Source: Coprothermobacter proteolyticus DSM 5265 (GTDB lineage Bacteria > Coprothermobacterota > Coprothermobacteria > Coprothermobacterales > Coprothermobacteraceae). Taken from it: DNA of 64,000 nt. Below, in pieces: positions 1-64,000 of the stretch (its first letter is position 1; the number at the start of each line of letters is the position of its first letter). The notes under the pieces were generated by a model. That model was not told the DNA's origin, searched no databases, and was given only the letters and a program-made list of their open reading frames with translations. The DNA is taken from the NCBI RefSeq assembly GCF_000020945.1, contig NC_011295.1, positions 620,001 to 684,000 of the forward strand. The letters run 5' to 3'. Made by a program: the position numbers and the translations under genes.

Positions 1-1028
1 GTATCCAGGCTCAAATAAAAGTAGTAGGCATCGGAAGTGCTGGAAACAATGCTCTAAATCGCATGATACTTGGAGGTATTGATGGTGTGGAGTTTATTGC
101 CATGAATACCGATGTTCAGGCTTTGTCGAAGTGCTTGGCACCGCAGAAACTGAATTTGGGGCCAAAACTGACGCGTGGTTTGGGAGCTGGTCTAGATCCT
201 GAAAAGGGGAAAGCAGCTGCAGAAGAAAGCGTTGAAGAAATTAAGAAACTCCTTGAAGGCGCTGACTTAGTTTTCATTACAGCTGGCTTGGGTGGTGGCA
301 CTGGTACTGGAGCGTCACCAATTGTGGCCAGGGTGGCGAAAGATTTAGGTGCTCTTGTGGTCGCTGTGGTCTCAAAGCCTCATGCGTTTATCGAGGGGAC
401 GACACGTTACAAGATTGCAGAAGAAGGACTTCGACAACTGGCTGAGCATGTGGACGCTCTAATTCCCATATCCAATGAAAACATTTTCAAAATGGGTAAC
501 TCTGAAATGACTTTGGATGAAGCATTTGGTTTAGGAGACCAGGTGCTTATGCAGGGTGTTAGAGGCATTTCAGAAATCATATTAAAGCCAGGGTTCATAA
601 ACGTTGATTTTGCGGATGTGCGTATGGTACTGGAGAACGCAGGCACGGCTGTCATGGGCATAGGTAGCGGTACAGGAGATAATAGAGCTGAGAAGGCAGC
701 ACAACAGGCTATTTCTTCGCCCCTATTGGAGTTTAGGCCAACTGGTGCTAGCAGACTGCTATATAACATAACTGTGAAGCCTGGAAATATCACTACCAAG
801 GACATATCCAGTATTGCGGAAATATTCCAACAAATTGTCAGTGACGATGCGCTCATTAAGTTCGGTGTGGTGTACGATGAACAGTTGGAGGACAACAAGA
901 TCGAAGTAACACTCATCGCTAGTGAATTTAAGAACGAAACCACTAGAACAGCCACTTTAGGTGCTTCCAAAGAGCAGCCCGTAAAAGAGGTTAAGCGAGT
1001 TACCATACCAGAAATCTTTGGTAGATGA
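1..1028 (+). CDS. ftsZ: Cell division protein FtsZ (5' end cut by window)
   Basis: FtsZ is the cytoplasmic tubulin-like GTPase that polymerises into the division ring. The reading frame is open from base 3, and the residues before the first ATG (base 63) already match FtsZ, so the gene begins outside the window. The tubulin signature [10 protein letters not shown] lies at bases 291-320. The first glycine loop reads GIGSAGNN instead of the more usual GVGGGGNN. The C-terminus ends IPEIFGR, which resembles the conserved tail peptide that binds FtsA/ZipA-type partners. The stop overlaps the next start as ATGA. Family call is certain; the tail role is inferred. Confidence 0.97.
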
Positions 1029-2365
1029 CTTGGAAGGAGCAGCAAGAGCTTAAACGTATTAAAGCCAGTGAGCGTTGGCTTTGGCAACCTCGTTTTTATG
1101 GGGCTGATACCGAACTTGTAGTGTTTCCAGGCCCTTACAATGTTGGCATTGCGAACCTGGGGTACCAGTTTCTGTTAAGTAGATTATTGCAGCTCAATAA
1201 GTCTTTTGACCGTTTCTTCATTGATCCTCGCTTACCCTCGGCAACAAGTCTTGATACGGAAAGGTCTCTTCTGGACTATGGTCGATGGGATATAACACTA
1301 CCTTTTGAAGAAAATCTTTTAGAGCTCATAAAACTCCTCATGAAGCTTGATATTCCACTGGAAGCATCGGCTAGGGATTATCCTGTGCTAAATGCGGGTG
1401 GCGCCATGGCTCTTATTAACCCAGAGCTGGTATCTTTTATTGCTGACGAAGTATTCGTGGGTGAGGCTGACGAAGAATGGCCTGAGAAAAGAAATAGAGC
1501 AGAACGTAAGGTGGCAAAAAACTTTGGTGTGCATTCAGTGGTTACAAGTTCGCAGAGTGTGTTTAGAGACACCATGCTGATTGAGATTGCACGTGGGTGT
1601 ATGTGGTCTTGTAAGTTCTGTTTCTACAGGCAAGCTTACGGTGCTATCAGGTTCGTACCAAAAGAAAGAGTGCTGAACACCATGGCAACGCTTAAAGAAC
1701 AAGGTTTTGAAAAAGTTGGATTCGTTGCTGCCAACGTAAGCGATGTTCCTTGGCTTAAAGACATTTTGAACTATGGAAAGGATCTTGGTATGAGAGTTAG
1801 TGTCTCTTCATTGGCTGTAGAAACACTATCGCAGGAGGTCATGAGGCTTTTGAGGACGCTTGGCGTACAGCAACTCACTCTGGCTGTGGAACACGGTGAT
1901 GAAAAGGTAAGAAAGCAACTTGGGAAACCCTTCTCCGATGAGGATCTAATAAACACGTTAAAGGCAGCAGAGGCTTTGGGATACAGAGGTGTCAAACTTT
2001 ACTTCATAAACGGAATCACACCTGATTGGAGATTCAATGCGGAAAGCGCAAGTAAACTTCTAAATGATATTAGAAAAGCTGTGAAAATGTCCATTAAAGT
2101 ATCAGCGTCCGTCTTTGTGCCAAAACCAGGTACTGCCATGAAGGATGAGGCGTTTCCATCAGAACAGCTAATCGATATGGAAAGAAAGATGCTTTTAAGC
2201 AACTCTGCTGGAATTTCCTTTGCCTTTGAGCCTTACTGGGAGGCTCAAAAGGAATTTGTTATGAGCCGTCTAAGCCCGGAAGATTTACCCACGTTTGTTT
2301 CAATTTTAAATGAAAAGGGTGAACGGAAGGCAATTCAGTTTTTTTCTGAAAAATACAGCAATTAG
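1025..2365 (+). CDS. Radical SAM protein, B12-binding-like N-terminus, unknown substrate
   Basis: A 446-residue radical SAM enzyme that should cleave S-adenosylmethionine at a [4Fe-4S] cluster. The cluster motif is Cys192-x3-Cys196-x2-Cys199 (GCMWSCKFCFY). The N-terminal 150 residues (PGPYNVGIANLGYQFL and following) resemble the Rossmann-like region that precedes the radical SAM barrel in B12-type members such as the TIGR03960 group. I cannot identify a substrate. The ATG overlaps the ftsZ stop by four bases, so the two are probably co-transcribed. A 74-base space follows before the ileS leader. The methylthiotransferase TRAM domain is not apparent. Confidence 0.8.
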   Translation: MTWKEQQELKRIKASERWLWQPRFYGADTELVVFPGPYNVGIANLGYQFLLSRLLQLNKSFDRFFIDPRLPSATSLDTERSLLDYGRWDITLPFEENLLELIKLLMKLDIPLEASARDYPVLNAGGAMALINPELVSFIADEVFVGEADEEWPEKRNRAERKVAKNFGVHSVVTSSQSVFRDTMLIEIARGCMWSCKFCFYRQAYGAIRFVPKERVLNTMATLKEQGFEKVGFVAANVSDVPWLKDILNYGKDLGMRVSVSSLAVETLSQEVMRLLRTLGVQQLTLAVEHGDEKVRKQLGKPFSDEDLINTLKAAEALGYRGVKLYFINGITPDWRFNAESASKLLNDIRKAVKMSIKVSASVFVPKPGTAMKDEAFPSEQLIDMERKMLLSNSAGISFAFEPYWEAQKEFVMSRLSPEDLPTFVSILNEKGERKAIQFFSEKYSN

Positions 2366-2439
2366 GCGGTTCTCAAGTGTTATCATATATTTACAACTGG
2401 CGCACAGATTATTTTGCTTTTCAGAAGGAGCGGTAAGCA

Positions 2440-2505
2440 TTGGATAAGCTAGTAAACAATTTTGTGGTAAATTTGGGAAGTGTTCAGGAGGATGGCCATG
2501 GCTAA
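2440..2505 (+). CDS. Possible 21-residue leader peptide ahead of ileS
   Basis: A TTG start at 2440 is preceded by AAGGAG at 2425-2430 (9-base spacing). It opens a 21-codon frame that ends TAA at 2503-2505, eight bases beyond the ileS ATG at 2498. Translation would run through the ileS Shine-Dalgarno AGGAGG at 2486-2491, which allows translational coupling. The peptide (MDKLVNNFVVNLGSVQEDGHG) contains no isoleucine, so a classical attenuator leader is unlikely. It may be a chance frame: no homologue is known to me and the codon sample is too small to judge. Confidence 0.3.
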   Translation: MDKLVNNFVVNLGSVQEDGHG

Positions 2506-5218
2506 GGAAAATGAGAAATACAACGGTACTATTAATCTGCCGAAACCTTTATTACCCATGAAAGCAAACTTGCCACAAACTGAAGAAACGTGGCTAAAGT
2601 TTTGGGAAGATGATAATGTTTTTGAAAAAGCGCTTGAGAAGCGTAAGAATTCTCCGCTGTTTATTTTACATGATGGTCCTCCTTATGCAAATGGGGATAT
2701 TCACTTAGGGACTGCTCTTAATAAGGTTCTAAAGGACGCAGTCAATAAATACAAACTGCTTCGCGGTTTTAAGACTCCTTATGTTCCTGGGTGGGATACC
2801 CATGGTTTGCCCATCGAGCAGCAGGTGACCAAACAAACAAAAATAAACCCTGAGGATTTCGCCGTAACTGAGTGGCGTGACAAATGCAAAGATTTTGCAC
2901 TTTCATATATTGATAAGCAAATGAAAAGCTTCAAGCGGCTAGGGGTCTTGGGACTTTGGAAGGACTACTACGCCACCTTTAAGCCTGAGTATGAAGGGAA
3001 AGAACTAGAGATCCTCGCTGACCTAGTTGAGAAGGGGTTCGTGATAAGAAAGAGACGTCCTGTTTATTGGTGTCCCCACTGTAAGACAACGCTTGCGGAA
3101 GCAGAAATTGAATACCGTGAGAAGGTTTCACCTTCCATTTTTGTAGCGTTTCCGGCTAAGGGCGGTTCTTACAAGACCATCGCATGGACTACGACGCCTT
3201 GGACGTTGCCAGACAATGTGGCATTGGCTTTTCACCCTGAAGAAAGCTATGTGTTTGTAAATACGGGCGAGGATACATTTGTGGTTGCCGAAAAACGTTT
3301 GCAGGACGTTGCTAAGGAGCTCAGTTGGTTTGATTACGAAGTTGTGGCATCAAAGCCAGGTGCTGCTTTTGAAGATGAACGATTTGAACATCCCGTTTAT
3401 GATGACAAAGAGACTGTGGCCATTTTAGCTGATTTCGTATCCATGGAAGATGGAACTGGCATTGTACACATTGCTCCAGGTCATGGAGAGGAAGACTACC
3501 TCGTTTGGGAGGAAAAAGGGCTAGACTTCCCTATGATGATAGATGATAGCGGCCGGTTTACGGAGCAAGCAGGGTTCTTGGCTGGTGTTTTCTATGCTGA
3601 TGCCAATGATATGGTTCTTGACCTTCTTACTAGAAAAGGCAAACTCCTGCATAAAGGTATGGTAACGCACTCATATCCACACTGTTGGCGGTGTCATAAT
3701 CCGGTAATATTCAGAGCCTTGAGCCAGTGGTTTATCGATGTTGATCTTTACCGCAATGAAGCATTGGAAGCCTTGAAAGAAGTTCAGTGGATACCCATGG
3801 GTTCCGATGTTCGCATTGGAGATATGGTGAAGAGCAGACCAGACTGGTGTTTGAGCCGCCAAAGAATCTGGGGCGTCCCAATACCGTCAATAAAATGTAG
3901 TCATTGTGGGCGCTCTATTCTGGATCCTCGTGTGGTGCGGAACGTGGCTGCAGTTGTGAGGAAAGAAGGATCTAACATTTGGTATTCAGAGCCGTTGGAA
4001 GCGTTCTTACCCGCAAAAATGGAATGTCCTGATTGCGGTTCAAAAGACTTTGAGAAAGAATACGACATTTTGGATGTGTGGTTTGATAGCGGCGTAAGTC
4101 ACTATGCGGTTCTGGAGCAGTATGACGGAATGCGGTGGCCAGCAGACCTTTATTTGGAAGGTTATGACCAGCACCGTGGCTGGTTTCAGACCAGCCTCCT
4201 AACGGCTGTACCTCTTAAAGGGCAAGCCCCTTATAAGACAGTTTTGTCTCATGGTTTTGTCTTGGACGAGTCCGGAAGAGCCATGTCCAAGAGCTTAGGC
4301 AATGTGATTGATCCCTCTGATGTTGTCGCCAATGTGGGAGCAGACGTTCTAAGATTGGCGCTTCTCATGAGTGACTACACTGCCGACATTCAAGTGGGGC
4401 AAAACATCTTCAATCAAGCTTCTGAAATTTACAAGAAGATAAGGAATACGTTCCGATTCATGGAAGGGAACTTGTTTGATTTTCAAAGTTCTGACGAGGT
4501 TCCTTTTGCCGAGATGAAACCTCTGGACAGATGGATTCTGGGCCGATGGACTGACATGAAAAGAAAACTTTCTTCAGCCTTTGACAATTATGAATTCTAC
4601 AGCTTTGTAAGTATTTTCCATAGTTTTTGTGTGAAAGAACTGAGTTCTACATACTTAGATGCCATTAAGAGCAGATTGTACCTTAAAAAACCTGACAGCG
4701 AAGAGAGGAGAAGTGCACAGACAGCCTTGAAAATAATGGCTACAGAATTCCCTGTGCTCATAGCGCCCATTCTTACGTTTACTGCTGAGGAAATGTGGCA
4801 GGCTTTACTGAGCAGGGGCTTGGTTACGGAAAAGTCGGTATACTTCTCGGACTGGCCCGATTCTGCTTTCTCTTTAACTGAGGAAGAATCAAGCTTCTGG
4901 GAAAATGCTTTACGTCTTAGAGAAAAAGCAAATGAGCAAATGGAAAAACTGAGGAAAGAAAAATCCATTGGTCATTCGTTGGATGCTTCAGTAGTTGTTT
5001 ATGGAAGCGGGACCGAATTCTTATCCCATTCTGAGTGGGCGGAGTTTCTTGTGGTTTCCTCAGCTCAGATTAAGAATGAAGGTAAAGAGTGGGATATAGA
5101 GGTAGAAAAGGCCTTGGGAGTAAAATGCGCACGATGCTGGAGGGTTAGGGAGGACGTTGGCCTGGATGCTGAGTACCCTGACATATGTGGAGAGTGCTTG
5201 GACGATATAACTGGATAG
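2498..5218 (+). CDS. ileS: Isoleucyl-tRNA synthetase
   Basis: Charges tRNA-Ile with isoleucine in the cytoplasm. 906 residues, normal for the bacterial type. The HIGH-region motif is His69-Leu-Gly-Thr72, with Thr in place of the usual final His; the AMSKS loop is at 595-599. The editing (CP1) insertion lies between these. A C-terminal zinc finger is formed by Cys877, Cys880 (CARCWR) and Cys897, Cys900. The start chosen is the ATG at 2498 because AGGAGG sits 6 bases upstream; a GTG at 2480 and an ATG at 2492 lie in frame but are badly spaced. No T-box structure was recognised upstream. The stop lies inside lspA. Confidence 0.97.
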   Translation: MAKENEKYNGTINLPKPLLPMKANLPQTEETWLKFWEDDNVFEKALEKRKNSPLFILHDGPPYANGDIHLGTALNKVLKDAVNKYKLLRGFKTPYVPGWDTHGLPIEQQVTKQTKINPEDFAVTEWRDKCKDFALSYIDKQMKSFKRLGVLGLWKDYYATFKPEYEGKELEILADLVEKGFVIRKRRPVYWCPHCKTTLAEAEIEYREKVSPSIFVAFPAKGGSYKTIAWTTTPWTLPDNVALAFHPEESYVFVNTGEDTFVVAEKRLQDVAKELSWFDYEVVASKPGAAFEDERFEHPVYDDKETVAILADFVSMEDGTGIVHIAPGHGEEDYLVWEEKGLDFPMMIDDSGRFTEQAGFLAGVFYADANDMVLDLLTRKGKLLHKGMVTHSYPHCWRCHNPVIFRALSQWFIDVDLYRNEALEALKEVQWIPMGSDVRIGDMVKSRPDWCLSRQRIWGVPIPSIKCSHCGRSILDPRVVRNVAAVVRKEGSNIWYSEPLEAFLPAKMECPDCGSKDFEKEYDILDVWFDSGVSHYAVLEQYDGMRWPADLYLEGYDQHRGWFQTSLLTAVPLKGQAPYKTVLSHGFVLDESGRAMSKSLGNVIDPSDVVANVGADVLRLALLMSDYTADIQVGQNIFNQASEIYKKIRNTFRFMEGNLFDFQSSDEVPFAEMKPLDRWILGRWTDMKRKLSSAFDNYEFYSFVSIFHSFCVKELSSTYLDAIKSRLYLKKPDSEERRSAQTALKIMATEFPVLIAPILTFTAEEMWQALLSRGLVTEKSVYFSDWPDSAFSLTEEESSFWENALRLREKANEQMEKLRKEKSIGHSLDASVVVYGSGTEFLSHSEWAEFLVVSSAQIKNEGKEWDIEVEKALGVKCARCWRVREDVGLDAEYPDICGECLDDITG

Positions 5219-5571
5219 TACTAGGTATTTACGGCTTCCTAACGGACAGGATTTGTAAATATGTGGTCCTAAAGGGAGGAACCTACATTATCAATGAAGG
5301 TGTCTCTTTCGGGGTCAGTTTAGGGAAAAACACTGACTACATAGTGGTTGTTGCCATGTTCTTGCTTCTGTGGGCGACTTTAGGTGAAAAAAGATACTTG
5401 TGGCTTTCTTTTTTTGGTGCTCTTGGGAACGTTCTTGATAGGTGGCTCTACGGTGGTGTTGTTGATTACATAAAGATAGGAAACTTCCCTTGGTTCAACG
5501 TTGCTGACTTTCTCATTGTGTTGGGGCTTTGCCTATGGGCAATGAAGCAGATAGGGTTATTACCGGAATAG
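5185..5571 (+). CDS. lspA: Lipoprotein signal peptidase (signal peptidase II)
   Basis: Membrane aspartic protease that removes the signal peptide from lipidated prolipoproteins. The two catalytic aspartates are visible as Asp85 in GNVLDRW and Asp108 in FNVADF. Four hydrophobic segments fit the family. At 128 residues it is shorter than most homologues (about 150-170), because the N-terminus begins almost directly with the first membrane helix. The ATG at 5185 lies 34 bases inside the ileS 3' end, with no strong Shine-Dalgarno; GTG 5194 is the alternative. ileS-lspA-rluD is a familiar bacterial order. Confidence 0.93.
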   Translation: MWRVLGRYNWIVLGIYGFLTDRICKYVVLKGGTYIINEGVSFGVSLGKNTDYIVVVAMFLLLWATLGEKRYLWLSFFGALGNVLDRWLYGGVVDYIKIGNFPWFNVADFLIVLGLCLWAMKQIGLLPE

Positions 5572-6482
5572 TCCAGCAAGAAGCTAGGTTGGATTTAGCT
5601 CTAATGGAGATTATAGATGATGAGGGAATATCTCGGACGTGGATACAGAATAACATTAAGGCCGGCCTGGTTAGGTGCAACGGTGACGTGGTAACAAAGC
5701 CTTCTTTAAGGGTAAAAAAAGGCGATCTCTTAGAAATTAGGTTGCGGTCAAGAATAAGCGAACTCCAACCTGCTGATGTGGAGTACTCAGTGGTTTATTA
5801 CGATGAACATTTGGCAGTTATTGATAAGCCTCCAAACTTGGTGGTGCATCCTGCTCCAAGTGTTAAAGGGCTAACTCTTTGCCATGGGTTACTCAAGGAT
5901 TTTCCGCAAGTGAAGAATGTGGGTAGTGCTGAGCGTCCAGGTATTGTGCACCGGCTGGATAAAGACACTTCTGGACTAATGCTTGTAGCTCTTTCTGAAA
6001 AGGGCTATGCAGGTTTGACAAAGATGATCAGTGAAAAAAGTGTTAGCAGGAAGTATTTAGTGGCGGTTTACGGTGTTGCAAACAGGCCTTTCGAAGTGGA
6101 CGCTCCCATTGGTAGGGATCCGAGAAACCCAACACGTATGGCTGTGGTTCCGCATGGAAAGAATGCCTATACGCGGTTCCGACCTGTACAATGTTTGGAA
6201 AAGGTTAGTCTGTTGGAGGCTGAGCTTTTCACTGGTAGAACTCATCAAATTAGAGTCCATTTGAGCCATGCCGGCTTTTATGTTCTTGGAGATCCCGTTT
6301 ATGGAAACGTGGAGAGCCGTTTGCTGGCGCCAAGGGTGTTTCTTCACAGTTACTATTTGGAACTGGAACACCCTATTACTGGTGAGCGTCTGTTTTTTGT
6401 CAGTCCTCTGCCTGAGGATTTAGATGAATGTTGGCATATTTTAGGAGGCGGTGACGTTGTATACCCTACGATTTGTGCGTGA
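5535..6482 (+). CDS. rluD: RluD-type 23S rRNA pseudouridine synthase
   Basis: Isomerises uridine to pseudouridine in RNA, most likely 23S rRNA. An N-terminal S4 RNA-binding domain spans about residues 10-75, followed by the catalytic domain with HRLDKDTSG, whose Asp142 is the nucleophile of the RluA/RluC/RluD class. The ATG at 5535 overlaps the lspA end by 37 bases; an in-frame TTG at 5529 is an alternative. The stop lies 26 bases inside serS. The family is certain; RluD rather than RluC specificity is inferred only from its position beside lspA. Confidence 0.88.
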   Translation: MGNEADRVITGIVQQEARLDLALMEIIDDEGISRTWIQNNIKAGLVRCNGDVVTKPSLRVKKGDLLEIRLRSRISELQPADVEYSVVYYDEHLAVIDKPPNLVVHPAPSVKGLTLCHGLLKDFPQVKNVGSAERPGIVHRLDKDTSGLMLVALSEKGYAGLTKMISEKSVSRKYLVAVYGVANRPFEVDAPIGRDPRNPTRMAVVPHGKNAYTRFRPVQCLEKVSLLEAELFTGRTHQIRVHLSHAGFYVLGDPVYGNVESRLLAPRVFLHSYYLELEHPITGERLFFVSPLPEDLDECWHILGGGDVVYPTICA

Positions 6483-7713
6483 GAATGAGAATCTTATGAG
6501 AGAGGCATTAAGGAAAAGACAATACGATGAATCCATTGTTGACCAGCTATTGGCTGTAGATGAACAGCGTAGAAAGGAAGTTACTTCTCTGCAGGAACTG
6601 AACACGAGAAGAAATGAATTAACGTCCGTGGTTTCCAAGAAAAAGAAAGATGGAACTGACGCGTCCCAGGAAATAGAGCTACTTAAAAAACTCAAGGAAG
6701 AAGTTTCAGTGAAAGAAACCATCGTGTCGGAGCTTGAATCGAAAATTCAAGAAATACTAAAACAGTTGCCGAACATTCCACATGAGTCGGTACCTACTGG
6801 AAAAGACTCGTCCGAGAATGTGGAAGTGCGGCGATGGGGAGAGCCAAGGACCTTTGCGTTTGAACCTAAACCTCACTGGGAAATAGGGGAAAACATGAAC
6901 ATATTGGATTTTCAAAGAGCTGCGAAAATATCTGGTTCACGCTTCGTAGCGTATCAAGGATTGGGTGCGCTGTTGGAATTAACGCTCATAAACTTCATGG
7001 TGTGGACTCATGTAAAGGATCATGGTTACACATTTGTTATTCCCCCTTACCTGGTAAAAAGCGATACAGCCTTTGGTACAGGTCACTTGCCGAAGTTTAA
7101 GGATGAGATGTATTACTGTCCCGAGGACGATCTTTACCTTATACCAACAGCAGAACTTCCCATGGTGGCGTATCACAGTGGAGAGGTTCTTGTTGAGGCA
7201 GAGTTACCTAAGCGGTATGTGGCTTATTCTGCTTGTTTCAGGAGAGAAGCAGGAGCGGCAGGAAGAGACACCAGGGGTCTGATTAGAAGGCATCAGTTTA
7301 ATAAAGTGGAGCTAATAAAGATAACAAAACCTGAAGACTCCTATAATGAATTGGAGTCCATGGTGAGTGATGCTGAGTCCATATTGCAACTTCTTGAGCT
7401 TCCTTACAGAGTTGTTTTACTGTGTACTGGTGATATGGGCTTTGCCGCTGCTAAGACTTATGACATTGAAGTGTGGATGCCTTCTTACGGCCGCTATGTT
7501 GAAATCTCCTCATGTTCGAATACTGAAGGTTTTCAGGCTCGCAGAGCTAACGTGAGAATGCGTCGACCTGATGGTTCTAATGACTATCCACATATGCTCA
7601 ACGGATCTGGGTTGGCTGTAGGTAGAACTTTAGCGGCGATTATGGAGAATTACCAAAGAGAAGATGGAACTTTCGACATTCCTCAAGCGCTGCGGGCTTT
7701 CATGTTCGCTTAA
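6457..7713 (+). CDS. serS: Seryl-tRNA synthetase
   Basis: Class II synthetase that charges tRNA-Ser. The N-terminal 110 residues form the lysine- and glutamate-rich coiled-coil arm that contacts the long variable arm of tRNA-Ser. Motif 2 is visible around FRREAGAAGRDTRGLIR and motif 3 around GLAVGRTLAAIMEN. The start is placed at TTG 6457 because AGGAGG at 6443-6448 is 8 bases away; the GTG at 6451 is only 2 bases from it. That gives the family-typical N-terminus MYTLRFVREN. It is the last gene of the ileS run and meets the minus-strand PBP gene tail to tail. Confidence 0.96.
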   Translation: MYTLRFVRENENLMREALRKRQYDESIVDQLLAVDEQRRKEVTSLQELNTRRNELTSVVSKKKKDGTDASQEIELLKKLKEEVSVKETIVSELESKIQEILKQLPNIPHESVPTGKDSSENVEVRRWGEPRTFAFEPKPHWEIGENMNILDFQRAAKISGSRFVAYQGLGALLELTLINFMVWTHVKDHGYTFVIPPYLVKSDTAFGTGHLPKFKDEMYYCPEDDLYLIPTAELPMVAYHSGEVLVEAELPKRYVAYSACFRREAGAAGRDTRGLIRRHQFNKVELIKITKPEDSYNELESMVSDAESILQLLELPYRVVLLCTGDMGFAAAKTYDIEVWMPSYGRYVEISSCSNTEGFQARRANVRMRRPDGSNDYPHMLNGSGLAVGRTLAAIMENYQREDGTFDIPQALRAFMFA

Positions 7714-7734
7714 CTCAGTGACGTTGTCTGCTGT

Positions 7735-9219
7735 TTATGGAGTAAAACCTTTGAAGAGCATGACGTCGCGCACTACCTGTCTGAACCAAGGCGCTGCAAC
7801 GTAAACGGCTAAAGAAGGACTTATCTTCTGTGGTCTGTCAATGCTGATAAGGAGAATCATTTCTGGGTTATCACCTGGTAGGAGCCCCACGTAAGAATAA
7901 AGTCTGTCGGTTTGGTTGTATTGCCCGTTTACGGGGACCTGTGCAGTTCCTGATTTCGCTGCCACATTGAAATATTTGCCTTTATAGGGAACAGCAGCTG
8001 CGGATACGGTGGGAGTTGCAATAGTCTTCATAATATTCCGTACAATGTTGGCGGATTCAGGACTAACAACTCTGGTAGGCGTTGCAGTGGGAAATTCGAT
8101 GTGCTGATCTCCCACTGTGATGCTCTTAACTAACCTTAAGTTATAAAGCAGTCCATTATTAGCAATGGCAGTATAGGCTCTGACAAACTGCAGAGGCGTG
8201 AGAGCCACTCCCTGGCCAAAACCCGCGTTGAGTAGACTGGCTTGTGTATTTTGAGGCAAAATGGACTTAGCTTCGCCAGGGAAGTGCAGTACGGGATCAT
8301 CCATGCCATAGCGTTTCAGGCCAGCTATCAGCCTGTCGTAGCCAGTCTTCTTTGCTACTGTGGCCATGTAAATGTTGCTGGACTGTTGGAGAGCCTTAGT
8401 TAGATCTACGGTTCCAAGGAATTTCCAATCTCTTATGGTTATCCCATCTATTTGGGTAACTCCAGGTGAATAGACCGTAAAAGAAGTATCTATGGCGCCT
8501 ACATCGAGCGCCCATGCCATGACTAAAGGTTTGAAGATGGACCCGGGCTCAAATAACTCTTGGTATAGCGGTGAACTACCTGCTTTGTTTTTTGTAAAAG
8601 CCGATCCTGCCAGAATGTCCCCTTTGTTTGATATGATCACTATCCATGCTCTTTCTGGCCCCAACTGATCTGCAATTTGCGAAACGTAATCATCGGTGAT
8701 TTTTTGTAAACCTGCATCAATGGTTGTCTCCACCGTGGGTTGAGTGGAGGTCTTGGAGAAAACGAATCTGGTGCTCAGAACCAGGTCTAGAGCAGCCTCG
8801 AGCCCTGTGTTGCCTCCGGGAGTATGTGTTCCCACCAGGAATCGGGTGCTGTCTGCTTGCTGACGTTGTTCACGAAGTTCTACCCAGGCATAGGGAGTAT
8901 CCACGTTTACGTGTGGCAGAGACTGTATTTCCTCGCACTTGAGCTGCACAATCTTTTCCAATTCTTCGTTACAGGAACTCTCGAGAAGTGCTTTAGGTCC
9001 CCATAGACGCTTTGTTATGCTCGAACTATTATAGGCGATGGCGCCTCCGCTTGAGGTTATGGATCCTCTTAGAACCAAAGAAGGCGACAAAGGTTTTTCT
9101 GCCTGATCATGGATGTATTCGATGGATGTAAACACTGATATGAACATGATTACAAAAGCTGTAAACAGTAGCAGTGGTATCATTACGTAGCGTTTCACGC
9201 TTATAATGTTAGCATGCAT
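7735..9219 (-). CDS. Class B penicillin-binding protein (FtsI/PBP2-like transpeptidase)
   Basis: Membrane-anchored D,D-transpeptidase that cross-links peptidoglycan and is the target of beta-lactams. One membrane helix lies at about residues 12-31. The active-site motifs are Ser227-Ile-Phe-Lys230, Ser280-Ser-Asn282 and Lys422-Ser-Gly-Thr425. There is no glycosyltransferase domain. The region between helix and transpeptidase domain is only about 150 residues, so the protein (494 residues) is shorter than typical FtsI. The ATG at 9219 has no Shine-Dalgarno; an in-frame GTG at 9198 would also keep the whole helix. It is transcribed away from the PfkB gene 30 bases off. Confidence 0.88.
   Translation of the reverse strand: MHANIISVKRYVMIPLLLFTAFVIMFISVFTSIEYIHDQAEKPLSPSLVLRGSITSSGGAIAYNSSSITKRLWGPKALLESSCNEELEKIVQLKCEEIQSLPHVNVDTPYAWVELREQRQQADSTRFLVGTHTPGGNTGLEAALDLVLSTRFVFSKTSTQPTVETTIDAGLQKITDDYVSQIADQLGPERAWIVIISNKGDILAGSAFTKNKAGSSPLYQELFEPGSIFKPLVMAWALDVGAIDTSFTVYSPGVTQIDGITIRDWKFLGTVDLTKALQQSSNIYMATVAKKTGYDRLIAGLKRYGMDDPVLHFPGEAKSILPQNTQASLLNAGFGQGVALTPLQFVRAYTAIANNGLLYNLRLVKSITVGDQHIEFPTATPTRVVSPESANIVRNIMKTIATPTVSAAAVPYKGKYFNVAAKSGTAQVPVNGQYNQTDRLYSYVGLLPGDNPEMILLISIDRPQKISPSLAVYVAAPWFRQVVRDVMLFKGFTP
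9202..9207 (+). promoter_or_regulatory. -10 box for the PfkB-family gene
   Basis: TATAAT at 9202-9207 would start transcription near 9214, giving a leader of about 35 bases that contains AAGGAGGG at 9236-9243 before the ATG at 9249. No convincing -35 hexamer lies 16-18 bases upstream. The box is inside the first codons of the divergent PBP frame, which also bears on where that gene really starts. Confidence 0.5.
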
Positions 9220-9248
9220 GTTGCAGAAACCGAGAAAGGAGGGATGTC

Positions 9249-10184
9249 ATGATAATAACTGTTACATTGAACCCTGCAATTGACATGTGGCTGACGGTTC
9301 CAGCTTTGGAGAAAGGAAAGTTTGTTAGATCGGAAAAAGAGCGTTTGAATGCAGGGGGGAAAGGTGTCATCATTGCAAGGATTTTGCAGAAGCTAAACAT
9401 GGGACCTGTGGTAGCATCAGGCATTTTAGCTGGTAGAACTGGGCTAACGCTGGAGGATTATCTTTCCAGGGAGAAAGTGCCTGCAAACTTTGTGTTTTTA
9501 CCAGGCTTTGACACCAGACTGAACATTGAAATTGTCGATAGCACCGACAATTCTGTTACTCAGATAAACACAACTGGTCCTTCCGTGTCTGAGGAACATG
9601 TCCAGCAGCTCATAAACAACATTCTGCGCATAAGTCATGCTGACGATCTGGCAGTGCTGGCAGGTCACGTGCCTGTGGGTCTATCAGAGGACGTGTATGT
9701 GCAAATATCAGACACATTAATGAAAAAAGGTCTGAAAGTGGTGGTTAACGCAGGTGCGCAGTTTGTGAAGCCTGTGTTGGAATCCAGTAGTGATGTTGGA
9801 GTAGTTCTGGATCCCAAAGGGCCCAACGGATTCCAGATAACTTCGCTGGATGACGAGGTTGAATTGGTAAAAAAGTACCTAAAAGAGAGACCTGTTTTGA
9901 GTTTCTCGTGGTCAAACACCGAAAATGTCATTGGTATGAATGGAAAGATTTATCATGCCAGAATTGTAAACCCTAACATTAGAACGCTTTGGGGAGCTAA
10001 CTCTGCGCTGACCGCTGGTTTGGTGTATGGTGTTCACGAAGGACTAGCTCCTGAGGAAACAATTTCTTTGGCCATGGCCATGGCTTATTATGTGGCACGA
10101 GATCCGTGGGCGTTATTTGATAATCCAAATCCTTTTGATGAGATCACAAAGTTAAGAGATTCCATTGAGGTAAGGTTAATCTAG
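9249..10184 (+). CDS. PfkB-family (1-phosphofructokinase-like) protein with degenerate active site
   Basis: 311 residues whose start (MIITVTLNPAID) is that of FruK/LacC sugar-phosphate kinases. Several hallmark motifs are altered: GGKGINVA reads GGKGVIIA (36-43), the KPN motif reads DPK, the nucleotide loop SLGxxG reads SWSNTEN, and the catalytic GAGD reads Gly249-Ala-Asn-Ser252. In an ungapped alignment the catalytic base Asp becomes Ser. The fold is very likely kept but phosphofructokinase activity is doubtful. It has its own -10 box, a good Shine-Dalgarno 5 bases before the ATG and a strong terminator, so it stands alone. No PTS or fru genes are near. Confidence 0.8.
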   Translation: MIITVTLNPAIDMWLTVPALEKGKFVRSEKERLNAGGKGVIIARILQKLNMGPVVASGILAGRTGLTLEDYLSREKVPANFVFLPGFDTRLNIEIVDSTDNSVTQINTTGPSVSEEHVQQLINNILRISHADDLAVLAGHVPVGLSEDVYVQISDTLMKKGLKVVVNAGAQFVKPVLESSSDVGVVLDPKGPNGFQITSLDDEVELVKKYLKERPVLSFSWSNTENVIGMNGKIYHARIVNPNIRTLWGANSALTAGLVYGVHEGLAPEETISLAMAMAYYVARDPWALFDNPNPFDEITKLRDSIEVRLI

Positions 10185-10215
10185 GCTCCTTACCTCAATG
10201 GAATCCGTCTTTTTT
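10158..10215 (+). terminator. Rho-independent terminator of the PfkB-family gene
   Basis: A perfect 18-base-pair inverted repeat (10158-10175 with 10188-10205, 12-base loop) is followed by a T-rich tract at 10208-10215. The left arm and the stop codon belong to the coding sequence, so the last seven codons double as terminator stem. It separates the gene from the convergent polyamine synthase gene, which ends at 10223. Confidence 0.92.
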
Positions 10216-10222
10216 CAGGATC

Positions 10223-11257
10223 TCAACGTTCAGCTGTTACAAAAGCTTCGTCGTCGTAATAAAGCTCATCGGATAATACTACTGTTCCGGTGATGAGAGG
10301 TTTCAACTCCTGTACAGCATACACTCTGTAATAGTCGGAAGTATAGAAGTAAGTATCAGGTGCTCCAACGTTTACGGGCGCCTCGGTAACAACTCTGAAG
10401 CCTTGCGTGAGTAAGTCCTCGGCATCGAGATCGTACTCGTGAAAGTCTCTGATGATATCGGTGATTACGAAACCCATTTCTAAAAGGCGCTTCTGTATGG
10501 CGTACCATTTTTTCCTACTGCTTTCCAAGTGGGTCAAGCCGAAATAGCCCGTAGAATCTTCTCCGCGAAGCCCTTCTACACATCTTGACAGGAAAAGAGT
10601 AATTCCATCAATGGTCTCTACAGGATCTGTGATAAAAACATCGAAAGATCTACGCAGTTCTTCTCTGAAAGGATTTTGCACATCGTAAAGTTCAGCACTT
10701 ATGTTCTTAAAGCCCAAGCTCTCAGCCTTTTTGTTGATGTATTCAACAAGCCTTTTATCTACTTCCAACACCTTTACTTTTCTTGGAAGACCTGTGATAC
10801 CAAGAGCTAAGGATGTTAAATCATCATCTCCCACAATTAATATGTCTTTATTTTCTAAATCACCGAAACGATGTATGAGCGTTACACGTCTTATGGTGTC
10901 TTCGGTGATCACATAACCTTGGTCATAATCCTTTATCGCTTTGGGACGGTCCTTTGTTATTTCTTGGAACTGTTTTGACCAGTTCTCATAGGGCCCCTTT
11001 AAGAGGATCGTCTTTCCATGGCATGCGTCGCAAACAGGTGAAACATAGGGGGACAAGTGTTCCTCGGCGGCAATGGCTATTCCTTTGTCAGTAAGGCTGA
11101 AGTGATGATCATGGGTGCTCACAAGTCCTTCGTTTAATAAGTTACTTAGCTCTTCTTCAAATTTCGGTAGACTATCATCCTGAAATCTGATAAGTTCCCA
11201 GTAGGACTTATCGCCGGACAACAACGCTCTTATAAGGTTTCTCCTAATTCTGGTCAT
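10223..11257 (-). CDS. bpsA: Branched-chain polyamine synthase (BpsA-like, N4-bis(aminopropyl)spermidine synthase)
   Basis: Transfers aminopropyl groups from decarboxylated SAM to spermidine, making quaternary branched polyamines found in thermophiles, and releases methylthioadenosine. The N-terminal 75 residues form a winged-helix-like domain, next comes a Cys pair (CDACHG), then the aminopropyltransferase fold with GDDDLTSLA and the TDPVETIDG motif. The start is ATG 11257 because GGAGGTGA lies 4 bases upstream; the in-frame ATG at 11287 would cover that site. 344 residues, normal for COG1568. It converges on the PfkB-family gene and diverges from acpS. Function assigned by family recognition. 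Confidence 0.85.
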   Translation of the reverse strand: MTRIRRNLIRALLSGDKSYWELIRFQDDSLPKFEEELSNLLNEGLVSTHDHHFSLTDKGIAIAAEEHLSPYVSPVCDACHGKTILLKGPYENWSKQFQEITKDRPKAIKDYDQGYVITEDTIRRVTLIHRFGDLENKDILIVGDDDLTSLALGITGLPRKVKVLEVDKRLVEYINKKAESLGFKNISAELYDVQNPFREELRRSFDVFITDPVETIDGITLFLSRCVEGLRGEDSTGYFGLTHLESSRKKWYAIQKRLLEMGFVITDIIRDFHEYDLDAEDLLTQGFRVVTEAPVNVGAPDTYFYTSDYYRVYAVQELKPLITGTVVLSDELYYDDEAFVTAER

Positions 11258-11316
11258 GGGGTCACCTCCGTCAAAAATAAGTTTCACAAAATCTTATTAA
11301 CTCAAAACTGTTGCGT

Positions 11317-11345
11317 TTGAGCAGCCAGAATGGTGCTTATATAGT
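11317..11345 (+). promoter_or_regulatory. Promoter of acpS, predicting a near-leaderless mRNA
   Basis: TTGAGC at 11317-11322 and TATAGT at 11340-11345 are 17 bases apart. Transcription would start near 11352, about 5 bases before the acpS ATG at 11357. An overlapping TATAAA at 11345-11350 would put the start on the ATG itself. No Shine-Dalgarno precedes the ATG. Confidence 0.6.
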
Positions 11346-11356
11346 ATAAATTATAC

Positions 11357-11686
11357 ATGATGGTCATAAGAGGCGTGGGAATCGACATAGTTTCCATGAG
11401 TCGGTTTGAAAAAGTTTATGCAAAACACGGTCAAAGGTTTATTGCTGAGTTTTTTGCTGAAGAAGAACAGTCTATGCCACTAGCTTCTTTAGCAGCTCGC
11501 TTTGCTGCCAAGGAAGCCGTTAAAAAGGCACTGAATACTCCAAGCATTCTTTTCAAGAATATTGTAATCGGCTCTCCCGCACGCGAGGCTAAAATAGTCG
11601 GCCAAGAAATTCAAGGCAGGGTGTGGGTATCCATAAGCCACGAGAAAGATAATGCCGTAGCCATAGCCATTTGGGAGGCGGATTAA
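11357..11686 (+). CDS. acpS: Holo-[acyl-carrier-protein] synthase
   Basis: Transfers the phosphopantetheine arm of CoA to a serine of apo-ACP for fatty-acid synthesis. The family motifs are clear: GVGIDIVSMSRF at the start with its Mg-binding Asp, AARFAAKEAVKKAL in the middle and SISHEKDNAVAIA near the end. At 109 residues it is about 10 shorter than typical AcpS. Two ATGs in tandem (11357, 11360) follow a promoter with almost no leader. It begins the acpS-nnr-dnaG-rpoD-uvrB series; the nnr start is one base past the stop. Confidence 0.93.
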   Translation: MMVIRGVGIDIVSMSRFEKVYAKHGQRFIAEFFAEEEQSMPLASLAARFAAKEAVKKALNTPSILFKNIVIGSPAREAKIVGQEIQGRVWVSISHEKDNAVAIAIWEAD

Positions 11687-11687
11687 T

Positions 11688-13064
11688 GTGATTCCTCTGG
11701 TTGGAAATAACATGAAGAGTATTGAGAGTATTCTTTTCGAGGATTACCAAGTAGAACCTGCTGCGTTAATGGAGGTTGCAGGCAGAAGCGTAGCCGAGCA
11801 GGTTGTTAGTCTAGCGAATCCAAAAACAGTGGGCGTGGTAGCTGGCAAAGGTAACAACGGTGGGGATGCGCTTACCTGTGCACGTTTTCTACTGGATAGA
11901 GGAATAAACGTTAAGGTGTTCTCTTTAGAGAGTTCTGTTCGCTTGACTTACTTGTTGGATGAAGGAGCTGTGGTTTGCAAAGACATAAAACAGCTGCAGG
12001 ATTGTGATGTGCTGGTAGACGGTCTGTTTGGCTATGGTTTTAGACCGCCCGCGGGAGAGGCATATGCCACTTTAATCAATGAAATGAATGCTTTGTCACT
12101 TCCCGTGGTTAGCATTGACATGCCTTCTGGACTTCCTGCTGAAGGCATGGTGGAAGAACCCATCGTACAGGCGGAACTCACAGTTTTTTTGGGTTTACCG
12201 AAGGTTAATGCTGTGACTGGATTGGGTTTAATGAGGAGCGGCAGGTTTGTCTTGGATGGTCTTGGGTATGGTAGGTTCTTAGAAAGCCATGCTGAAAGTT
12301 TAGCGTATTCGATTGAATCTACCGATGCAGAAAAAATAATGGCAAGTGGGATAGCGATGCCTTACCATAAAAGAGAGGCAGGACTAGTAAGTGTAGTGGC
12401 TGGGTCAGAACATTTTCCTGGAGCAGCTCTTTTAGTAGTAAAAACACTTTTACTAATGGGGGCAGGACTTGTTTATATAAAAAGTGATCAGCACGTGGAA
12501 GAGCTTGTTATAAGTGAATTTCCTCAAGTAGTCAGAGGTGATGGACCAGGTGCAAAAGTTATTGGTCCGGGTCTTGAAGATGTATCTTTGGCTTTATCTA
12601 TGGCTGCCACAGATTTTCCAAAAGTCATTGATGCTGGTGGTTTGCGTTCAGAGGTGCTTGAGCACGCCAAAAATGCAGTGATAACGCCCCACGAAGGTGA
12701 GGCTGCGCGTCTTCTCAATACGAGCGTGGAAGAGGTAAGGAGGAATCGATACAATGCAGCGAAACGCCTCTATGAACGATTTGGACACGTAGTTTTGTTA
12801 AAAGGCCCGGGAACCATTATCTATGATGGCCAAAGGTGGCTCGTCATCCCCATTAACGAACCAAGGTTAGCTACCGGGGGTACAGGAGACGTTTTATCCG
12901 GTCTAATCGGCTTCTTTTTGAGCAGAGGAATGACTTTGGCTGATGCAGCCGTATCGGCTGCTTATTTACATGCAAAGTGTGCTTCGGAGTTTTCTACGGG
13001 TTTGAATTTGAATAAGTTCATAGAAAGGATTGCTGAATCCTGGTGGGCCCATTATGACCGTTGA
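11688..13064 (+). CDS. nnrD: Bifunctional NAD(P)HX epimerase/dehydratase
   Basis: Repairs hydrated NAD(P)H. The N-terminal epimerase (YjeF_N) domain, about residues 1-200, has AGKGNNGGDAL. The C-terminal dehydratase domain (YjeF_C), about 215-455, has the ribokinase-like run IGPGLE, TPHEGEAARLL, LLKGPGT and ATGGTGDVLSGL, the last holding the catalytic Asp. 458 residues is somewhat below the usual 490-520. The start is GTG 11688 with GGGAGGC 8 bases upstream. Coupling to acpS is common in bacteria. Confidence 0.92.
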   Translation: MIPLVGNNMKSIESILFEDYQVEPAALMEVAGRSVAEQVVSLANPKTVGVVAGKGNNGGDALTCARFLLDRGINVKVFSLESSVRLTYLLDEGAVVCKDIKQLQDCDVLVDGLFGYGFRPPAGEAYATLINEMNALSLPVVSIDMPSGLPAEGMVEEPIVQAELTVFLGLPKVNAVTGLGLMRSGRFVLDGLGYGRFLESHAESLAYSIESTDAEKIMASGIAMPYHKREAGLVSVVAGSEHFPGAALLVVKTLLLMGAGLVYIKSDQHVEELVISEFPQVVRGDGPGAKVIGPGLEDVSLALSMAATDFPKVIDAGGLRSEVLEHAKNAVITPHEGEAARLLNTSVEEVRRNRYNAAKRLYERFGHVVLLKGPGTIIYDGQRWLVIPINEPRLATGGTGDVLSGLIGFFLSRGMTLADAAVSAAYLHAKCASEFSTGLNLNKFIERIAESWWAHYDR

Positions 13065-14763
13065 CGAAGCTGCTGTTTACATAAGGAACAACGTGGACAT
13101 AGTAGAAGTAGTTTCACGCTATGTGAGTCTAAAAAAAGTTGGCAGAAACTACTTTGGTTTGTGCCCTTTCCACAGCGAGAAAACGCCTTCATTTAGTGTT
13201 AATCCTGGTAAGGGTATTTTTAAGTGCTTTGGCTGTGGGGAAGGTGGTGACGTTATTAAGTTTCTTTCAAAGATTGAGAATGTAAGTTATCGTGAAGCTG
13301 TAAAAATGCTTGCTACGGAGGTTGGTATCTCTGTAGACGAGAATTCAGAGACAGAAAAAATTTTGCAAGTTTTGGAAGAGGCACGCAGATTGATGAATGG
13401 TGTACTGCTTACCAGAAGTGGGGCTTTGGCACTGAGCTACCTTAGTAACAGAGGAGTGAAGGCGGAAACAATAGGTATCTTTGGTTTGGGATACGACCCC
13501 ACTCGCGATTTTTTGCAGAAAGCATTGATTAGAAAGGGTTTTACCGCTGATCTAGTGAGAAAAGCTGGGCTTACAAATAGCATCGGTAATGACTTCTTTG
13601 GCCGAAGAGTCGTCTTTCCCATTGAGAACCTAAGTAGGAGAACCATCGGATTTGGAGCAAGATCTTTGGATGAGACTAACCCTGTTAAGTACTTAAACAC
13701 GGGCGAGACGGCAACGTTCAAGAAGTCTCGAGTGCTTTACGGCATTAGTCAAGCTTTGCCTAGCATTGATAAGACCAAGTCTGTGATATTGGTGGAGGGC
13801 TATTTCGATGCTGTGGTGCTTAGTCAAGAGGGTTTCTCAAATGTGGTAGCTATTCTGGGTACAACAGTAACGCCCGAGCAGTCTCGTTTGCTCAGCCGCA
13901 AAGTTAGGAGGGCTACTTTTCTTCTAGATTCAGACGATGCCGGGATTATGGCCGCTTTGAAGGGCTGTTTTGTTCTGCTGTCGCAAAATATTGAACCCTC
14001 TGTGGCTTTGCTGCCAGAGGGAGTGGATCCTGACGAAATGGCATTAAGATCCAGGAACAAACTTAGTGAAATCCTTTCAGCACCTATAAACTTGTTCAAA
14101 TTTCTGGAACTGTGTGCTGCAAGATACTTCGGTGGCATGCGTTCTCCAGAGTTTTTGGAAGCACTGTCGCAAAACCTGAGGGGTTTAACTACATCGCCGT
14201 TACTTGAGATGGCTCTAAATGAGCTTGGAGAGAAGATGGGTTTAGAAACCAAAACCCTTCAGTCTTTTTTGTCTTCTCGGGGAGCCAAATTGGAGCGCAG
14301 TGAAGAAGATATATATAACGCTGTGAGTAAGAAAAAACCTGTTGATGTTGAAAGTATTGAGGAACAGATGGCTAAGCTTCTCATAAACACCCCCGAGCTG
14401 AGCACCATTCTTGTAGAAGACGAGTATTTTTACCCTTATACGCCCGGACTCAGAGAAGTTCTGGATGCAATAAAGGACTGGGATCCTGAAAGGGATACGG
14501 CTGAAAAGTATGTTGAACTGTTTCCACCTTATCTAAGGGACTTAGTGGAAGAATCGATGTCGGAGAATTTTGGTACATATCAGCAAAAGGAGAAAATGCT
14601 AAAGGAACTTTTGGGACGCTGGAGGGTTAAAGACCTGGACAATTACATTAACAAACTTAGTTCGCAGCTGGCGGAATCTCATGATGAGGGTTTGCTTGAA
14701 CAATTGCAGGAGGTTCTTAGTGAACGTGATGAAATAAGCAGGCAGCTACAGGGGTTAGAATAG
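13054..14763 (+). CDS. dnaG: DNA primase
   Basis: Makes RNA primers for replication. The CHC2 zinc finger near the N-terminus shows CPFH and CFGCGEGGD. The RNA polymerase core and TOPRIM domain follow, with the acidic motif VEGYFDAV and DSDDAG that bind metal. The C-terminal part (about 430-569) is the helicase-binding region and is charged and helical. 569 residues, slightly short. The ATG at 13054 overlaps the nnr gene by 11 bases; an upstream in-frame TTG (13030) would add residues unlike the family. dnaG-rpoD adjacency is the ancient macromolecular-synthesis order. Confidence 0.96.
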   Translation: MTVDEAAVYIRNNVDIVEVVSRYVSLKKVGRNYFGLCPFHSEKTPSFSVNPGKGIFKCFGCGEGGDVIKFLSKIENVSYREAVKMLATEVGISVDENSETEKILQVLEEARRLMNGVLLTRSGALALSYLSNRGVKAETIGIFGLGYDPTRDFLQKALIRKGFTADLVRKAGLTNSIGNDFFGRRVVFPIENLSRRTIGFGARSLDETNPVKYLNTGETATFKKSRVLYGISQALPSIDKTKSVILVEGYFDAVVLSQEGFSNVVAILGTTVTPEQSRLLSRKVRRATFLLDSDDAGIMAALKGCFVLLSQNIEPSVALLPEGVDPDEMALRSRNKLSEILSAPINLFKFLELCAARYFGGMRSPEFLEALSQNLRGLTTSPLLEMALNELGEKMGLETKTLQSFLSSRGAKLERSEEDIYNAVSKKKPVDVESIEEQMAKLLINTPELSTILVEDEYFYPYTPGLREVLDAIKDWDPERDTAEKYVELFPPYLRDLVEESMSENFGTYQQKEKMLKELLGRWRVKDLDNYINKLSSQLAESHDEGLLEQLQEVLSERDEISRQLQGLE

Positions 14764-14843
14764 TATAAGTGCGTTTAAGTGCGCTGTTTTTTGGGTATAC
14801 CTTTAAAGAGAAGTCCGCTTACAGAGGTGGTGTGTCGAATAAT

Positions 14844-15926
14844 ATGGCAAGTAGAGGGAAAAAAGCAAAGAAGGATCTGACTGAAGAGTTAGAAAACCTC
14901 TACAACAAAAAATTTGGTTTGATGGAAGAGGATGTCGACCTCCTCATCAATAGTCTGAACCCTGAAGATCTTGATGTGGATGAGATTGACATGTTCCTCG
15001 AGGAAAAAGGGATAAGTATTATCCCTGAGGAGCCCAGAATTTATGGGGAAAATGTCTCATATGAACAGGGTCTTCCTGAGGAAGAAGAGCAAGTAAGAGA
15101 GCTCATGCAGGTTTACCTGCATGATGTGGGTCAATATGATTTGCTTACTGCTGAGCAAGAACGTATATTGGCCCAGAGAATTGAGAAAAACGATGCTGCA
15201 GCACGTGAGGAGCTTATTAAAAGAAACCTGCGTCTGGTAATCTCCATTGCAAAGAAATACACTAATAAGGGTCTTAGTTTTATGGAGCTAATCCAAGAAG
15301 GTAACATCGGGCTCATAAAAGCCGTGGAGAAATTTGACTGGCGAAAGGGTTACAAGTTTTCCACTTATGCCACGTGGTGGATCAAACAAGCTATAACTCG
15401 TGCTTTAGCTGATCAATCGAGATTGATCAGACGTCCTGTACATATGGTGGAAGCTTACCACCAATTTCAGAAGAAACTAAATGAGCTGTACAATCAGCTG
15501 GGTAGGGAACCTACTGTTCAGGAATTAGCCGAAGCTTTGGGCTTCAGTGAGGATAAAGTGCTTGCGCTTAAGCAGATGTCAAATCCGGAGCCGCAGTCAC
15601 TAGATGCCACCATTGGTGATCAAGATGACAGCAGGGTACAAGATTTTGTACCCGATACGGGTGAAGGAGCAGCCGATAAGTATTTCTGGGAAGAAGAACG
15701 TAGGCGCGTTTTGGAGGAAGTCCTCAGCACGCTGAACAAACGTGAAAGAGAGATCATTGAAATGCGATATGGTCTAGTGGATGGTGTGGAACACACTTTG
15801 GAAGAGGTTGGAGCAAGCTTCAACATTACTCGTGAAAGGGTGAGACAGATCGAGACTAAAGCATTAAGAAAGCTACGCCATCCTACCAGGATCAGGAAGC
15901 TGAGGGAATACTTGGATATTGAGTAA
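14844..15926 (+). CDS. rpoD: Primary RNA polymerase sigma factor (sigma-70/SigA)
   Basis: Housekeeping sigma factor. Region 1.2 reads [13 protein letters not shown]. Region 2 is [20 protein letters not shown], which recognises and melts the -10 element. Region 4 carries the helix-turn-helix [18 protein letters not shown] that contacts -35. Region 1.1 is short. 360 residues. The start at ATG 14844 is preceded by GAGGTGG 13 bases off, a rather long spacing; GTG 14832 is an alternative and the frame stays open to GTG 14769. The 80 bases after dnaG may hold a weak internal promoter, but I found no convincing pair of boxes. Confidence 0.96.
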
Positions 15927-17881
15927 TGAAAGAGCGCTTTAAAGTTGAAGCTCCATTTGAGCCCAGTGGTGACCAACCTGAGGCCATAGAGAAACTCTGC
16001 GATGGTATAAACAAAGGTTTTAAGTTTCAGACACTGCTCGGAGTAACTGGTTCCGGCAAAACTTTCACCATGGCTAAGATCATCGAAGCTTTAAACTTGC
16101 CAACGCTGGTCATTTCGCCAAATAAGACACTGGCAGTGCAGCTTTACTCGGAGTTCAGAGAATTCTTTCCCCATAATGCTGTGGAGCTTTTCATGAGCTA
16201 CTACGACTACTACAGACCAGAAGCATATATCCCTGAGACTGACACGTATTTGCCTAAAGATGCAGCCATAAACGAAGACATCGATAAGATGCGATTATCT
16301 GCTATTTCTTCTTTGCTATCTAGGCGAGATGTGGTAGTAGTGGCTTCTGTTTCCTGCATTTATTCCTTGGAAAATCCTGAAGTGTTTGCAGGTTCCGCTT
16401 TCTCCATAACCGAGGGCATGAAAATGAACACGAAGTTTTTTATGAGAAGGCTTTCCCAAATCAGTTATGAAAGAAACGACATCGAACTTCGACCTGGTAA
16501 TTTTAGATCAAGGGGTTTCAAGGTGGATGTTTTTCCTCCTCATGCGCAGGGCATTATTTCTGTGGTTTTTGATGATGATGTTATCGAAAGTATTTATGAA
16601 AGTGACCCGCTGACTGGGGAAAGGATGTTTTCTTATCATTCCTACACATTCTTCCCTTCCAAGTACTTTGTTACCTCGGAACAGCTAATTAGGAATGTGG
16701 TAGACCAGGTGATGGTGGAACTGGACAAACAAGTTAGGCAGTTCAAAGAAGAAGGCAAGTACATAGAAGCACAGCGCATTGAAGAACGAACCAAGTACGA
16801 TATGGAAATGCTGTTATCCACTGGTTATTGTAGTGGTATTGAGAATTATTCACGCTATTTCAGTGGGCGCAGGGAAGGACAGAGACCGTATACCCTGTTG
16901 GACTATTTCCGACGCCCTTATCTAATGTTCATTGACGAAAGCCACCTAACCATTCCTCAAATCAGAGCCATGTTCCATGGCGAGATGCAAAGAAAAGAGA
17001 CACTGGTGCGTTTCGGATTTCGTTTGCCTTCTGCTAAGGATAATCGTCCACTAAATTTCGATGAATTCTTATCTTTGGTTGATAAAGTAATCTTTGTTAG
17101 TGCAACGCCAGGCCCCTATGAACTGGAAGTCTCCAAGCAAGTGGTGGAGCAGATTGTCCGTCCCACGGGTCTAGTTGATCCGGAAGTTGTGGTCAAGCCA
17201 GCAAAGAATCAAGTGGATGACTTGGTTAGAGAGCTCACTCGGGTAGTACAGCATGGGGAAAGAGCATTAGTCTTGACATTAACTAAACAAATGGCAGAAA
17301 AGCTTTCCACATACCTGAGCTCACTGAAATTCAAAGTCAGATACCTGCATTCAGAGATTGATGTCATAGAACGATCACAGGTGTTAAAAGAGCTAAGGAC
17401 TGGTGTCATTGACATTATAGTTGGTATAAACCTCCTTAGGGAAGGTCTCGATTTGCCTGAAGTTTCTTTAGTAGCAGTTTTAGACGCTGATAAGGAAGGT
17501 TTTCTCAGAAGTGAGCGTTCGCTAATACAAATGATTGGTAGAGCTTCAAGAAACGTAAATGGTCGGGTTATTCTATATGCTGACCAACTTACTGACTCAC
17601 TCAGGTCTGCAGTGGATGAAACAAACAGGCGCAGAGAAAAACAGTTGGCATACAATAAAGAGCACGGTATAACTCCTCAAACAGTGCGTAAGCGTGTTGT
17701 GGATTACCTCGATTTCATAAGCGGTGCAGCGTCAGGAAGTCGCATGACAAAAGAAGAGGCAAATGCTATGCTGCTCCAGCTTGAACAAGAGATGTATGAG
17801 GCTGCTGAAGCACTAGAATTTGAAAAAGCCATCGTTATCAGGGATAAGATAAAAGAACTCAAACTCGCCTATAAGGTTTAG
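15926..17881 (+). CDS. uvrB: Excinuclease ABC subunit B
   Basis: Damage-verifying helicase-like subunit of nucleotide excision repair. Walker A is GVTGSGKTF, the beta-hairpin region is YYDYYRPEAYIP, and the DESH box follows. The C-terminal UVR motif (last 40 residues, EEANAMLLQLEQEM) binds UvrC. 651 residues, full length. Its ATG shares a base with the rpoD stop (TAATG). uvrA and uvrC are not in the window. No LexA-type operator was recognised because the gene has no promoter of its own here. Confidence 0.97.
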   Translation: MKERFKVEAPFEPSGDQPEAIEKLCDGINKGFKFQTLLGVTGSGKTFTMAKIIEALNLPTLVISPNKTLAVQLYSEFREFFPHNAVELFMSYYDYYRPEAYIPETDTYLPKDAAINEDIDKMRLSAISSLLSRRDVVVVASVSCIYSLENPEVFAGSAFSITEGMKMNTKFFMRRLSQISYERNDIELRPGNFRSRGFKVDVFPPHAQGIISVVFDDDVIESIYESDPLTGERMFSYHSYTFFPSKYFVTSEQLIRNVVDQVMVELDKQVRQFKEEGKYIEAQRIEERTKYDMEMLLSTGYCSGIENYSRYFSGRREGQRPYTLLDYFRRPYLMFIDESHLTIPQIRAMFHGEMQRKETLVRFGFRLPSAKDNRPLNFDEFLSLVDKVIFVSATPGPYELEVSKQVVEQIVRPTGLVDPEVVVKPAKNQVDDLVRELTRVVQHGERALVLTLTKQMAEKLSTYLSSLKFKVRYLHSEIDVIERSQVLKELRTGVIDIIVGINLLREGLDLPEVSLVAVLDADKEGFLRSERSLIQMIGRASRNVNGRVILYADQLTDSLRSAVDETNRRREKQLAYNKEHGITPQTVRKRVVDYLDFISGAASGSRMTKEEANAMLLQLEQEMYEAAEALEFEKAIVIRDKIKELKLAYKV

Positions 17882-17969
17882 TAAGAGTAGTCTCCCACAT
17901 TTAAAAAATCCCAAAGTTCTTTGTTGTTTCGGCATCGTAGTTTGCTACGGCCCTTATTGTAAAGCAATC

Positions 17970-17999
17970 TTGTAACGTATTTCAATAATGTGGTATAAT
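17970..17999 (+). promoter_or_regulatory. Extended -10 promoter of the ylxM-ffh-rpsP operon
   Basis: TTGTAA at 17970-17975 and TATAAT at 17994-17999 are 18 bases apart, with TGG directly before the -10 box (extended -10). Transcription would start near 18005, about 5 bases before the ylxM ATG at 18011, and no Shine-Dalgarno is present. A small CGTAG/CTACG hairpin at about 17936-17950 lacks a T-run and is a weak terminator candidate for uvrB. Confidence 0.75.
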
Positions 18000-18010
18000 G
18001 TCAACCTGAA

Positions 18011-18310
18011 ATGGTTGACAAGGAAAAAGTAGATCGCTATGTACGGCTTTTAGATCTTTACGGAAAATTACTTGGTAAAACTGAGTATGAGGTAGCTCAA
18101 GCTTACCTTTACTACGGACTTTCTGTGATTGAAATCGCTTCGCAAAGAGGAACGTCACGTCAAGCAGTGGCTAAACAATTGGATAGCGCAGTTAGAAAAC
18201 TAGAGCAAATTGAAGAAAATGTGGGTTTCTTGAGGTTTGTAGATCGTATAGTTGATGAACTACCTGAGTCGGAAAGACAAAGGGTTATGAGAATTTTGGA
18301 GGAGAACTGA
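18011..18310 (+). CDS. ylxM: YlxM-type helix-turn-helix protein, SRP-associated
   Basis: 99 residues with a sigma-70 region-4-like helix-turn-helix (EIASQRGTSRQAVAKQLDSA at about 45-64). In Firmicutes and mycoplasmas YlxM is encoded directly upstream of ffh and has been linked to SRP function by binding SRP RNA; the position here is the same, with one base between its stop and the ffh ATG. The protein is acidic at the C-terminus. First gene of the operon, with a predicted near-leaderless start. Confidence 0.88.
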   Translation: MVDKEKVDRYVRLLDLYGKLLGKTEYEVAQAYLYYGLSVIEIASQRGTSRQAVAKQLDSAVRKLEQIEENVGFLRFVDRIVDELPESERQRVMRILEEN

Positions 18311-18311
18311 T

Positions 18312-19616
18312 ATGTTTGAGGGTTTGGCAAAAAGAATACAAAACGTGTTCGCTCCTTTTGGTTCAAAGGGTTTACTAAAACAAGAGGACATTGACCAGTT
18401 TTTGAAGGACTTGCGATGGCTTCTTATCGAGGCTGATGTTAGTTTACCGGTGGTCAATGAACTTGTAGAGCGACTACGTGAAAAACTAAAACCTCAAACT
18501 GGCATCGTTTCGCCTCAGGATTACCTTCTAAAGACTGTTTATGAGGAACTTACTGCTCTTTTAGGGTCTTACAGGCCTTTGAAAGTGAATCCGAGAGGGA
18601 TTTCACTTTACGTTCTGGCAGGATTGCAAGGATCTGGTAAGACAACTACTGCTGCCAAGTTGGGTTATTTCTTGAAACGTAACGGTAAGTCGGTGGTTTT
18701 GGGAGCCGCAGACCCTTATCGCCCTGCCGGAGCAGAGCAGCTACGGGTGTTGGCCAGTGAAAACGGTCTTTATTTTGAGTCGTTTGTGGAAAATGGTAAA
18801 GTCGACATTGCGAAGATTCAAAGTTTCATGAAAAAAAGTCTGCACGATGTGCTCATTTTGGACACTGCAGGCCGGCTTCATGTAGAAACGGACATGCTTC
18901 AAGAACTGAGTATGATAAACAAACAGCTAAACCCGCAAGAAGTGCTTTTGGTGGTCGACGCCATGCTTGGTCAAGAGGCAGCGAACATTGCTAAATCTTT
19001 TAAAGAAGCTGCTCCGGTTAGTGGTGTGATTTTAGCCAAGGCTGACGGTGACGAATTAGGCGGTGCTGCCTTGTCGGTGGCTTATGTTTCTGGGGTTCCC
19101 ATATTATTTATGGGCACTGGGGAGCATATAAGAGACTTTGAGCCTTTTGATCCGAATGAAACTGCTGCCATGATTTTGGGCATAGGCAACCCGAAGGCTT
19201 TCTTAAGAAAGATTATGGATATGCAGCGCGAAATGGAAGAATTAAAACCCGCTGCTAAAGGTAAGGATGAGAAATTCGATATGAACATGCTCCTAGAAGC
19301 TTTTGAATCCATTAGCAAGGAATCATTAATAGATTACATGGCTAGAGCCTTGCCTGTGAATGCTAATGTTGATCCGGAGATGCTGGAGCAAGGAAAGAAC
19401 CGAATAAAGCGTATGAAAGCCATAATTCAATCTATGACTCCTTATGAGAGAAAGCACCCAGAAGTACTCAATGCATCAAGGAAAAGAAGAATAGCTGCTG
19501 GTAGTGGGACTACAGTACAAGAGGTTAACTTGTTACTAAAGCAGTATGGAAGCATGAAGAAATTCGCTAAAAACCCCGCTCAGCTCAAGAAAATGCTGAG
19601 GGGCGGTCTAATATAA
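18312..19616 (+). CDS. ffh: Signal recognition particle protein Ffh
   Basis: GTPase of the signal recognition particle, which carries ribosomes making membrane proteins to FtsY. N domain about 1-90, G domain with GLQGSGKTTTAAKL, DTAGRLHVE and AKADGDELGG (G4 reads AKAD where TKLD is usual), then the M domain from about 300 with RKRRIAAGSG that holds 4.5S RNA. 434 residues, normal. A Shine-Dalgarno GGAGGA at 18298-18303 precedes the ATG. The scRNA gene itself was not found in this window. Confidence 0.97.
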   Translation: MFEGLAKRIQNVFAPFGSKGLLKQEDIDQFLKDLRWLLIEADVSLPVVNELVERLREKLKPQTGIVSPQDYLLKTVYEELTALLGSYRPLKVNPRGISLYVLAGLQGSGKTTTAAKLGYFLKRNGKSVVLGAADPYRPAGAEQLRVLASENGLYFESFVENGKVDIAKIQSFMKKSLHDVLILDTAGRLHVETDMLQELSMINKQLNPQEVLLVVDAMLGQEAANIAKSFKEAAPVSGVILAKADGDELGGAALSVAYVSGVPILFMGTGEHIRDFEPFDPNETAAMILGIGNPKAFLRKIMDMQREMEELKPAAKGKDEKFDMNMLLEAFESISKESLIDYMARALPVNANVDPEMLEQGKNRIKRMKAIIQSMTPYERKHPEVLNASRKRRIAAGSGTTVQEVNLLLKQYGSMKKFAKNPAQLKKMLRGGLI

Positions 19617-19631
19617 GAGGAGGTGCAACAA

Positions 19632-19877
19632 GTGGCAGTAAAGATGAGATTACTCCGAGTTGGAGCGAAAGGACAACCTTCTTACCGAGTGGTAGTGGCT
19701 GATGAGCGTTCACCACGTGATGGACGTTTCATTGAGATCGTCGGATTCTACAATCCCAGGACAGAACCAGAGACGATTCAGCTCAAGGAAGATCGTGTGA
19801 AGTACTGGCTCAGTGTTGGTGTTAAGCCTACCGACTCAGTAAGGATTTTGCTGCGTAAGGCGAACATGCTTAGTTAG
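19632..19877 (+). CDS. rpsP: 30S ribosomal protein S16
   Basis: Small-subunit assembly protein. 81 residues with the family core RSPRDGRFIEIVGFYNPR. The start is GTG 19632, which gives the conserved MAVKMRLLR and sits 7 bases after GAGGAGGT (19617-19624); an in-frame GTG at 19623 lies inside the ribosome-binding site. Ribosomal/SRP operon member. The khpA (ylqC) gene that usually follows rpsP is missing here. Confidence 0.96.
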   Translation: MAVKMRLLRVGAKGQPSYRVVVADERSPRDGRFIEIVGFYNPRTEPETIQLKEDRVKYWLSVGVKPTDSVRILLRKANMLS

Positions 19878-19891
19878 GAGAGTGATTTGTT

Positions 19892-20296
19892 GTGCAAGTA
19901 AAAAGGAACGTTGTGGTAAAAGGTATAGTCACACCTTGGCTTAAGGAAGATTTGAAGTCAAAGGCTAATGCGTTAATTAAACAGACAGAGATTGAGATGC
20001 AGACACTGGAGCGCCAGCTTAGACAGTTATCAGTAATGGTACCTGGACAAAACGATGCTCAAAAGAACCTCGTACGACAGCAACTTCAGATGGAACTGAA
20101 CGATAGAGAGACATTGGTGAGGCAGTTAAGATCTGATATGGCCAACATTGACAAGCTGGAAGATGGCGAAGAAGTTGTATATGCAGTTTTAGAAGGCTAT
20201 GTTGACCTACAGCCTGGAGACAGGTTTGAAGAGAAAGTGAACAAAGCCGAAATAGTTATCAAAGACGGAGAAGTCGTTGAACTTAGAAATGCCTAA
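19892..20296 (+). CDS. ylqD: YlqD family protein
   Basis: 134 residues, basic and glutamine-rich, with a predicted coiled coil at about 25-85 (ERQLRQLSVM and RQQLQMELNDRETLV). The C-terminus has a beta-rich end (VLEGYVDLQPGDRFEEKV). YlqD is known from Bacillus between ylqC and rimM and is still of unknown function. The match rests on length, coiled-coil pattern, the N-terminal VKRNVVVKGIVTPWLKE and position. Start GTG 19892 follows AGGAG about 10 bases upstream. The 3' end overlaps rimM. Confidence 0.72.
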   Translation: MQVKRNVVVKGIVTPWLKEDLKSKANALIKQTEIEMQTLERQLRQLSVMVPGQNDAQKNLVRQQLQMELNDRETLVRQLRSDMANIDKLEDGEEVVYAVLEGYVDLQPGDRFEEKVNKAEIVIKDGEVVELRNA

Positions 20297-20771
20297 GGAT
20301 AGAATCTGTTTGGGCCGGTTTGGCAAAGTTTTCGGTCTCAAGGGTGAGATTTACTTCAACCTTTACGGTTCCGAAGATATTCTTCGTACTACTGATGAGT
20401 TCTACTTGGAAAACGGTACCTTACTAAAGGTTGAAAGGCTGGGAGTGGGCCCTGATGGAAGGTTCGTGGTCAAACTACTTGGCTATGATACACCGGAGTC
20501 GGTGGAAACGTTTGTTAATCAAAAAGTTTATGTAAAAGGTCGTTCTGGCAAAGGTGACACATACACTACAAGCGAGCTTTTGGAAATGGACGTGATTGTC
20601 AATGGGCAAGTAGTAGGCAGGGTTCTGGACCTTCAGGGAACGGACGAGGCTCCTTTCTTGCTACTGGATATAAACGGTGAGCTACGGCGTGCTCCCTTTA
20701 CCAGAGAGGCTTTGAGCATCGATCGGGTTAAGAAAACAATAACTGTTTCCAGCGAGGGTTTCCTGGTATGA
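20277..20771 (+). CDS. rimM: 16S rRNA processing protein RimM
   Basis: Assembly factor that binds S19 and helps mature the 30S head domain. The N-terminal beta-barrel starts at GRFGKVFGLKGEIYF and a PRC-barrel domain follows at about 100-160. 164 residues. Two starts are possible: TTG 20277 with GGAG 6 bases upstream, or ATG 20289 without a site at proper distance. The gene overlaps ylqD by 20 bases and its stop overlaps the trmD ATG (ATGA). Confidence 0.93.
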   Translation: MNLEMPKDRICLGRFGKVFGLKGEIYFNLYGSEDILRTTDEFYLENGTLLKVERLGVGPDGRFVVKLLGYDTPESVETFVNQKVYVKGRSGKGDTYTTSELLEMDVIVNGQVVGRVLDLQGTDEAPFLLLDINGELRRAPFTREALSIDRVKKTITVSSEGFLV

Positions 20772-21538
20772 AAAGGTTCGCAGTGGTAACATTGTTTCCT
20801 GACGCCATAGATTGTTGGCTCCAAGCTAGCGTAGTAGGTAGGGCCCGGGGTCGAGCATTTGATGTGCTTTATGTTAATCCGCGAGACTTTGCCAAGGACA
20901 GATATCGCTCAGTAGACGATTATATGTTCGGTGGCGGACCCGGTATGCTGATGAGGTATGACGTCCTAAAACCAGCCTTAGATCATGCAAAGATCTTGGT
21001 ACAAAATCCGTTGGTTTTGGCGTTGAGCGCTGGAGGTAAGGTTCTTAACCAAGAGATGTGCACAATACTAAGCTCTTATGAAGGTGACATAGTGCTGCTT
21101 TGTGGCCATTATGAAGGTATGGACGATCGCATATTTGACCATGTGGATTTAGAGGTTTCTGTGGGTGATTATGTGCTAAGTGGGGGAGAACTAGGAGCAG
21201 CTGTGATCATGGAAACAGTCATTCGACTGCTACCCGGGTTTGTTGAAAAAAGTGACAATGTGAGAAAAGAAAGCTTTACCAATAATCTTTTGGAAGAACC
21301 TCAGTTTACTAGACCTAGGGAGTACGAAGGAAAAGAAGTGCCAGAGGTGCTCCTTAGCGGACATCACCAGCGTATTGAGCTTTGGAAGAAAGAGCAGCGA
21401 ATTAAGAGAACTTTGGTGCAAAGACCAGATTTGCTGACATCTGCCAAACTGGAGCCCATGGATTTACAGATTCTTAGGCGTGTACTAACTGATATGGAAA
21501 AGGTGAAGAGGGCGATATTTGGTGAACAGTCCAACTAA
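20768..21538 (+). CDS. trmD: tRNA (guanine-N1)-methyltransferase TrmD
   Basis: Methylates G37 of tRNA to prevent frameshifting. The trefoil-knot SPOUT motifs are present: FGGGPGMLM, LLCGHYEGMDDRI and VGDYVLSGGELG. The C-terminal part has RPREYEGKEVPEVLLSGHH. 256 residues, normal. The LSGGELAA block reads LSGGELGA. It overlaps rimM by four bases and the following methyltransferase gene by about 17, as expected for a tightly coupled ribosome/tRNA-modification operon. Confidence 0.96.
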   Translation: MKRFAVVTLFPDAIDCWLQASVVGRARGRAFDVLYVNPRDFAKDRYRSVDDYMFGGGPGMLMRYDVLKPALDHAKILVQNPLVLALSAGGKVLNQEMCTILSSYEGDIVLLCGHYEGMDDRIFDHVDLEVSVGDYVLSGGELGAAVIMETVIRLLPGFVEKSDNVRKESFTNNLLEEPQFTRPREYEGKEVPEVLLSGHHQRIELWKKEQRIKRTLVQRPDLLTSAKLEPMDLQILRRVLTDMEKVKRAIFGEQSN

Positions 21539-22100
21539 CGTGAACAGTTTATCTATTGCTTTGATGCACTATCCCATGTATGACAGGGAATACAAGATTG
21601 TCACAACGTCTGTGACTAATTTGGATATTCACGATATCGCTAGACTAAGCAGGACATACAACCTTTCTGATTTTTGGGTTGTTACCCCTGTGAAAGCCCA
21701 GCAGGAGCTTGTTAAACGTATTATTCAATATTGGGCGTCAGATGAAGGTAGAATTTACAACCCTCACCGGCATGAGGCGTTGTCTTTGGTACGTGTTGTG
21801 GACGACATCGAATCAGTGGTTAAGTGCCTTGAGGAGCGTGAGGGTAAGGTCCCTAAGCTTGTGGCCACCGACGCTAGACCATATCCCAATATGGTAAACT
21901 ATGATTTTGTTAGGGATCTGGTAAGAGCTAGAGAACCTGTGGTCCTGGTTTTGGGAACAGGTCATGGAATTGCGTACGAGATGATCAGGAAAATGGATTA
22001 TTTCCTTGCGCCCATAAGACCAAACGGAGATTTCAATCACCTATCCGTTAGATCAGCGGCGTCAATTTTGGTGGATAGGATCATTGGAGATAGCTTTTAA
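21522..22100 (+). CDS. SPOUT-class RNA methyltransferase (PF09936-like)
   Basis: About 192 residues. The C-terminal half has the knot-type signature VLVLGTGHGIAYEM and FNHLSVRSAASILVDR that marks a family of SAM-dependent RNA methyltransferases encoded between trmD and rplS in Thermotoga, Aquifex and some Firmicutes. The target nucleotide is not known to me. GTG 21522 is preferred because GAGG lies about 9 bases upstream; TTG 21519 and GTG 21540 are in frame. The 17-base gap to rplS holds only a Shine-Dalgarno. Confidence 0.8.
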   Translation: MNSPTNVNSLSIALMHYPMYDREYKIVTTSVTNLDIHDIARLSRTYNLSDFWVVTPVKAQQELVKRIIQYWASDEGRIYNPHRHEALSLVRVVDDIESVVKCLEEREGKVPKLVATDARPYPNMVNYDFVRDLVRAREPVVLVLGTGHGIAYEMIRKMDYFLAPIRPNGDFNHLSVRSAASILVDRIIGDSF

Positions 22101-22117
22101 GCAAGGAGGGTAAAGAA

Positions 22118-22474
22118 ATGGATATCATCAGAAGAATCGAACAAACTATGATGAGGGAGGATGTACCCCCAGTTGAAGTTGGAGACACGGTAAGAGTTAA
22201 GTGGAGATTCACAGAAAGAGACAGGAGTGGAGAGGATAAGAGCCGCGTCCAAGCATATGAAGGTATCGTCATTGCTAAGAAAGGTACCGGTATAAGCGAA
22301 TCCATTGTGGTAAGGAAGATTTCTTCAGGTGTTGGTGTGGAAAAGACCTTCCCTCTTCACAGTCCCAACTTGGTGGATTTAGAAGTGGTTACTCGCGGAA
22401 AAGTAAGGCGTGCAAAACTCTACTACTTGCGTGAAAAGAAGCACTTAGTTGTAAAGAAGAAGAGTAGATTCTAA
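22118..22474 (+). CDS. rplS: 50S ribosomal protein L19
   Basis: Large-subunit protein at the subunit interface. 118 residues with the family core PPVEVGDTVRVKWRF, VQAYEGIVIAKKGTG and KTFPLHSPNL. The ATG follows AAGGAGGG by 7 bases. The basic C-terminus (VKKKSRF) is usual. It lies in the classic rimM-trmD-rplS order, here with lepB two bases after the stop. Confidence 0.97.
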   Translation: MDIIRRIEQTMMREDVPPVEVGDTVRVKWRFTERDRSGEDKSRVQAYEGIVIAKKGTGISESIVVRKISSGVGVEKTFPLHSPNLVDLEVVTRGKVRRAKLYYLREKKHLVVKKKSRF

Positions 22475-22476
22475 GT

Positions 22477-23004
22477 ATGTCTAGGAAGGTTGTAAACGAG
22501 CTTTTCCAATGGCTCGTGGCTCTGGTATTGGCTGCAGCCATCGTTATTCCCATAAGGGTATATGTGCTGCAGCCATACCGGGTTTACATGACATCTATGG
22601 TTCCGACGTTGGAGCCCGGAGACATTGTGATCGGTTTGAAGAGCACTATTGTTGGTAACGGCATAGAGCGCGGGGACATCGTCATAGTAGGTGGTGCTTT
22701 TAGCAATGGTGAACTTTATGTGAAACGTGTCATAGGGCTTCCTGGCGAAACCATTTCCATAAACGATGGTGAAGTTTACATAAATGGTCAAAAACTTGAA
22801 GAACCGTGGTTACCTGCAGATGAAGGATTTAACTCTTCCGGTGAACTGTCTGAGGTTAAACTAGGAGAGAATCAGTATTTCGTTTTAGGAGATAACAGAT
22901 TCGCTAGTCGGGATAGCAGGTCATTCGGTCCTGTGACAAAACAGGACATAAAGGCAAAAGTTGTTTTACGTATTTTTCCTCTTGATAAGATTAGGAGCTT
23001 CTAA
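22477..23004 (+). CDS. lepB: Signal peptidase I
   Basis: Membrane serine protease that cuts signal peptides from secreted proteins. One N-terminal membrane helix (about 12-31) is followed by the catalytic domain. The Ser-Lys dyad is Ser40 in MTSMVPTL and Lys83 in YVKRVIGLPGE; GDNRFASRDSR is box E. 175 residues, a single-helix Gram-positive form. It sits between rplS and rnhB, a Firmicutes-like order, and shares a base with rnhB (TAATG). Confidence 0.95.
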   Translation: MSRKVVNELFQWLVALVLAAAIVIPIRVYVLQPYRVYMTSMVPTLEPGDIVIGLKSTIVGNGIERGDIVIVGGAFSNGELYVKRVIGLPGETISINDGEVYINGQKLEEPWLPADEGFNSSGELSEVKLGENQYFVLGDNRFASRDSRSFGPVTKQDIKAKVVLRIFPLDKIRSF

Positions 23005-23612
23005 TGAGACCTTATCCCAGTTGGGAACTGGAGAAGGGCCTTTTTGGAAAACCGGTGGTGGGCGTAGATGAGGTGGGCAGAGGTGCCGTAGCAGGTCCTC
23101 TGTTAGTCTGTGCTGTTCGGTTCCATAGTTCTCCTGAGGTTAAATGGCGTGATTCAAAGCAGATGAGCCCTTTACAGCGAAAGTCAGTGTTTGCAAACAT
23201 CGTTGAGAGCAGCTGTTTTGGCATTGGACTTGCCGCCCCTTGGGATATTGACCGGTTTGGAATAAGTTTCTGCCTTAAGCAAGCCGCTGAAGAGGCGCTT
23301 GCTGAAATTCCGCTTGACGATGCCATTGTTGTCTTTGATGGGAAAAGACCGTTGACGACTGAGGTTCCTGATTATCAATGTATGGTGAAAGGCGACGTTT
23401 TATTGCCCTCTGTGGCTGCTGCGAGCGTTGTTGCCAAGGTTATCCGCGATGAACTCATGGTGTGTTTGGACTCCCTGTTACCAGGGTATGAGTTTTCAGC
23501 ACATAAAGGGTATGGGACTAAAACACATTTAGAAGCCATTAGGTGTTTTGGCATTACAGCCCAGCACAGACGTTCTTTTCTGAGGAGAGTGCTTGAGCAG
23601 GCACTTTTCTGA
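23004..23612 (+). CDS. rnhB: Ribonuclease HII
   Basis: Removes RNA from RNA-DNA hybrids and single ribonucleotides misplaced in DNA. The acidic active site is seen in GVDEVGRGAVAGP (DE), FDGKRP and the later conserved Asp, with the typical HKGYGTKTH near residue 170. 202 residues. The 3' end overlaps yraN by 20 bases. Confidence 0.95.
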   Translation: MRPYPSWELEKGLFGKPVVGVDEVGRGAVAGPLLVCAVRFHSSPEVKWRDSKQMSPLQRKSVFANIVESSCFGIGLAAPWDIDRFGISFCLKQAAEEALAEIPLDDAIVVFDGKRPLTTEVPDYQCMVKGDVLLPSVAAASVVAKVIRDELMVCLDSLLPGYEFSAHKGYGTKTHLEAIRCFGITAQHRRSFLRRVLEQALF

Positions 23613-23940
23613 AGACCGTGTAGCATCTTTTTTGGTTTCACAGAAATACCGCATATTGGATCAAAATGTGGTATTCCCTACTGGTGAGATTGACATTGTA
23701 GCGTTAAAGGGTAGAACACTGGTCTTTGTTGAAGTTCGCTACCGAAAGAACTTTGACGCTGCAGAAACAGTTGACTCAAGAAAGTTAGAAAGAATTATGC
23801 AATGTGCTTATTTATATACTGGTGGCGAGCAGAGTTACAGGATCGATGTTTTCGCTTGCGGTCCCCAAGGTTGCCATTGGTACAAAGGGGTGAGGCTTGA
23901 TGGATGTTGTGAAAGTGTGGAGTGGGTTAACCTTTGGTGA
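23593..23940 (+). CDS. yraN: YraN family (UPF0102) endonuclease-like protein
   Basis: 115 residues of the YraN family, which has a restriction-endonuclease-like fold; its cellular task is not settled. The key run is FPTGEIDIVALKGRTLVFVEVRYR, which holds the Asp and Glu-x-Lys-like metal site, though the last position is Arg rather than Lys. Start TTG 23593 with GAGGAG 6 bases before it. rnhB-yraN-comM-dprA is a widespread gene order. Confidence 0.88.
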   Translation: MSRHFSEDRVASFLVSQKYRILDQNVVFPTGEIDIVALKGRTLVFVEVRYRKNFDAAETVDSRKLERIMQCAYLYTGGEQSYRIDVFACGPQGCHWYKGVRLDGCCESVEWVNLW

Positions 23941-25339
23941 CCGTTTTGTTCCCGTTGAAATTCAAATAACCTACGGTGCTGGGCTTCCTGCTTTTCACAT
24001 GGTAGGTATGGTCTCTGAAAGCGTTGAAGAATCAAAAGAGCGTGTCCGTTACGCATTGAAGTCTGTTGGAAAATCCATACCACAAGGAAGAGTTATGGTT
24101 GCTTTTTTGCCCAGCGAAGTAACAAAAAGTGGTGCACACTTTGATTTAGCACTTTTGTATGGTTTTTTAAAAGGTAGTTCCGAACGTTTGATCGTTGGAG
24201 AAGTGGCGTTGGATGGTACAGTTAGAGCAACAGCGCAAAGTGTTCGCGTTATTGCTGCTGCTTACAATAGTGGTATAAAGCAGTTCATATGCCCACGCCT
24301 TACTTGTGAAGTACTTAAGCTGATGCCTGATGGTGATTTTTTCATGGTAGAGCATGTTGCTCAACTTCTTAACGGCGAGTCATCAAATCCCATTGAAGAC
24401 AATTCAAATGCGCATATCCAAAACAGACTTGGGCTAAACGATGTGAAGGGATCTGGCATAAAGCGTGTTGCCATGATAGCGGCTGCTGGTTGGCACCATG
24501 TTCTGCTGATGGGGAACCCCGGAGTGGGGAAAAGCATGGTCGCTGAACGGATGGTTGGAATCATGCCTGCTATGAATAACTCGGAAAAACTTGATCTGTT
24601 GTCAAGCACGGGAGCCTTACCTGAGCATCGACCTGCACGCTTTACCAGCTGGAACAGCACGCCTGCTGGGTTCTTTGGATCAGCGAAAGGTACACCTGGT
24701 GAAGTTACTTACGCTCACCGAGGCGTACTCATCATGGATGAATTCCCACAGTACCGAAAAGACATTTTAGAGGGCTTGAGAACGGTTTTGGATTCCCGAA
24801 CGGTACTGGCTTCTTATGGAAGCCAACGTCTTACTTGGCCAGCCGATTTTCTCTTGGTTGCAACGTCTAACCCATGTCCTTGCGGTTATTTGGGGCATCC
24901 CAAGAAGGTTTGTAAAGATTCTCCTGCAAGTGTTACCAGGTATTTAGGGCGCCTCAGCGGACCTGTGGCTGATCGTATTGACCTGCATTACTGGGTCAAA
25001 GCTGATGAGCCCAACGAAGACATGACCATGGTAGAGGAAAGAATACAAAAAGTATGGAGTATTCAAAAGGAGCGTTGGGAGTCAGAAGGTTTCGTTCATG
25101 CTGGTCACATTACGGGTGAACGAGTGGATGAACTTATTGAAATAAGCAGTTCTGTTAGGAAACTATTGGACGATTCAGTGGAAAAAGCAGGGCTTTCACG
25201 TAGAGAAAGGCACAAGATTCTGCGACTAAGTAGAACCATAGCAGACTTGCAAGGGGATCGTGACATAGGTATTAACCACCTTACTGAAGCCATTTCTTAT
25301 CGTCAGGTAATTCCATGGCTTAGGAGCCTTGTTCCGTGA
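23900..25339 (+). CDS. comM: ComM/YifB-type Mg-chelatase-like AAA+ protein
   Basis: Hexameric helicase that, in Vibrio and relatives, drives branch migration during natural transformation. An N-terminal Lon-protease-like domain (about 1-170) precedes the AAA+ module with Walker A GNPGVGKSM and Walker B LIMDEFP. The Cys-rich stretch SNPCPCGYLGHPKKVC and the C-terminal lid domain are typical. ATG 23900 has GGGGTGAGG 4-5 bases upstream; TTG 23897 is in frame. Coupling to dprA by a GTGA overlap supports a DNA-uptake role. Confidence 0.92.
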   Translation: MDVVKVWSGLTFGDRFVPVEIQITYGAGLPAFHMVGMVSESVEESKERVRYALKSVGKSIPQGRVMVAFLPSEVTKSGAHFDLALLYGFLKGSSERLIVGEVALDGTVRATAQSVRVIAAAYNSGIKQFICPRLTCEVLKLMPDGDFFMVEHVAQLLNGESSNPIEDNSNAHIQNRLGLNDVKGSGIKRVAMIAAAGWHHVLLMGNPGVGKSMVAERMVGIMPAMNNSEKLDLLSSTGALPEHRPARFTSWNSTPAGFFGSAKGTPGEVTYAHRGVLIMDEFPQYRKDILEGLRTVLDSRTVLASYGSQRLTWPADFLLVATSNPCPCGYLGHPKKVCKDSPASVTRYLGRLSGPVADRIDLHYWVKADEPNEDMTMVEERIQKVWSIQKERWESEGFVHAGHITGERVDELIEISSSVRKLLDDSVEKAGLSRRERHKILRLSRTIADLQGDRDIGINHLTEAISYRQVIPWLRSLVP

Positions 25340-26109
25340 CCACTGAAAGCCGTGTGCTAAAACCCGATGATCACATCTTCTGTGGAAGGCTCGTGCAGCA
25401 AGGGTTAGAGCGTCCCGTGTATGTTAGAGGCAACTCCATTCCTCCTCTTGAAAAAACTGTTGGTATAGTGGGGACTAGGCATGCTTCAAGCTACGGCTTA
25501 AGAGTGGCTTATGAGCTAGGTAAGTACTACGCGAGCGAAGGGTATGTTGTTGTTAGCGGGCTCGCCTACGGCATTGACCAGAAAGCCCACGAAGGTGCTT
25601 TGGAAAGAGGAACCACAGTTGGTGTGTTGGGGCATGGACTTGATTTTCACTATCCCAAATCCACGCTTTTGCTAAGGAAAAGAATAGAAGAGAAAGGCTT
25701 CGTTATTACTTGGTACAAACCTGACCAAGGGCCTAGAAAGGCATTCTTTAGAGAAAGAAATTGGCTAATAGCCGCTCTAAGCGACTTTATCGTAGTTGTG
25801 GAAGCGCCTGCAAAGAGTGGAGCTTTGATTACTGCAAGTTTTGCTCTGCAGATGGGTAAGGAGGTTAAAGCGGTACCTGGCGATATAGATAGGGATAGCG
25901 CTATGGGCAGCAACATGCTAATCTTCGATGGAGCAGAGCCCATACTGGCTATTCCCAAGGACACTGATCAACAATTCAGGTCCTGTAGAACTGTTCAAGA
26001 TTTAGTTGCAACCGTAGGAAGCTTGGTGGAGGCAGGTCAACTCTTGGCAAAGTGGCAGTCCACTGGCAAAGTCATACTTGAGGGAGAAACCATACACTGG
26101 ATTTCATGA
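25336..26109 (+). CDS. dprA: DNA processing protein DprA
   Basis: Loads RecA on incoming single-stranded DNA during transformation. The Rossmann-like core shows GIVGTRHASSYG, VVSGLAYGIDQKAHEGAL and the later SGALITASFALQMGK and PGDIDRDSAMGSN. 257 residues, compact, without the N-terminal SAM domain and with only a short C-terminal winged-helix remnant. GTG start overlaps the comM stop. A probable terminator is not visible in the 83 bases that follow. Confidence 0.93.
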   Translation: MTTESRVLKPDDHIFCGRLVQQGLERPVYVRGNSIPPLEKTVGIVGTRHASSYGLRVAYELGKYYASEGYVVVSGLAYGIDQKAHEGALERGTTVGVLGHGLDFHYPKSTLLLRKRIEEKGFVITWYKPDQGPRKAFFRERNWLIAALSDFIVVVEAPAKSGALITASFALQMGKEVKAVPGDIDRDSAMGSNMLIFDGAEPILAIPKDTDQQFRSCRTVQDLVATVGSLVEAGQLLAKWQSTGKVILEGETIHWIS

Positions 26110-26180
26110 TATCCATTTAGGACTGGCAGTTTTGGGGAACAAAGCTAATTCTTGTTAACCTCATTCCAGGTAGTGTCTTG

Positions 26181-26186
26181 TAGAAT
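26181..26186 (+). promoter_or_regulatory. -10 box ahead of trmFO, predicting a leaderless start
   Basis: TAGAAT at 26181-26186 (TG directly before it) would start transcription at about 26193, the A of the trmFO ATG. There is no Shine-Dalgarno and no convincing -35 hexamer; TTAACC at 26155-26160 is 20 bases away. Confidence 0.45.
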
Positions 26187-26192
26187 ATTATT

Positions 26193-27491
26193 ATGGATGT
26201 TTGGGTTATCGGTGGCGGGCTGGCAGGCTCTGAGGCGGCCTTAACATTAGCCGACTTAGGCTTTCCAGTTACCCTTTTTGAAATGCGCCCCGCTGTTATG
26301 ACTCCGGCTCACAAAACATCTAAATTGGCTGAATTGGTGTGTAGTAATTCCTTAGGGTCATTATCTACAGACAATGCGAAAGGTGAACTTCTCTTTGAGC
26401 TGAAAGTACTGGGATCATCTTTGGTTAATCTCGCATTTGAAGCCCAGATAGGCGGTGATAAGGCTCTGGTGGTGGATCGGGAGCTGTTCTCTACGCTAGT
26501 AGAGGATGCAGTGCGGAGCCATCGGAATATTACTGTTGTACGCGCGGAGATAACCGAAATTCCTAAGGACGTACCCTGCATAATTGCCCCTGGGCCTTTA
26601 ATAAAGGGAGATCTTTTGCATTTTTTAGAGGAACGCGAAGGCAGATGCGAGGCTCAATATTACGATGCCACTAGTCCTAGCATTCTTTCTGAAACCATTG
26701 ACATGGATTACGCTTTTTGGGGAAATAGGTTTGGAGAAGGCAGTGACTACCTAAACGTGCCATTGTCCAAAGAGGAATACTATTGGTTTGTTGAGCAGCT
26801 TCTGAATGCCCGCGAAGCTCACAGACATGATTTTGACAAGCCCGATGCGTTTTTCGAGCGGTGCCTGCCTGTTGAGGAAATAGCACGAAGAGGTAAGGAA
26901 AGTTTGGCTTTTGGTCCCATGCGCCCAACAGGGTTAGCCATTCCAGAAAAGTTCCGTGATGTGCATGCAGTTATCCAGTTACGGAAGGAAAACGCTTCTG
27001 GGACCATTCTGAACATGGTAGGGTTTCAGACAGGAATTTCTCACACAGAGCAAATAAGCATCTTCAAGCAGTTACCTGCATTTAAGAATGCAGTTTTTGT
27101 TAGGTTAGGGCAAATTCATCAAAACAGATTCTTACCTGGAGTAGTAAACAAGTTTTTCCAGAGCAGGACAAACAGACTTTGGTTTTATGCAGGTCAGTTT
27201 ACTGGAACTGAAGGGTATCTGGAAGCAATCGCAGGAGGACTTTGGGCTGGCATTAACGTGGCTCGCTTGCTCGGAGGTGAGAAGTTGATACCTTTACCAG
27301 AGGAGTCCATGCTTGGTGGGCTGGTTACCTATATTGAACAATCTTTACCCGAAGTCAAACAGCCAATGGGGGTGAACTGGGGACTTGTCCCGCCGGTTGA
27401 AGGAAAGAAAAGTGAGAGAAAACAAAAACGTGTTGACCGTGCAAGGATAGCTATCGAATATGCAGCTAGAGAATTGGGCAGAGTTACTTAA
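26193..27491 (+). CDS. trmFO: Methylenetetrahydrofolate-tRNA-(uracil-5-)-methyltransferase TrmFO
   Basis: Flavoprotein that methylates U54 in the T-loop of tRNA using methylene-THF. The FAD-binding motif is GGGLAGSEAALTLA at the N-terminus. Conserved cysteines are seen in VCSNSLGS and FFERCLPVEE. FGPMRPTGL is a second hallmark. 432 residues, full length. In Firmicutes trmFO often lies beside xerC/codV, as here, where xer overlaps it by 32 bases. glyA downstream can feed the folate pool it uses, but that link is only by position. Confidence 0.95.
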   Translation: MDVWVIGGGLAGSEAALTLADLGFPVTLFEMRPAVMTPAHKTSKLAELVCSNSLGSLSTDNAKGELLFELKVLGSSLVNLAFEAQIGGDKALVVDRELFSTLVEDAVRSHRNITVVRAEITEIPKDVPCIIAPGPLIKGDLLHFLEEREGRCEAQYYDATSPSILSETIDMDYAFWGNRFGEGSDYLNVPLSKEEYYWFVEQLLNAREAHRHDFDKPDAFFERCLPVEEIARRGKESLAFGPMRPTGLAIPEKFRDVHAVIQLRKENASGTILNMVGFQTGISHTEQISIFKQLPAFKNAVFVRLGQIHQNRFLPGVVNKFFQSRTNRLWFYAGQFTGTEGYLEAIAGGLWAGINVARLLGGEKLIPLPEESMLGGLVTYIEQSLPEVKQPMGVNWGLVPPVEGKKSERKQKRVDRARIAIEYAARELGRVT

Positions 27492-28320
27492 TCAATTCTT
27501 AAATACTTTAGAAGCGTCAGGATATTCCGAGCACACGCTGAAAGCGTATTACGTGGATTTGAAGCAGTATTTCATGTTTACCACAAGTTTGGATCAGAAG
27601 ACTGTGGACGATTACTTGATGCATTTGTCAAGAAAAGGCATGGCACCCACATCACTAAATCGATTTTTATCTTCACTTAGAAAATTCTGCAGTTTCCTAA
27701 AAAAGCAAGGTTACGAAATGCCAATCATGGAGCTTAGCGGTTTTAAGACAGGACTTAAAGTCCCGCGGGTTGTTTTAAGGGACGACATCTCAAAGCTTTT
27801 GGAGTTACCAGAGAATACTCCCATTGAACTCAGGGATAAAGCCTTAGTGTGGTTTTTGCTGGGTACGGGTACCAGAATAAGTGAGGCGCTCTCGCTAAAA
27901 GTGGAGGACATAGATTTTAGGACAGCCAGTTGTCAAGTGTTGGGAAAGGGTAATAAAAAACGTACTGTTTACATTCCCTCAAAGGCGTTAAAATTGCTTA
28001 AAAGGTATATCGAAGTTTTTAATTTGACGGAGGGTCCACTTTTCTTGAATATGCAAGGACAGGGATTGACAGACAGAGGCGCCAGATACATCTTGCATAA
28101 AATTAGTAAAAAATATGGCTTGCGTGATTTGGTGCACCCTCACACACTTAGGCACACGTTTGCTACCAATCTACTTGAAGAAGGCGCAAACCTTAGAGAA
28201 ATACAGGAGCTTTTGGGACACAGCAGTCTTCGTTCTACTCAGATTTACACGCATGTTTCACCCGTAATGGTCAAAGAAGCTATTGAGGCCATGCGAAAGG
28301 AGGCCAAAAACAAACCATGA
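27460..28320 (+). CDS. xerD: Xer-type tyrosine recombinase
   Basis: Site-specific recombinase that probably resolves chromosome dimers at dif. The N-terminal SAM-like core-binding domain (about 8-95) is followed by the catalytic domain with Arg in GTGTRISEAL, HTLRHTF (His and Arg), GHSS and the nucleophile Tyr in STQIYTHV. 286 residues, normal for XerC/XerD. No phage or transposon genes surround it, so a housekeeping role is likely. Whether it is XerC, XerD or a single XerH-like enzyme cannot be told from the sequence. Confidence 0.88.
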   Translation: MQLENWAELLNQFLNTLEASGYSEHTLKAYYVDLKQYFMFTTSLDQKTVDDYLMHLSRKGMAPTSLNRFLSSLRKFCSFLKKQGYEMPIMELSGFKTGLKVPRVVLRDDISKLLELPENTPIELRDKALVWFLLGTGTRISEALSLKVEDIDFRTASCQVLGKGNKKRTVYIPSKALKLLKRYIEVFNLTEGPLFLNMQGQGLTDRGARYILHKISKKYGLRDLVHPHTLRHTFATNLLEEGANLREIQELLGHSSLRSTQIYTHVSPVMVKEAIEAMRKEAKNKP

Positions 28321-29573
28321 ATGTGTGTTTCAGAAATGTTTGGTATCCTGATTACGAAAACAAAACTCTAGTACGTGGAACGTTTTATGTGGATGGACAA
28401 AGGATAACATTTAAAGAACCAGAACACATAGATGCCATGTTTGCAGACACCCTGGTTACACCAGGGTTTTTTAATGCTCACAGTCATGTTGCCATGAGCT
28501 TGTTTAGAGGCATTGGTGATGATGTTGACTTAGACCGATGGCTTAATGAGTACATATGGCCACTTGAGGCAAGGTTGAACGATGATTACGTTTATTGGTC
28601 CTCAATGCTTGCTTGCATGGAACTTGTGCGCAGCGGAGCTACCACATTTCTTGACATGTACTTTTGGGAAAAAGCTACCCTGGAGGCAGCTGAAAAGGTG
28701 GGAATCAGACCCATTTTCACCCCCGGCATCATCGAAAGGCCTGGATGGGAAAAAGCTCTGCAGCGGACAGAGGAATTAAGGGATTTAGGCGCCTTAGTGG
28801 GAGTAGGACCGCATGCGCTTTATACGGTTTCTATGAACATTTTGCCTGATGTGGTAAAATTCGCAGAGGAAAACGACTTATTCATACACATGCATCTTAT
28901 GGAAACAGCTTCTGAAGAGGCATACATACATAACGTTTTAGGCGAAGAGTATCTTTATCGGCTAGAAGACATTGGTTTTTTCGAAGTGCCTGTGGTTTTT
29001 GCGCATGGGGTTCACTTTTCAGAGAAAGATTTGTCTTTCTTGGGGACCAAGAATGTTGTTGTGGCTCATTGCCCTCAAAGTAACATGAAACTCTCTTCTG
29101 GATTATTTCGCTGGGATTTGGCTAGAGATAGCGGAGTGCCTGTGGGCATAGGCACGGACGGTGCGGCTTCTAATAACAACTTGGATTACATAGAGGAAAT
29201 GAGAACAGCAGTTCTTTTAGCGCGAGGCGTCTCAGGAAAACCTGATGTACTGTCCCCCATGGATGTTCTCGAGGCTGCTACTTCTGTACCGGCTAGGCGG
29301 CTTGGACTGGAATTAGGCGAAATAAGGGATGGCTACCTTGCAGATCTGGTTGTCTGGGACGTGGAGGATTTATCTATGGTCCCTGCAGATGACCCACAGG
29401 ATTGGATATCTCACGTAGTGTATTCAGCTGGAACTCAAGCAGTAAGCGATGTTTTTGTCCAAGGGCGTTGGGTGGTGCGCAATAAGTCGTTCGTGGGTGT
29501 CAACCCATCAGAAGTCGTGGAAGAAGTGAGTAAAAGACGTCGTGCAATAAGAAAGGAGGACTTAATACGGTGA
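28317..29573 (+). CDS. mtaD: 5-Methylthioadenosine/S-adenosylhomocysteine deaminase
   Basis: Amidohydrolase that deaminates methylthioadenosine (MTA) and S-adenosylhomocysteine to the inosine forms. Metal ligands are seen in GFFNAHSHVAM, the later HMHLMETASE and HGVHF, and GIGTDGAASNN (Asp). 418 residues. The ATG overlaps the xer stop. Its direct coupling (GTGA) to a nucleoside phosphorylase suggests MTA removal as the physiological role. The polyamine synthase at 10.2-11.3 kb would be one source of MTA. Confidence 0.9.
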   Translation: MNVCFRNVWYPDYENKTLVRGTFYVDGQRITFKEPEHIDAMFADTLVTPGFFNAHSHVAMSLFRGIGDDVDLDRWLNEYIWPLEARLNDDYVYWSSMLACMELVRSGATTFLDMYFWEKATLEAAEKVGIRPIFTPGIIERPGWEKALQRTEELRDLGALVGVGPHALYTVSMNILPDVVKFAEENDLFIHMHLMETASEEAYIHNVLGEEYLYRLEDIGFFEVPVVFAHGVHFSEKDLSFLGTKNVVVAHCPQSNMKLSSGLFRWDLARDSGVPVGIGTDGAASNNNLDYIEEMRTAVLLARGVSGKPDVLSPMDVLEAATSVPARRLGLELGEIRDGYLADLVVWDVEDLSMVPADDPQDWISHVVYSAGTQAVSDVFVQGRWVVRNKSFVGVNPSEVVEEVSKRRRAIRKEDLIR

Positions 29574-30319
29574 AGATTGGAGTCATCGGAGGTTCTGGTA
29601 TCTATCAAATTGAAGGGGTTCCTTCAACAGAAATTAGTGTGAATACGGAATACGGTGAAGTAAAGGTGTTCTTAGCACAGGTTGATGATAGGGAAGTATA
29701 TTTTCTCCCTCGACATGGCTTGGGTCATTCAGTTCCACCGCATTTGGTGAATTACAGAGCTAATATTCGTGCTCTTCAAGGTCTTGGAGCTCAAAGAATC
29801 ATAGCTACGAATGCTGTGGGTAGTTTGAACCCTGAAATAAAACCAGGAACAGTGGTGCTGGTTGACCAGTTCCTAGATTTTACAAAAGGGAGAAAATCCA
29901 CTTTCTTCGAGGAAGGAAAAGTGGTGCACACCGATATGACTAACCCTTATTGTCCTGAAATGATAGAAGTGGCCTCAAAGATTACTACTCCTTTTCCACT
30001 TCGGAAAGGAGGGGTTATGGTGGTAACTGAAGGGCCACGATTTGAGACCGCGGCTGAGGTTAAAGCTTTTGCTATGCTGGGTGGCGATGTGGTTGGTATG
30101 ACTTCTGTGCCTGAGGTAGTGCTCTCTAGGGAAGCTGGAATGTGCTATTTGTCTTTGGCCATTGTAAGCAACTTTGCTGCAGGCTTACAAGAACAAGTAA
30201 GCCATGAAGAAGTTCTAAACATAATGGACAAGCTCAACAATCAGGTGCAAATGTTCATACTGGACCTCATAAAGGCCATGCCAGAGGAAAAACATTGCAC
30301 ATGCCCCCGCGGGGCGTAA
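29570..30319 (+). CDS. mtnP: MTAP-family purine nucleoside phosphorylase, probably acting on methylthioinosine
   Basis: Trimeric phosphorylase of the MTAP/PNP family: GGSGIY, RHGLGHSVPPHLVNYRANI and TEGPRFET are all present. In adenine-specific MTAP the base-contacting residue is Asp (as in TDYD); here the same stretch reads SNFAAG, with Asn, as in 6-oxopurine enzymes. Paired with mtaD this predicts MTA to methylthioinosine to hypoxanthine plus methylthioribose-1-phosphate. The C-terminus carries a small CTCPRG tail. GTG start overlaps mtaD. Specificity is inferred, the family is sure. Confidence 0.85.
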   Translation: MKIGVIGGSGIYQIEGVPSTEISVNTEYGEVKVFLAQVDDREVYFLPRHGLGHSVPPHLVNYRANIRALQGLGAQRIIATNAVGSLNPEIKPGTVVLVDQFLDFTKGRKSTFFEEGKVVHTDMTNPYCPEMIEVASKITTPFPLRKGGVMVVTEGPRFETAAEVKAFAMLGGDVVGMTSVPEVVLSREAGMCYLSLAIVSNFAAGLQEQVSHEEVLNIMDKLNNQVQMFILDLIKAMPEEKHCTCPRGA

Positions 30320-30340
30320 CGTTTTGAGGAGGTGTTTAGA

Positions 30341-30802
30341 ATGCGAATTGTCATGGGTGCAGATCACGCCGGTTATCAACTAAAGGAAAGGCTAAAAGAA
30401 AACCTCATAGAACTTGGGCATGAAGTGGTGGATAAGGGGACAAATTCCATTGAATCGGTTGACTATCCCGACTATGCAGCTGAAGTTTGCACTGATATTA
30501 CGAAGAATGGTGGCTTTGGCATACTCATCTGTGGAACTGGTATCGGTATGAGCATAACTGCCAATAAGTTTCCCGGAATACGAGCGGCACTTGCCTATGA
30601 CCTTTATGCAGCAAAGAAAGCTCGCCAGCACAACGATGCGAACGTGTTATGTTTGGGCGGTAGGGTCTTAGGTCCAGACTTAGCTATGGAAATTGTGCAG
30701 ACCTTCTTGAATACCTCTTTCGAGGGAGGTAGACACTTAAGAAGGATAAGGAAAATAGAAAAAATCGAGGAGAGAAACCTGAATAAAGGATGTGAGGCCT
30801 AA
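30341..30802 (+). CDS. rpiB: Ribose-5-phosphate isomerase B
   Basis: Interconverts ribose-5-phosphate and ribulose-5-phosphate. Motifs: MGADHAGYQLKE, ICGTGIGMSITANKFPGIRAAL with its catalytic Cys, and HNDANVLCLGGR. 153 residues. Start ATG 30341 lies 9 bases after GAGGAGG; the GTG at 30332 is too close. The rpiB-glyA-upp-tagO-like-wecB run is a known Firmicutes order leading into ATP synthase genes in Bacillus, though those are not here. Confidence 0.94.
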   Translation: MRIVMGADHAGYQLKERLKENLIELGHEVVDKGTNSIESVDYPDYAAEVCTDITKNGGFGILICGTGIGMSITANKFPGIRAALAYDLYAAKKARQHNDANVLCLGGRVLGPDLAMEIVQTFLNTSFEGGRHLRRIRKIEKIEERNLNKGCEA

Positions 30803-32050
30803 ATGAGATATGACCACATTGAGGAGGGAGATCCAGAAATCTTCGAGCTTATGAGGCGTGAGTCTTTGCGTCAGAATAGGACGCTGGATCTCATAGCCTC
30901 AGAAAACTTGGCTTCTGAGGCAGTTTTAGAGGCTACAGGTTCCATCTTCACAAATAAGTATGCAGAGGGTTATCCGAATGCGCGCTACTACGGTGGGTGC
31001 GAGGTGGCAGATCAGGTTGAGATATTAGCCATAGAAAGAGCTAAGAAGCTTTTTGATGCTGATCACGCCAATGTGCAGCCACACTCTGGGTCCCAAGCAA
31101 ATCAAGCTGTTTATTTGGCTTTTCTCAAACCTGGGGATACAATACTCTCCATGTCACTGGCTGCTGGAGGTCACCTTTCTCACGGTGCACCTGTTTCCAT
31201 GACAGGTAAGTGGTTTAATATTGTTCATTACGGGGTTGACCCAAAAACAGAAACTATTGATCTCAATGAGGTAGAAAAACTAGCTTTGGAGCATAAGCCA
31301 AAGCTTATCATTGCAGGAGCTTCAGCCTACCCCAGGTTCATCGATTTCCAGGGTTTTAGAGAGATAGCGGACAAAGTAGGCGCGATTTTTATGGTAGATA
31401 TGGCACACATAGCTGGCTTGGTAGCTGCAGGGGTACACCCGAGCCCTGTACCATTTGCTGACGTGGTTACTACTACAACCCACAAAACGCTTAGGGGCCC
31501 TCGGGGTGGACTCATACTATGCAAGGCAGAACATGCGAAAGCCATTGATAAGGCGGTTTTCCCCGGGGTGCAGGGAGGGCCTTTGGTTCACATTATTGCG
31601 GCGAAGGCGGTGGCATTTAAAGAAGACTCTGAGCCTTCTTTTAAAGAGTATTCTGCTCAAGTAGTAAAGAACGCCAAGACCATGGCCGAGACTTTTGCTT
31701 CTAAGGGTGTAAGGGTAGTAACAGGTGGAACAGATAATCATCTCATGCTTTTGGATGTCACATCAGTAGGGCTGACCGGTAAAGAAGCAGAGGAGCTGCT
31801 AGCAGAGGTTGGTATCGTCGTCAACAAAAACGCTATTCCTTTCGACAAACTTCCTCCACGAGTAGCTAGCGGCATCAGGATTGGCACGCCTAATATTACT
31901 ACGAGGGGATTAAGGGATGAAGAATGCAAACTTCTTGCTGAGCAGATGAGCGAGCTCTTCATCACTAAGAGCGAAAAAGTGAAGGCTGAGATCAAAGGCT
32001 TGGTGCAGGAACTTACAGAGCGTTACCCAGCATACAAGGGGTGGTCATAA
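30803..32050 (+). CDS. glyA: Serine hydroxymethyltransferase
   Basis: PLP enzyme that converts serine and THF to glycine and methylene-THF. The PLP lysine is in [14 protein letters not shown]; the N-terminus has [12 protein letters not shown] and [13 protein letters not shown]. 415 residues, full length. The ATG abuts the rpiB stop directly. Methylene-THF from this enzyme is the cofactor of TrmFO encoded 3 kb upstream. Confidence 0.97.
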
Positions 32051-32668
32051 GTGCTTAGTGTGGTCGATCATCCCCTAATTAAATACAAGGTTTCCTTGCT
32101 TCGGGATAAGAATACAGGACCTAAGGAATTCAGAGAGCTGGTGCAGGAACTGGCAATGTTTCTCACTTACGAGGCGACTAAAAACTTAGAACTCACCGAG
32201 CAAGTAGTGGAAACCCCGTTGGCTACGACAACGGGGTTTGTTCTGTGTAGGAAGATTGCCATCATACCCATCTTAAGAGCGGGGCTTACCATGGCTGAAG
32301 GAGTGCTTAAGGTCATTCCGAATGCAAAGGTAGGACATATCGGTTTGTACAGGGATCACAAAACCTTAATGCCTGTGGAGTATTATGCAAAACTCCCCAT
32401 AGGTATTGAGGATATGGTTTGCATCATAGTGGATCCCATGCTCGCTACTGGCAATTCCATTCGATACACCATAGATCTTCTTAGACAGCAGGGTGTTTCT
32501 CAAATAAAAGTGCTTTCCATAATCGCGGCGCCTGAGGGTATAGATAATGTACTTTCTTGTGGCGACATTGAGCTTTACCTTGCCGCAAAGGACGAGAGAC
32601 TGAACGACGAAGGTTACATCCTTCCCGGATTGGGTGATGCCGGTGATAGACTTTTCGGCACAAAGTGA
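32051..32668 (+). CDS. upp: Uracil phosphoribosyltransferase
   Basis: Salvages uracil to UMP with PRPP. The PRPP loop is VDPMLATGNSI and the second conserved block is IPILRAGLTMAEGV. The C-terminal ILPGLGDAGDRLFGT binds uracil. 205 residues. GTG 32051 directly follows the glyA TAA. The 3' end overlaps the next gene by about 32 bases. Confidence 0.95.
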   Translation: MLSVVDHPLIKYKVSLLRDKNTGPKEFRELVQELAMFLTYEATKNLELTEQVVETPLATTTGFVLCRKIAIIPILRAGLTMAEGVLKVIPNAKVGHIGLYRDHKTLMPVEYYAKLPIGIEDMVCIIVDPMLATGNSIRYTIDLLRQQGVSQIKVLSIIAAPEGIDNVLSCGDIELYLAAKDERLNDEGYILPGLGDAGDRLFGTK

Positions 32669-33608
32669 ACTTTACGTTCTTGGTCTCTTAGCAGGAGTGG
32701 GTAGCTTCTTTTTAAGCTGGGTGCTTACTCCTTTAAGTATTAAATTTGCATGGAAATATGGCTTTTTGGATTATCCCAGTGAGCGAAAAGTTCACCAGGA
32801 TGCTACACCCAGGGTTGGAGGACTGGCAGTAGTACTGGCCTTCACCTTGGGTGAACTTTTGTTTTGGCACGCTGCGCCGCCTTTGGGCTACGGTGTACTC
32901 ATCACAGTGGTGTTGTTTTTCTTTGCCATGCTCCTCGATGATAAATATGACCTTCCTGCTTGGGTGAAGTTTTTGGTCCAAGTAGGATGCTCGGCTGCTG
33001 TGGTATTCATGGGTGTGAAGATAGGTGTAGTCACTTTGTGGGGCGGCCGGTATGCGGTTTTCCCAGACTGGTTGTCGATCGCCATATCTGTTTTGTGGCT
33101 GGTACTTCTCTCAAATGCTATAAACCTTATAGACGGGTTAAATGGTCTTTCTTCTGGGATTAGTGCCATAGTTCTGATTTTTGCGAGCATCATAACGTTC
33201 AAGAAAGGAATTTTTACTGTGGGCTTAGATGCATTGATATTAGCAGGTGCGGTTTTAGGATTTCTACCCTATAACTTTCCTGAAGCAAAGACCTTTATCG
33301 GTGATTGTGGTGCTCAAACGTTGGGTTTTATACTGGGCATATTGTCCATTGTTGGCACGTTCAAGAGCACTGCTGGAATTATCTTTTTTGGTTTTTTGCT
33401 ACTTCTCTTTTTGCCTGTGGAAGATACGCTTTCTGCATGGTTTAGGCGCCTTGCAGCTGGGCAACATCCATTTACCGCAGACAGGAAGCACTTACATCAC
33501 AAGTTGCTGGATTGGGGACTAACGCCTAAGCAAGTTGTGCTCTTAATGTACTGTGCTACAATTGTTCTTGGTATAATCGCACTTTTATTGATGGGGTGGG
33601 TAAGCTGA
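32637..33608 (+). CDS. tagO: Undecaprenyl-phosphate GlcNAc-1-phosphate transferase (TagO/WecA family)
   Basis: Polytopic membrane enzyme that starts glycan assembly by moving GlcNAc-1-P to undecaprenyl phosphate. Motifs: ERKVHQDATPRVGG, LLDDKYDLPAW (two Asp), NAINLIDGLNGLSSG and FIGDCGAQTLGF, then DRKHLHHKLL. About ten hydrophobic segments. 323 residues. ATG 32637 and GTG 32634 are both possible. With wecB just downstream it probably begins a teichoic-acid-like or secondary wall polymer. MraY is less likely because the WecA-type His motif is present and no mur cluster surrounds it. Confidence 0.9.
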   Translation: MPVIDFSAQSELYVLGLLAGVGSFFLSWVLTPLSIKFAWKYGFLDYPSERKVHQDATPRVGGLAVVLAFTLGELLFWHAAPPLGYGVLITVVLFFFAMLLDDKYDLPAWVKFLVQVGCSAAVVFMGVKIGVVTLWGGRYAVFPDWLSIAISVLWLVLLSNAINLIDGLNGLSSGISAIVLIFASIITFKKGIFTVGLDALILAGAVLGFLPYNFPEAKTFIGDCGAQTLGFILGILSIVGTFKSTAGIIFFGFLLLLFLPVEDTLSAWFRRLAAGQHPFTADRKHLHHKLLDWGLTPKQVVLLMYCATIVLGIIALLLMGWVS

Positions 33609-34726
33609 AGAAAAAGATTGGTTTGGTTGTAGGGACACGTCCCGAAGCCATAAAAATGGCTCCTGTTTACTTGACTTTAAGAGAGTTTTTCGAAGTGGAC
33701 TTCATAGCCACCGGACAACACAGAGAAATGTTTTACCAAGGTCTTAGTCCATTTGGGATAAAACCAACAGTTGACTTGATGATCATGGAGGAAAGTCAGT
33801 CGCTGGAATCAGTTTTGTCGAAAAGCGTTACAGGATTGTCAACCTTGTTTAAGGAGCAAAAATACGATTTGGTATTGGTGCACGGTGATACCACAACTAC
33901 GCTTGGCGGTGCTTTGGCAAGCTTCTATAACAGAATTCCATGCGCACATGTGGAAGCCGGGTTACGCACTGGTGACCTGAGCTACCCCTACCCAGAGGAA
34001 GCTAATAGAGTTCTTACAGACGACCTATGTGATATTCTTTATCCACCTACTCAGCTTTCGTGGGAGAACCTTGAGCGTGAGGGCTTAGGTAGTAAAGACT
34101 GTTTGGTTACAGGTAACACGGTTATTGATGCCCTCATGATAATTCAAAACAAATGGGGTATAGAAACTACAAAGAAGGAGAATCTGGTAGTAGTAACGGC
34201 ACACCGCAGGGAAAACTGGGGGTCACCTTTGGAAGAGATTTGCCATGCTATTAAGGATCTAGCGTTAGAATTCACCGATTACAGGTTTGTATTCCCAGTT
34301 CACTTAAACCCTGCTGTTAGAAAGACTGTTTTTGGTATTTTGCAAGATGTGGACAACGTGGAACTTACAGATCCTTTGGAATACGATGAGTTTTTAAGAC
34401 TGTTGTCTAGGGCGAAAGTGGCTTTAAGCGACAGCGGCGGCATACAAGAAGAAGGGCCTCATTTTGGTGTGCCAGTAGTTCTTCTGCGGCATGTGACCGA
34501 GCGACCCGAAGGTATACCGAGAAAGATGGTATTCCTTGCTGGTCCTGACGAAGAAAAAATAAAAGAATACTTTCATTTTGTGGTTCAGAATAGGTGGTGG
34601 GAATACGTTATGAATCAATCCAACCCCTATGGAGACGGTAGAGCATCTGAAAGGATTGCATGTCATCTGGCTAGCCGTTTTGGTTTGAGTAATGTTGTTA
34701 TTCCCCGATTTGAGGAGGTGTTTTGA
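33596..34726 (+). CDS. wecB: UDP-N-acetylglucosamine 2-epimerase
   Basis: Makes UDP-ManNAc from UDP-GlcNAc (MnaA in Gram-positives). Motifs: VGTRPEAIKMAPV, TGQHREMF, VHGDTTTTLGG, HVEAGLRTGD and DSGGIQEEGPHFGVPVV. 376 residues, full length. GTG 33596 overlaps the previous gene by 13 bases; no clear Shine-Dalgarno. Product would feed the polymer started by the TagO-like enzyme, and CsaB encoded 2 kb on would be expected to pyruvylate ManNAc residues. Confidence 0.95.
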   Translation: MGKLKKKIGLVVGTRPEAIKMAPVYLTLREFFEVDFIATGQHREMFYQGLSPFGIKPTVDLMIMEESQSLESVLSKSVTGLSTLFKEQKYDLVLVHGDTTTTLGGALASFYNRIPCAHVEAGLRTGDLSYPYPEEANRVLTDDLCDILYPPTQLSWENLEREGLGSKDCLVTGNTVIDALMIIQNKWGIETTKKENLVVVTAHRRENWGSPLEEICHAIKDLALEFTDYRFVFPVHLNPAVRKTVFGILQDVDNVELTDPLEYDEFLRLLSRAKVALSDSGGIQEEGPHFGVPVVLLRHVTERPEGIPRKMVFLAGPDEEKIKEYFHFVVQNRWWEYVMNQSNPYGDGRASERIACHLASRFGLSNVVIPRFEEVF

Positions 34727-36009
34727 AGATTATGAGTGTTTTAATTATAGACGGTGGAATTCCCTTAAAGGGAAAGGTAACGGCTCAAGGTTGTAAGAAC
34801 AGTGCATTAGCCATTCTAGCTGCAGCGGCCCTGTGCGAAGATAGGGTGTATTTGACAAATGTTCCGGACATTGGCGATGTGAAAACAATGATGTCTATTC
34901 TAAGATCTTTGGGATACAAAGTAACGTGGGGCAGTGGCCTTACCATAAAACCAGGTGTTATTAAGAATTATGACCTTACCCACACGGGAGCAGGGTCCAT
35001 AAGAGGGTCTCTGCTTTTCTTAGGAGCATTACTTGGCCGCCTGGGGAAAGTGGTCCTCCCTATGCCGGGAGGCTGCAACATTGGAACAAGGCCAATTGAC
35101 CTTCATTTGAAAGGTCTCAGCCTGATGGGTGCAAGTCTGGATATTCAAGGTGGAAACATTGTAGGAGAAGCTCCCAGTGGGCTGAAAGGAGCATATGTTT
35201 ACCTGGATTTCCCCAGTGTGGGCGCTACCGAGAATATCATGATTGCTGGTGCTTTAGCCAGTGGAGAAACCACAATTGAGAACGCAGCTCAGGATCAGCA
35301 AGTTGTTGAGCTAGGTAAGTTTTTAATGGCTTGTGGCGTGAAAATCCATGGGCTTGGAACCAAGGTTATACGTATTAAAGGGAAGAAAGAGATAGGTGGC
35401 GTCACCTTTAGAATATCAGGAGACAGCATTGAAGCTGGTACTTATGCCATAGCAGCTGCGGCGACAAGAGGTTCCATAACAGTGGATGGCGTAGACGTTA
35501 CGTTTCTCAGGCCACTACTTTTCAAACTGCAAGAAGCAGGCATAGAAGTAGTCGTAACAAATGGCCATGAGGTCACGGTACTGCCCAGCCCTCGTCCCAA
35601 GGGAATAACGATTAAGACTATGCCTTTTCCGGGTTTCCCCACTGATTTGCAACCTCTAATGATGTCACTTCTGGCCACAGCTGAAGGTAGATCAGTAATT
35701 ACAGAAACTGTGTACGATGGAAGAATGGGGCATGTCAGTGAACTTTGGAAAATGGGAGCAAACATCGAAGTAGAAGGCAATACCGCCATCATTACTGGCG
35801 TGGAAAAACTTACTGGTGCACCTGTTGTTGCTAACAATCTTAGGGCAGGTGCGGCTTTGGTGGTAGCAGGCTTGTCTGCGGAAGGTAGAAGCGTTGTTTA
35901 CGGCATGGAGCACGTAATGCGTGGTTATTCCAACATTCATCAAAAACTAAGAGCTTTAGATGCCAAAGTTGAACTCGTAAGCGATGAAGAAGCAGTCAAT
36001 ATTGCTTGA
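34723..36009 (+). CDS. murA: UDP-N-acetylglucosamine 1-carboxyvinyltransferase
   Basis: First committed step of peptidoglycan synthesis. The catalytic pair Lys25-Asn26 is in GCKNSALAI. The fosfomycin-target Cys118 is present in PMPGGCNIGTRP. 428 residues, full length. AGGAGG at 34713-34718 is 4 bases from TTG 34723 and 13 from ATG 34732; neither spacing is ideal, so the first few residues are uncertain. A second murA copy may exist elsewhere, as in many Gram-positives. Confidence 0.95.
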   Translation: MKIMSVLIIDGGIPLKGKVTAQGCKNSALAILAAAALCEDRVYLTNVPDIGDVKTMMSILRSLGYKVTWGSGLTIKPGVIKNYDLTHTGAGSIRGSLLFLGALLGRLGKVVLPMPGGCNIGTRPIDLHLKGLSLMGASLDIQGGNIVGEAPSGLKGAYVYLDFPSVGATENIMIAGALASGETTIENAAQDQQVVELGKFLMACGVKIHGLGTKVIRIKGKKEIGGVTFRISGDSIEAGTYAIAAAATRGSITVDGVDVTFLRPLLFKLQEAGIEVVVTNGHEVTVLPSPRPKGITIKTMPFPGFPTDLQPLMMSLLATAEGRSVITETVYDGRMGHVSELWKMGANIEVEGNTAIITGVEKLTGAPVVANNLRAGAALVVAGLSAEGRSVVYGMEHVMRGYSNIHQKLRALDAKVELVSDEEAVNIA

Positions 36010-36313
36010 AATTGATAAAAGTGCAGCTCCTGTAATTGCTGTAAAAGGACCACTACGGGAATGGCTGCACGAACTTAAAGTTTCTCTCAGGGTAGGTAAA
36101 CTTAGGAGAAAGAATTGCGATGTTTATTATTGGGATAGAGGAAAGATCGTCTACCGTGATAAGGCGATTCTCATAGTTCCAGAAGAGCTTCGTGATGCTG
36201 CTTTGGAAGCTGGTTATAAGCCTTGGCAAATATACACGCTACCTAGCTCTGAGTCTGACATACTTTTCATGCTAAAGCAAGTAAGTTGGAGGAAAAAGCA
36301 GGGCTACAGATGA
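35984..36313 (+). CDS. Unrecognised 109-residue protein between murA and csaB
   Basis: I do not recognise a family. The protein is basic (many Lys/Arg), has no signal peptide or membrane helix, and mixes beta-like stretches (DVYYWDRGKIVYRDKAILIV) with a short helix (PEELRDAALEAGYKP). It starts inside the 3' end of murA (26-base overlap) and ends at an ATGA overlap with csaB. Such packing argues for a real, co-translated gene. A cell-envelope link is suggested only by neighbours. A TTG at 36002 is an alternative start. Confidence 0.65.
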   Translation: MKKQSILLEIDKSAAPVIAVKGPLREWLHELKVSLRVGKLRRKNCDVYYWDRGKIVYRDKAILIVPEELRDAALEAGYKPWQIYTLPSSESDILFMLKQVSWRKKQGYR

Positions 36314-37302
36314 AAAAAGTGCTCATGGTAGGATACTGGGGCGGTTTCAATGTAGGTGATGAAGGTTTCTTAGAAATAGTGTTGCCCAGACTGAAGCACA
36401 AAGCTCATATAACGGTTGCATCTAAGAATCCTGAGAACACCACGAAGAGCTTCAATGTGAGATCTGTAAAGGCTGAACCACTTACATTAGTTCGAGAATT
36501 GCTTAGAAATGACATTGTTTTAGAGGGTCCAGGAGGCTTATTCCAAGACGCTACCAGTTTTAAAAGTTTGTTTTATTATTTTCTGCCTCCGTTTTTGGGC
36601 AAACTTTTCGGTAAAAAGGTCTATCTCTATGGCATTGGCATAGGTCCCATAAATCGAAGCATAAGTGAAAGGCTTACCTTAAAAGCATTTCGCATGGCGG
36701 ACGGTAAGTACGTTAGGGACGCGTATTCGTATGATTGGTTGCAGAGTCGTGGAGTGTCTTGCGATTTGGCTGCAGATGTAGTTTTTACGGTGGCAGGTGA
36801 ACATTATTATGGATATAACCCAATGTTTGATTCAGTTCTTTATATTCCGAGTCACAAATGGGAAAACTTGGACGTAGACCAAGTAGATGGTAACATGGTC
36901 ATATTCTTCCCTGGTAAAGATCTGCCAATGACAGCTGCAGCACGTGGCACCTACATAGATGGCTTAGAGCTGGGCGTATTGGAAATTGTGAGCTTATTTA
37001 AGCAATACAAAGGAGCCGTAGTAGGCAGGCTTCATGCGGGCATACTGGCCACCATTGCAGGCCTTCCTTTTGTTGCCATACCCTATGACGTAAAGTTGAC
37101 CGAATATGCAAGAGAATTAGCTGCGACCTTAGGTGTACCTCAGGATGCTTTATTAGCAAAGAATATAACAGAGGCAAAAGCGAAACTGGCCGCGCTACTC
37201 AAGGACTCTGAGAAAATCAGCAATGAATTGGTGCGTTTTTCCATTGAACAAAAGAAAAGAGCCGAGGAAATGATGGCTGAAATTGAGAGGGCCGTGGAAT
37301 GA
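36310..37302 (+). CDS. csaB: Polysaccharide pyruvyl transferase CsaB
   Basis: Adds ketal-linked pyruvate to secondary cell-wall polymers; pyruvylated ManNAc is the ligand of SLH-domain S-layer proteins. The N-terminus VGYWGGFNVGDEGFLE matches the family signature, and VVGRLHAGILATIAGLPFVAI is the second conserved block. 330 residues. The ATG at 36310 overlaps the previous stop; upstream in-frame codons would begin inside a GGAGGA stretch. It completes a tagO-like/wecB/csaB set. The lipid-linked acceptor transferases are not in the window. Confidence 0.88.
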   Translation: MKKVLMVGYWGGFNVGDEGFLEIVLPRLKHKAHITVASKNPENTTKSFNVRSVKAEPLTLVRELLRNDIVLEGPGGLFQDATSFKSLFYYFLPPFLGKLFGKKVYLYGIGIGPINRSISERLTLKAFRMADGKYVRDAYSYDWLQSRGVSCDLAADVVFTVAGEHYYGYNPMFDSVLYIPSHKWENLDVDQVDGNMVIFFPGKDLPMTAAARGTYIDGLELGVLEIVSLFKQYKGAVVGRLHAGILATIAGLPFVAIPYDVKLTEYARELAATLGVPQDALLAKNITEAKAKLAALLKDSEKISNELVRFSIEQKKRAEEMMAEIERAVE

Positions 37303-38411
37303 AAAAGGTCATTTTAGTCGATAGCAATTCCCTGCTTTACAGATCTTACTACGCTTTGCCCAATCTTAGTACAAAGGATGGATTCCCAACTGGCGGGATC
37401 TATGGTTTTTTGCGCATTGTGTCAAAACTACTCACTGAAGCTCACAGCCATTTTATCATTGTGGGCGACGCCAAAGGGGTCTTGGCTCGCAGCTTGGTTT
37501 TTAAAGAATACAAGACCAATAGACCGAAGGCTCCTGATGAGCTTTCACTGCAAAGAGAAAAGTTACCTGACATATTGGGCGCACTCTCTTTACCATACAT
37601 TGTGTATGAAGGGAAAGAAGCTGATGATACCATCTCCGCACTGACGCACTTTTTCGAGCGGTGGGGTTTTCAAGTGGAAATCTATACTTCAGACACTGAT
37701 ATGATGCAGTTAATCTCTCAAAATACAACTGTGGTTACGTTTAAGAAGGGTATTACACAAGTAAAGCGTTACGATTATTCCACGTTTGTTGAAGAGTTCG
37801 GATTTACTCCAGAACGCTTTGTGGACTACAAATCTTTGGTGGGAGACAGTGCTGATAATATACCTGGGGTAAATGGAATCGGACCTAAGACAGCCAGTAG
37901 CTTGATAAAGGACTTTAGTAGAGAGGAACTACTTAGCAAATTTGGTACCGTGCTTGAAAGAAATTTGCAGCTAATCACTTTGGAGGATTTTCCTATACCG
38001 TATAGCGTTCTACTATTAAGGGTCAAGCCTTCTGCTGAGTTGAAGGTTCTTGAAGAGTTTGAATTCAACTCCTTAATTACGCCCTTCTTGAAGGTTCTAG
38101 GTACCCGAAAAGTACAGGTGAGTTTGTTCGGTCTTGAAGACATAGACAGGTTGCCCTGGCAATGCCTTTCTGATCCTACTGCTGTGGAAGAACCTTTTCC
38201 CTTCGCCTTCGTAGAAGGAGAAGACCCTATTAGAAGCGCTAATATGCTCTACGCTCAAAGGTTTTTGAAGAGGAATGATCTCGGGGAATCTCCGATAAAA
38301 GTTTTTCTAGATGGCGAAGTAAGAGATATTGCTGTCGATGAAGTTTTAGCTCTGTTGAACGCCGCTACCAATGTAAGCTTAGAAGGTGATCTTTTACGGC
38401 TGGAGCAATAG
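37299..38411 (+). CDS. 5'-3' exonuclease (PolA N-terminal domain without polymerase)
   Basis: 370 residues. Residues 1-290 are the flap/5' nuclease domain of DNA polymerase I: VDSNSLLYRSYYAL, EADDTISALTHFF, TSDTDMMQLI and VGDSADNIPGVNGIGPKTA (helix-hairpin-helix). The last 80 residues (FPFAFVEGEDPIRSANML onward) look like the start of the 3'-5' exonuclease-like domain of PolA, but the frame then ends and coaE follows within 6 bases. No polymerase domain is encoded in this window. It would remove RNA primers; a separate polymerase may lie elsewhere. Confidence 0.85.
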   Translation: MKKVILVDSNSLLYRSYYALPNLSTKDGFPTGGIYGFLRIVSKLLTEAHSHFIIVGDAKGVLARSLVFKEYKTNRPKAPDELSLQREKLPDILGALSLPYIVYEGKEADDTISALTHFFERWGFQVEIYTSDTDMMQLISQNTTVVTFKKGITQVKRYDYSTFVEEFGFTPERFVDYKSLVGDSADNIPGVNGIGPKTASSLIKDFSREELLSKFGTVLERNLQLITLEDFPIPYSVLLLRVKPSAELKVLEEFEFNSLITPFLKVLGTRKVQVSLFGLEDIDRLPWQCLSDPTAVEEPFPFAFVEGEDPIRSANMLYAQRFLKRNDLGESPIKVFLDGEVRDIAVDEVLALLNAATNVSLEGDLLRLEQ

Positions 38412-38416
38412 TTACG

Positions 38417-38971
38417 TTGGGCATTGGTGGTTGGATTGGTGTTGGCAAGAGCACTATTTGTTCCTTCTTTAAGGAAGAACTGTGTGCAGATGTGTTAAGT
38501 TTGGACTCTATAAGCCATGAGCTCTATGAAGTACCCGAGGTTTCTTCGGCTTTGAGAAACGCTTTTGGGACGTCGGTGCGTAGTGAAATTGCCATGAAGC
38601 TAACAGAAGATCCTTCTTTATGGGAGGATTTGGACAACATTTTTAAACCTTATCTTATCAAGGAAACGTTAAGACGGCACCAAACATCTGCTTCATCTTT
38701 ACGTATCATTGAGGGTAGTTTGGTGCTAAAACTGGGTTTACAAGAAATATGTAATTTAGTAGCTTGGGTAACTTTCCACCCGCTGGAAGAGGCTATTAAA
38801 CGTAGCTCCATACGAATGGGTAAACCTTTTTCTTATTCTTTAAGCATTTTGCAGAGGCAAATTGAAACAAACATTTTTGATCCTTCAAAAGTAGATGTAC
38901 TCTTGGTGGGGAGTTCGGAGAAAAACTCCAGGAAGCTGTATGAAGAGCTCAGAACGCATCTGCACTTATGA
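38417..38971 (+). CDS. coaE: Dephospho-CoA kinase
   Basis: Last step of CoA synthesis. The P-loop is GWIGVGKST, divergent from the usual GGIGSGKST. The start is uncertain: TTG 38417 (GGAG 11 bases upstream) would leave a very short first strand, whereas the frame continues upstream as IVTL from an ATA at 38408 that overlaps the preceding TAG. 185 residues from the TTG. The rest is recognisable (LSLDSISHELYE, EGSLVLKLGL, SSIRMGKPFS) but diverged. Gene order polA-coaE is common in Firmicutes. Confidence 0.82.
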   Translation: MGIGGWIGVGKSTICSFFKEELCADVLSLDSISHELYEVPEVSSALRNAFGTSVRSEIAMKLTEDPSLWEDLDNIFKPYLIKETLRRHQTSASSLRIIEGSLVLKLGLQEICNLVAWVTFHPLEEAIKRSSIRMGKPFSYSLSILQRQIETNIFDPSKVDVLLVGSSEKNSRKLYEELRTHLHL

Positions 38972-39443
38972 GTTACCTTTTGGCCTATGGCTCCTTCTAC
39001 TTACTGATGAGGAGCGTTTAGTTCGTACGTGGTTGCAGGACAGTAAACCTAACGCTGAGGAAATTCGCAGTGGCGTATTAAAGGATTTTTTGGATAAGTA
39101 TTCTTCTGGCCTATGGGAACCCTCATTTGTTCTGAACTTGGTTGACTGGAACATGTTCACAGAGAAACGAGCTGAGGTGTACCGCACTTTAACCACCGCA
39201 GTTCCTATGGGGAGCACTATTACCTACGGACGTTTGGGAAACATTTGCAACTGTTCTCCTCGAGCTGTTGGATCTTACATGAGAACGAACAAGTTTCCCA
39301 TAATCATACCTTGTCATCGAGTAGTGGGACAAAAAAGCTTGGGTGGATACTCACCTGAGGTACAATGGAAGAGGGTCATATTGGAGTGGGAATTAAATAA
39401 TGCAAAAAGTAATAGTGGTAACCGGACTTTCTGGAGCTGGTAA
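38940..39443 (+). CDS. ogt: Methylated-DNA-protein cysteine methyltransferase
   Basis: Suicidal repair protein that takes the alkyl group off O6-alkylguanine. The acceptor Cys125 sits in IIIPCHRVVG; the upstream helix-turn-helix reads GRLGNICNCSPRAVGSYMRTN with the arginine finger. 167 residues. Start ATG 38940 follows CAGGAAG; the frame is open farther up but would fall inside coaE. Overlaps: 32 bases with coaE and 44 bases with rapZ. Active-site Cys present, so this is not an ATL-type pseudo-enzyme. Confidence 0.92.
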   Translation: MKSSERICTYELPFGLWLLLLTDEERLVRTWLQDSKPNAEEIRSGVLKDFLDKYSSGLWEPSFVLNLVDWNMFTEKRAEVYRTLTTAVPMGSTITYGRLGNICNCSPRAVGSYMRTNKFPIIIPCHRVVGQKSLGGYSPEVQWKRVILEWELNNAKSNSGNRTFWSW

Positions 39444-40269
39444 ATCTACAGTTTCTAAGGCGTTAGAAGACTTAGGCTACGTAGTAGTGGATAACGTGCC
39501 TGTGGATTTGCTACACAATCTGCTGGAGCTTTACGAGGCAAAGAATCAAGAGCAGTTAGTGGCTGTGGTTGTTGACAGTCGTAGTTTGCGACACCAAGGA
39601 GAGGTTTCGAAGTTTGTTGCTGATCTGAAAGACTTAAAGAATAGGATGCCATTAGATGTCATTTTCTTGGAAGCTAGTACCGATACGTTGCTTTCCAGAT
39701 TTAACTTAACTAGACACTTGCACCCGTTGGTTCATGCCACAGGTAGTCGTATAGCGCTCATAGAAGCTATTGAAAGGGAAAAAGAGCTTATGTCGGAACT
39801 TCGTGACGTGAGCGATGTAGTTTTGGACACGACAGGGATGAAAGAACGGGATTTGGTTTATCAGGTTGAGAACTTCATAGGGAAAGACAGGGGACCAGAG
39901 TTTTACTTAATCAGTTTTAGTTATCAACGAGGACTTCCTACTAACGCTGACATGATTTATGACGCAAGGGTATTTCAAAACCCCTATTATGTGGATGAAC
40001 TTAGAACATTAACTGGTCTTGATGACTCTGTTGCTGAATATGTTAGGGCAGACCATAACTACGGGCGTTTTTTAGACCTTTGGGTTGAACTAGCTGAAAG
40101 AAGTTACAATGAACACATAAAAATGGGTAAACCCTATTTGGTTATAGGTGTGGGCTGCACTGGAGGACAACACCGAAGTGTTTTGGTGGTTAGGGACTTG
40201 AGCGACCAGCTTACAAAAAATGGCCACAAGGTCATCACGTGGCACCGCGAGTTAGGTAGTGTCAATTAG
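39400..40269 (+). CDS. rapZ: RapZ/YvcJ nucleotide-binding protein
   Basis: P-loop protein (GLSGAGKST near residue 9) of the RapZ family. In Proteobacteria it is an RNase E adaptor that controls glmS through small RNAs; in Bacillus (YvcJ) it influences competence. The C-terminal domain has SFSYQRGLPTNADMIYDARVFQNP and GCTGGQHRSV. 289 residues. In Firmicutes the order is rapZ-yvcK-whiA; here yvcK is missing and whiA overlaps rapZ by 11 bases. The start lies 44 bases inside ogt. Confidence 0.93.
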   Translation: MQKVIVVTGLSGAGKSTVSKALEDLGYVVVDNVPVDLLHNLLELYEAKNQEQLVAVVVDSRSLRHQGEVSKFVADLKDLKNRMPLDVIFLEASTDTLLSRFNLTRHLHPLVHATGSRIALIEAIEREKELMSELRDVSDVVLDTTGMKERDLVYQVENFIGKDRGPEFYLISFSYQRGLPTNADMIYDARVFQNPYYVDELRTLTGLDDSVAEYVRADHNYGRFLDLWVELAERSYNEHIKMGKPYLVIGVGCTGGQHRSVLVVRDLSDQLTKNGHKVITWHRELGSVN

Positions 40270-41089
40270 TGAAAATTTCTGGAACGAAATCTCTACTTTA
40301 GAAATTACTGACCCATTGTCCGAATTAACAGGTTTTTTGTTGGGTTCAGGGGAAATAGACTTTCAGGGTAATGTATTCGTAAGTTTTAGGCGGGCACAGC
40401 CTGTGAGAAGAGCTATTGAGATTATGGAAATGTTACAGGGCACATATGAAGTTCAGTTTCATAGAAGACGGTCCACCTCTTCACGCCAAACTTATGTGGT
40501 AAAAAGTCATCTTCCTAAAGAAGTTTTTGGCTCAGTTTCTTGTTTGGTCACTGGTAATCTTAACTGGCATGTCATAAGGGGCATAATGTTAAGTACTGGT
40601 TATCTGTCCGATCTTAACCCGTGGTACCACGCTACTTTGGATGTGGAAGTCCTTGAACAGGCTCGAAGGGTGGAACAATGGCTTTCGAAACGTGTGGGAA
40701 GAGTTTATCTCCTTACTAAACAGAGTACTAACACTATTCATTTGAGATCTTTTGAAGCGCTTTACAGGTTTGTTGACGGCTTAGGTGCTGTGAAAACCAG
40801 AGAAGAGATATATGCACACCATTTTATGCGGGAGAAGAAAATCTCGGCTCAACGGTTGGCGAACTGCGACAACGCTAACCTGAAACGTCAAGTAACAAAG
40901 TATGAATACCACAAGAAGCTCTTTGAAACCGGTGATTTGACCAAGCTCACTGACGTTGAGTTTTCTATTCTGAAGCTTCGTGCTGAACACCCAGAATTCT
41001 CCTATGGAGACATTGCTGAAAAGCTTGGTGTGTCCAAGAGCAAAGTGGCTCGAACCTTAAGGAAGATTGAGGAAAAGCTAAGTGGCTAG
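40259..41089 (+). CDS. whiA: WhiA-type DNA-binding protein
   Basis: WhiA joins a degenerate LAGLIDADG homing-endonuclease domain (about 15-170, with ELTGFLLGSGEI and LSTGYL) to a C-terminal helix-turn-helix (FSYGDIAEKLGVSKSKVARTLRKIEEKL, about 245-273). In actinomycetes it controls sporulation septation; in Bacillus it affects cell division and chromosome segregation. 276 residues. GTG 40259 overlaps rapZ; the stop overlaps rpoN by 8 bases. No good Shine-Dalgarno is seen. Confidence 0.9.
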   Translation: MSISENFWNEISTLEITDPLSELTGFLLGSGEIDFQGNVFVSFRRAQPVRRAIEIMEMLQGTYEVQFHRRRSTSSRQTYVVKSHLPKEVFGSVSCLVTGNLNWHVIRGIMLSTGYLSDLNPWYHATLDVEVLEQARRVEQWLSKRVGRVYLLTKQSTNTIHLRSFEALYRFVDGLGAVKTREEIYAHHFMREKKISAQRLANCDNANLKRQVTKYEYHKKLFETGDLTKLTDVEFSILKLRAEHPEFSYGDIAEKLGVSKSKVARTLRKIEEKLSG

Positions 41090-42080
41090 TAGGGGTAAGG
41101 GAAAGCAGAAGCCAAAGGCGAAACAACGTCTCACTTTGAAAGGGAAACAAACGCTCAGGCCTTACCTTTCCGAGGGACTTGAACTTCCTTTTACGGAATT
41201 CTTAGTACGTTATGGTGACTTTGGTCCCGAAGAGTTAGTTGAGGAGAATATTTCTTCAAGACAGGGTGAGACAATCGATTGGGATATGGTAGAAGCACAA
41301 GTTGACATGCTATTTGATGACGAAGAACTCAACATCGCAAATGAATTACTCGGTTCGCTGGATCACCTCGGTTACCTAGGCATTGACCTAAGCGACCTAG
41401 CTAAGCAGCTTAAAGTGAACGAAGAATATGTAGATCAGGTTAGAAAGAAACTGATGAGAGAAGTAGAGCCATTTGGACTCGGTTCAGTAAGCCAACGAGA
41501 ATTTAAGCAACTGCTAAAGGAGTTGAACCTGGATTCGCGTGATCATCCTATCGACTTACCAGAGGAGCGACTTAGAGTTACTACTCCTGATTTTGCTTTA
41601 GAACTTGTTGATGGCAAGCTCGAAGTTAATGTTAGTGAAAAATATGAATATCTCATACAGAATACACAAGGTATTCCCAGAATGGTTGCTGAATACAGAA
41701 AAGACTTAATAATGAGGCTTGCTAACTTCCTTGTGCAGCATTGCGGAGAGAAGATTCTTGAGCATAAACCTTGCTTTGTGACACTTGATCATGCGGCTCA
41801 AGAGCTAGGGGTTTCCAAATCCACAGTATCGCGTTTAGTGAGAAGTAAGGCATTTACTTTTGGAGGCAGAGTCTATCCCGTGGAACACTTCTTTGGCAGA
41901 AGTGTGAAGGGCGTACCACAGGAAGAACTCATGCTGGAAATAATTGACATATTAAAATCAATGCCCACTGCTACTGATGCACAGGTGTCCCAACTTCTAA
42001 GGCTTCGTAGAGGATGGAAGTTTTCTCGGCGTACGGTGAATAAATACAGACACATGGTTGCGGAATATTTACAGGATTAA
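41082..42080 (+). CDS. rpoN: RNA polymerase sigma-54 factor, short form
   Basis: Alternative sigma factor that needs an AAA+ activator. The C-terminal RpoN box is SRRTVNKYR (about 318-326) and a helix-turn-helix lies at about 230-265 (AAQELGVSKSTVSRLVRS). At 332 residues it is 100 or more shorter than usual. The N-terminal Region I is not the Gln/Leu-rich activator-response region but a Lys-rich start followed by a degenerate version (LRPYLSEGLELPFTEFLV). No -24/-12 (GG-N10-GC) promoter was noticed here. rpoN upstream of gap is known in Firmicutes, where cggR usually lies between. Confidence 0.88.
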   Translation: MASRGKGKQKPKAKQRLTLKGKQTLRPYLSEGLELPFTEFLVRYGDFGPEELVEENISSRQGETIDWDMVEAQVDMLFDDEELNIANELLGSLDHLGYLGIDLSDLAKQLKVNEEYVDQVRKKLMREVEPFGLGSVSQREFKQLLKELNLDSRDHPIDLPEERLRVTTPDFALELVDGKLEVNVSEKYEYLIQNTQGIPRMVAEYRKDLIMRLANFLVQHCGEKILEHKPCFVTLDHAAQELGVSKSTVSRLVRSKAFTFGGRVYPVEHFFGRSVKGVPQEELMLEIIDILKSMPTATDAQVSQLLRLRRGWKFSRRTVNKYRHMVAEYLQD

Positions 42081-42103
42081 AAAGAAGAATCGCATAAAAG
42101 TAG

Positions 42104-43167
<1,064 letters not shown>

Positions 43168-43168
43168 G

Positions 43169-44350
43169 ATGAAGCTAAGAAGCATCCGAGATGCAGAGGT
43201 CAGAAATAAGCGCGTCATTGTTCGAGTGGACTTCAATGTACCTTTGGATGCCGAAGGCAACGTGGTAGATGATTTCCGCATAAGAGCGGCTTTGCCTACC
43301 ATTGAATATCTTGTGGAAAATGGAGCAAAAGTCATCCTCATTTCGCACTTAGGCAGACCTAAAGGAAAAAGAGATAAGAAATACAGCTTGGTGGGTGTTG
43401 CAAAAAGACTTGCTGAGCTTCTTCACAAAGAGATTCTTTTTGCTCCTGACGTGGTAGGCGAGGAAGTTGAATTGGCTGTGAACGGCTTAAGATCTGGCGA
43501 TATTCTGCTCTGCGAGAATGTAAGATTCCACGAAGAAGAAGAAAAGAACGATGCTGAGTTTGCAAAGAATATAGCAAGCTTGGGTGAGATTTTCGTAAAC
43601 GATGCCTTCTCAGCTAGCCACCGTGCTCATGCCACTGTAGAAGGCATAACTAAGTTCCTTCCATCCTATGCGGGCTTTCTCATGGAAAAAGAAGTTAACT
43701 ATTTATCCATGCTTACAGAGAATCCCCAGCGGCCCTACTACCTCGTGCTAGGAGGTGCGAAAGTAAGCGACAAAGTGGCACTTTTGCAGAATCTATTACC
43801 GAAAGTTGACGGTATGGTCATAGGTGGAGCCATGGTATTCACTTTCTGGAAAGCTCAAGGAAAGGAAATTGGCAAATCGATAGTGGAAGATGATTTGGTC
43901 GGATTCGCCAAGGAACTATTGGAGCAGGCTACTACTCAGAACAAAGAAATAGTCCTTGCGAAAGACTTTGTGGTCGCTGATGAAAACAAAGAACACGTGG
44001 AAATTAAAGCCATTAGCGATTTCGGGCCAGCTGATATCGGCTACGACATAGGTCCTGAAAGCATCAAAGAGTTTAAGAATGCATTGGTCAAAGCCAGAAC
44101 AGTCTTTTGGAACGGCCCTTTGGGGCTTTTTGAGGACGCAAAGTTTGCTGAGGGTACAAAGCAAGTAGGCGCATTCCTTGCAGATTTCCCTGGTACCGTG
44201 GTAGTGGGCGGTGGAGATACTGCCAATGCTGTTAGGGAGATGGAGCTTTTCGAGAAATTCGCTCATGTGAGCACTGGTGGAGGAGCATCATTGGAATTCC
44301 TTGAAGGAAAAGTGCTCCCCGGTATTGCGCCACTTGTAGTGGAGGGTTGA
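43169..44350 (+). CDS. pgk: Phosphoglycerate kinase
   Basis: Makes ATP from 1,3-bisphosphoglycerate. N-terminal RVDFNVPLD and SHLGRPKGKR bind the sugar phosphate, and the C-terminal domain shows VVVGGGDTANAV and STGGGASLEFLEG. 393 residues. ATG 43169 is one base after the gap stop and 8 after AGAGG. A fused pgk-tpiA form, as in Thermotoga, is not present: tpiA is a separate frame. Confidence 0.97.
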   Translation: MKLRSIRDAEVRNKRVIVRVDFNVPLDAEGNVVDDFRIRAALPTIEYLVENGAKVILISHLGRPKGKRDKKYSLVGVAKRLAELLHKEILFAPDVVGEEVELAVNGLRSGDILLCENVRFHEEEEKNDAEFAKNIASLGEIFVNDAFSASHRAHATVEGITKFLPSYAGFLMEKEVNYLSMLTENPQRPYYLVLGGAKVSDKVALLQNLLPKVDGMVIGGAMVFTFWKAQGKEIGKSIVEDDLVGFAKELLEQATTQNKEIVLAKDFVVADENKEHVEIKAISDFGPADIGYDIGPESIKEFKNALVKARTVFWNGPLGLFEDAKFAEGTKQVGAFLADFPGTVVVGGGDTANAVREMELFEKFAHVSTGGGASLEFLEGKVLPGIAPLVVEG

Positions 44351-44355
44351 TCACT

Positions 44356-45075
44356 TTGAGATACGTTTTTGGCAACTGGAAGATGAACGGTACCTTGGCT
44401 TTTGCCGAGGAGTACGTAAACAAACTTTTGGGAGAAGTGCGGCCTGCGTCAGTGCAGGTCGCACTCTTTCCTCCTTTTACTGCTCTAAGCAGTTTTCAAT
44501 ATCTTGTTAAAGATAGCTTTTTGAAATTCGGTGCTCAAAACATGTATTACGAGGATTCCGGCGCCTTCACAGGAGAAGTGTCACCTGTTATGTTAAAGGA
44601 GATTGGTGTGGACTATGTACTCATCGGTCACTCCGAGAGGCGTCACATTTTTCTTGAGAATGATGAGATGCTAATGAAGAAAGTTGAAGCAGCTCACAGG
44701 CATGATATACCGGTAGTGTTTTGCGTCGGCGAAACACTTGAGGAAAGGCGCACTGGAGCCACTAAAGATGTTTTGAAGCGTCAACTTATCTTGGTACAGG
44801 ACATTCTAAGCAGAGGAGACATTGTTGCCTATGAGCCTGTATGGGCCATAGGAACGGGCGTGACCCCGACCATGGACGAAATTAGGGAAAGTATCTCCTG
44901 GGTGAAGGAATTATTAAAAGCAGACTTACCTGTTCTTTACGGGGGCAGTGTTAACAAAGGCAATGCTGTTGATATTTCCGAAGTGTCTGGGGTGGATGGA
45001 GTTTTGGTAGGTGGAGCTAGCCTAAAAGTTGAAGAATTTGCTATTATAATAAAAGCGTTCGACCAGAATATTTAG
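44356..45075 (+). CDS. tpiA: Triosephosphate isomerase
   Basis: Interconverts dihydroxyacetone phosphate and glyceraldehyde-3-phosphate. Catalytic residues: Lys in FGNWKMNG, His in IGHSERR and Glu in AYEPVWAIGTG. 239 residues. Start TTG 44356 has GGAGGG 9 bases upstream; TTG 44347 abuts that site. It comes 5 bases after the pgk stop. Confidence 0.96.
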   Translation: MRYVFGNWKMNGTLAFAEEYVNKLLGEVRPASVQVALFPPFTALSSFQYLVKDSFLKFGAQNMYYEDSGAFTGEVSPVMLKEIGVDYVLIGHSERRHIFLENDEMLMKKVEAAHRHDIPVVFCVGETLEERRTGATKDVLKRQLILVQDILSRGDIVAYEPVWAIGTGVTPTMDEIRESISWVKELLKADLPVLYGGSVNKGNAVDISEVSGVDGVLVGGASLKVEEFAIIIKAFDQNI

Positions 45076-45093
45076 CTGCGAGGTGTTTAGCTG

Positions 45094-45312
45094 ATGAAAC
45101 AAGTGATCATGATTGTGTTAGGAATAGTGTCCTTTGTGCTTTTGCTGCTTATAACCCTACAAGAGCCAAAGGAGGAAGGTTTGGGAGCAATTGGTGGCTC
45201 TGCCTCAATGTTTCACGGTGCTTCACCAAGAAGTAAGTTGTTCGACAAACTTATCATAGGTTTTGGTGTTGCCTATGTGCTGCTAGTTATTTTAGCGGTA
45301 GTGCTAAAATAG
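45094..45312 (+). CDS. secG: Preprotein translocase subunit SecG
   Basis: Small subunit of the SecYEG channel. 72 residues with two membrane helices (about 4-22 and 50-70) separated by the loop LQEPKEEGLGAIGG. Closely follows tpiA by 18 bases, the usual Firmicutes association. The 105 bases to the rpsO ATG contain no confident promoter or terminator (a TTGTCA at 45316 has no matching -10), so rpsO may be read from the gap promoter or an unrecognised one. Confidence 0.92.
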   Translation: MKQVIMIVLGIVSFVLLLLITLQEPKEEGLGAIGGSASMFHGASPRSKLFDKLIIGFGVAYVLLVILAVVLK

Positions 45313-45417
45313 TAGTTGTCAGCAATATGTAACTGGCGAAGCATCAACAAAAAAGAAGTTAATAGCACGCTTGTTTAGTCATGCTGGCTAGGCAATGCGC
45401 AAGTAGGAGGTATGGAA

Positions 45418-45681
45418 ATGGATAAAGAGATTAAGCGTAAAATTATTGAAGAGTATGCAACGCATTCTGGAGACACCGGATCACCTGAAGTGCAGGTGGC
45501 ATTGCTTACGTACAGGATTCAAAACCTGACAGAGCACTTGAAGAAAAACCCGAAGGATGTGCATTCCAGAAGAGGTCTAATTCTCATGGTAAGTAAACGT
45601 AGAAAGTTGCTTAACTACCTAAAAGAGAAGTCTCCAGAACGTTACCAGACTTTGATTCAGCGCTTAGGGTTGAGACGTTAG
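45418..45681 (+). CDS. rpsO: 30S ribosomal protein S15
   Basis: Binds 16S rRNA central domain early in assembly. 87 residues with [19 protein letters not shown] and the C-terminal [21 protein letters not shown]. Start ATG 45418 is 7 bases after AGGAGGT; the ATG at 45412 is only one base away from it. rpsO-pnp adjacency is nearly universal and both are often autoregulated, but no specific leader structure was proven here. Confidence 0.97.
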
Positions 45682-45682
45682 T

Positions 45683-47776
45683 ATGATAGAACGTAAGAAA
45701 ATAGAAGTTACTGGTACAGTAGCTGGAAAGAAAGTTATTTTCCAATCGGGCTTTTTGGCATTGCAAGCAAACGGGGCTGTCCTAGCTCGTTTTGGGGATA
45801 CAGTGGCGTTATCCACTGTGTTAATGAGCTCAGAACCCAAATTGGATATAGACTTCTTTCCTCTTACTGTGGATTATGAAGAAAAGTCATATGCTGTGGG
45901 AAAGATTCCTGGAGGCTTTTTTAAGAAGGAAGGACGTCCCACTGATATGGAGATACTAAAGGCAAGGCTTATTGACAGATCTATTCGCCCAATGTTTCCT
46001 GATGGCATGAGAAACGAAGTTCAAGTGTTAAACATGATTCTTGCCGCCGACATGGAGAATCCGCCTGACATTGTGGCTTTAAACGGAACTGCTGCCGCTC
46101 TGGCTGTATCGGATATACCGATTCCGGAGTTAATTGCAGGGGTTAGGGTAGGATATATTGATGGTGAATACGTGCTTAATCCCACTTTTGCTGAAATGAG
46201 TGAGAGCCAGCTGGATCTGGTAGTAGCTGGAACCAGAGACAGCATTGTAATGATTGAAGCAGGTGCCGCTGAGGTTGATAAAAGCATTCTTATTGGCGGC
46301 TTGAAATTTGCTCAAGAGGGTATTCGCCAAATTATCGATCTGATTGCAGAATTAAAGGAAAAAGTTGGACGACCTAAAGCAGAAATTACCGTGGTATCAT
46401 TCCCGCAAGAGCAATTGGATTTCATGCGAAATCATGAAGACAGGTTTAGGGCGGCACTCATTACCCCTATAAAGCAAGAACGCGAAAGGGCTGTGAGTGA
46501 ACTAAAGAAAGCGCTTTTCCAGGAAATGCTGGAAGTATTCCCCGATTTGGACGAAGCCATGTTTAATCTCATGTTTGGTGAGGTTGAAAAGGAAGTTGTG
46601 CGAGCCTATATGAAATCCACAAGAAAACGGGTGGATGGAAGGGCTTTTGATGAAATAAGGCCTTTGTACGCCGAAAGTAGTGTGCTACCCAAGGTTCATG
46701 GGTCAGGCCTGTTTATTAGGGGGCAGACTCAGGTTCTTTCAACAGTGACGCTTGGAAGCTTCAGCGACGTACAGTTCATTGATGCCATTGGTTTGGAAGA
46801 GTTCAAGCGGTTCATGCACCAATACGATTTTCCGCCGTTTAGCACTGGTGAGGTAAAACCACGCCGTGGTCCTTCAAGGAGAGAAATAGGTCACGGTGCT
46901 CTGGTAGAGAGAGCTCTTTCTTACCTTATTCCCTCTGAGGAGGTATTTCCATATACCATAAGGGTGGTTAGTGAGGTACTTGAAAGTAATGGCTCTACCT
47001 CTATGGCAAGCACGTGCGCTAGTTCCATTGCGCTTATGAGTGCTGGCGTCCCCATGGCTCGGCATGTGGGTGGTATTGCCATGGGTTTGATAGAATACAA
47101 CGACGAGAACGTCGTGCTAACGGATATCCAAGGTCTTGAGGACCATCTGGGTGATATGGACTTTAAAGTAGCTGGAACCCGAGAGGGTATAACCGCTTTG
47201 CAGCTTGATGTAAAAGTTAAAGGCATAAGTGTCGAGACACTGGATAAGGCCATTGATCAAGCAGAAGTAGCTAGAAGTAAGATATTGGATGTGCTTTACG
47301 ATGCCATACCCTCACCTAGACCATTGTCTGAGACAGCTCCTAGAATTGTTAAGATAGAAATACCTGTGGACAAGATTGGTGAAGTCATTGGCCCCGGCGG
47401 TAGAAATGTAAAAAGGATTACGCAGGAAACGGGTGCTACCATTGACATAAGGGAAGATGGCGTTGCTTTTGTCAAAGGCTTGACAGACGAATCGGTCAAT
47501 ATGGCAAAGCAGCAGGTGGAAATGATAGTTAAAGATCCCGAAGTGGGTGAAGAACTTACCGCTCGGGTGGTACGTGTTACCCCGTCCTATGCCATAGTGG
47601 AGATAGCTCCTGGCAAAACGGGCTTGCTTCATGTATCTGAGGTATCGGAGACACGTATAAGGTCTTTAGAGGACGTTTTGTCTGTTGGTCAGACCATAAA
47701 GGTTTGGGTAAAAGAGAAAGATGGAGAAGGACGTCTGAGGTTCTCGGCAAAGGAGAAGAAGAGCGAGGCACATTAG
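45683..47776 (+). CDS. pnp: Polyribonucleotide nucleotidyltransferase (PNPase)
   Basis: Phosphorolytic 3'-5' exoribonuclease of RNA decay. Two RNase PH domains (about 10-230 and 310-545) flank a helical linker; KH ([19 protein letters not shown]) and S1 ([16 protein letters not shown]) follow at the C-terminus. 697 residues, full length. The ATG is one base beyond the rpsO stop. With RNase J two genes on, the region covers both main exonucleolytic routes of a Gram-positive-like degradosome. Confidence 0.97.
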
Positions 47777-47788
47777 CAGGAACAGTTG

Positions 47789-48349
47789 ATGAACCAGGAA
47801 TTGTGGAAAGAACTAGAACAATTTGCTTTGAACTGCAAGGCTTGCGAACTTTGTAAAACGAGAAGAAATGTAGTATTCGGTTCAGGTGACCCTAACTCAA
47901 GGTTGTGGCTAGTAGGGGAGGCGCCTGGATCGAATGAAGATGAGCAAGGATTACCTTTTGTAGGTCAAGCTGGAGCCATCTTGGACACGTTTCTAGAAAA
48001 GAATGGGTTCAAGAGGCACAGCTTGTTTATCACAAATGTTATAAAGTGTAGACCTCCAAACAATGCAGATCCCACAGAAGACCAAAAGAGCAATTGCTTT
48101 CCAATTTTAGCAGCGCAGCTTGCCATTGGTAAGCCAAAATACATTTTGGCACTGGGAAGGCATGCTGCCGAGGCATTTGTTCCAAAACCTTTTAGGAGTA
48201 TTAAGGAAATTAGGGGTCAAGTTGTTTTGTCAGGTGAAACTAAAGTTGTGGTGACATATCATCCTGCTGCTGTTCTTAGAAATCCTCGACTTGGTGAGAT
48301 TGTTGAGCACGACATACAAATGATGTCAAGATTAATTGCTGGAGAGTGA
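47789..48349 (+). CDS. udg: Family-4 uracil-DNA glycosylase (iron-sulfur type)
   Basis: Removes uracil from DNA, important where heat speeds cytosine deamination. The four cluster cysteines are visible: CKACELC near the N-terminus, Cys in NVIKCRPP and Cys in KSNCFPILAAQL. The active site is GEAPGSNEDEQGLPFVGQAG, and TYHPAAVLR is the second catalytic block. 186 residues. ATG 47789 follows AGCAGGA about 6 bases upstream; TTG 47786 is in frame. Located between pnp and rnj. Confidence 0.93.
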   Translation: MNQELWKELEQFALNCKACELCKTRRNVVFGSGDPNSRLWLVGEAPGSNEDEQGLPFVGQAGAILDTFLEKNGFKRHSLFITNVIKCRPPNNADPTEDQKSNCFPILAAQLAIGKPKYILALGRHAAEAFVPKPFRSIKEIRGQVVLSGETKVVVTYHPAAVLRNPRLGEIVEHDIQMMSRLIAGE

Positions 48350-48351
48350 AT

Positions 48352-50001
48352 ATGATAAGGTTTTATGCGCTTGGTGGTTTAGGAGAGATTGGAAAGAATC
48401 TATATGTATTGGAAAAAGATGGGAAGATTTTGGTACTCGATTGTGGTCTAAAGTTTTCTGATGTGCCCGGTGTGGACTTTTTGTTACCAGATTTTTCTTA
48501 CCTTGAGAAAAGGTCGAAAGACATACTTGGCCTTTTTTTAAGTCACGGGCATGAAGATCACATAGGAGGAGTACCTTTTTTCCTTCAAAAGGTGAAAGTG
48601 CCCGTGTTTGGCTCAAGGCTTAGTTTGGAACTAGTCAAGGCTAACTTAGGATCTAGGGCTGCCGAGTATGAATTTGTTGAAGTTAAGGCAGGAGAGTCGC
48701 AAAAGCTGGGCCCCTTCAAACTCGATTTCGTGGAAATGAGGCACTCTATTCCAGAAGCGCTGGGGTTGTACGTGGAAACAGATGAAGCTAACATTTTCTT
48801 CACTGGAGATTACAAAATTGAGGTCGCTCCTGTTTCGGGTAAGCCCACAGACTTCAAGGCTTTAGCAAGTATTGGAGAAAGAGGCGTAGATTTCTTGCTT
48901 GCTGATTCCACTAATGCTGAACCTGCCATGATGTGGAATGGCGGCGCAAGCGCTGGAGATTGCCTAACAGAACAACAGGTCTACGAGCTACTTGCAAAGG
49001 AAATCAGTGAGTCCAGTGGACGAGTCATTGTAAGCACGTTTGCTTCGCACATTGACCGTATTCAGCAAATACTAAAAATAGCAGAAAAGGAAGAGCGAAG
49101 CGTCGCTATTGAAGGTCGTAGCTTGATTAGAAATCTGAAAATTGCTGAGAAGTTGGGATATTTGGACGGACTGGGCCACCGCATAGTGACGTCCCAGACG
49201 CTGGAGTCCTTACCCAGGGAGAAGCAAATGATTATAGCTAGTGGTAGTCAGGGAGAGCCTCTGTCGGCGTTAGTCAGGATTTCTTCAGGTATTCACAAGC
49301 GAGTCAGATTAGAAAGAGGCGACAAGGTAATCATAGCTGCATATCCCATTCCCGGTAATGAGCGGGCGGTGACTGATGTAATCAATAGTTTGCTTTACAA
49401 AGGTGCTGAGGTCCGTTTCATCCACAGCTCAGGGCACCCTTGCACTGGGAAGGACCATCAGCTCATAATGCTGAATTTGATTAAACCAAAGTATTTAGTG
49501 CCCATTCATGGTGAATGGCAGCACTTGGTTGGCCACGCTGAGATAGGAAAGCGAGCTGGACTCCCTGGTGAAAATATTTTCCTTTTGGAAAATGGAGATG
49601 TGCTCGTCTACGAAAAAGAAAAAGGCCAGCCTCGAGTCAAGAAACACGGCATTGAAAATGTGGGAGCTCTGATTGTGGACGGCATACTTAGTAAGGTTGA
49701 GGCTGCTGTAGCAATAAAGGAAAGGATGAAAATAGGTTCTGAGGGCGTCGTTATTGTGGAGGCAATCTTTGACGAAAAGCAAAGCGCTTGGTTGGTCGAC
49801 ACCGTGATGTTGGGTGTGGTCACGGATTCCTCCCAGAGTAGTGTTAGTCAGACTCTCAATGGTCTTATTGCACGCATGCTAAACGAGAATACTGCCTCAG
49901 ATCAGAAAGAAATCGAACAGAGCATTGCTTCCACAGTAAAAGATTATCTAAAAAGCATGAACCAATACCCTGAGGTTGTAGTTAGACTGAACTCGATTTA
50001 A
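48352..50001 (+). CDS. rnj: Ribonuclease J
   Basis: Metallo-beta-lactamase/beta-CASP nuclease with 5'-3' exo- and endonuclease activity, central to mRNA decay in bacteria lacking RNase E. The zinc motif is SHGHEDHIGG; the beta-CASP region includes STFASHIDRIQQI and SSGHPCTGKDHQ, followed by HGEWQHL. 549 residues. ATG 48352 fits GGAGAG best; GTG 48346 overlaps the udg stop. A C-terminal domain of about 100 residues follows. RNase J also degrades leaderless 5' ends, relevant to the leaderless pattern here. Confidence 0.94.
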   Translation: MIRFYALGGLGEIGKNLYVLEKDGKILVLDCGLKFSDVPGVDFLLPDFSYLEKRSKDILGLFLSHGHEDHIGGVPFFLQKVKVPVFGSRLSLELVKANLGSRAAEYEFVEVKAGESQKLGPFKLDFVEMRHSIPEALGLYVETDEANIFFTGDYKIEVAPVSGKPTDFKALASIGERGVDFLLADSTNAEPAMMWNGGASAGDCLTEQQVYELLAKEISESSGRVIVSTFASHIDRIQQILKIAEKEERSVAIEGRSLIRNLKIAEKLGYLDGLGHRIVTSQTLESLPREKQMIIASGSQGEPLSALVRISSGIHKRVRLERGDKVIIAAYPIPGNERAVTDVINSLLYKGAEVRFIHSSGHPCTGKDHQLIMLNLIKPKYLVPIHGEWQHLVGHAEIGKRAGLPGENIFLLENGDVLVYEKEKGQPRVKKHGIENVGALIVDGILSKVEAAVAIKERMKIGSEGVVIVEAIFDEKQSAWLVDTVMLGVVTDSSQSSVSQTLNGLIARMLNENTASDQKEIEQSIASTVKDYLKSMNQYPEVVVRLNSI

Positions 50002-50061
50002 GAAGTTTACATTTGGGCTGTTAGTTTTTGAAGTTTCAATGAAAACAAGGGGGTGAGTGTG

Positions 50062-50445
50062 ATGCTTAAGGGGTTTAAAGCTTTTCTGTCTAGGGGCAAT
50101 GTATTGGATTTGGCTATCGCAGTCATCATAGGAGCCGCTTTCAACAGTGTAGTCAAATCTCTTGTGGAGGACATCTTTACACCTTTGTTGGGAATGTTGG
50201 GTGGTCTGCCCGATTTTAGCAGCTGGAAAGTTGGGCCGTTGATGCTTGGCTCCTTTGTTAACAGCCTTCTTTCGTTTTTGTTTACCGCCGCAGTAATTTA
50301 TTTTGTGCTGGTGGCGCCAGCTGAAGCCTTGAAAAATGCTGCGAAAGAAAAACAAAGAGCTGAAACTTTGGACAAAGCTACAGAGACGCCACCTGAAGAA
50401 ATCCAGTTACTTCGACGCATTGTGGAACTGCTTGAAAAGAAATGA
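50062..50445 (+). CDS. mscL: Large-conductance mechanosensitive channel
   Basis: Pentameric emergency valve for hypo-osmotic shock. 127 residues: FLSRGNVLDLAIAVIIGAAF is the first membrane helix with the pore-lining region, a second helix lies at about 70-93, and the C-terminal helix bundle ends in LLRRIVELLEKK. Start ATG 50062 has GGGGGTG 6 bases upstream; GTG 50053 is inside that site. The periplasmic loop is short. Convergent with the cupin gene 26 bases further. Confidence 0.93.
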   Translation: MLKGFKAFLSRGNVLDLAIAVIIGAAFNSVVKSLVEDIFTPLLGMLGGLPDFSSWKVGPLMLGSFVNSLLSFLFTAAVIYFVLVAPAEALKNAAKEKQRAETLDKATETPPEEIQLLRRIVELLEKK

Positions 50446-50471
50446 GGTTCGCTAGAGCACTTCCATAGAAA

Positions 50472-50819
50472 CTAATCTCGTTTTGGAATGACGCAGATGA
50501 ATTTCCACACGCTGTTTCCTGTATTTTCATAGCCATGTATGATATCGGGTGCCACATAGAGAGCATCTCCTGGCTGTACGTCAATTGGCTCCTCACCAAC
50601 AGTAATCCTTCCCTGTCCTTCCAATGTATATATCTCGTGCTCCCATGAATGCCTATGCGGATACATTTTTGCACCTACTGGGAACTCGAATAAGCGCATC
50701 TCAAAATGGGGTACGCCAATGTCTTTATGAAGTAGCCACCGTATGGTGACACCCCCCTCTGTTCCAGCCACTTCTTCTGGTTCCACATCTCTGTAATTCA
50801 CTTTGTAATGTGTTGACAT
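50472..50819 (-). CDS. Single-domain cupin protein
   Basis: 115 residues with the two cupin metal motifs: PHRHSWEHEIYTLEGQG and the later PGDALYVAPDIIHGY. His and Glu ligands are intact, so it should bind a metal. Substrate is unknown; small cupins of this type include sugar-binding and dioxygenase-like members. The ATG has GGAGGTG 9 bases upstream. It diverges from rpsB and may use a minus-strand -10 (TAGAAT with TGT before it, at about 50846-50854). Function should be left open. Confidence 0.85.
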   Translation of the reverse strand: MSTHYKVNYRDVEPEEVAGTEGGVTIRWLLHKDIGVPHFEMRLFEFPVGAKMYPHRHSWEHEIYTLEGQGRITVGEEPIDVQPGDALYVAPDIIHGYENTGNSVWKFICVIPKRD

Positions 50820-50861
50820 TTAGGTTTCACCTCCGTTACTCCTATTCTAACATTCATGCTG

Positions 50862-50870
50862 TGATATAAT
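50862..50870 (+). promoter_or_regulatory. Extended -10 promoter of the rpsB operon
   Basis: TGATATAAT is a perfect extended -10 element (TGn plus TATAAT at 50865-50870). The -35 region is poor, which extended -10 promoters tolerate. Transcription would start near 50877, about 97 bases before the rpsB GTG. Confidence 0.75.
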
Positions 50871-50876
50871 AAGTAA

Positions 50877-50973
50877 GCTGAGAGCAAGCACGCTCCGTGT
50901 TGCCATGGTTCCCACATGCTCTATTTGCATGGGTGCAGGAGCGGAAGACTAAAAACCATATGGAGGTGTTTTT
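50877..50973 (+). promoter_or_regulatory. Structured 5' leader of rpsB-tsf mRNA
   Basis: The untranslated leader can fold: CGCTCC (50891-50896) pairs perfectly with GGAGCG (50938-50943), and inside it CCATG (50903-50907) pairs with CATGG (50928-50932). A competing hairpin CATGC/GCATG (50915-50919 with 50927-50931) excludes the inner helix. The Shine-Dalgarno GGAGGTG (50963-50969) is outside the helix. rpsB leaders that bind S2 are known in several phyla; an autoregulatory role here is inferred, not shown. Confidence 0.5.
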
Positions 50974-51780
50974 GTGGCAGTAGTAACTTTGAAGCAACTA
51001 TTAGAGGCTGGTGTGCACTTTGGCCACCAGACGAGACGCTGGAATCCGAAAATGAAGCCTTTCATCTACGCGGAAAGGAACGGTATTTACATTATCGATT
51101 TACAGAAGACTTATGAGCAATTGGAAGCTGCTTACTCGTTTGTTAGAGATGCCAGCAAGGAAGGTAAAACAGTGCTCTTCGTTGGGACGAAGAGACAGGC
51201 TCAAGAACCCATTCGTGAAGAGGCTGAAAGAGCTGGGATGCCTTATGTAAATCAACGCTGGATAGGTGGATTCCTGACAAATTTCAGGACTATTAGGACG
51301 CGTATAAAGAAGTATAAAGAGCTTTTAGCTTTGAGAGAACAGGGATACATTGAATCCTTGGACTACAAAGAACAGAAGAGAGTCATGAGAGAATTGGAGA
51401 AACTTGATAAATACTACTCCGGGGTAAAAGATATGGATACCCTGCCGGATATTCTTTTTGTAGTAGATACCAAGAAGGAAGAGGCTGCCATAAGGGAAGC
51501 TAAGAAAATAGGTATACCTGTAGTGGCAATGATAGATACTAACTGTGATCCTGATTTGGTTGACTACCCCATACCTGCCAATGATGATGCTGTTAGAGCT
51601 ATCAAACTTATCACTTCAAAAATTGCCGATGCCATCTTAGAAGGTCGCGAAGGACGTCAGGGCATTGTGAGTTCGGAAGGGCAGCAGGCTAGCATGGAAG
51701 AGATTGCAGAAGAGCTGGAAGCTATCGATGAGACCGAGAAATACTTGGATCTCATTGATGAAGAGAAGGAGGAAGAATAA
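50974..51780 (+). CDS. rpsB: 30S ribosomal protein S2
   Basis: Ribosomal protein of the 30S back side. N-terminal [20 protein letters not shown] and the central [15 protein letters not shown] are diagnostic. 268 residues with an acidic C-terminal tail (IDEEKEEE). GTG 50974 is 4 bases after GGAGGTG. First gene of rpsB-tsf-pyrH-frr-cdsA-dxr-rseP-ispG-proS. Confidence 0.97.
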
Positions 51781-51781
51781 C

Positions 51782-52375
51782 ATGGAGATATCTGCATCAC
51801 TGGTTAAACAGCTAAGAGACGAAACTGGCGCAGGGTTCATGGAATGCAAAAAGGCCTTGGAAGAGACTGGTGGAGACCTAGAAAAGGCAAAGCTTGTTTT
51901 GAAGGAGAAAGGATTGGCTCGCGCAGAAAAGAAGATAGGTCGAGCTGCTTCTCAAGGACTCATTCACGCCTACATTCACGGTGAGGGAAAACTAGGTGTA
52001 TTGGTGGAAGTCAACTGTGAGACAGACTTTGTTGCCCGAACGGATGACTTTAAGGAGCTGGTGCACGAAATTGCTTTGCAGATTGCAGGTATGGCACCAG
52101 AGTATGTAGCCGTGGAAGATGTTCCTGAAGAAGTCATTGAACAGGAAAAGGAAATTTATAGAAAACAGGCGGAAAATGAGGGAAAACCTGCAGAGATAAT
52201 TGATAAAATTGTTGAGGGCAAGCTGCAGAACTTTTACAAATCCAAAGTACTGCTTGAGCAGCCTTATGTAAGGGATGACTCAAAAACAATTAAGGATCTG
52301 ATCAAGGAAAAAATAGCCCTTTTAGGAGAGAACATCGTAGTCCGCAGGTTCGTCAGGTGGACGTTGGGCGAGTGA
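51782..52375 (+). CDS. tsf: Elongation factor Ts
   Basis: Nucleotide exchange factor for EF-Tu. The N-terminal UBA-like start VKQLRDETGAGFMECKKALEETGGD and the core VLVEVNCETDFVARTDDF are present. 197 residues: this is the short, single-core form seen in Thermus and other thermophiles rather than the roughly 283-residue E. coli form. ATG 51782 has AAGGAGGAAG upstream. One base shared with pyrH (TGATG). Confidence 0.96.
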   Translation: MEISASLVKQLRDETGAGFMECKKALEETGGDLEKAKLVLKEKGLARAEKKIGRAASQGLIHAYIHGEGKLGVLVEVNCETDFVARTDDFKELVHEIALQIAGMAPEYVAVEDVPEEVIEQEKEIYRKQAENEGKPAEIIDKIVEGKLQNFYKSKVLLEQPYVRDDSKTIKDLIKEKIALLGENIVVRRFVRWTLGE

Positions 52376-53112
52376 TGGCCTTGCAGCCGTTTAAAAGGTT
52401 GCTAGTGAAATTAAGTGGTGAGTTACTAAGCGGAGAAAATGGTGTTTTCTCCGCTTCTTATTTAAACGAGCTATCTGAAGCTGTTCTACGCCTAAGGAAT
52501 GAAGGTAAGCAGATTGCATTTGTGGTTGGCGGAGGGAACATTTGGAGAGGTAGAGATGCTGACCTACTTGGTATAAACGGAACTGACGCTGACTATATCG
52601 GCATGCTTTCTACGGCAGTCAATGGCCTCATGCTTAAGAGCTGTTTTGAATCCAGAGGGCTAAAAGCGGAGCTCGTTTCCAGTTTTCTAATAGAAGGGAC
52701 TGCCTATAGGCGCCATCCTTCGGAAATCAGAAACCTTCTGGAAAATCAAGTCACCGTAATATTCGTTGGCGGTACGGGAATGCCGCATTTGACCACTGAC
52801 ACTTTGGCGGCCATCCGTGCCGTTGAAATATCAGCTGATTTGCTGGTAAAGTTAACGAAAGTAGATGGCGTGTATGATAAGGATCCGATCAAGTACGTGG
52901 ATGCTTGTAAATATGATGTGCTTACGTTTGATGAAGCAGTACAGAAGAGTCTAGGTGTCATGGACTTGGCAGCTTTTGCACTACTTAGAGATAAGAACAT
53001 TCCTGTGGCTGTTATAAAGGGCACCGACCCTATGGAATTAATTGCATTCCTGCATGACCCTAGCAAAGGCACGCTAGTCGTACCTAATTTAGAGGAGGTG
53101 CATGGGGAGTGA
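52375..53112 (+). CDS. pyrH: UMP kinase
   Basis: Hexameric bacterial UMP kinase of the amino-acid-kinase fold. Motifs: LLVKLSGELLSG, AFVVGGGNIWRGRD, DADYIGMLSTAVNGLML and VDGVYDKDP. 245 residues. ATG 52375 overlaps the tsf stop. The gene order tsf-pyrH-frr is highly conserved. Confidence 0.96.
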   Translation: MALQPFKRLLVKLSGELLSGENGVFSASYLNELSEAVLRLRNEGKQIAFVVGGGNIWRGRDADLLGINGTDADYIGMLSTAVNGLMLKSCFESRGLKAELVSSFLIEGTAYRRHPSEIRNLLENQVTVIFVGGTGMPHLTTDTLAAIRAVEISADLLVKLTKVDGVYDKDPIKYVDACKYDVLTFDEAVQKSLGVMDLAAFALLRDKNIPVAVIKGTDPMELIAFLHDPSKGTLVVPNLEEVHGE

Positions 53113-53669
53113 AGGAGCATGAGATCACTCGGCAAGCAAGGGAGCATTTTCAAAAGACCATCAACACTATGAGCGATCAGTTAAGTACGGTTCGCGCTTC
53201 CAGGGTAAGCCCTGCCATCTTGGAACCGGTGACTGTGGAGTATGAAGGGGCAAAATACAAGTTAAGTGAACTCGCCATGGTAGTGGCTCAGGATGCCAGG
53301 ACACTGATTATTGAACCATGGGATGTTTCCATGATCCCAGCCATATCTCGCTCGTTGCAAAAGGCGAACGTGGGTGCTAACCCAAGCGATGATGGTAAGA
53401 GGATAAAGTTGGTGTTTCCGAGCTTGTCTCAAGAGAGAAGAGAAGAGCTAGCGCGGTTAGTTGACAAGTATCTCGAAGAGGCACGAATCGCCTTGCGAAA
53501 CATAAGGCGAGAATACATCGACGAAGTGAAATCGAAGGAAAAGAAAAAAGAACTTTCAGAAGATGAAAGTAGGCGTATCCAGAACGAATTACAGAAGGCA
53601 TTTGAAGAGTACGAAAAACAGATGGAGCAGATTTGTCAGAGAAAACGAAAAGAAATCATGGAAGAGTGA
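53109..53669 (+). CDS. frr: Ribosome recycling factor
   Basis: Splits post-termination ribosomes with EF-G. 186 residues, with the long helical arms and the hallmark QLSTVRASRVSPAILEPV and LARLVDKYLEEARIALRNIRREY. GTG 53109 overlaps the pyrH stop by four bases. In most Firmicutes uppS (undecaprenyl diphosphate synthase) follows; here cdsA starts 6 bases after the stop, so uppS has been lost from the block or moved. Confidence 0.95.
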   Translation: MKEHEITRQAREHFQKTINTMSDQLSTVRASRVSPAILEPVTVEYEGAKYKLSELAMVVAQDARTLIIEPWDVSMIPAISRSLQKANVGANPSDDGKRIKLVFPSLSQERREELARLVDKYLEEARIALRNIRREYIDEVKSKEKKKELSEDESRRIQNELQKAFEEYEKQMEQICQRKRKEIMEE

Positions 53670-53675
53670 CATTTA

Positions 53676-54449
53676 TTGCAAAGAACGCAAGTGTTTAAAG
53701 AAATTGTCTTCCGAACACTATGGGGCATATTGGTTGTTGGAACCGTACTTGTAAGCTGCCTGTGGCGAGAGAGTTATTTGTTGCTTAGTATAGGGATAGG
53801 AGTTCTTTCTAGTTTAGAGCTCGCTGCCATGTACAAAGAACCTTGGTGGAGTGTTGTTCCTTTGTCTGCTGTTGTCTATGTTGTTACATTGCTGCGGGGC
53901 ATCGATAGTGGACTAATCGTGGCCCTGGTGCTTACGGTTTTAACCACGCTAAAACTGAACCCAAATCAGTCCAAAGATAGGTTTTCAGTCTTAGTTAGGC
54001 TTTTTGCTTGTTACATCGGATTAAGTGCGGGCTCGTTTCCCACGCTTCAGATTCAGCTTGGATCTGTTGAACCATTGATTGTGTTCTGGTTGGCTATTTG
54101 GATTTTTGATTCCACAGCCTATCTATGGGGCAGGTTCTTAGGGCAAGAAAAATTCGCACCATTCATAAGCCCTGGCAAAAACTTGGAAGGTTTTGTTTTC
54201 GGCTACATAACCACCGTGCTTGGCTGTGTATTGCTTAGTGTTTGGCTAAGGGAACCACTATTTAACGTTTTTGGCATCGTAATACCTTTAGCCGGAATCA
54301 GTGGAGATCTGCTGGAATCTTGGGCAAAAAGGGTGGTCGGAGTTAAAGACTCTGGTAAACTGATTCCTTACCATGGCGGTGTGTGGGATCGCTTTGATAG
54401 CTCCTTATTGGCCTCTTTGGCTGTTTTGGTGACAGTAAAATGGCTTTGA
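53676..54449 (+). CDS. cdsA: Phosphatidate cytidylyltransferase
   Basis: Makes CDP-diacylglycerol for phospholipid synthesis. Seven to eight hydrophobic segments are followed by the C-terminal signature SWAKRVVGVKDSGKLIPYHG, continuing GVWDRFDS. 257 residues. TTG 53676 with GGAAGAG about 10 bases upstream; the N-terminus is a little uncertain (GTG 53691 is in frame). Confidence 0.93.
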   Translation: MQRTQVFKEIVFRTLWGILVVGTVLVSCLWRESYLLLSIGIGVLSSLELAAMYKEPWWSVVPLSAVVYVVTLLRGIDSGLIVALVLTVLTTLKLNPNQSKDRFSVLVRLFACYIGLSAGSFPTLQIQLGSVEPLIVFWLAIWIFDSTAYLWGRFLGQEKFAPFISPGKNLEGFVFGYITTVLGCVLLSVWLREPLFNVFGIVIPLAGISGDLLESWAKRVVGVKDSGKLIPYHGGVWDRFDSSLLASLAVLVTVKWL

Positions 54450-55525
54450 AAGTAGCTGTTATTGGAGCCACAGGCTCTGTTGGCAAGCAAACATTGGAAG
54501 TAATCGATAGGTTTCCTGATAAGTTTGTGCCGACCTTGCTAGTGGGCGGTAAGAACGTCGAACTTTTGCAGATTTTGGGAAAGAAATATGGTTGTTCAGT
54601 CTTCAGTCCATGGCTTCATGGTCCTGCAGAATTACCATTGGACAAATTAGAGAGTTCAGACATTATGGTCTACGCTGCATCTACGGTGGATTATTTAAAC
54701 TACATGAGCCATTTCTTGGGCTTGGGGAAGCCTGTGTGCCTTTCAACAAAAGAAATCATAGTAGAGGCTTGGCCATTAATTGAAAGCTTTAGTGGATTGA
54801 TAAGACCAGTGGATTCTGAGCACAGTGCTCTATGGCGCATAGGGGCAAAAGAACCTGGTGTCAAGAGCATTTATGTAGTTGGATCAGGAGGTTCATTACG
54901 TGACAGGAAGAGGGAAGAGATAGAAAACGCAACCTTGGATCAGGTGCTCAGTCATCCTGTGTGGAATATGGGACCCAAGGTCACGTTCGATTCTGCTTTT
55001 CTCATTAACAAATCCATGGAGGTTATCGAAGCGTCTCACCTGTTCAACTTGAGGGGCGAACAAATTAGCATTGTCATAGAAAGGACTGGATCTATTCATG
55101 CTTTAGTAGACTTCGTGGATGGCTCACGAAACGTCTTTTTTTCAAAGCCGACCATGCTAATCCCTATTGCTTACGCTTTATCATACCCAAGTATTCTCCC
55201 CCTTGATGAGGAGACAGTAAGGCAGCCCGGCGATGCCCTTGGTTACCGACTAGATAAGCCTGACTTTGACAGGTTCCCTTGGGGCAAGTTAGGCCACTAT
55301 GCTTTAGAACTTGGGTATACGTCCAGGATGGCGTTTTCTGTGGCTGATGAAATTGCTTTTGAGTGTTTCAAAGACAAGATTATGAAACCTTCTGATATAT
55401 ATGATTTCTTAGTCAAAGCCATAGAAGATTACAGAGCAATATCTTACCCCGAGTCTATAACTGAATATTTCTCATTACGCCATGATATGATTGAAAAAAT
55501 GTGGAAGGAGGTTCGAGCTATTTGA
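54440..55525 (+). CDS. dxr: 1-Deoxy-D-xylulose-5-phosphate reductoisomerase
   Basis: Second step of the MEP isoprenoid pathway and the target of fosmidomycin. NADPH fold VAVIGATGSVGKQTLEV; metal and substrate residues in PVDSEHSALW and the later WNMGPKVTFDSAFLINKSMEVIEA stretch. The flexible loop that usually reads ASGGPFR reads GSGGSLR. 361 residues. Overlaps cdsA by 10 bases and rseP by 4. Confidence 0.95.
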   Translation: MALKVAVIGATGSVGKQTLEVIDRFPDKFVPTLLVGGKNVELLQILGKKYGCSVFSPWLHGPAELPLDKLESSDIMVYAASTVDYLNYMSHFLGLGKPVCLSTKEIIVEAWPLIESFSGLIRPVDSEHSALWRIGAKEPGVKSIYVVGSGGSLRDRKREEIENATLDQVLSHPVWNMGPKVTFDSAFLINKSMEVIEASHLFNLRGEQISIVIERTGSIHALVDFVDGSRNVFFSKPTMLIPIAYALSYPSILPLDEETVRQPGDALGYRLDKPDFDRFPWGKLGHYALELGYTSRMAFSVADEIAFECFKDKIMKPSDIYDFLVKAIEDYRAISYPESITEYFSLRHDMIEKMWKEVRAI

Positions 55526-56532
55526 GTGCTTTATACGTAGTACTGGCAATTATTGCTTTGTCAGTGCTTATGATTTTCCACGAGTACGGCCATTACTTAG
55601 CAGCCAAGAGGCTACACTACCCAGTGACGGCTTTTGGTATAGGCTTCGGCCCAAACATCATAAAGAAACAGATCGGTGAAACCGAATTTCGTGTAGGCAT
55701 ACTTCTCTTTGGAGCCTATGTAGAAGTTCCTGCCATGGATGGTGAAGGAAACGAAACTATAAAACCACTTCATAAAGTTGCCATTGCCCTAGCCGGTCCG
55801 CTGATGAACTTCATACTAGCTTTCTTAGTTGTGTTTGTTGTTCTTGTGAGTGGCAACCCCTTGGAGCCAAGCGCAGTTGTGGGCTCTATTGTTCCTAACT
55901 CTTCAGCTGCTGAAGTGCTGCAGGTTGGTGACAAGATTCTTCAAGTGGATGGTAAGTCTATTAATAGCTTTGAGGATTTTCAGCGTATAGTGGCTAGTAA
56001 GAAAGTTGGGGATGAAGTTTCACTAGTCATAGAGCGAGACGACAATCAACTTACTGTTGAAGTGGAGGTAAGGGAACTTAGCTATGAAGGGGAAACTTTC
56101 GTGGGTGTTGGAATTTCAGGAGCTCCAACTAAGTATTCTCCTTTAGCTGCTTTAGGAAAGTCTTTTCAAGAACTTTGGACCATGATAAAGGAGCTCTGGA
56201 AGGCTTTAGTACTGATAATCTCCAGACCGAAGAATGTGGAAGTGATGGGAATAATTGGCATAACTGCTACCATGGCAAGTTTTGCCAAGGCTAATCTTAT
56301 GTTGTTCCTTTACCTGGTAGCGTTTATAAGTGCTAACTTAGGGTTTATAAACTTGGTTCCATTTCCGGCTCTTGACGGGAGTTTGATTTTAGTTGGTCTT
56401 ATTGAGAGTGCTATAAGAAGACCATTACCCAAAAGCTGGGTAAACACGGTGAACATAATTGGTTTTGTGTGCTTGATGGGTTTGATGATCTATGTATCGC
56501 TACTTGATATAGGGAGGCTTATGGGATTCTAA
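55522..56532 (+). CDS. rseP: Site-2 protease RseP/RasP family
   Basis: Intramembrane zinc metalloprotease. The HExxH motif is in MIFHEYGHYLAAKR and the third ligand region is VPFPALDG. One PDZ domain lies in the middle (about 115-195). Four membrane helices. 336 residues. TTG 55522 follows GGAGGT by 11 bases and overlaps the dxr stop; the GTG at 55501 would cover the Shine-Dalgarno. Probable roles are signal-peptide remnant clearance and regulated proteolysis. Confidence 0.93.
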   Translation: MSALYVVLAIIALSVLMIFHEYGHYLAAKRLHYPVTAFGIGFGPNIIKKQIGETEFRVGILLFGAYVEVPAMDGEGNETIKPLHKVAIALAGPLMNFILAFLVVFVVLVSGNPLEPSAVVGSIVPNSSAAEVLQVGDKILQVDGKSINSFEDFQRIVASKKVGDEVSLVIERDDNQLTVEVEVRELSYEGETFVGVGISGAPTKYSPLAALGKSFQELWTMIKELWKALVLIISRPKNVEVMGIIGITATMASFAKANLMLFLYLVAFISANLGFINLVPFPALDGSLILVGLIESAIRRPLPKSWVNTVNIIGFVCLMGLMIYVSLLDIGRLMGF

Positions 56533-56536
56533 GAAA

Positions 56537-57610
56537 ATGGACGTGCAAAGACGAAAGACTAAGGCAGTAAGTGTAGGTAACCTTGTAATCGGTGGCGGAG
56601 CCCCTGTAGTAGTACAAACCATGCTTAAAACGAACATAATCGATCTAAATGCTGCATTAGAAGAGCTTAGGCAGGACGTTGCTGCTGGAGCTCAACTAAT
56701 CCGTTTTGCGGTGCCCGATGAGCGCGCAGCGCGGAACATTGGTATACTTGTAAGACAGAGCCCTGTTCCTTTGGTAGCTGATATACATTTTGACCCAAAC
56801 TTGGCGCTGATCGCTTTGGAAAGTGGTGTGTCTAAGTTGAGGCTTAATCCAGGGACCATAAAGGATAAGGTGGCCAGACGTGAGATTGTGTTACTCGCGA
56901 AAGAGAAGAACATACCCATCCGCATAGGTCTTAACACTGGTAGTTTACCCTTGGAAAGAAGGAGAAACAGCGAAAGCTTGGTAGATTTTGCTGTCCGTGT
57001 AATGACGGAGGAAGTAGACATGCTTCGTGAACTTTCTTTTGAAAACATTGTGCTTTCTATAAAAAGTTCGGACCCTGTCGAAAACATCGCCATAAACCGC
57101 AAACTTGCACAGTGTTTCGACTATCCTATACATCTTGGGGTCACTGAAGCTGGACAGGGAACAGAAGGTTTGATTTATTCGGTTACAGGCATGGCTCCAT
57201 TGCTCCTTGAAGGTATTGGGGACACAATCAGGGTTTCCCTGAATGGTCCTTCTGTAGACGAAGTAGAAGCGGCGTACCACCTTTTAAGGGCTTGTGGTGT
57301 TCTGAAGAGGGGAGTCCATGTGGTAGCCTGTCCGACCTGCGGTCGCTTGGAAAGAAAAACTTGGGATGTAGTAGCCAACTTGAGGGAGAGATTGAAGGAT
57401 GTTGAGGAGCCTTTAGTCATAGCGGTGATGGGATGCATGGTGAACGGACCGCAAGAGGCTTCTCGTGCTGATATTGGTGTGGCTTTGGGTAAAGTCGGTG
57501 CTGTTCTTTTTAAAAAGGGACAAGTGGTGCGAGTAATAAAACCCAATGAAGATATTGCAGAAGTGATATTGTCTGAGTTAAAAACTGGGGAGGTCGAAAA
57601 AAAATTATGA
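56537..57610 (+). CDS. ispG: 4-Hydroxy-3-methylbut-2-enyl diphosphate synthase
   Basis: Iron-sulfur enzyme, seventh step of the MEP pathway. Cluster cysteines are in VACPTCGRLE and VMGCMVNGPQEA. N-terminal VVVQTMLKTNIIDLNA corresponds to the usual VQSMTNT block with a Leu-Lys change. 357 residues, the short bacterial form. ATG overlap with proS. Together with dxr this shows isoprenoids are made by the MEP route. Confidence 0.95.
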   Translation: MDVQRRKTKAVSVGNLVIGGGAPVVVQTMLKTNIIDLNAALEELRQDVAAGAQLIRFAVPDERAARNIGILVRQSPVPLVADIHFDPNLALIALESGVSKLRLNPGTIKDKVARREIVLLAKEKNIPIRIGLNTGSLPLERRRNSESLVDFAVRVMTEEVDMLRELSFENIVLSIKSSDPVENIAINRKLAQCFDYPIHLGVTEAGQGTEGLIYSVTGMAPLLLEGIGDTIRVSLNGPSVDEVEAAYHLLRACGVLKRGVHVVACPTCGRLERKTWDVVANLRERLKDVEEPLVIAVMGCMVNGPQEASRADIGVALGKVGAVLFKKGQVVRVIKPNEDIAEVILSELKTGEVEKKL

Positions 57611-59283
57611 GGGCTAGTAAGTTTTTTTACAAGACGCTCAGAGAAGATCCTAAGGATGCGGAAGCTACTTCTCACAAGCTTCTTATTAGGGCTTCCATGA
57701 TAAAACAAATCGCATCAGGTGTATACGCATTTTTACCTTTTGGCCACAAGGTTCTTAAGAAAATTGAGACTGTGGTTCGAGAAGAAATGGACAGAATTGG
57801 TGGCCAAGAGATGACCATGTCCATCATGATGCCGGCAGAAATGTGGAAGAAAACTGGACGATGGGAGCTCTACGGTGACGACATGATTAAGTTTAAAGAT
57901 AGAAAAGAACAAGATTTTTGTTTAGGACCTACTCATGAGGAACAGATTACTACCTTGGCTGGGCAACTGATTTCCTCCTACAAACAACTTCCTCAGCTGG
58001 TTTATCAAATTCAGACAAAATTTCGTGACGAGCCTCGTCCACGATTTGGCCTTATAAGACTTAGAGAATTTGTAATGAAGGATGCTTATTCGTTCCATGA
58101 CAGCGAGGAAAGTCTTAAAACAACCTATGACCAAGTTTTGAACGCCTATAAGAGAATACTTGAACGAATTGGGCTTAACTATGAAGTTGTAGCTGCAGAT
58201 CCGGGCCAAATTGGTGGAACCCTTTCGCACGAGTTCATTGTTCCAGCTGAAGTAGGTGAAAGTACTGTGTTCAAGTGTGATAGCTGCGGTTACGTTGCAA
58301 CTTCCGAAGTAGCCACTTCTGTTTTGCCAGCTCCGGCCTTCTTGGAAAAACCTGCTTTAGAAAAGGTTCACACGCCTGACACTTCTTCCATTGAAGATGT
58401 AGCAGAATTTCTGCAACTGTCCAAAGAACGAATCATAAAAGCGGTCATGGTCATTGGCGATAGTCGTCCTTATATGATCTTGGTTCGTGGTGACAGAGAA
58501 CTAGATGAATCGAAAATGAATAGACGTTTTACACAGTGGCGTATGATGACCGATGAGGAAATTCTCTCCATGGGCTTTATCCCAGGTTTTGTGGGTCCCA
58601 GAGAAGGCATAAATGAAATTACCATTCTTAAAGATAAGTCACTGGAGTCATTGGACTGGGGTGTTATCGGAGCCAATGAACGTGATTATCACATTGTTGG
58701 CGTGGAAGTATCAGAGTTGCCCTTCCATGAAATTGTTGATCTAGCGGAAGTGGCTGAGGGAGATTTGTGCCCTCAGTGCGGTAGTCCTCTTCGGAGCTTT
58801 ACAGGTTTGGAAGTAGGCCACATCTTCAGACTAGGCACCCGTTATTCCGAGCCCCTGGAAGCTTTCTATCATTCCGAAGATGGTGAGAGGAAGCCCTTTA
58901 TTATGGGTTGCTACGGAATCGGTGTTACACGTTTGGTTAGTGCAGTCATAGAACAGCATCATGATGATTTTGGAATTGTATGGCCTTGGTCAGTAGCGCC
59001 GTACCACGTGGTCATAATCCCCATAGGAGATGTGGAAGCACAAGTTCAAGAGCTGGAAAATACTCTGTCCTCAGCTGGATTAGATGTCTTTGTTGACGAC
59101 AGAGACGAACGGCCCGGTGTTAAATTCGTAGATGCCGATCTTATCGGCTTCCCTGTTCGCCTTGTTGTAAACGCGAAAAAAGAAGGCAAAGTGGAGATTA
59201 AGTTCAGGAAAACTGGAGAGACTCTGTTGGTCGGGCAAGAAGATGTCTTGGACACGGTTTTGAGAGGTGCAGTCAACCTGTGA
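57607..59283 (+). CDS. proS: Prolyl-tRNA synthetase
   Basis: Class II synthetase of the bacterial type with the YbaK-like editing insertion between motifs 2 and 3 (about 225-380), which removes mischarged Ala-tRNA-Pro. Motif 2 includes RDEPRPRFGLIRLREFVMKD; motif 3 is around GCYGIGVTRLVSA. The C-terminal anticodon-binding domain (HVVIIPIG onward) follows. A Cys pair (CDSCGY and CPQCGS) lies at the insertion edges. 558 residues. It closes the conserved operon; polC, often next, is absent. Confidence 0.96.
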   Translation: MRASKFFYKTLREDPKDAEATSHKLLIRASMIKQIASGVYAFLPFGHKVLKKIETVVREEMDRIGGQEMTMSIMMPAEMWKKTGRWELYGDDMIKFKDRKEQDFCLGPTHEEQITTLAGQLISSYKQLPQLVYQIQTKFRDEPRPRFGLIRLREFVMKDAYSFHDSEESLKTTYDQVLNAYKRILERIGLNYEVVAADPGQIGGTLSHEFIVPAEVGESTVFKCDSCGYVATSEVATSVLPAPAFLEKPALEKVHTPDTSSIEDVAEFLQLSKERIIKAVMVIGDSRPYMILVRGDRELDESKMNRRFTQWRMMTDEEILSMGFIPGFVGPREGINEITILKDKSLESLDWGVIGANERDYHIVGVEVSELPFHEIVDLAEVAEGDLCPQCGSPLRSFTGLEVGHIFRLGTRYSEPLEAFYHSEDGERKPFIMGCYGIGVTRLVSAVIEQHHDDFGIVWPWSVAPYHVVIIPIGDVEAQVQELENTLSSAGLDVFVDDRDERPGVKFVDADLIGFPVRLVVNAKKEGKVEIKFRKTGETLLVGQEDVLDTVLRGAVNL

Positions 59284-59918
59284 GAACAGACAGCTTCTTA
59301 GTAATAATTCCAGCTTTCAATGAAGAGAAGAACATTGGCAGAGTACTAAAGCCTTTAAGAGAAGAGAATTTACCCGTATTGGTAGTAGATGATGGTTCTA
59401 CTGATAGAACAGCATGGGTTGCATCTGATGAGAGGGTTTTGTTAATTGTATTTCCACGCAATCGCGGTAAAAGTGCCGCTGTGAAGGAAGCCTTGAGGTT
59501 CAATGTGGACAAAGTAGTCCTTTTGGACGCCGACTTAACAGGGTTAACTCGTAACCATGCACTGCAAATAAAACAGTGGATTAGCACTTACAATTGCGCC
59601 AGAATTATTCTAAAGGGTGGTAGGGCGGCCACTACATGGTCGCATATGATTAGCCCTGTATTAGCCGGTCAGCGTATTTTGCCTATGGCGGTGCTTAGGA
59701 AATTTTATGAGAGTTCAAGCGTTACTGGTTTTCAGCTGGAGGTTGCACTGGAAGATTTTTTGAAGAAGGAAGGAATAAGACAAGAGGAACTTGTTTTGGA
59801 AGGCGTAGGCCAAATCATGAAAGAAGAGAAGCGAGGGTTTTGGCCGGGGTTAAAAGCACGCCTTAGAATGTATCTGGACATTTTGGCTTATAAACTTAGA
59901 GGGAGACCCACCATATAA
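59280..59918 (+). CDS. Family-2-like glycosyltransferase
   Basis: 212 residues with the GT-A nucleotide-sugar fold: IIPAFNEEKNIGRVL, VVDDGSTDRT and the metal-binding LLDADLTG. It resembles the dolichol-phosphate/glucosyl-3-phosphoglycerate group in size, but the second domain is short and no membrane helix is evident. Donor and acceptor cannot be assigned. GTG overlaps the proS stop and a terminator follows, so it is the last gene of the rpsB operon. Confidence 0.8.
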   Translation: MRTDSFLVIIPAFNEEKNIGRVLKPLREENLPVLVVDDGSTDRTAWVASDERVLLIVFPRNRGKSAAVKEALRFNVDKVVLLDADLTGLTRNHALQIKQWISTYNCARIILKGGRAATTWSHMISPVLAGQRILPMAVLRKFYESSSVTGFQLEVALEDFLKKEGIRQEELVLEGVGQIMKEEKRGFWPGLKARLRMYLDILAYKLRGRPTI

Positions 59919-59945
59919 CACATCGGTTGGGTCTCCCTGTTTTTC
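59900..59945 (+). terminator. Rho-independent terminator of the rpsB-proS operon
   Basis: An 11-base-pair stem (59900-59910 with 59928-59938) is followed by TTTTT at 59940-59944. The glycosyltransferase stop codon (59916-59918) lies in the loop, so coding sequence and terminator overlap, as at 10158-10215. Confidence 0.88.
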
Positions 59946-59977
59946 TCATTGATTGGTTAATTGCCTCTTTTTACCTT

Positions 59978-60241
59978 TTACTCCCTGGGTTCGATGATAA
60001 ACTTGATAGCAGTTCTGTCTTCTTCTCCAATCTTTACATCGGTAAATCCTGGAATGCAAACAATGTCGATACCGTTTGGAGCTAGAAAACCTCTTGCAAT
60101 AGCGATTGCCTTTGTGGCCTGGTTTACTGCACCGGCCCCAATAGCCTGTAATTCTGCTTCTCCGTGCTTTCTAATTACTTCCGCAAGCGCACCAGCGGCT
60201 TTCTTCGGATCAGTCTTCGCCGAAATCTTCAGTACTTCCAT
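59978..60241 (-). CDS. spoVS: Stage V sporulation protein S (SpoVS) homologue
   Basis: 87 residues of the SpoVS family, an Alba-like fold presumed to bind nucleic acid. The core AGALAEVIRKHGEAELQAIG and NQATKAIAIARGFL are typical. In Bacillus it affects spore coat/septum events; it is also widespread in non-spore-formers such as Thermus and Thermotoga, so no sporulation is implied. AAGGAGGG is 7 bases before the ATG and the gene has its own promoter. It seems monocistronic. Confidence 0.92.
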   Translation of the reverse strand: MEVLKISAKTDPKKAAGALAEVIRKHGEAELQAIGAGAVNQATKAIAIARGFLAPNGIDIVCIPGFTDVKIGEEDRTAIKFIIEPRE

Positions 60242-60274
60242 GCTAGAACCCTCCTTGTATCAAAGGTTATTCTA

Positions 60275-60302
60275 ATTATACCCCATTAGAGATTATTTCA
60301 AA
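60275..60302 (-). promoter_or_regulatory. Promoter of spoVS
   Basis: On the minus strand TATAAT lies at 60280-60275 with TTTGAA at 60302-60297 (16-base spacer). Transcription would start near 60268, giving a leader of about 27 bases with AAGGAGGG. The -35 begins just past the stop of the upstream membrane-protein gene at 60304. Confidence 0.7.
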
Positions 60303-60303
60303 C

Positions 60304-60765
60304 TTACCCTTTGCGCTTCTTGTAAGCTTGAGGAGCCCACCATGGTTCGTCCCACATTTCGGCGGCAGAACCGCCCCATGGGGCAGACACCAAGGAGGTA
60401 AACACGCCCAAACTTCCACCAATTACTGCCCCAACGACACCCAGTATGTGGGAGCCAACCCAAGCTAAGAAAATGGCTGCACCCAGTACTTGGAAAAGTT
60501 TTGGCATAGTTTGTTTTCTTATCCTCACTGTAAGAATAGCTACCAACATGGCAAGTGTCATCACTCCAAGAATAGCTGGAAATGTTATCATGTAAACGAA
60601 ATCATAAAGTTCCATGACAAGAACCAGCGCTAGTAGCCAGTACGATTTTGATTTTGTTTTTGGAGTCTGGGTGGGGCTGCTAAAGTACTGAACGAACCCA
60701 CCCCAGAAGAACCAAAAGAGGTAAAGGACAATAAAGGTGATGAATATTGCAGCTACTACTTGCAT
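60304..60765 (-). CDS. Unrecognised small membrane protein
   Basis: 153 residues, no family recognised. Four hydrophobic segments are visible (about 2-25, 42-66, 68-83 and 93-122). The start is aromatic-rich (FWFFWGGFVQYF), and the C-terminus is Trp-rich (PWGGSAAEMWDEPWWAPQA) and ends in basic residues. The stop lies next to the spoVS promoter. The ATG is only 6 bases past a TATAAT, with no Shine-Dalgarno, so the mRNA is predicted to be leaderless. It diverges from the GATase-like gene at 60810. Confidence 0.7.
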   Translation of the reverse strand: MQVVAAIFITFIVLYLFWFFWGGFVQYFSSPTQTPKTKSKSYWLLALVLVMELYDFVYMITFPAILGVMTLAMLVAILTVRIRKQTMPKLFQVLGAAIFLAWVGSHILGVVGAVIGGSLGVFTSLVSAPWGGSAAEMWDEPWWAPQAYKKRKG

Positions 60766-60771
60766 GTTTCT

Positions 60772-60777
60772 ATTATA
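60772..60777 (-). promoter_or_regulatory. -10 box of the membrane-protein gene, predicting a leaderless start
   Basis: On the minus strand TATAAT spans 60777-60772. The expected start 7 bases on is 60765, the A of the ATG. The -35 region is weak. On the plus strand the same bases contain TATTAT (60771-60776) with TTGCAG 18 bases upstream, a possible promoter for the divergent gene. Confidence 0.55.
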
Positions 60778-60809
60778 ACCGAAGCTCTTCAGTGAGGTGA
60801 TATGAAATC

Positions 60810-61394
60810 ATGAAAATCGGTTGGGACACGTCGCATCTGGAATTCACTATAGCGGACTATTACTACTTTGGGAAGCTTAGTGATCTGCTTTTGAATAGCG
60901 GTTTTTTGGTAGATGAAGTTAAGGATTTTGATACTTTAAATCGCTATGATACTATCGTTTTCAACTATCCAGAGAAACCTTTCAATGATGCCGAAGTAAA
61001 TAAGATAGATAGTTGGGTTAGGCAAGGCAAAGTAGTGATCTTTGCAGGCTACTACAAAAACGAGGACGGAGTTGGGGAGAACATAAACGGGATAACGAAG
61101 CATTTCGGTCTTACCTTGAATTTAAGCGAGGCGCTTGACCAGTCTAGCGAAGATCCGTACTTTGTAAACGTTGTAAGCCGAACCGGCCTAAGGGGAGTGT
61201 TTCCGTGCACAGATACTGTGTCAGGTGGTGAAGCTATATTGACTTCTAAGGTAGGAAACGTAGGCTGTCAGATCAAACTGGGAATGGGGAAATTGGTCTT
61301 ACTTGGTAGCTGTGTATTCTGGGATTCTTTTAGTCTTCACTTAGCAGATAACGCAACCATTGCCACGAAGCTCCTAGCAGGCGAAGAAATCTAG
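60810..61394 (+). CDS. Unknown protein, DUF4350/GATase1-like
   Basis: 194 residues. Alternating strands and helices with DTIVFNYPEKPFNDAEVNKI, WVRQGKVVIFAGYY and GKLVLLGSCVFWDSF resemble the flavodoxin-like fold of DUF4350 or class-I glutamine amidotransferase relatives; the last block would correspond to the end of such domains. No clear nucleophile Cys-His-Glu triad is seen. A three-codon ATG-AAA-TCA-TGA frame (60802-60813) precedes and overlaps the ATG; GAGGTG at 60794-60799 is 10 bases from the real start. No signal peptide. Confidence 0.68.
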   Translation: MKIGWDTSHLEFTIADYYYFGKLSDLLLNSGFLVDEVKDFDTLNRYDTIVFNYPEKPFNDAEVNKIDSWVRQGKVVIFAGYYKNEDGVGENINGITKHFGLTLNLSEALDQSSEDPYFVNVVSRTGLRGVFPCTDTVSGGEAILTSKVGNVGCQIKLGMGKLVLLGSCVFWDSFSLHLADNATIATKLLAGEEI

Positions 61395-61427
61395 TTTGTG
61401 TAGTGAAAGGCTTAACGTCTTCTAATA

Positions 61428-62006
61428 TCAAGAGTACTTCCTAATGACGGCTACAACTTTGCCAACAATCTGTACTTCTTCATTAAGGGGAAGAGGCTCG
61501 TATTTTGGGTTGTCGGGTTCTAGCCACCAATTACCATATTTGTCCTGTTTCACACGCTTGACAGTAGCCATTTCGTCTATGATTGCGACTATGATGTCGC
61601 CGTTGATCCATTCGGCATCAGAGTTAACTATGACAACGTCTCCTTCCAAAATACCTGCTCCCTGCATGGAGTCGCCTTTGACTTTTAGCCCAAACTGATT
61701 AGGATTAGCGAAGATATCTTCCATTGAAAGATAACCTTCAAGCTCTTCTACAGCTAGCGTTTTCAAACCTGCCGTTACTTTTCCTATTAAGGGTACTTCC
61801 ATAGGAAGCACCAGTGAACGATGACCTGAAGTGCGTTTTATGTATCCTTTTTTTTCCAAAGCTTCTAAGTGTTTGGAAACGCCTCTTGGTGAAGATATCC
61901 CTAGAATAGTGCACAATTCTCTAACTGTAGGAGGATAATGGTTTTGGGCGATAAATGTTCTTATAGCATCCAATACTTCTTTTTGCCGAGCTGTCAGTTC
62001 TTTCAT
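61428..62006 (-). CDS. lexA: LexA repressor
   Basis: SOS repressor. N-terminal winged helix-turn-helix (LTARQKEVLDAI to about residue 65, with GVSKHLEALEKKGYIKR). The self-cleavage site Ala-Gly is in KVTAGLKTL; the Ser-Lys dyad is Ser in GDSMQGAG and Lys in TVKRV. 192 residues. The start is ATG 62006; the upstream in-frame codons to 62024 run into the -10 box. With 8 bases between TATACT and ATG the mRNA is probably leaderless, and an inverted repeat covers the promoter. Confidence 0.94.
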   Translation of the reverse strand: MKELTARQKEVLDAIRTFIAQNHYPPTVRELCTILGISSPRGVSKHLEALEKKGYIKRTSGHRSLVLPMEVPLIGKVTAGLKTLAVEELEGYLSMEDIFANPNQFGLKVKGDSMQGAGILEGDVVIVNSDAEWINGDIIVAIIDEMATVKRVKQDKYGNWWLEPDNPKYEPLPLNEEVQIVGKVVAVIRKYS

Positions 62007-62014
62007 ACAACAAA

Positions 62015-62031
62015 AGTATACCATAAGTACT
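62015..62031 (-). promoter_or_regulatory. lexA promoter and probable autoregulatory operator
   Basis: On the minus strand an extended -10 (TGGTATACT, box 62020-62015) is followed 8 bases on by the lexA ATG. The 17 bases 62015-62031 form an imperfect inverted repeat with half-sites AGTA and TACT spaced by 9 (AGTACTTATGGTATACT). Placing it over the -10 fits autorepression; it is not the Bacillus GAAC-N4-GTTC box. No other copy was noticed in the window. Confidence 0.5.
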
Positions 62032-62038
62032 AACCTTC

Positions 62039-62067
62039 TTTACAGCAGTATGGCTTTCGTGTATAAT
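62039..62067 (+). promoter_or_regulatory. Strong promoter of tRNA-Leu and the AIR-synthase-like gene
   Basis: TTTACA at 62039-62044 and TATAAT at 62062-62067 are exactly 17 bases apart. Transcription would start near 62074, seven bases before the tRNA. The -35 lies next to the lexA operator, so repressor binding could in principle affect both. Confidence 0.85.
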
Positions 62068-62080
62068 TAGTTTTGATTGT

Positions 62081-62166
<86 letters not shown>

Positions 62167-63099
62167 ATGGAAGGCAAAGTACCAGTTTCTTATATAGGCG
62201 ATTTGGTAGAGCGGTTCTACGGAAAACGCCGTCAAGAAGTGTTGATCGATGCTAGCAATCTCACTGACAGTGCAGTGGTAGATTTAGATGCTCCCATGGT
62301 GGTTAGTACTGACCCAATAACTGGTGCTGATAACCATGTGGTTACACAGCTAGCAGTCCACATAAATGCAAATGATGTAAGGGTTGCTGGCGGAGAGCCA
62401 GTAGCTTTTTTGGCAGTTCTTCTTTTGCCCACCAATTTTCCACAAAAAGACATAGAAGGCATGTTTGAGCATCTTCATGAAGGGTTGGATTACGAGAATG
62501 CTCAGTTAGTGGGAGGCCACAGCGAGTTTACATCAGCTGTGACGAAACCTGTAGTAGTTGGCACTATGTTTGGTAAAAGGATTAGAGTACTTGGTAAGGA
62601 CCTTGTAAGACCTGGGCAGCACGTGTTTTTCGCAGGAACATTGGGCCGGGAGGCTATGATGATTTTAAGGGGTTCCTACGGAGACGACATACTCAAGGTT
62701 TCTGTCAAGCCCATCATGGATGTCGCCTTAAATGTTCCCTCATTGGTCTTTGCCCATGATCTGACTGAGGGAGGGCTAGTGGCTGGTCTCTGGGAGCTGA
62801 CACGGGGAACGTCCCTTGGCATTGAGGCTTCTTTTCCTGAGAGTTATCTGGACCAAGAACTGATTCAGCTTTCCCGCCGGTTCCAGTTTAACCCCTACAA
62901 AATAATTTCTTCGGGTTCTGTGCTGCTGGTCTGCGAGAATGAACGTGAAATGAGAGAAAAACTCGAAGAAGAACATCTGCCTTTTGTCTATCTGGGGCAG
63001 TTACATAAAAACTCTGTTACGTCTTTGAATGGTGTGCCACTGGGGGATCTTGATCCTGAAGGCCCCGATGAGCTCTGGACTTTGCAGAAGAGAGTATAG
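62167..63099 (+). CDS. AIR-synthase-related protein (HypE/SelD-like superfamily)
   Basis: 310 residues with the two-domain AIR synthase fold: STDPITGADNHV, NANDVRVAGGEPVAF and FAHDLTEGGLVAGLWEL are ATP-binding hallmarks, and PYKIISSGSVLLV ends the second domain. HypE is the closest named relative, but the C-terminal PRIC-type Cys of HypE is missing (it ends LQKRV), so the reaction is unknown. The ATG is directly next to the tRNA-Leu CCA end, leaving no room for a Shine-Dalgarno. Family-typical N-terminus supports this start. Confidence 0.82.
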   Translation: MEGKVPVSYIGDLVERFYGKRRQEVLIDASNLTDSAVVDLDAPMVVSTDPITGADNHVVTQLAVHINANDVRVAGGEPVAFLAVLLLPTNFPQKDIEGMFEHLHEGLDYENAQLVGGHSEFTSAVTKPVVVGTMFGKRIRVLGKDLVRPGQHVFFAGTLGREAMMILRGSYGDDILKVSVKPIMDVALNVPSLVFAHDLTEGGLVAGLWELTRGTSLGIEASFPESYLDQELIQLSRRFQFNPYKIISSGSVLLVCENEREMREKLEEEHLPFVYLGQLHKNSVTSLNGVPLGDLDPEGPDELWTLQKRV

Positions 63100-63206
63100 C
63101 TCCAATACTTCAACACTACACAGTAGCTAATAGCTTGCTTAGAGAAGAAAGCCATTTTAGTGAACGACATTGTATTCTTCCAAGTGTTCAAACGTTTACA
63201 AATGTG

Positions 63207-63212
63207 TATAAT
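63207..63212 (+). promoter_or_regulatory. -10 box of the first ferredoxin gene
   Basis: TATAAT at 63207-63212, with TG directly before it, would start transcription near 63219; AAGGAGG (63234-63240) then serves the ATG at 63251. The -35 region is weak. A perfect 8-base palindrome AAACGTTT (63190-63197) lies just upstream and could be an operator. The rest of the 150-base gap after the AIR-synthase-like gene shows no terminator or RNA gene that I can see. Confidence 0.6.
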
Positions 63213-63220
63213 TGTGTTAG

Positions 63221-63433
<213 letters not shown>

Positions 63434-63511
63434 TCTACGTATCCTAGTACACTGAGCTGTGGATCGGCTAGTTACTCTTTAAGTCATTGAAAATGTCTAT
63501 GCTGTGAAACG

Positions 63512-63539
63512 TTGACAATTTCAAATTTCTTGCTATACT
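63512..63539 (+). promoter_or_regulatory. Promoter of rpsT
   Basis: TTGACA at 63512-63517 is a perfect -35; TATACT at 63534-63539 is 16 bases on and preceded by TGC (extended -10). Transcription would start near 63546. This is the best sigma-70 promoter in the window. An 11-base inverted repeat flanks the -10 box. Confidence 0.9.
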
Positions 63540-63562
63540 TAAAATACAAGTCAAGAAATTTG
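63522..63562. repeat. 11-bp perfect inverted repeat flanking the rpsT -10 box
   Basis: CAAATTTCTTG (63522-63532) and CAAGAAATTTG (63552-63562) are perfect inverted copies separated by 19 bases that contain the -10 box. The left arm lies upstream of the transcription start, so this cannot be a simple mRNA hairpin; it has the geometry of a protein-binding operator or cruciform. Confidence 0.75.
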
Positions 63563-63579
63563 TTGAAAGGAGTGAAGTT

Positions 63580-63846
63580 ATGGCTAACACAATTTCTGCA
63601 GAGCGACGCATTCGGCTTACGAAGAAAGAAACCGCATACAACAGATACTGGCGTACAACCATGAAGACGTATGTAAAGAGGGCTAAGAAAGCTATCGAAA
63701 GTGGTGATCGTGAAGCAGCTGAAGCAGCCGTGCTGAAAGCTCAGAGTGTCATTGACAAGGTGGCAGTAAAAGGCGTTATTCACAAGAACGAAGCTGCCAG
63801 GCGTAAATCTCGTCTGATGAAGCTATTCAATCAGAAGTTTCAGTAG
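63580..63846 (+). CDS. rpsT: 30S ribosomal protein S20
   Basis: 88 residues, basic and helical, with the start ISAERRIRLTKKETAYNRYW and the C-terminal HKNEAARRKSRLMKLF, both typical of S20. ATG 63580 has AAGGAG 8-9 bases upstream. It is transcribed from its own strong promoter and sits alone between two ferredoxin genes, a setting not usual for rpsT. Confidence 0.95.
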   Translation: MANTISAERRIRLTKKETAYNRYWRTTMKTYVKRAKKAIESGDREAAEAAVLKAQSVIDKVAVKGVIHKNEAARRKSRLMKLFNQKFQ

Positions 63847-63867
63847 TGTTGGAAGCAGTATGTCTTG

Positions 63868-63873
63868 TATAAT
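63868..63873 (+). promoter_or_regulatory. -10 box of the second ferredoxin gene
   Basis: TATAAT at 63868-63873 with TG directly before it, as in the first ferredoxin promoter. AAGGAGG (63890-63896) then precedes the ATG at 63904. GTCTT/AAGAC arms flank the box as a short inverted repeat. Confidence 0.55.
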
Positions 63874-63903
63874 GAAGACAGCCTGTAAAAAGGAGGGCTG
63901 AGC

Positions 63904-64000
63904 ATGGCTCTAAAAGTTGATAAAGAACTGTGCATAGCCTGCGGGGTATGCATGGCACTGTGCCCGGAAGTTTTCCAAGCAGATGCTGAGGGCAAGAGCG
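63904..64000 (+). CDS. Second ferredoxin, cut by the window end
   Basis: The visible 32 residues (MALKVDKELC, then [21 protein letters not shown]) differ from the first ferredoxin at only two positions, both conservative (Val/Leu and Asp/Glu), while codons differ at many third positions. The three proximal cluster cysteines are present; the distal one lies beyond the window. A tandem duplication interrupted by rpsT is the simplest reading. Confidence 0.93.
   Translation, partial: MALKVDKELCIACGVCMALCPEVFQADAEGKS

Follow-up and report, generated by a model that had tools for sequence, protein, structure and literature searches.

A lineage of putative PfkB-fold pseudokinases shared by the Coprothermobacterales and related to TM0828-like proteins

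We found that a 311-amino-acid FruK-type protein of Coprothermobacter proteolyticus and its orthologues form a pseudokinase lineage, spanning the order, within the known PfkB fold family. Motif comparison makes it well supported that the protein is non-catalytic, and it is now probably a sensor rather than an enzyme. More specifically, we lean towards the gene product being a catalytically dead FruK-type PfkB member that acts as a sugar-phosphate-binding regulatory subunit, because the catalytic residue is lost, the shape and part of the sugar pocket are kept, and its kin are a subfamily paired with CBS-domain proteins. The gene lies in the window, by which we mean the whole 64,000-nucleotide stretch analysed here (positions 620001-684000 of the 1.42-Mb genome). 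An earlier note on this DNA had given its frame, ATG start, strand and coordinates correctly (Table 1).

Table 1. Coordinates, in the window, of the gene, its flanking signals and its motifs
Feature	Coordinates	Strand	Remarks
PfkB-fold putative pseudokinase gene	9249..10184	+	311 aa; order-wide orthologue family, kin to TM0828-like subfamily
TATAAT, -10-like box	9203..9208	+	in a stretch nearly identical across five genomes, with divergent genes on either side
Shine-Dalgarno AAAGGAGG	9236..9243	+	from sequence
Terminator: 18-bp perfect hairpin, 12-nt loop, then T run	10158..10215	+	5' arm is coding
TLNPAID, residues 6-12, N-terminal substrate motif	9264..9284	+	Asp12 kept in all
GGKGVIIA, residues 36-43	9354..9377	+	GGKG kept; canonical Asn/Asp at 41 is Ile in 7/7
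DTRLNI, residues 88-93, TRxN sugar-side motif	9510..9527	+	Arg90 in 69/69
VLDPKG, residues 186-191, KPNxxE site	9804..9821	+	Lys lost; Asn to Asp, as in TM0828-like; Glu to Gly
VLSFSWSNTENVIG, residues 216-229, in place of SLGxxG	9894..9935	+	diverged form of subfamily motif SYxxxxDI(V/I)
GANSALTAGL, residues 249-258, former GAGD anion hole and catalytic Asp	9993..10022	+	8/10 columns invariant in order

The FruK-like fold that had been read from end to end of the sequence was borne out. The protein matched the Pfam PfkB model (PF00294) over threshold (5e-8, 33 bits against a cut-off of 25.8), and its PDB matches were FruK, LacC and TM0828. It fell below the cut-offs of the narrower models, namely the 1-PFK subfamily TIGR03168 (3e-47, 161 bits against 216.4), the 1-phosphofructokinase (FruK) model TIGR03828 (159.9 against 292) and NCBIfam lacC, for tagatose-6-phosphate kinase (81.3 against 409.55). 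An AlphaFold model built on five sequences (those of the window protein, of three orthologues from Coprothermobacter and of a FruK on a viral contig) reached a pLDDT of 83.1 and a pTM of 0.86, and replaced a four-sequence model that was too weak (pLDDT 58.7). Its weak regions, residues 191-195 and 220-222, correspond to the former metal and ATP loops. Foldseek with this predicted model returned Thermotoga maritima TM0828 (2AJR) on top at TM 0.85, followed by FruK and LacC, and the best matches ran across the whole chain at TM 0.85-0.87. The predicted structure confirms the protein as a PfkB-fold relative of FruK type; since the catalytic Asp is missing, we file it as a non-catalytic PfkB-fold homologue and not as a PfkB kinase.

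Motifs were compared in a 69-sequence alignment, gapless at GAGD/GANS, of the 7 sequences of this order and 62 other FruK-type sequences. The earlier note had held that the catalytic Asp is gone and that an alignment placing an Asp there would speak against it; the residue is Asp in 62/62 of the others and Ser (6) or Ala (1) in the order's seven, so that objection falls away. At the third residue of GxGD the others have Gly (60) or Asp (2) and the order has Asn in 7/7; position 41 is Asn or Asp in the others and Ile in 7/7, and the KPN lysine position, elsewhere Lys or Arg, is Val in 7/7. Asp12, Lys38 and Arg90 are kept in 69/69, and NPAID, GGKG and the TRxN Arg in all seven of the order. Thus, the window protein shares fold, length, NPxxD, GGKG and TRxN with FruK and LacC, and differs from them in having neither the catalytic Asp, the GxGD glycine, the substrate Asn, the KPN lysine nor SLGxxG, and in scoring under both of their NCBIfam cut-offs. 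The strings that had been listed as four changed motifs (GGKGVIIA, DPK, SWSNTEN and GANS) are all present and the changes are real, but the N-terminal di-glycine motif is intact (GGKG, invariant in 7/7), only the Asn that follows being lost, and KPN had been read two residues off. In the aligned register Asp188, the D of DPK, stands opposite the Asn of NxxE and Val186 opposite the Lys. Position 191, the second metal-binding acid, is Gly in the window protein and Asp or Glu in sister taxa, which suggests that the metal site decays stepwise. Invariant columns are concentrated in residues 36-74 (20/39, P 7e-4) and in GANSALTAGL (8/10, P 7e-4); across orthologues, where conservation of GANS had been proposed as a check, the altered motif is retained as GAN(S/A)ALxAG. 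In the PfkB kinase RikA, the Asp-to-Ala change D343A at the catalytic site abolished activity (PMC13432705), and in E. coli Pfk-2 an Asp-to-Asn change crippled catalysis with only a mild effect on substrate binding, as cited in PMC5405513.

Not all of the altered motifs bear on this loss. In the tree the order's seven sequences grouped with 23 TM0828-like sequences with support of 97/97 (97/96 in another sample), on an alignment that kept the motif columns and with weak branching order inside the clade. In the little-studied TM0828-like group, SLGxxG is replaced by SYxxxxDI (or SHxxxGDI) and KPNxxE by KPDxR, and GxGD or GADD is kept; GADD is the motif of the TM0828-like PfkB of a second phylum. 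The window protein carries diverged forms of the subfamily motifs, SWxxxxNVI for SYxxxxDI and, in the DPK string, DxK for DxR. Since the subfamily has retained the catalytic Asp, the changes at SLGxxG and NxxE, which it shares, are not private decay of the window protein. The earlier proposal that the whole altered set signals loss of activity is therefore not supported: two of the four sites, SLGxxG and the Asn of NxxE, differ from the canonical form across this widespread subfamily. Two of the four listed changes most likely predate the loss of the catalytic Asp, to judge from this distribution. Four losses are private to the order: those of the catalytic Asp, the glycine of GxGD (replaced by Asn), the substrate Asn (replaced by Ile) and the KPN lysine. 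Besides its fold and clade, the window protein has in common with TM0828 the lost SLGxxG and the NxxE Asn changed to Asp with a basic residue two positions on; TM0828-like proteins differ in having the catalytic Asp, the GGKGxN Asn and a CBS gene 3', none of which belongs to the window protein. As it keeps the catalytic Asp, the TM0828-like subfamily may be active, and its PfkB is present in about 75 of the 81 sampled Thermotogota genomes.

CBS domains bind adenine nucleotides. A gene of about 150 codons for a protein with two CBS domains followed the TM0828-like PfkB gene on the same strand in 30/30 fetched Thermotogota loci, the best-scoring 30 of about 75 PfkB genomes, and a two-CBS-domain gene lay directly 3' of PfkB in 20/20 fetched loci of the second phylum, the best-scoring 20 of about 79. 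The gap between the two genes was usually 0-33 nt. The CBS proteins have a common linker, PxYxxxLQS(A/T)(S/A)FxPD, recognisable in the sister family of this order as LVSTSYFPD. When we searched with a profile of the partner, matches of at least 151 bits occurred in 9 genomes, with PfkB directly upstream in 9/9, and among the weaker matches inspected PfkB was upstream in 1/21. Both genomes of the sister family retain the pseudokinase and CBS genes, which overlap, and a CBS partner was absent from 5/5 genomes of the window's family, indicating that this family has lost it. A search of the window's family for the sister family's neighbours (a 135-154 aa protein, the CBS protein and a CitMHS transporter) found none of them. 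At the sister-family loci (L030 6781-8085; L031 10833-12137), a CitMHS/ArsB-type transporter gene lies 3' of the pseudokinase-CBS genes. In the window the pseudokinase gene adjoins genes for a PBP-type transpeptidase and bpsA, in an order that is the same across the window's family. We rejected these neighbours as a clue to function, there being no functional link and the sister family's neighbours being different; with no gene neighbour common to the order's two families, context gives no target.

The gene occurs as one copy in each of the 7/7 genomes of the order, five in the window's family, with 64-95% identity among the others of that family, and two in the sister family, with about 40%. 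Below these orthologues the score falls from about 190 to <100 bits, and the next matches are ordinary FruK-type kinases. In a further family of the phylum, represented by two genomes, only canonical 1-PFK was among the matches found, and a search of viral contigs with the clade alignment found no relatives. In the two pairs whose dS was not saturated (0.4-0.9), dN/dS was 0.030 and 0.067, and in two more distant pairs the pseudokinase's dN was similar to that of neighbouring genes. Purifying selection on the gene is strong, as the earlier note had supposed from its clean frame and signals. Of those signals, the Shine-Dalgarno, the 18-bp terminator (-30.9 kcal/mol, z -5.4; the last part of the pseudokinase coding sequence serves as its 5' arm) and the TATAAT are there, and no -35 match was found. 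The TATAAT falls in a block at 9190-9217, CGTTTCACG-TTATAATGTTAGCATG, lying between the pseudokinase gene and the divergent PBP gene, in which all but one base is identical in five genomes, third codon positions too; the block is a possible bidirectional promoter or operator, and the PBP may start at a conserved GTG instead of the listed ATG. Further along, a predicted NAD(P)HX epimerase/dehydratase-like gene (11688-13064) has a far higher rate of evolution than the genes around it (dN 0.43-0.47, theirs being 0.10-0.31).

These properties, those of a non-catalytic, selected PfkB-fold protein, make a sensor or regulatory pseudokinase, one of the options offered before, the most likely class. 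If the protein is a regulatory subunit, its pocket would still bind a phosphorylated sugar or a related metabolite, ligand binding would close the lid-domain dimer without phosphoryl transfer, and a partner protein would read the two dimer conformations. PfkB kinases take up the sugar ahead of ATP (PMC5405513), which makes a conformational change driven by sugar phosphate possible without catalysis, and E. coli FruK directly binds the regulator Cra (PMC11157272). Because Ile replaces Asn41 in the sugar site, a ligand other than F1P/F6P is possible. In the sister family the adjoining CBS protein, probably a sensor of adenine nucleotides, would be the likely partner; the window's family, which lacks the CBS gene, may use some other partner, or the dimer may act alone. 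As a tentative and rather doubtful extension, the PfkB-CBS pair could be a two-protein metabolic sensor in which PfkB reads sugar phosphate and the tandem CBS domains read adenine-nucleotide charge, the order's PfkB having become a pure receptor after the loss of catalysis and doing without CBS in Coprothermobacteraceae. On that view, donor-site remodelling, loss of the base and loss of the partner would each still have a living group to represent it in this bacterial pseudokinase lineage. The host genome has a separate FruK-type 1-PFK with GAGD (a sister genome's copy runs into EIIA-like sequence) and three PfkA-family genes, two in tandem at 780907-782733 and a third at 608766-609605, so the pseudokinase is not needed as a phosphofructokinase and loss of kinase activity is affordable. 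A second odd FruK paralogue, with GSKS for GGKG and GAGD intact, is found at 1088312-1089115 of the host genome and has orthologues in the same genera. A dead site turned effector site has a parallel in the C-terminal half of eukaryotic PfkA, where the ATP site is lost and the sugar-phosphate site has become an effector site (F') (PMC12203962), though in an unrelated fold and with the dead half fused to a live one.

Other readings of the same pocket have to be weighed. That the protein is a repurposed enzyme, performing hydrolysis, isomerisation or transfer from a donor other than ATP with GANS as a new active-site motif, we consider unlikely. In its favour, few segments are as well conserved as GANSALTAGL, neither Asp188 nor Lys190 varies within the order, the subfamily's donor site is remodelled with a basic residue at DxR/DxK, and a donor switch is known in the ribokinase family, where TM0415 uses PPi (PMC5931981). 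Against this, the sister genus has Ala at position 252, so Ser252 is not an essential nucleophile or base, and the second metal-binding acid varies between Gly, Asp and Glu; the RXGRGD motif of the PPi type is not in the sequence, and we rejected a PPi-dependent kinase on that ground. It is also improbable that the protein is a structural scaffold or assembly factor with its pocket unused, after the manner of plant FLN1/FLN2 in the plastid RNA polymerase. These are pfkB-type proteins with a regulatory role, essential in their complex, in which kinase activity was not detected (PMC5405513, PMC3409070), but, compared by description, they differ in belonging to a eukaryotic plastid and to the fructokinase branch and in having thioredoxin z (TRX z) and the plastid polymerase as partners, and the strong conservation at the pocket motifs NPAID, GGKG and the former GxGD would be needless for a pure scaffold. 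A sugar-phosphate kinase still active through an unorthodox base or substrate-assisted catalysis is very improbable: the fold and the GGKG lysine are retained, and TM0828-like relatives with altered donor motifs retain the catalytic Asp, but four key residues (catalytic Asp, GxGD glycine, KPN lysine, substrate Asn) are missing in 7/7, no invariant Asp was found near the GANS motif in the order's alignment, and the Asp-to-Ala and Asp-to-Asn changes cited above inactivate PfkB-family members. Progressive loss of kinase motifs might suggest a decaying pseudogene, which we reject as having next to no probability given frames intact in 7/7 genomes, the low dN/dS at dS 0.4-0.9, and a conserved promoter block and terminator.

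Bacterial PfkB-family pseudoenzymes are hardly described, and the open papers searched, which cover little of the subscription literature, yielded no account of such a protein or of a PfkB-CBS gene pair. If the regulatory-subunit reading is true, these proteins would form a stepwise series from an active-looking sugar kinase to a dead receptor. They would also draw attention to a kinase-CBS module that is widespread, uncharacterised as far as those papers go, and found both in Thermotogota and in at least one other phylum, and the automatic label '1-phosphofructokinase' for such genes would mislead flux models.
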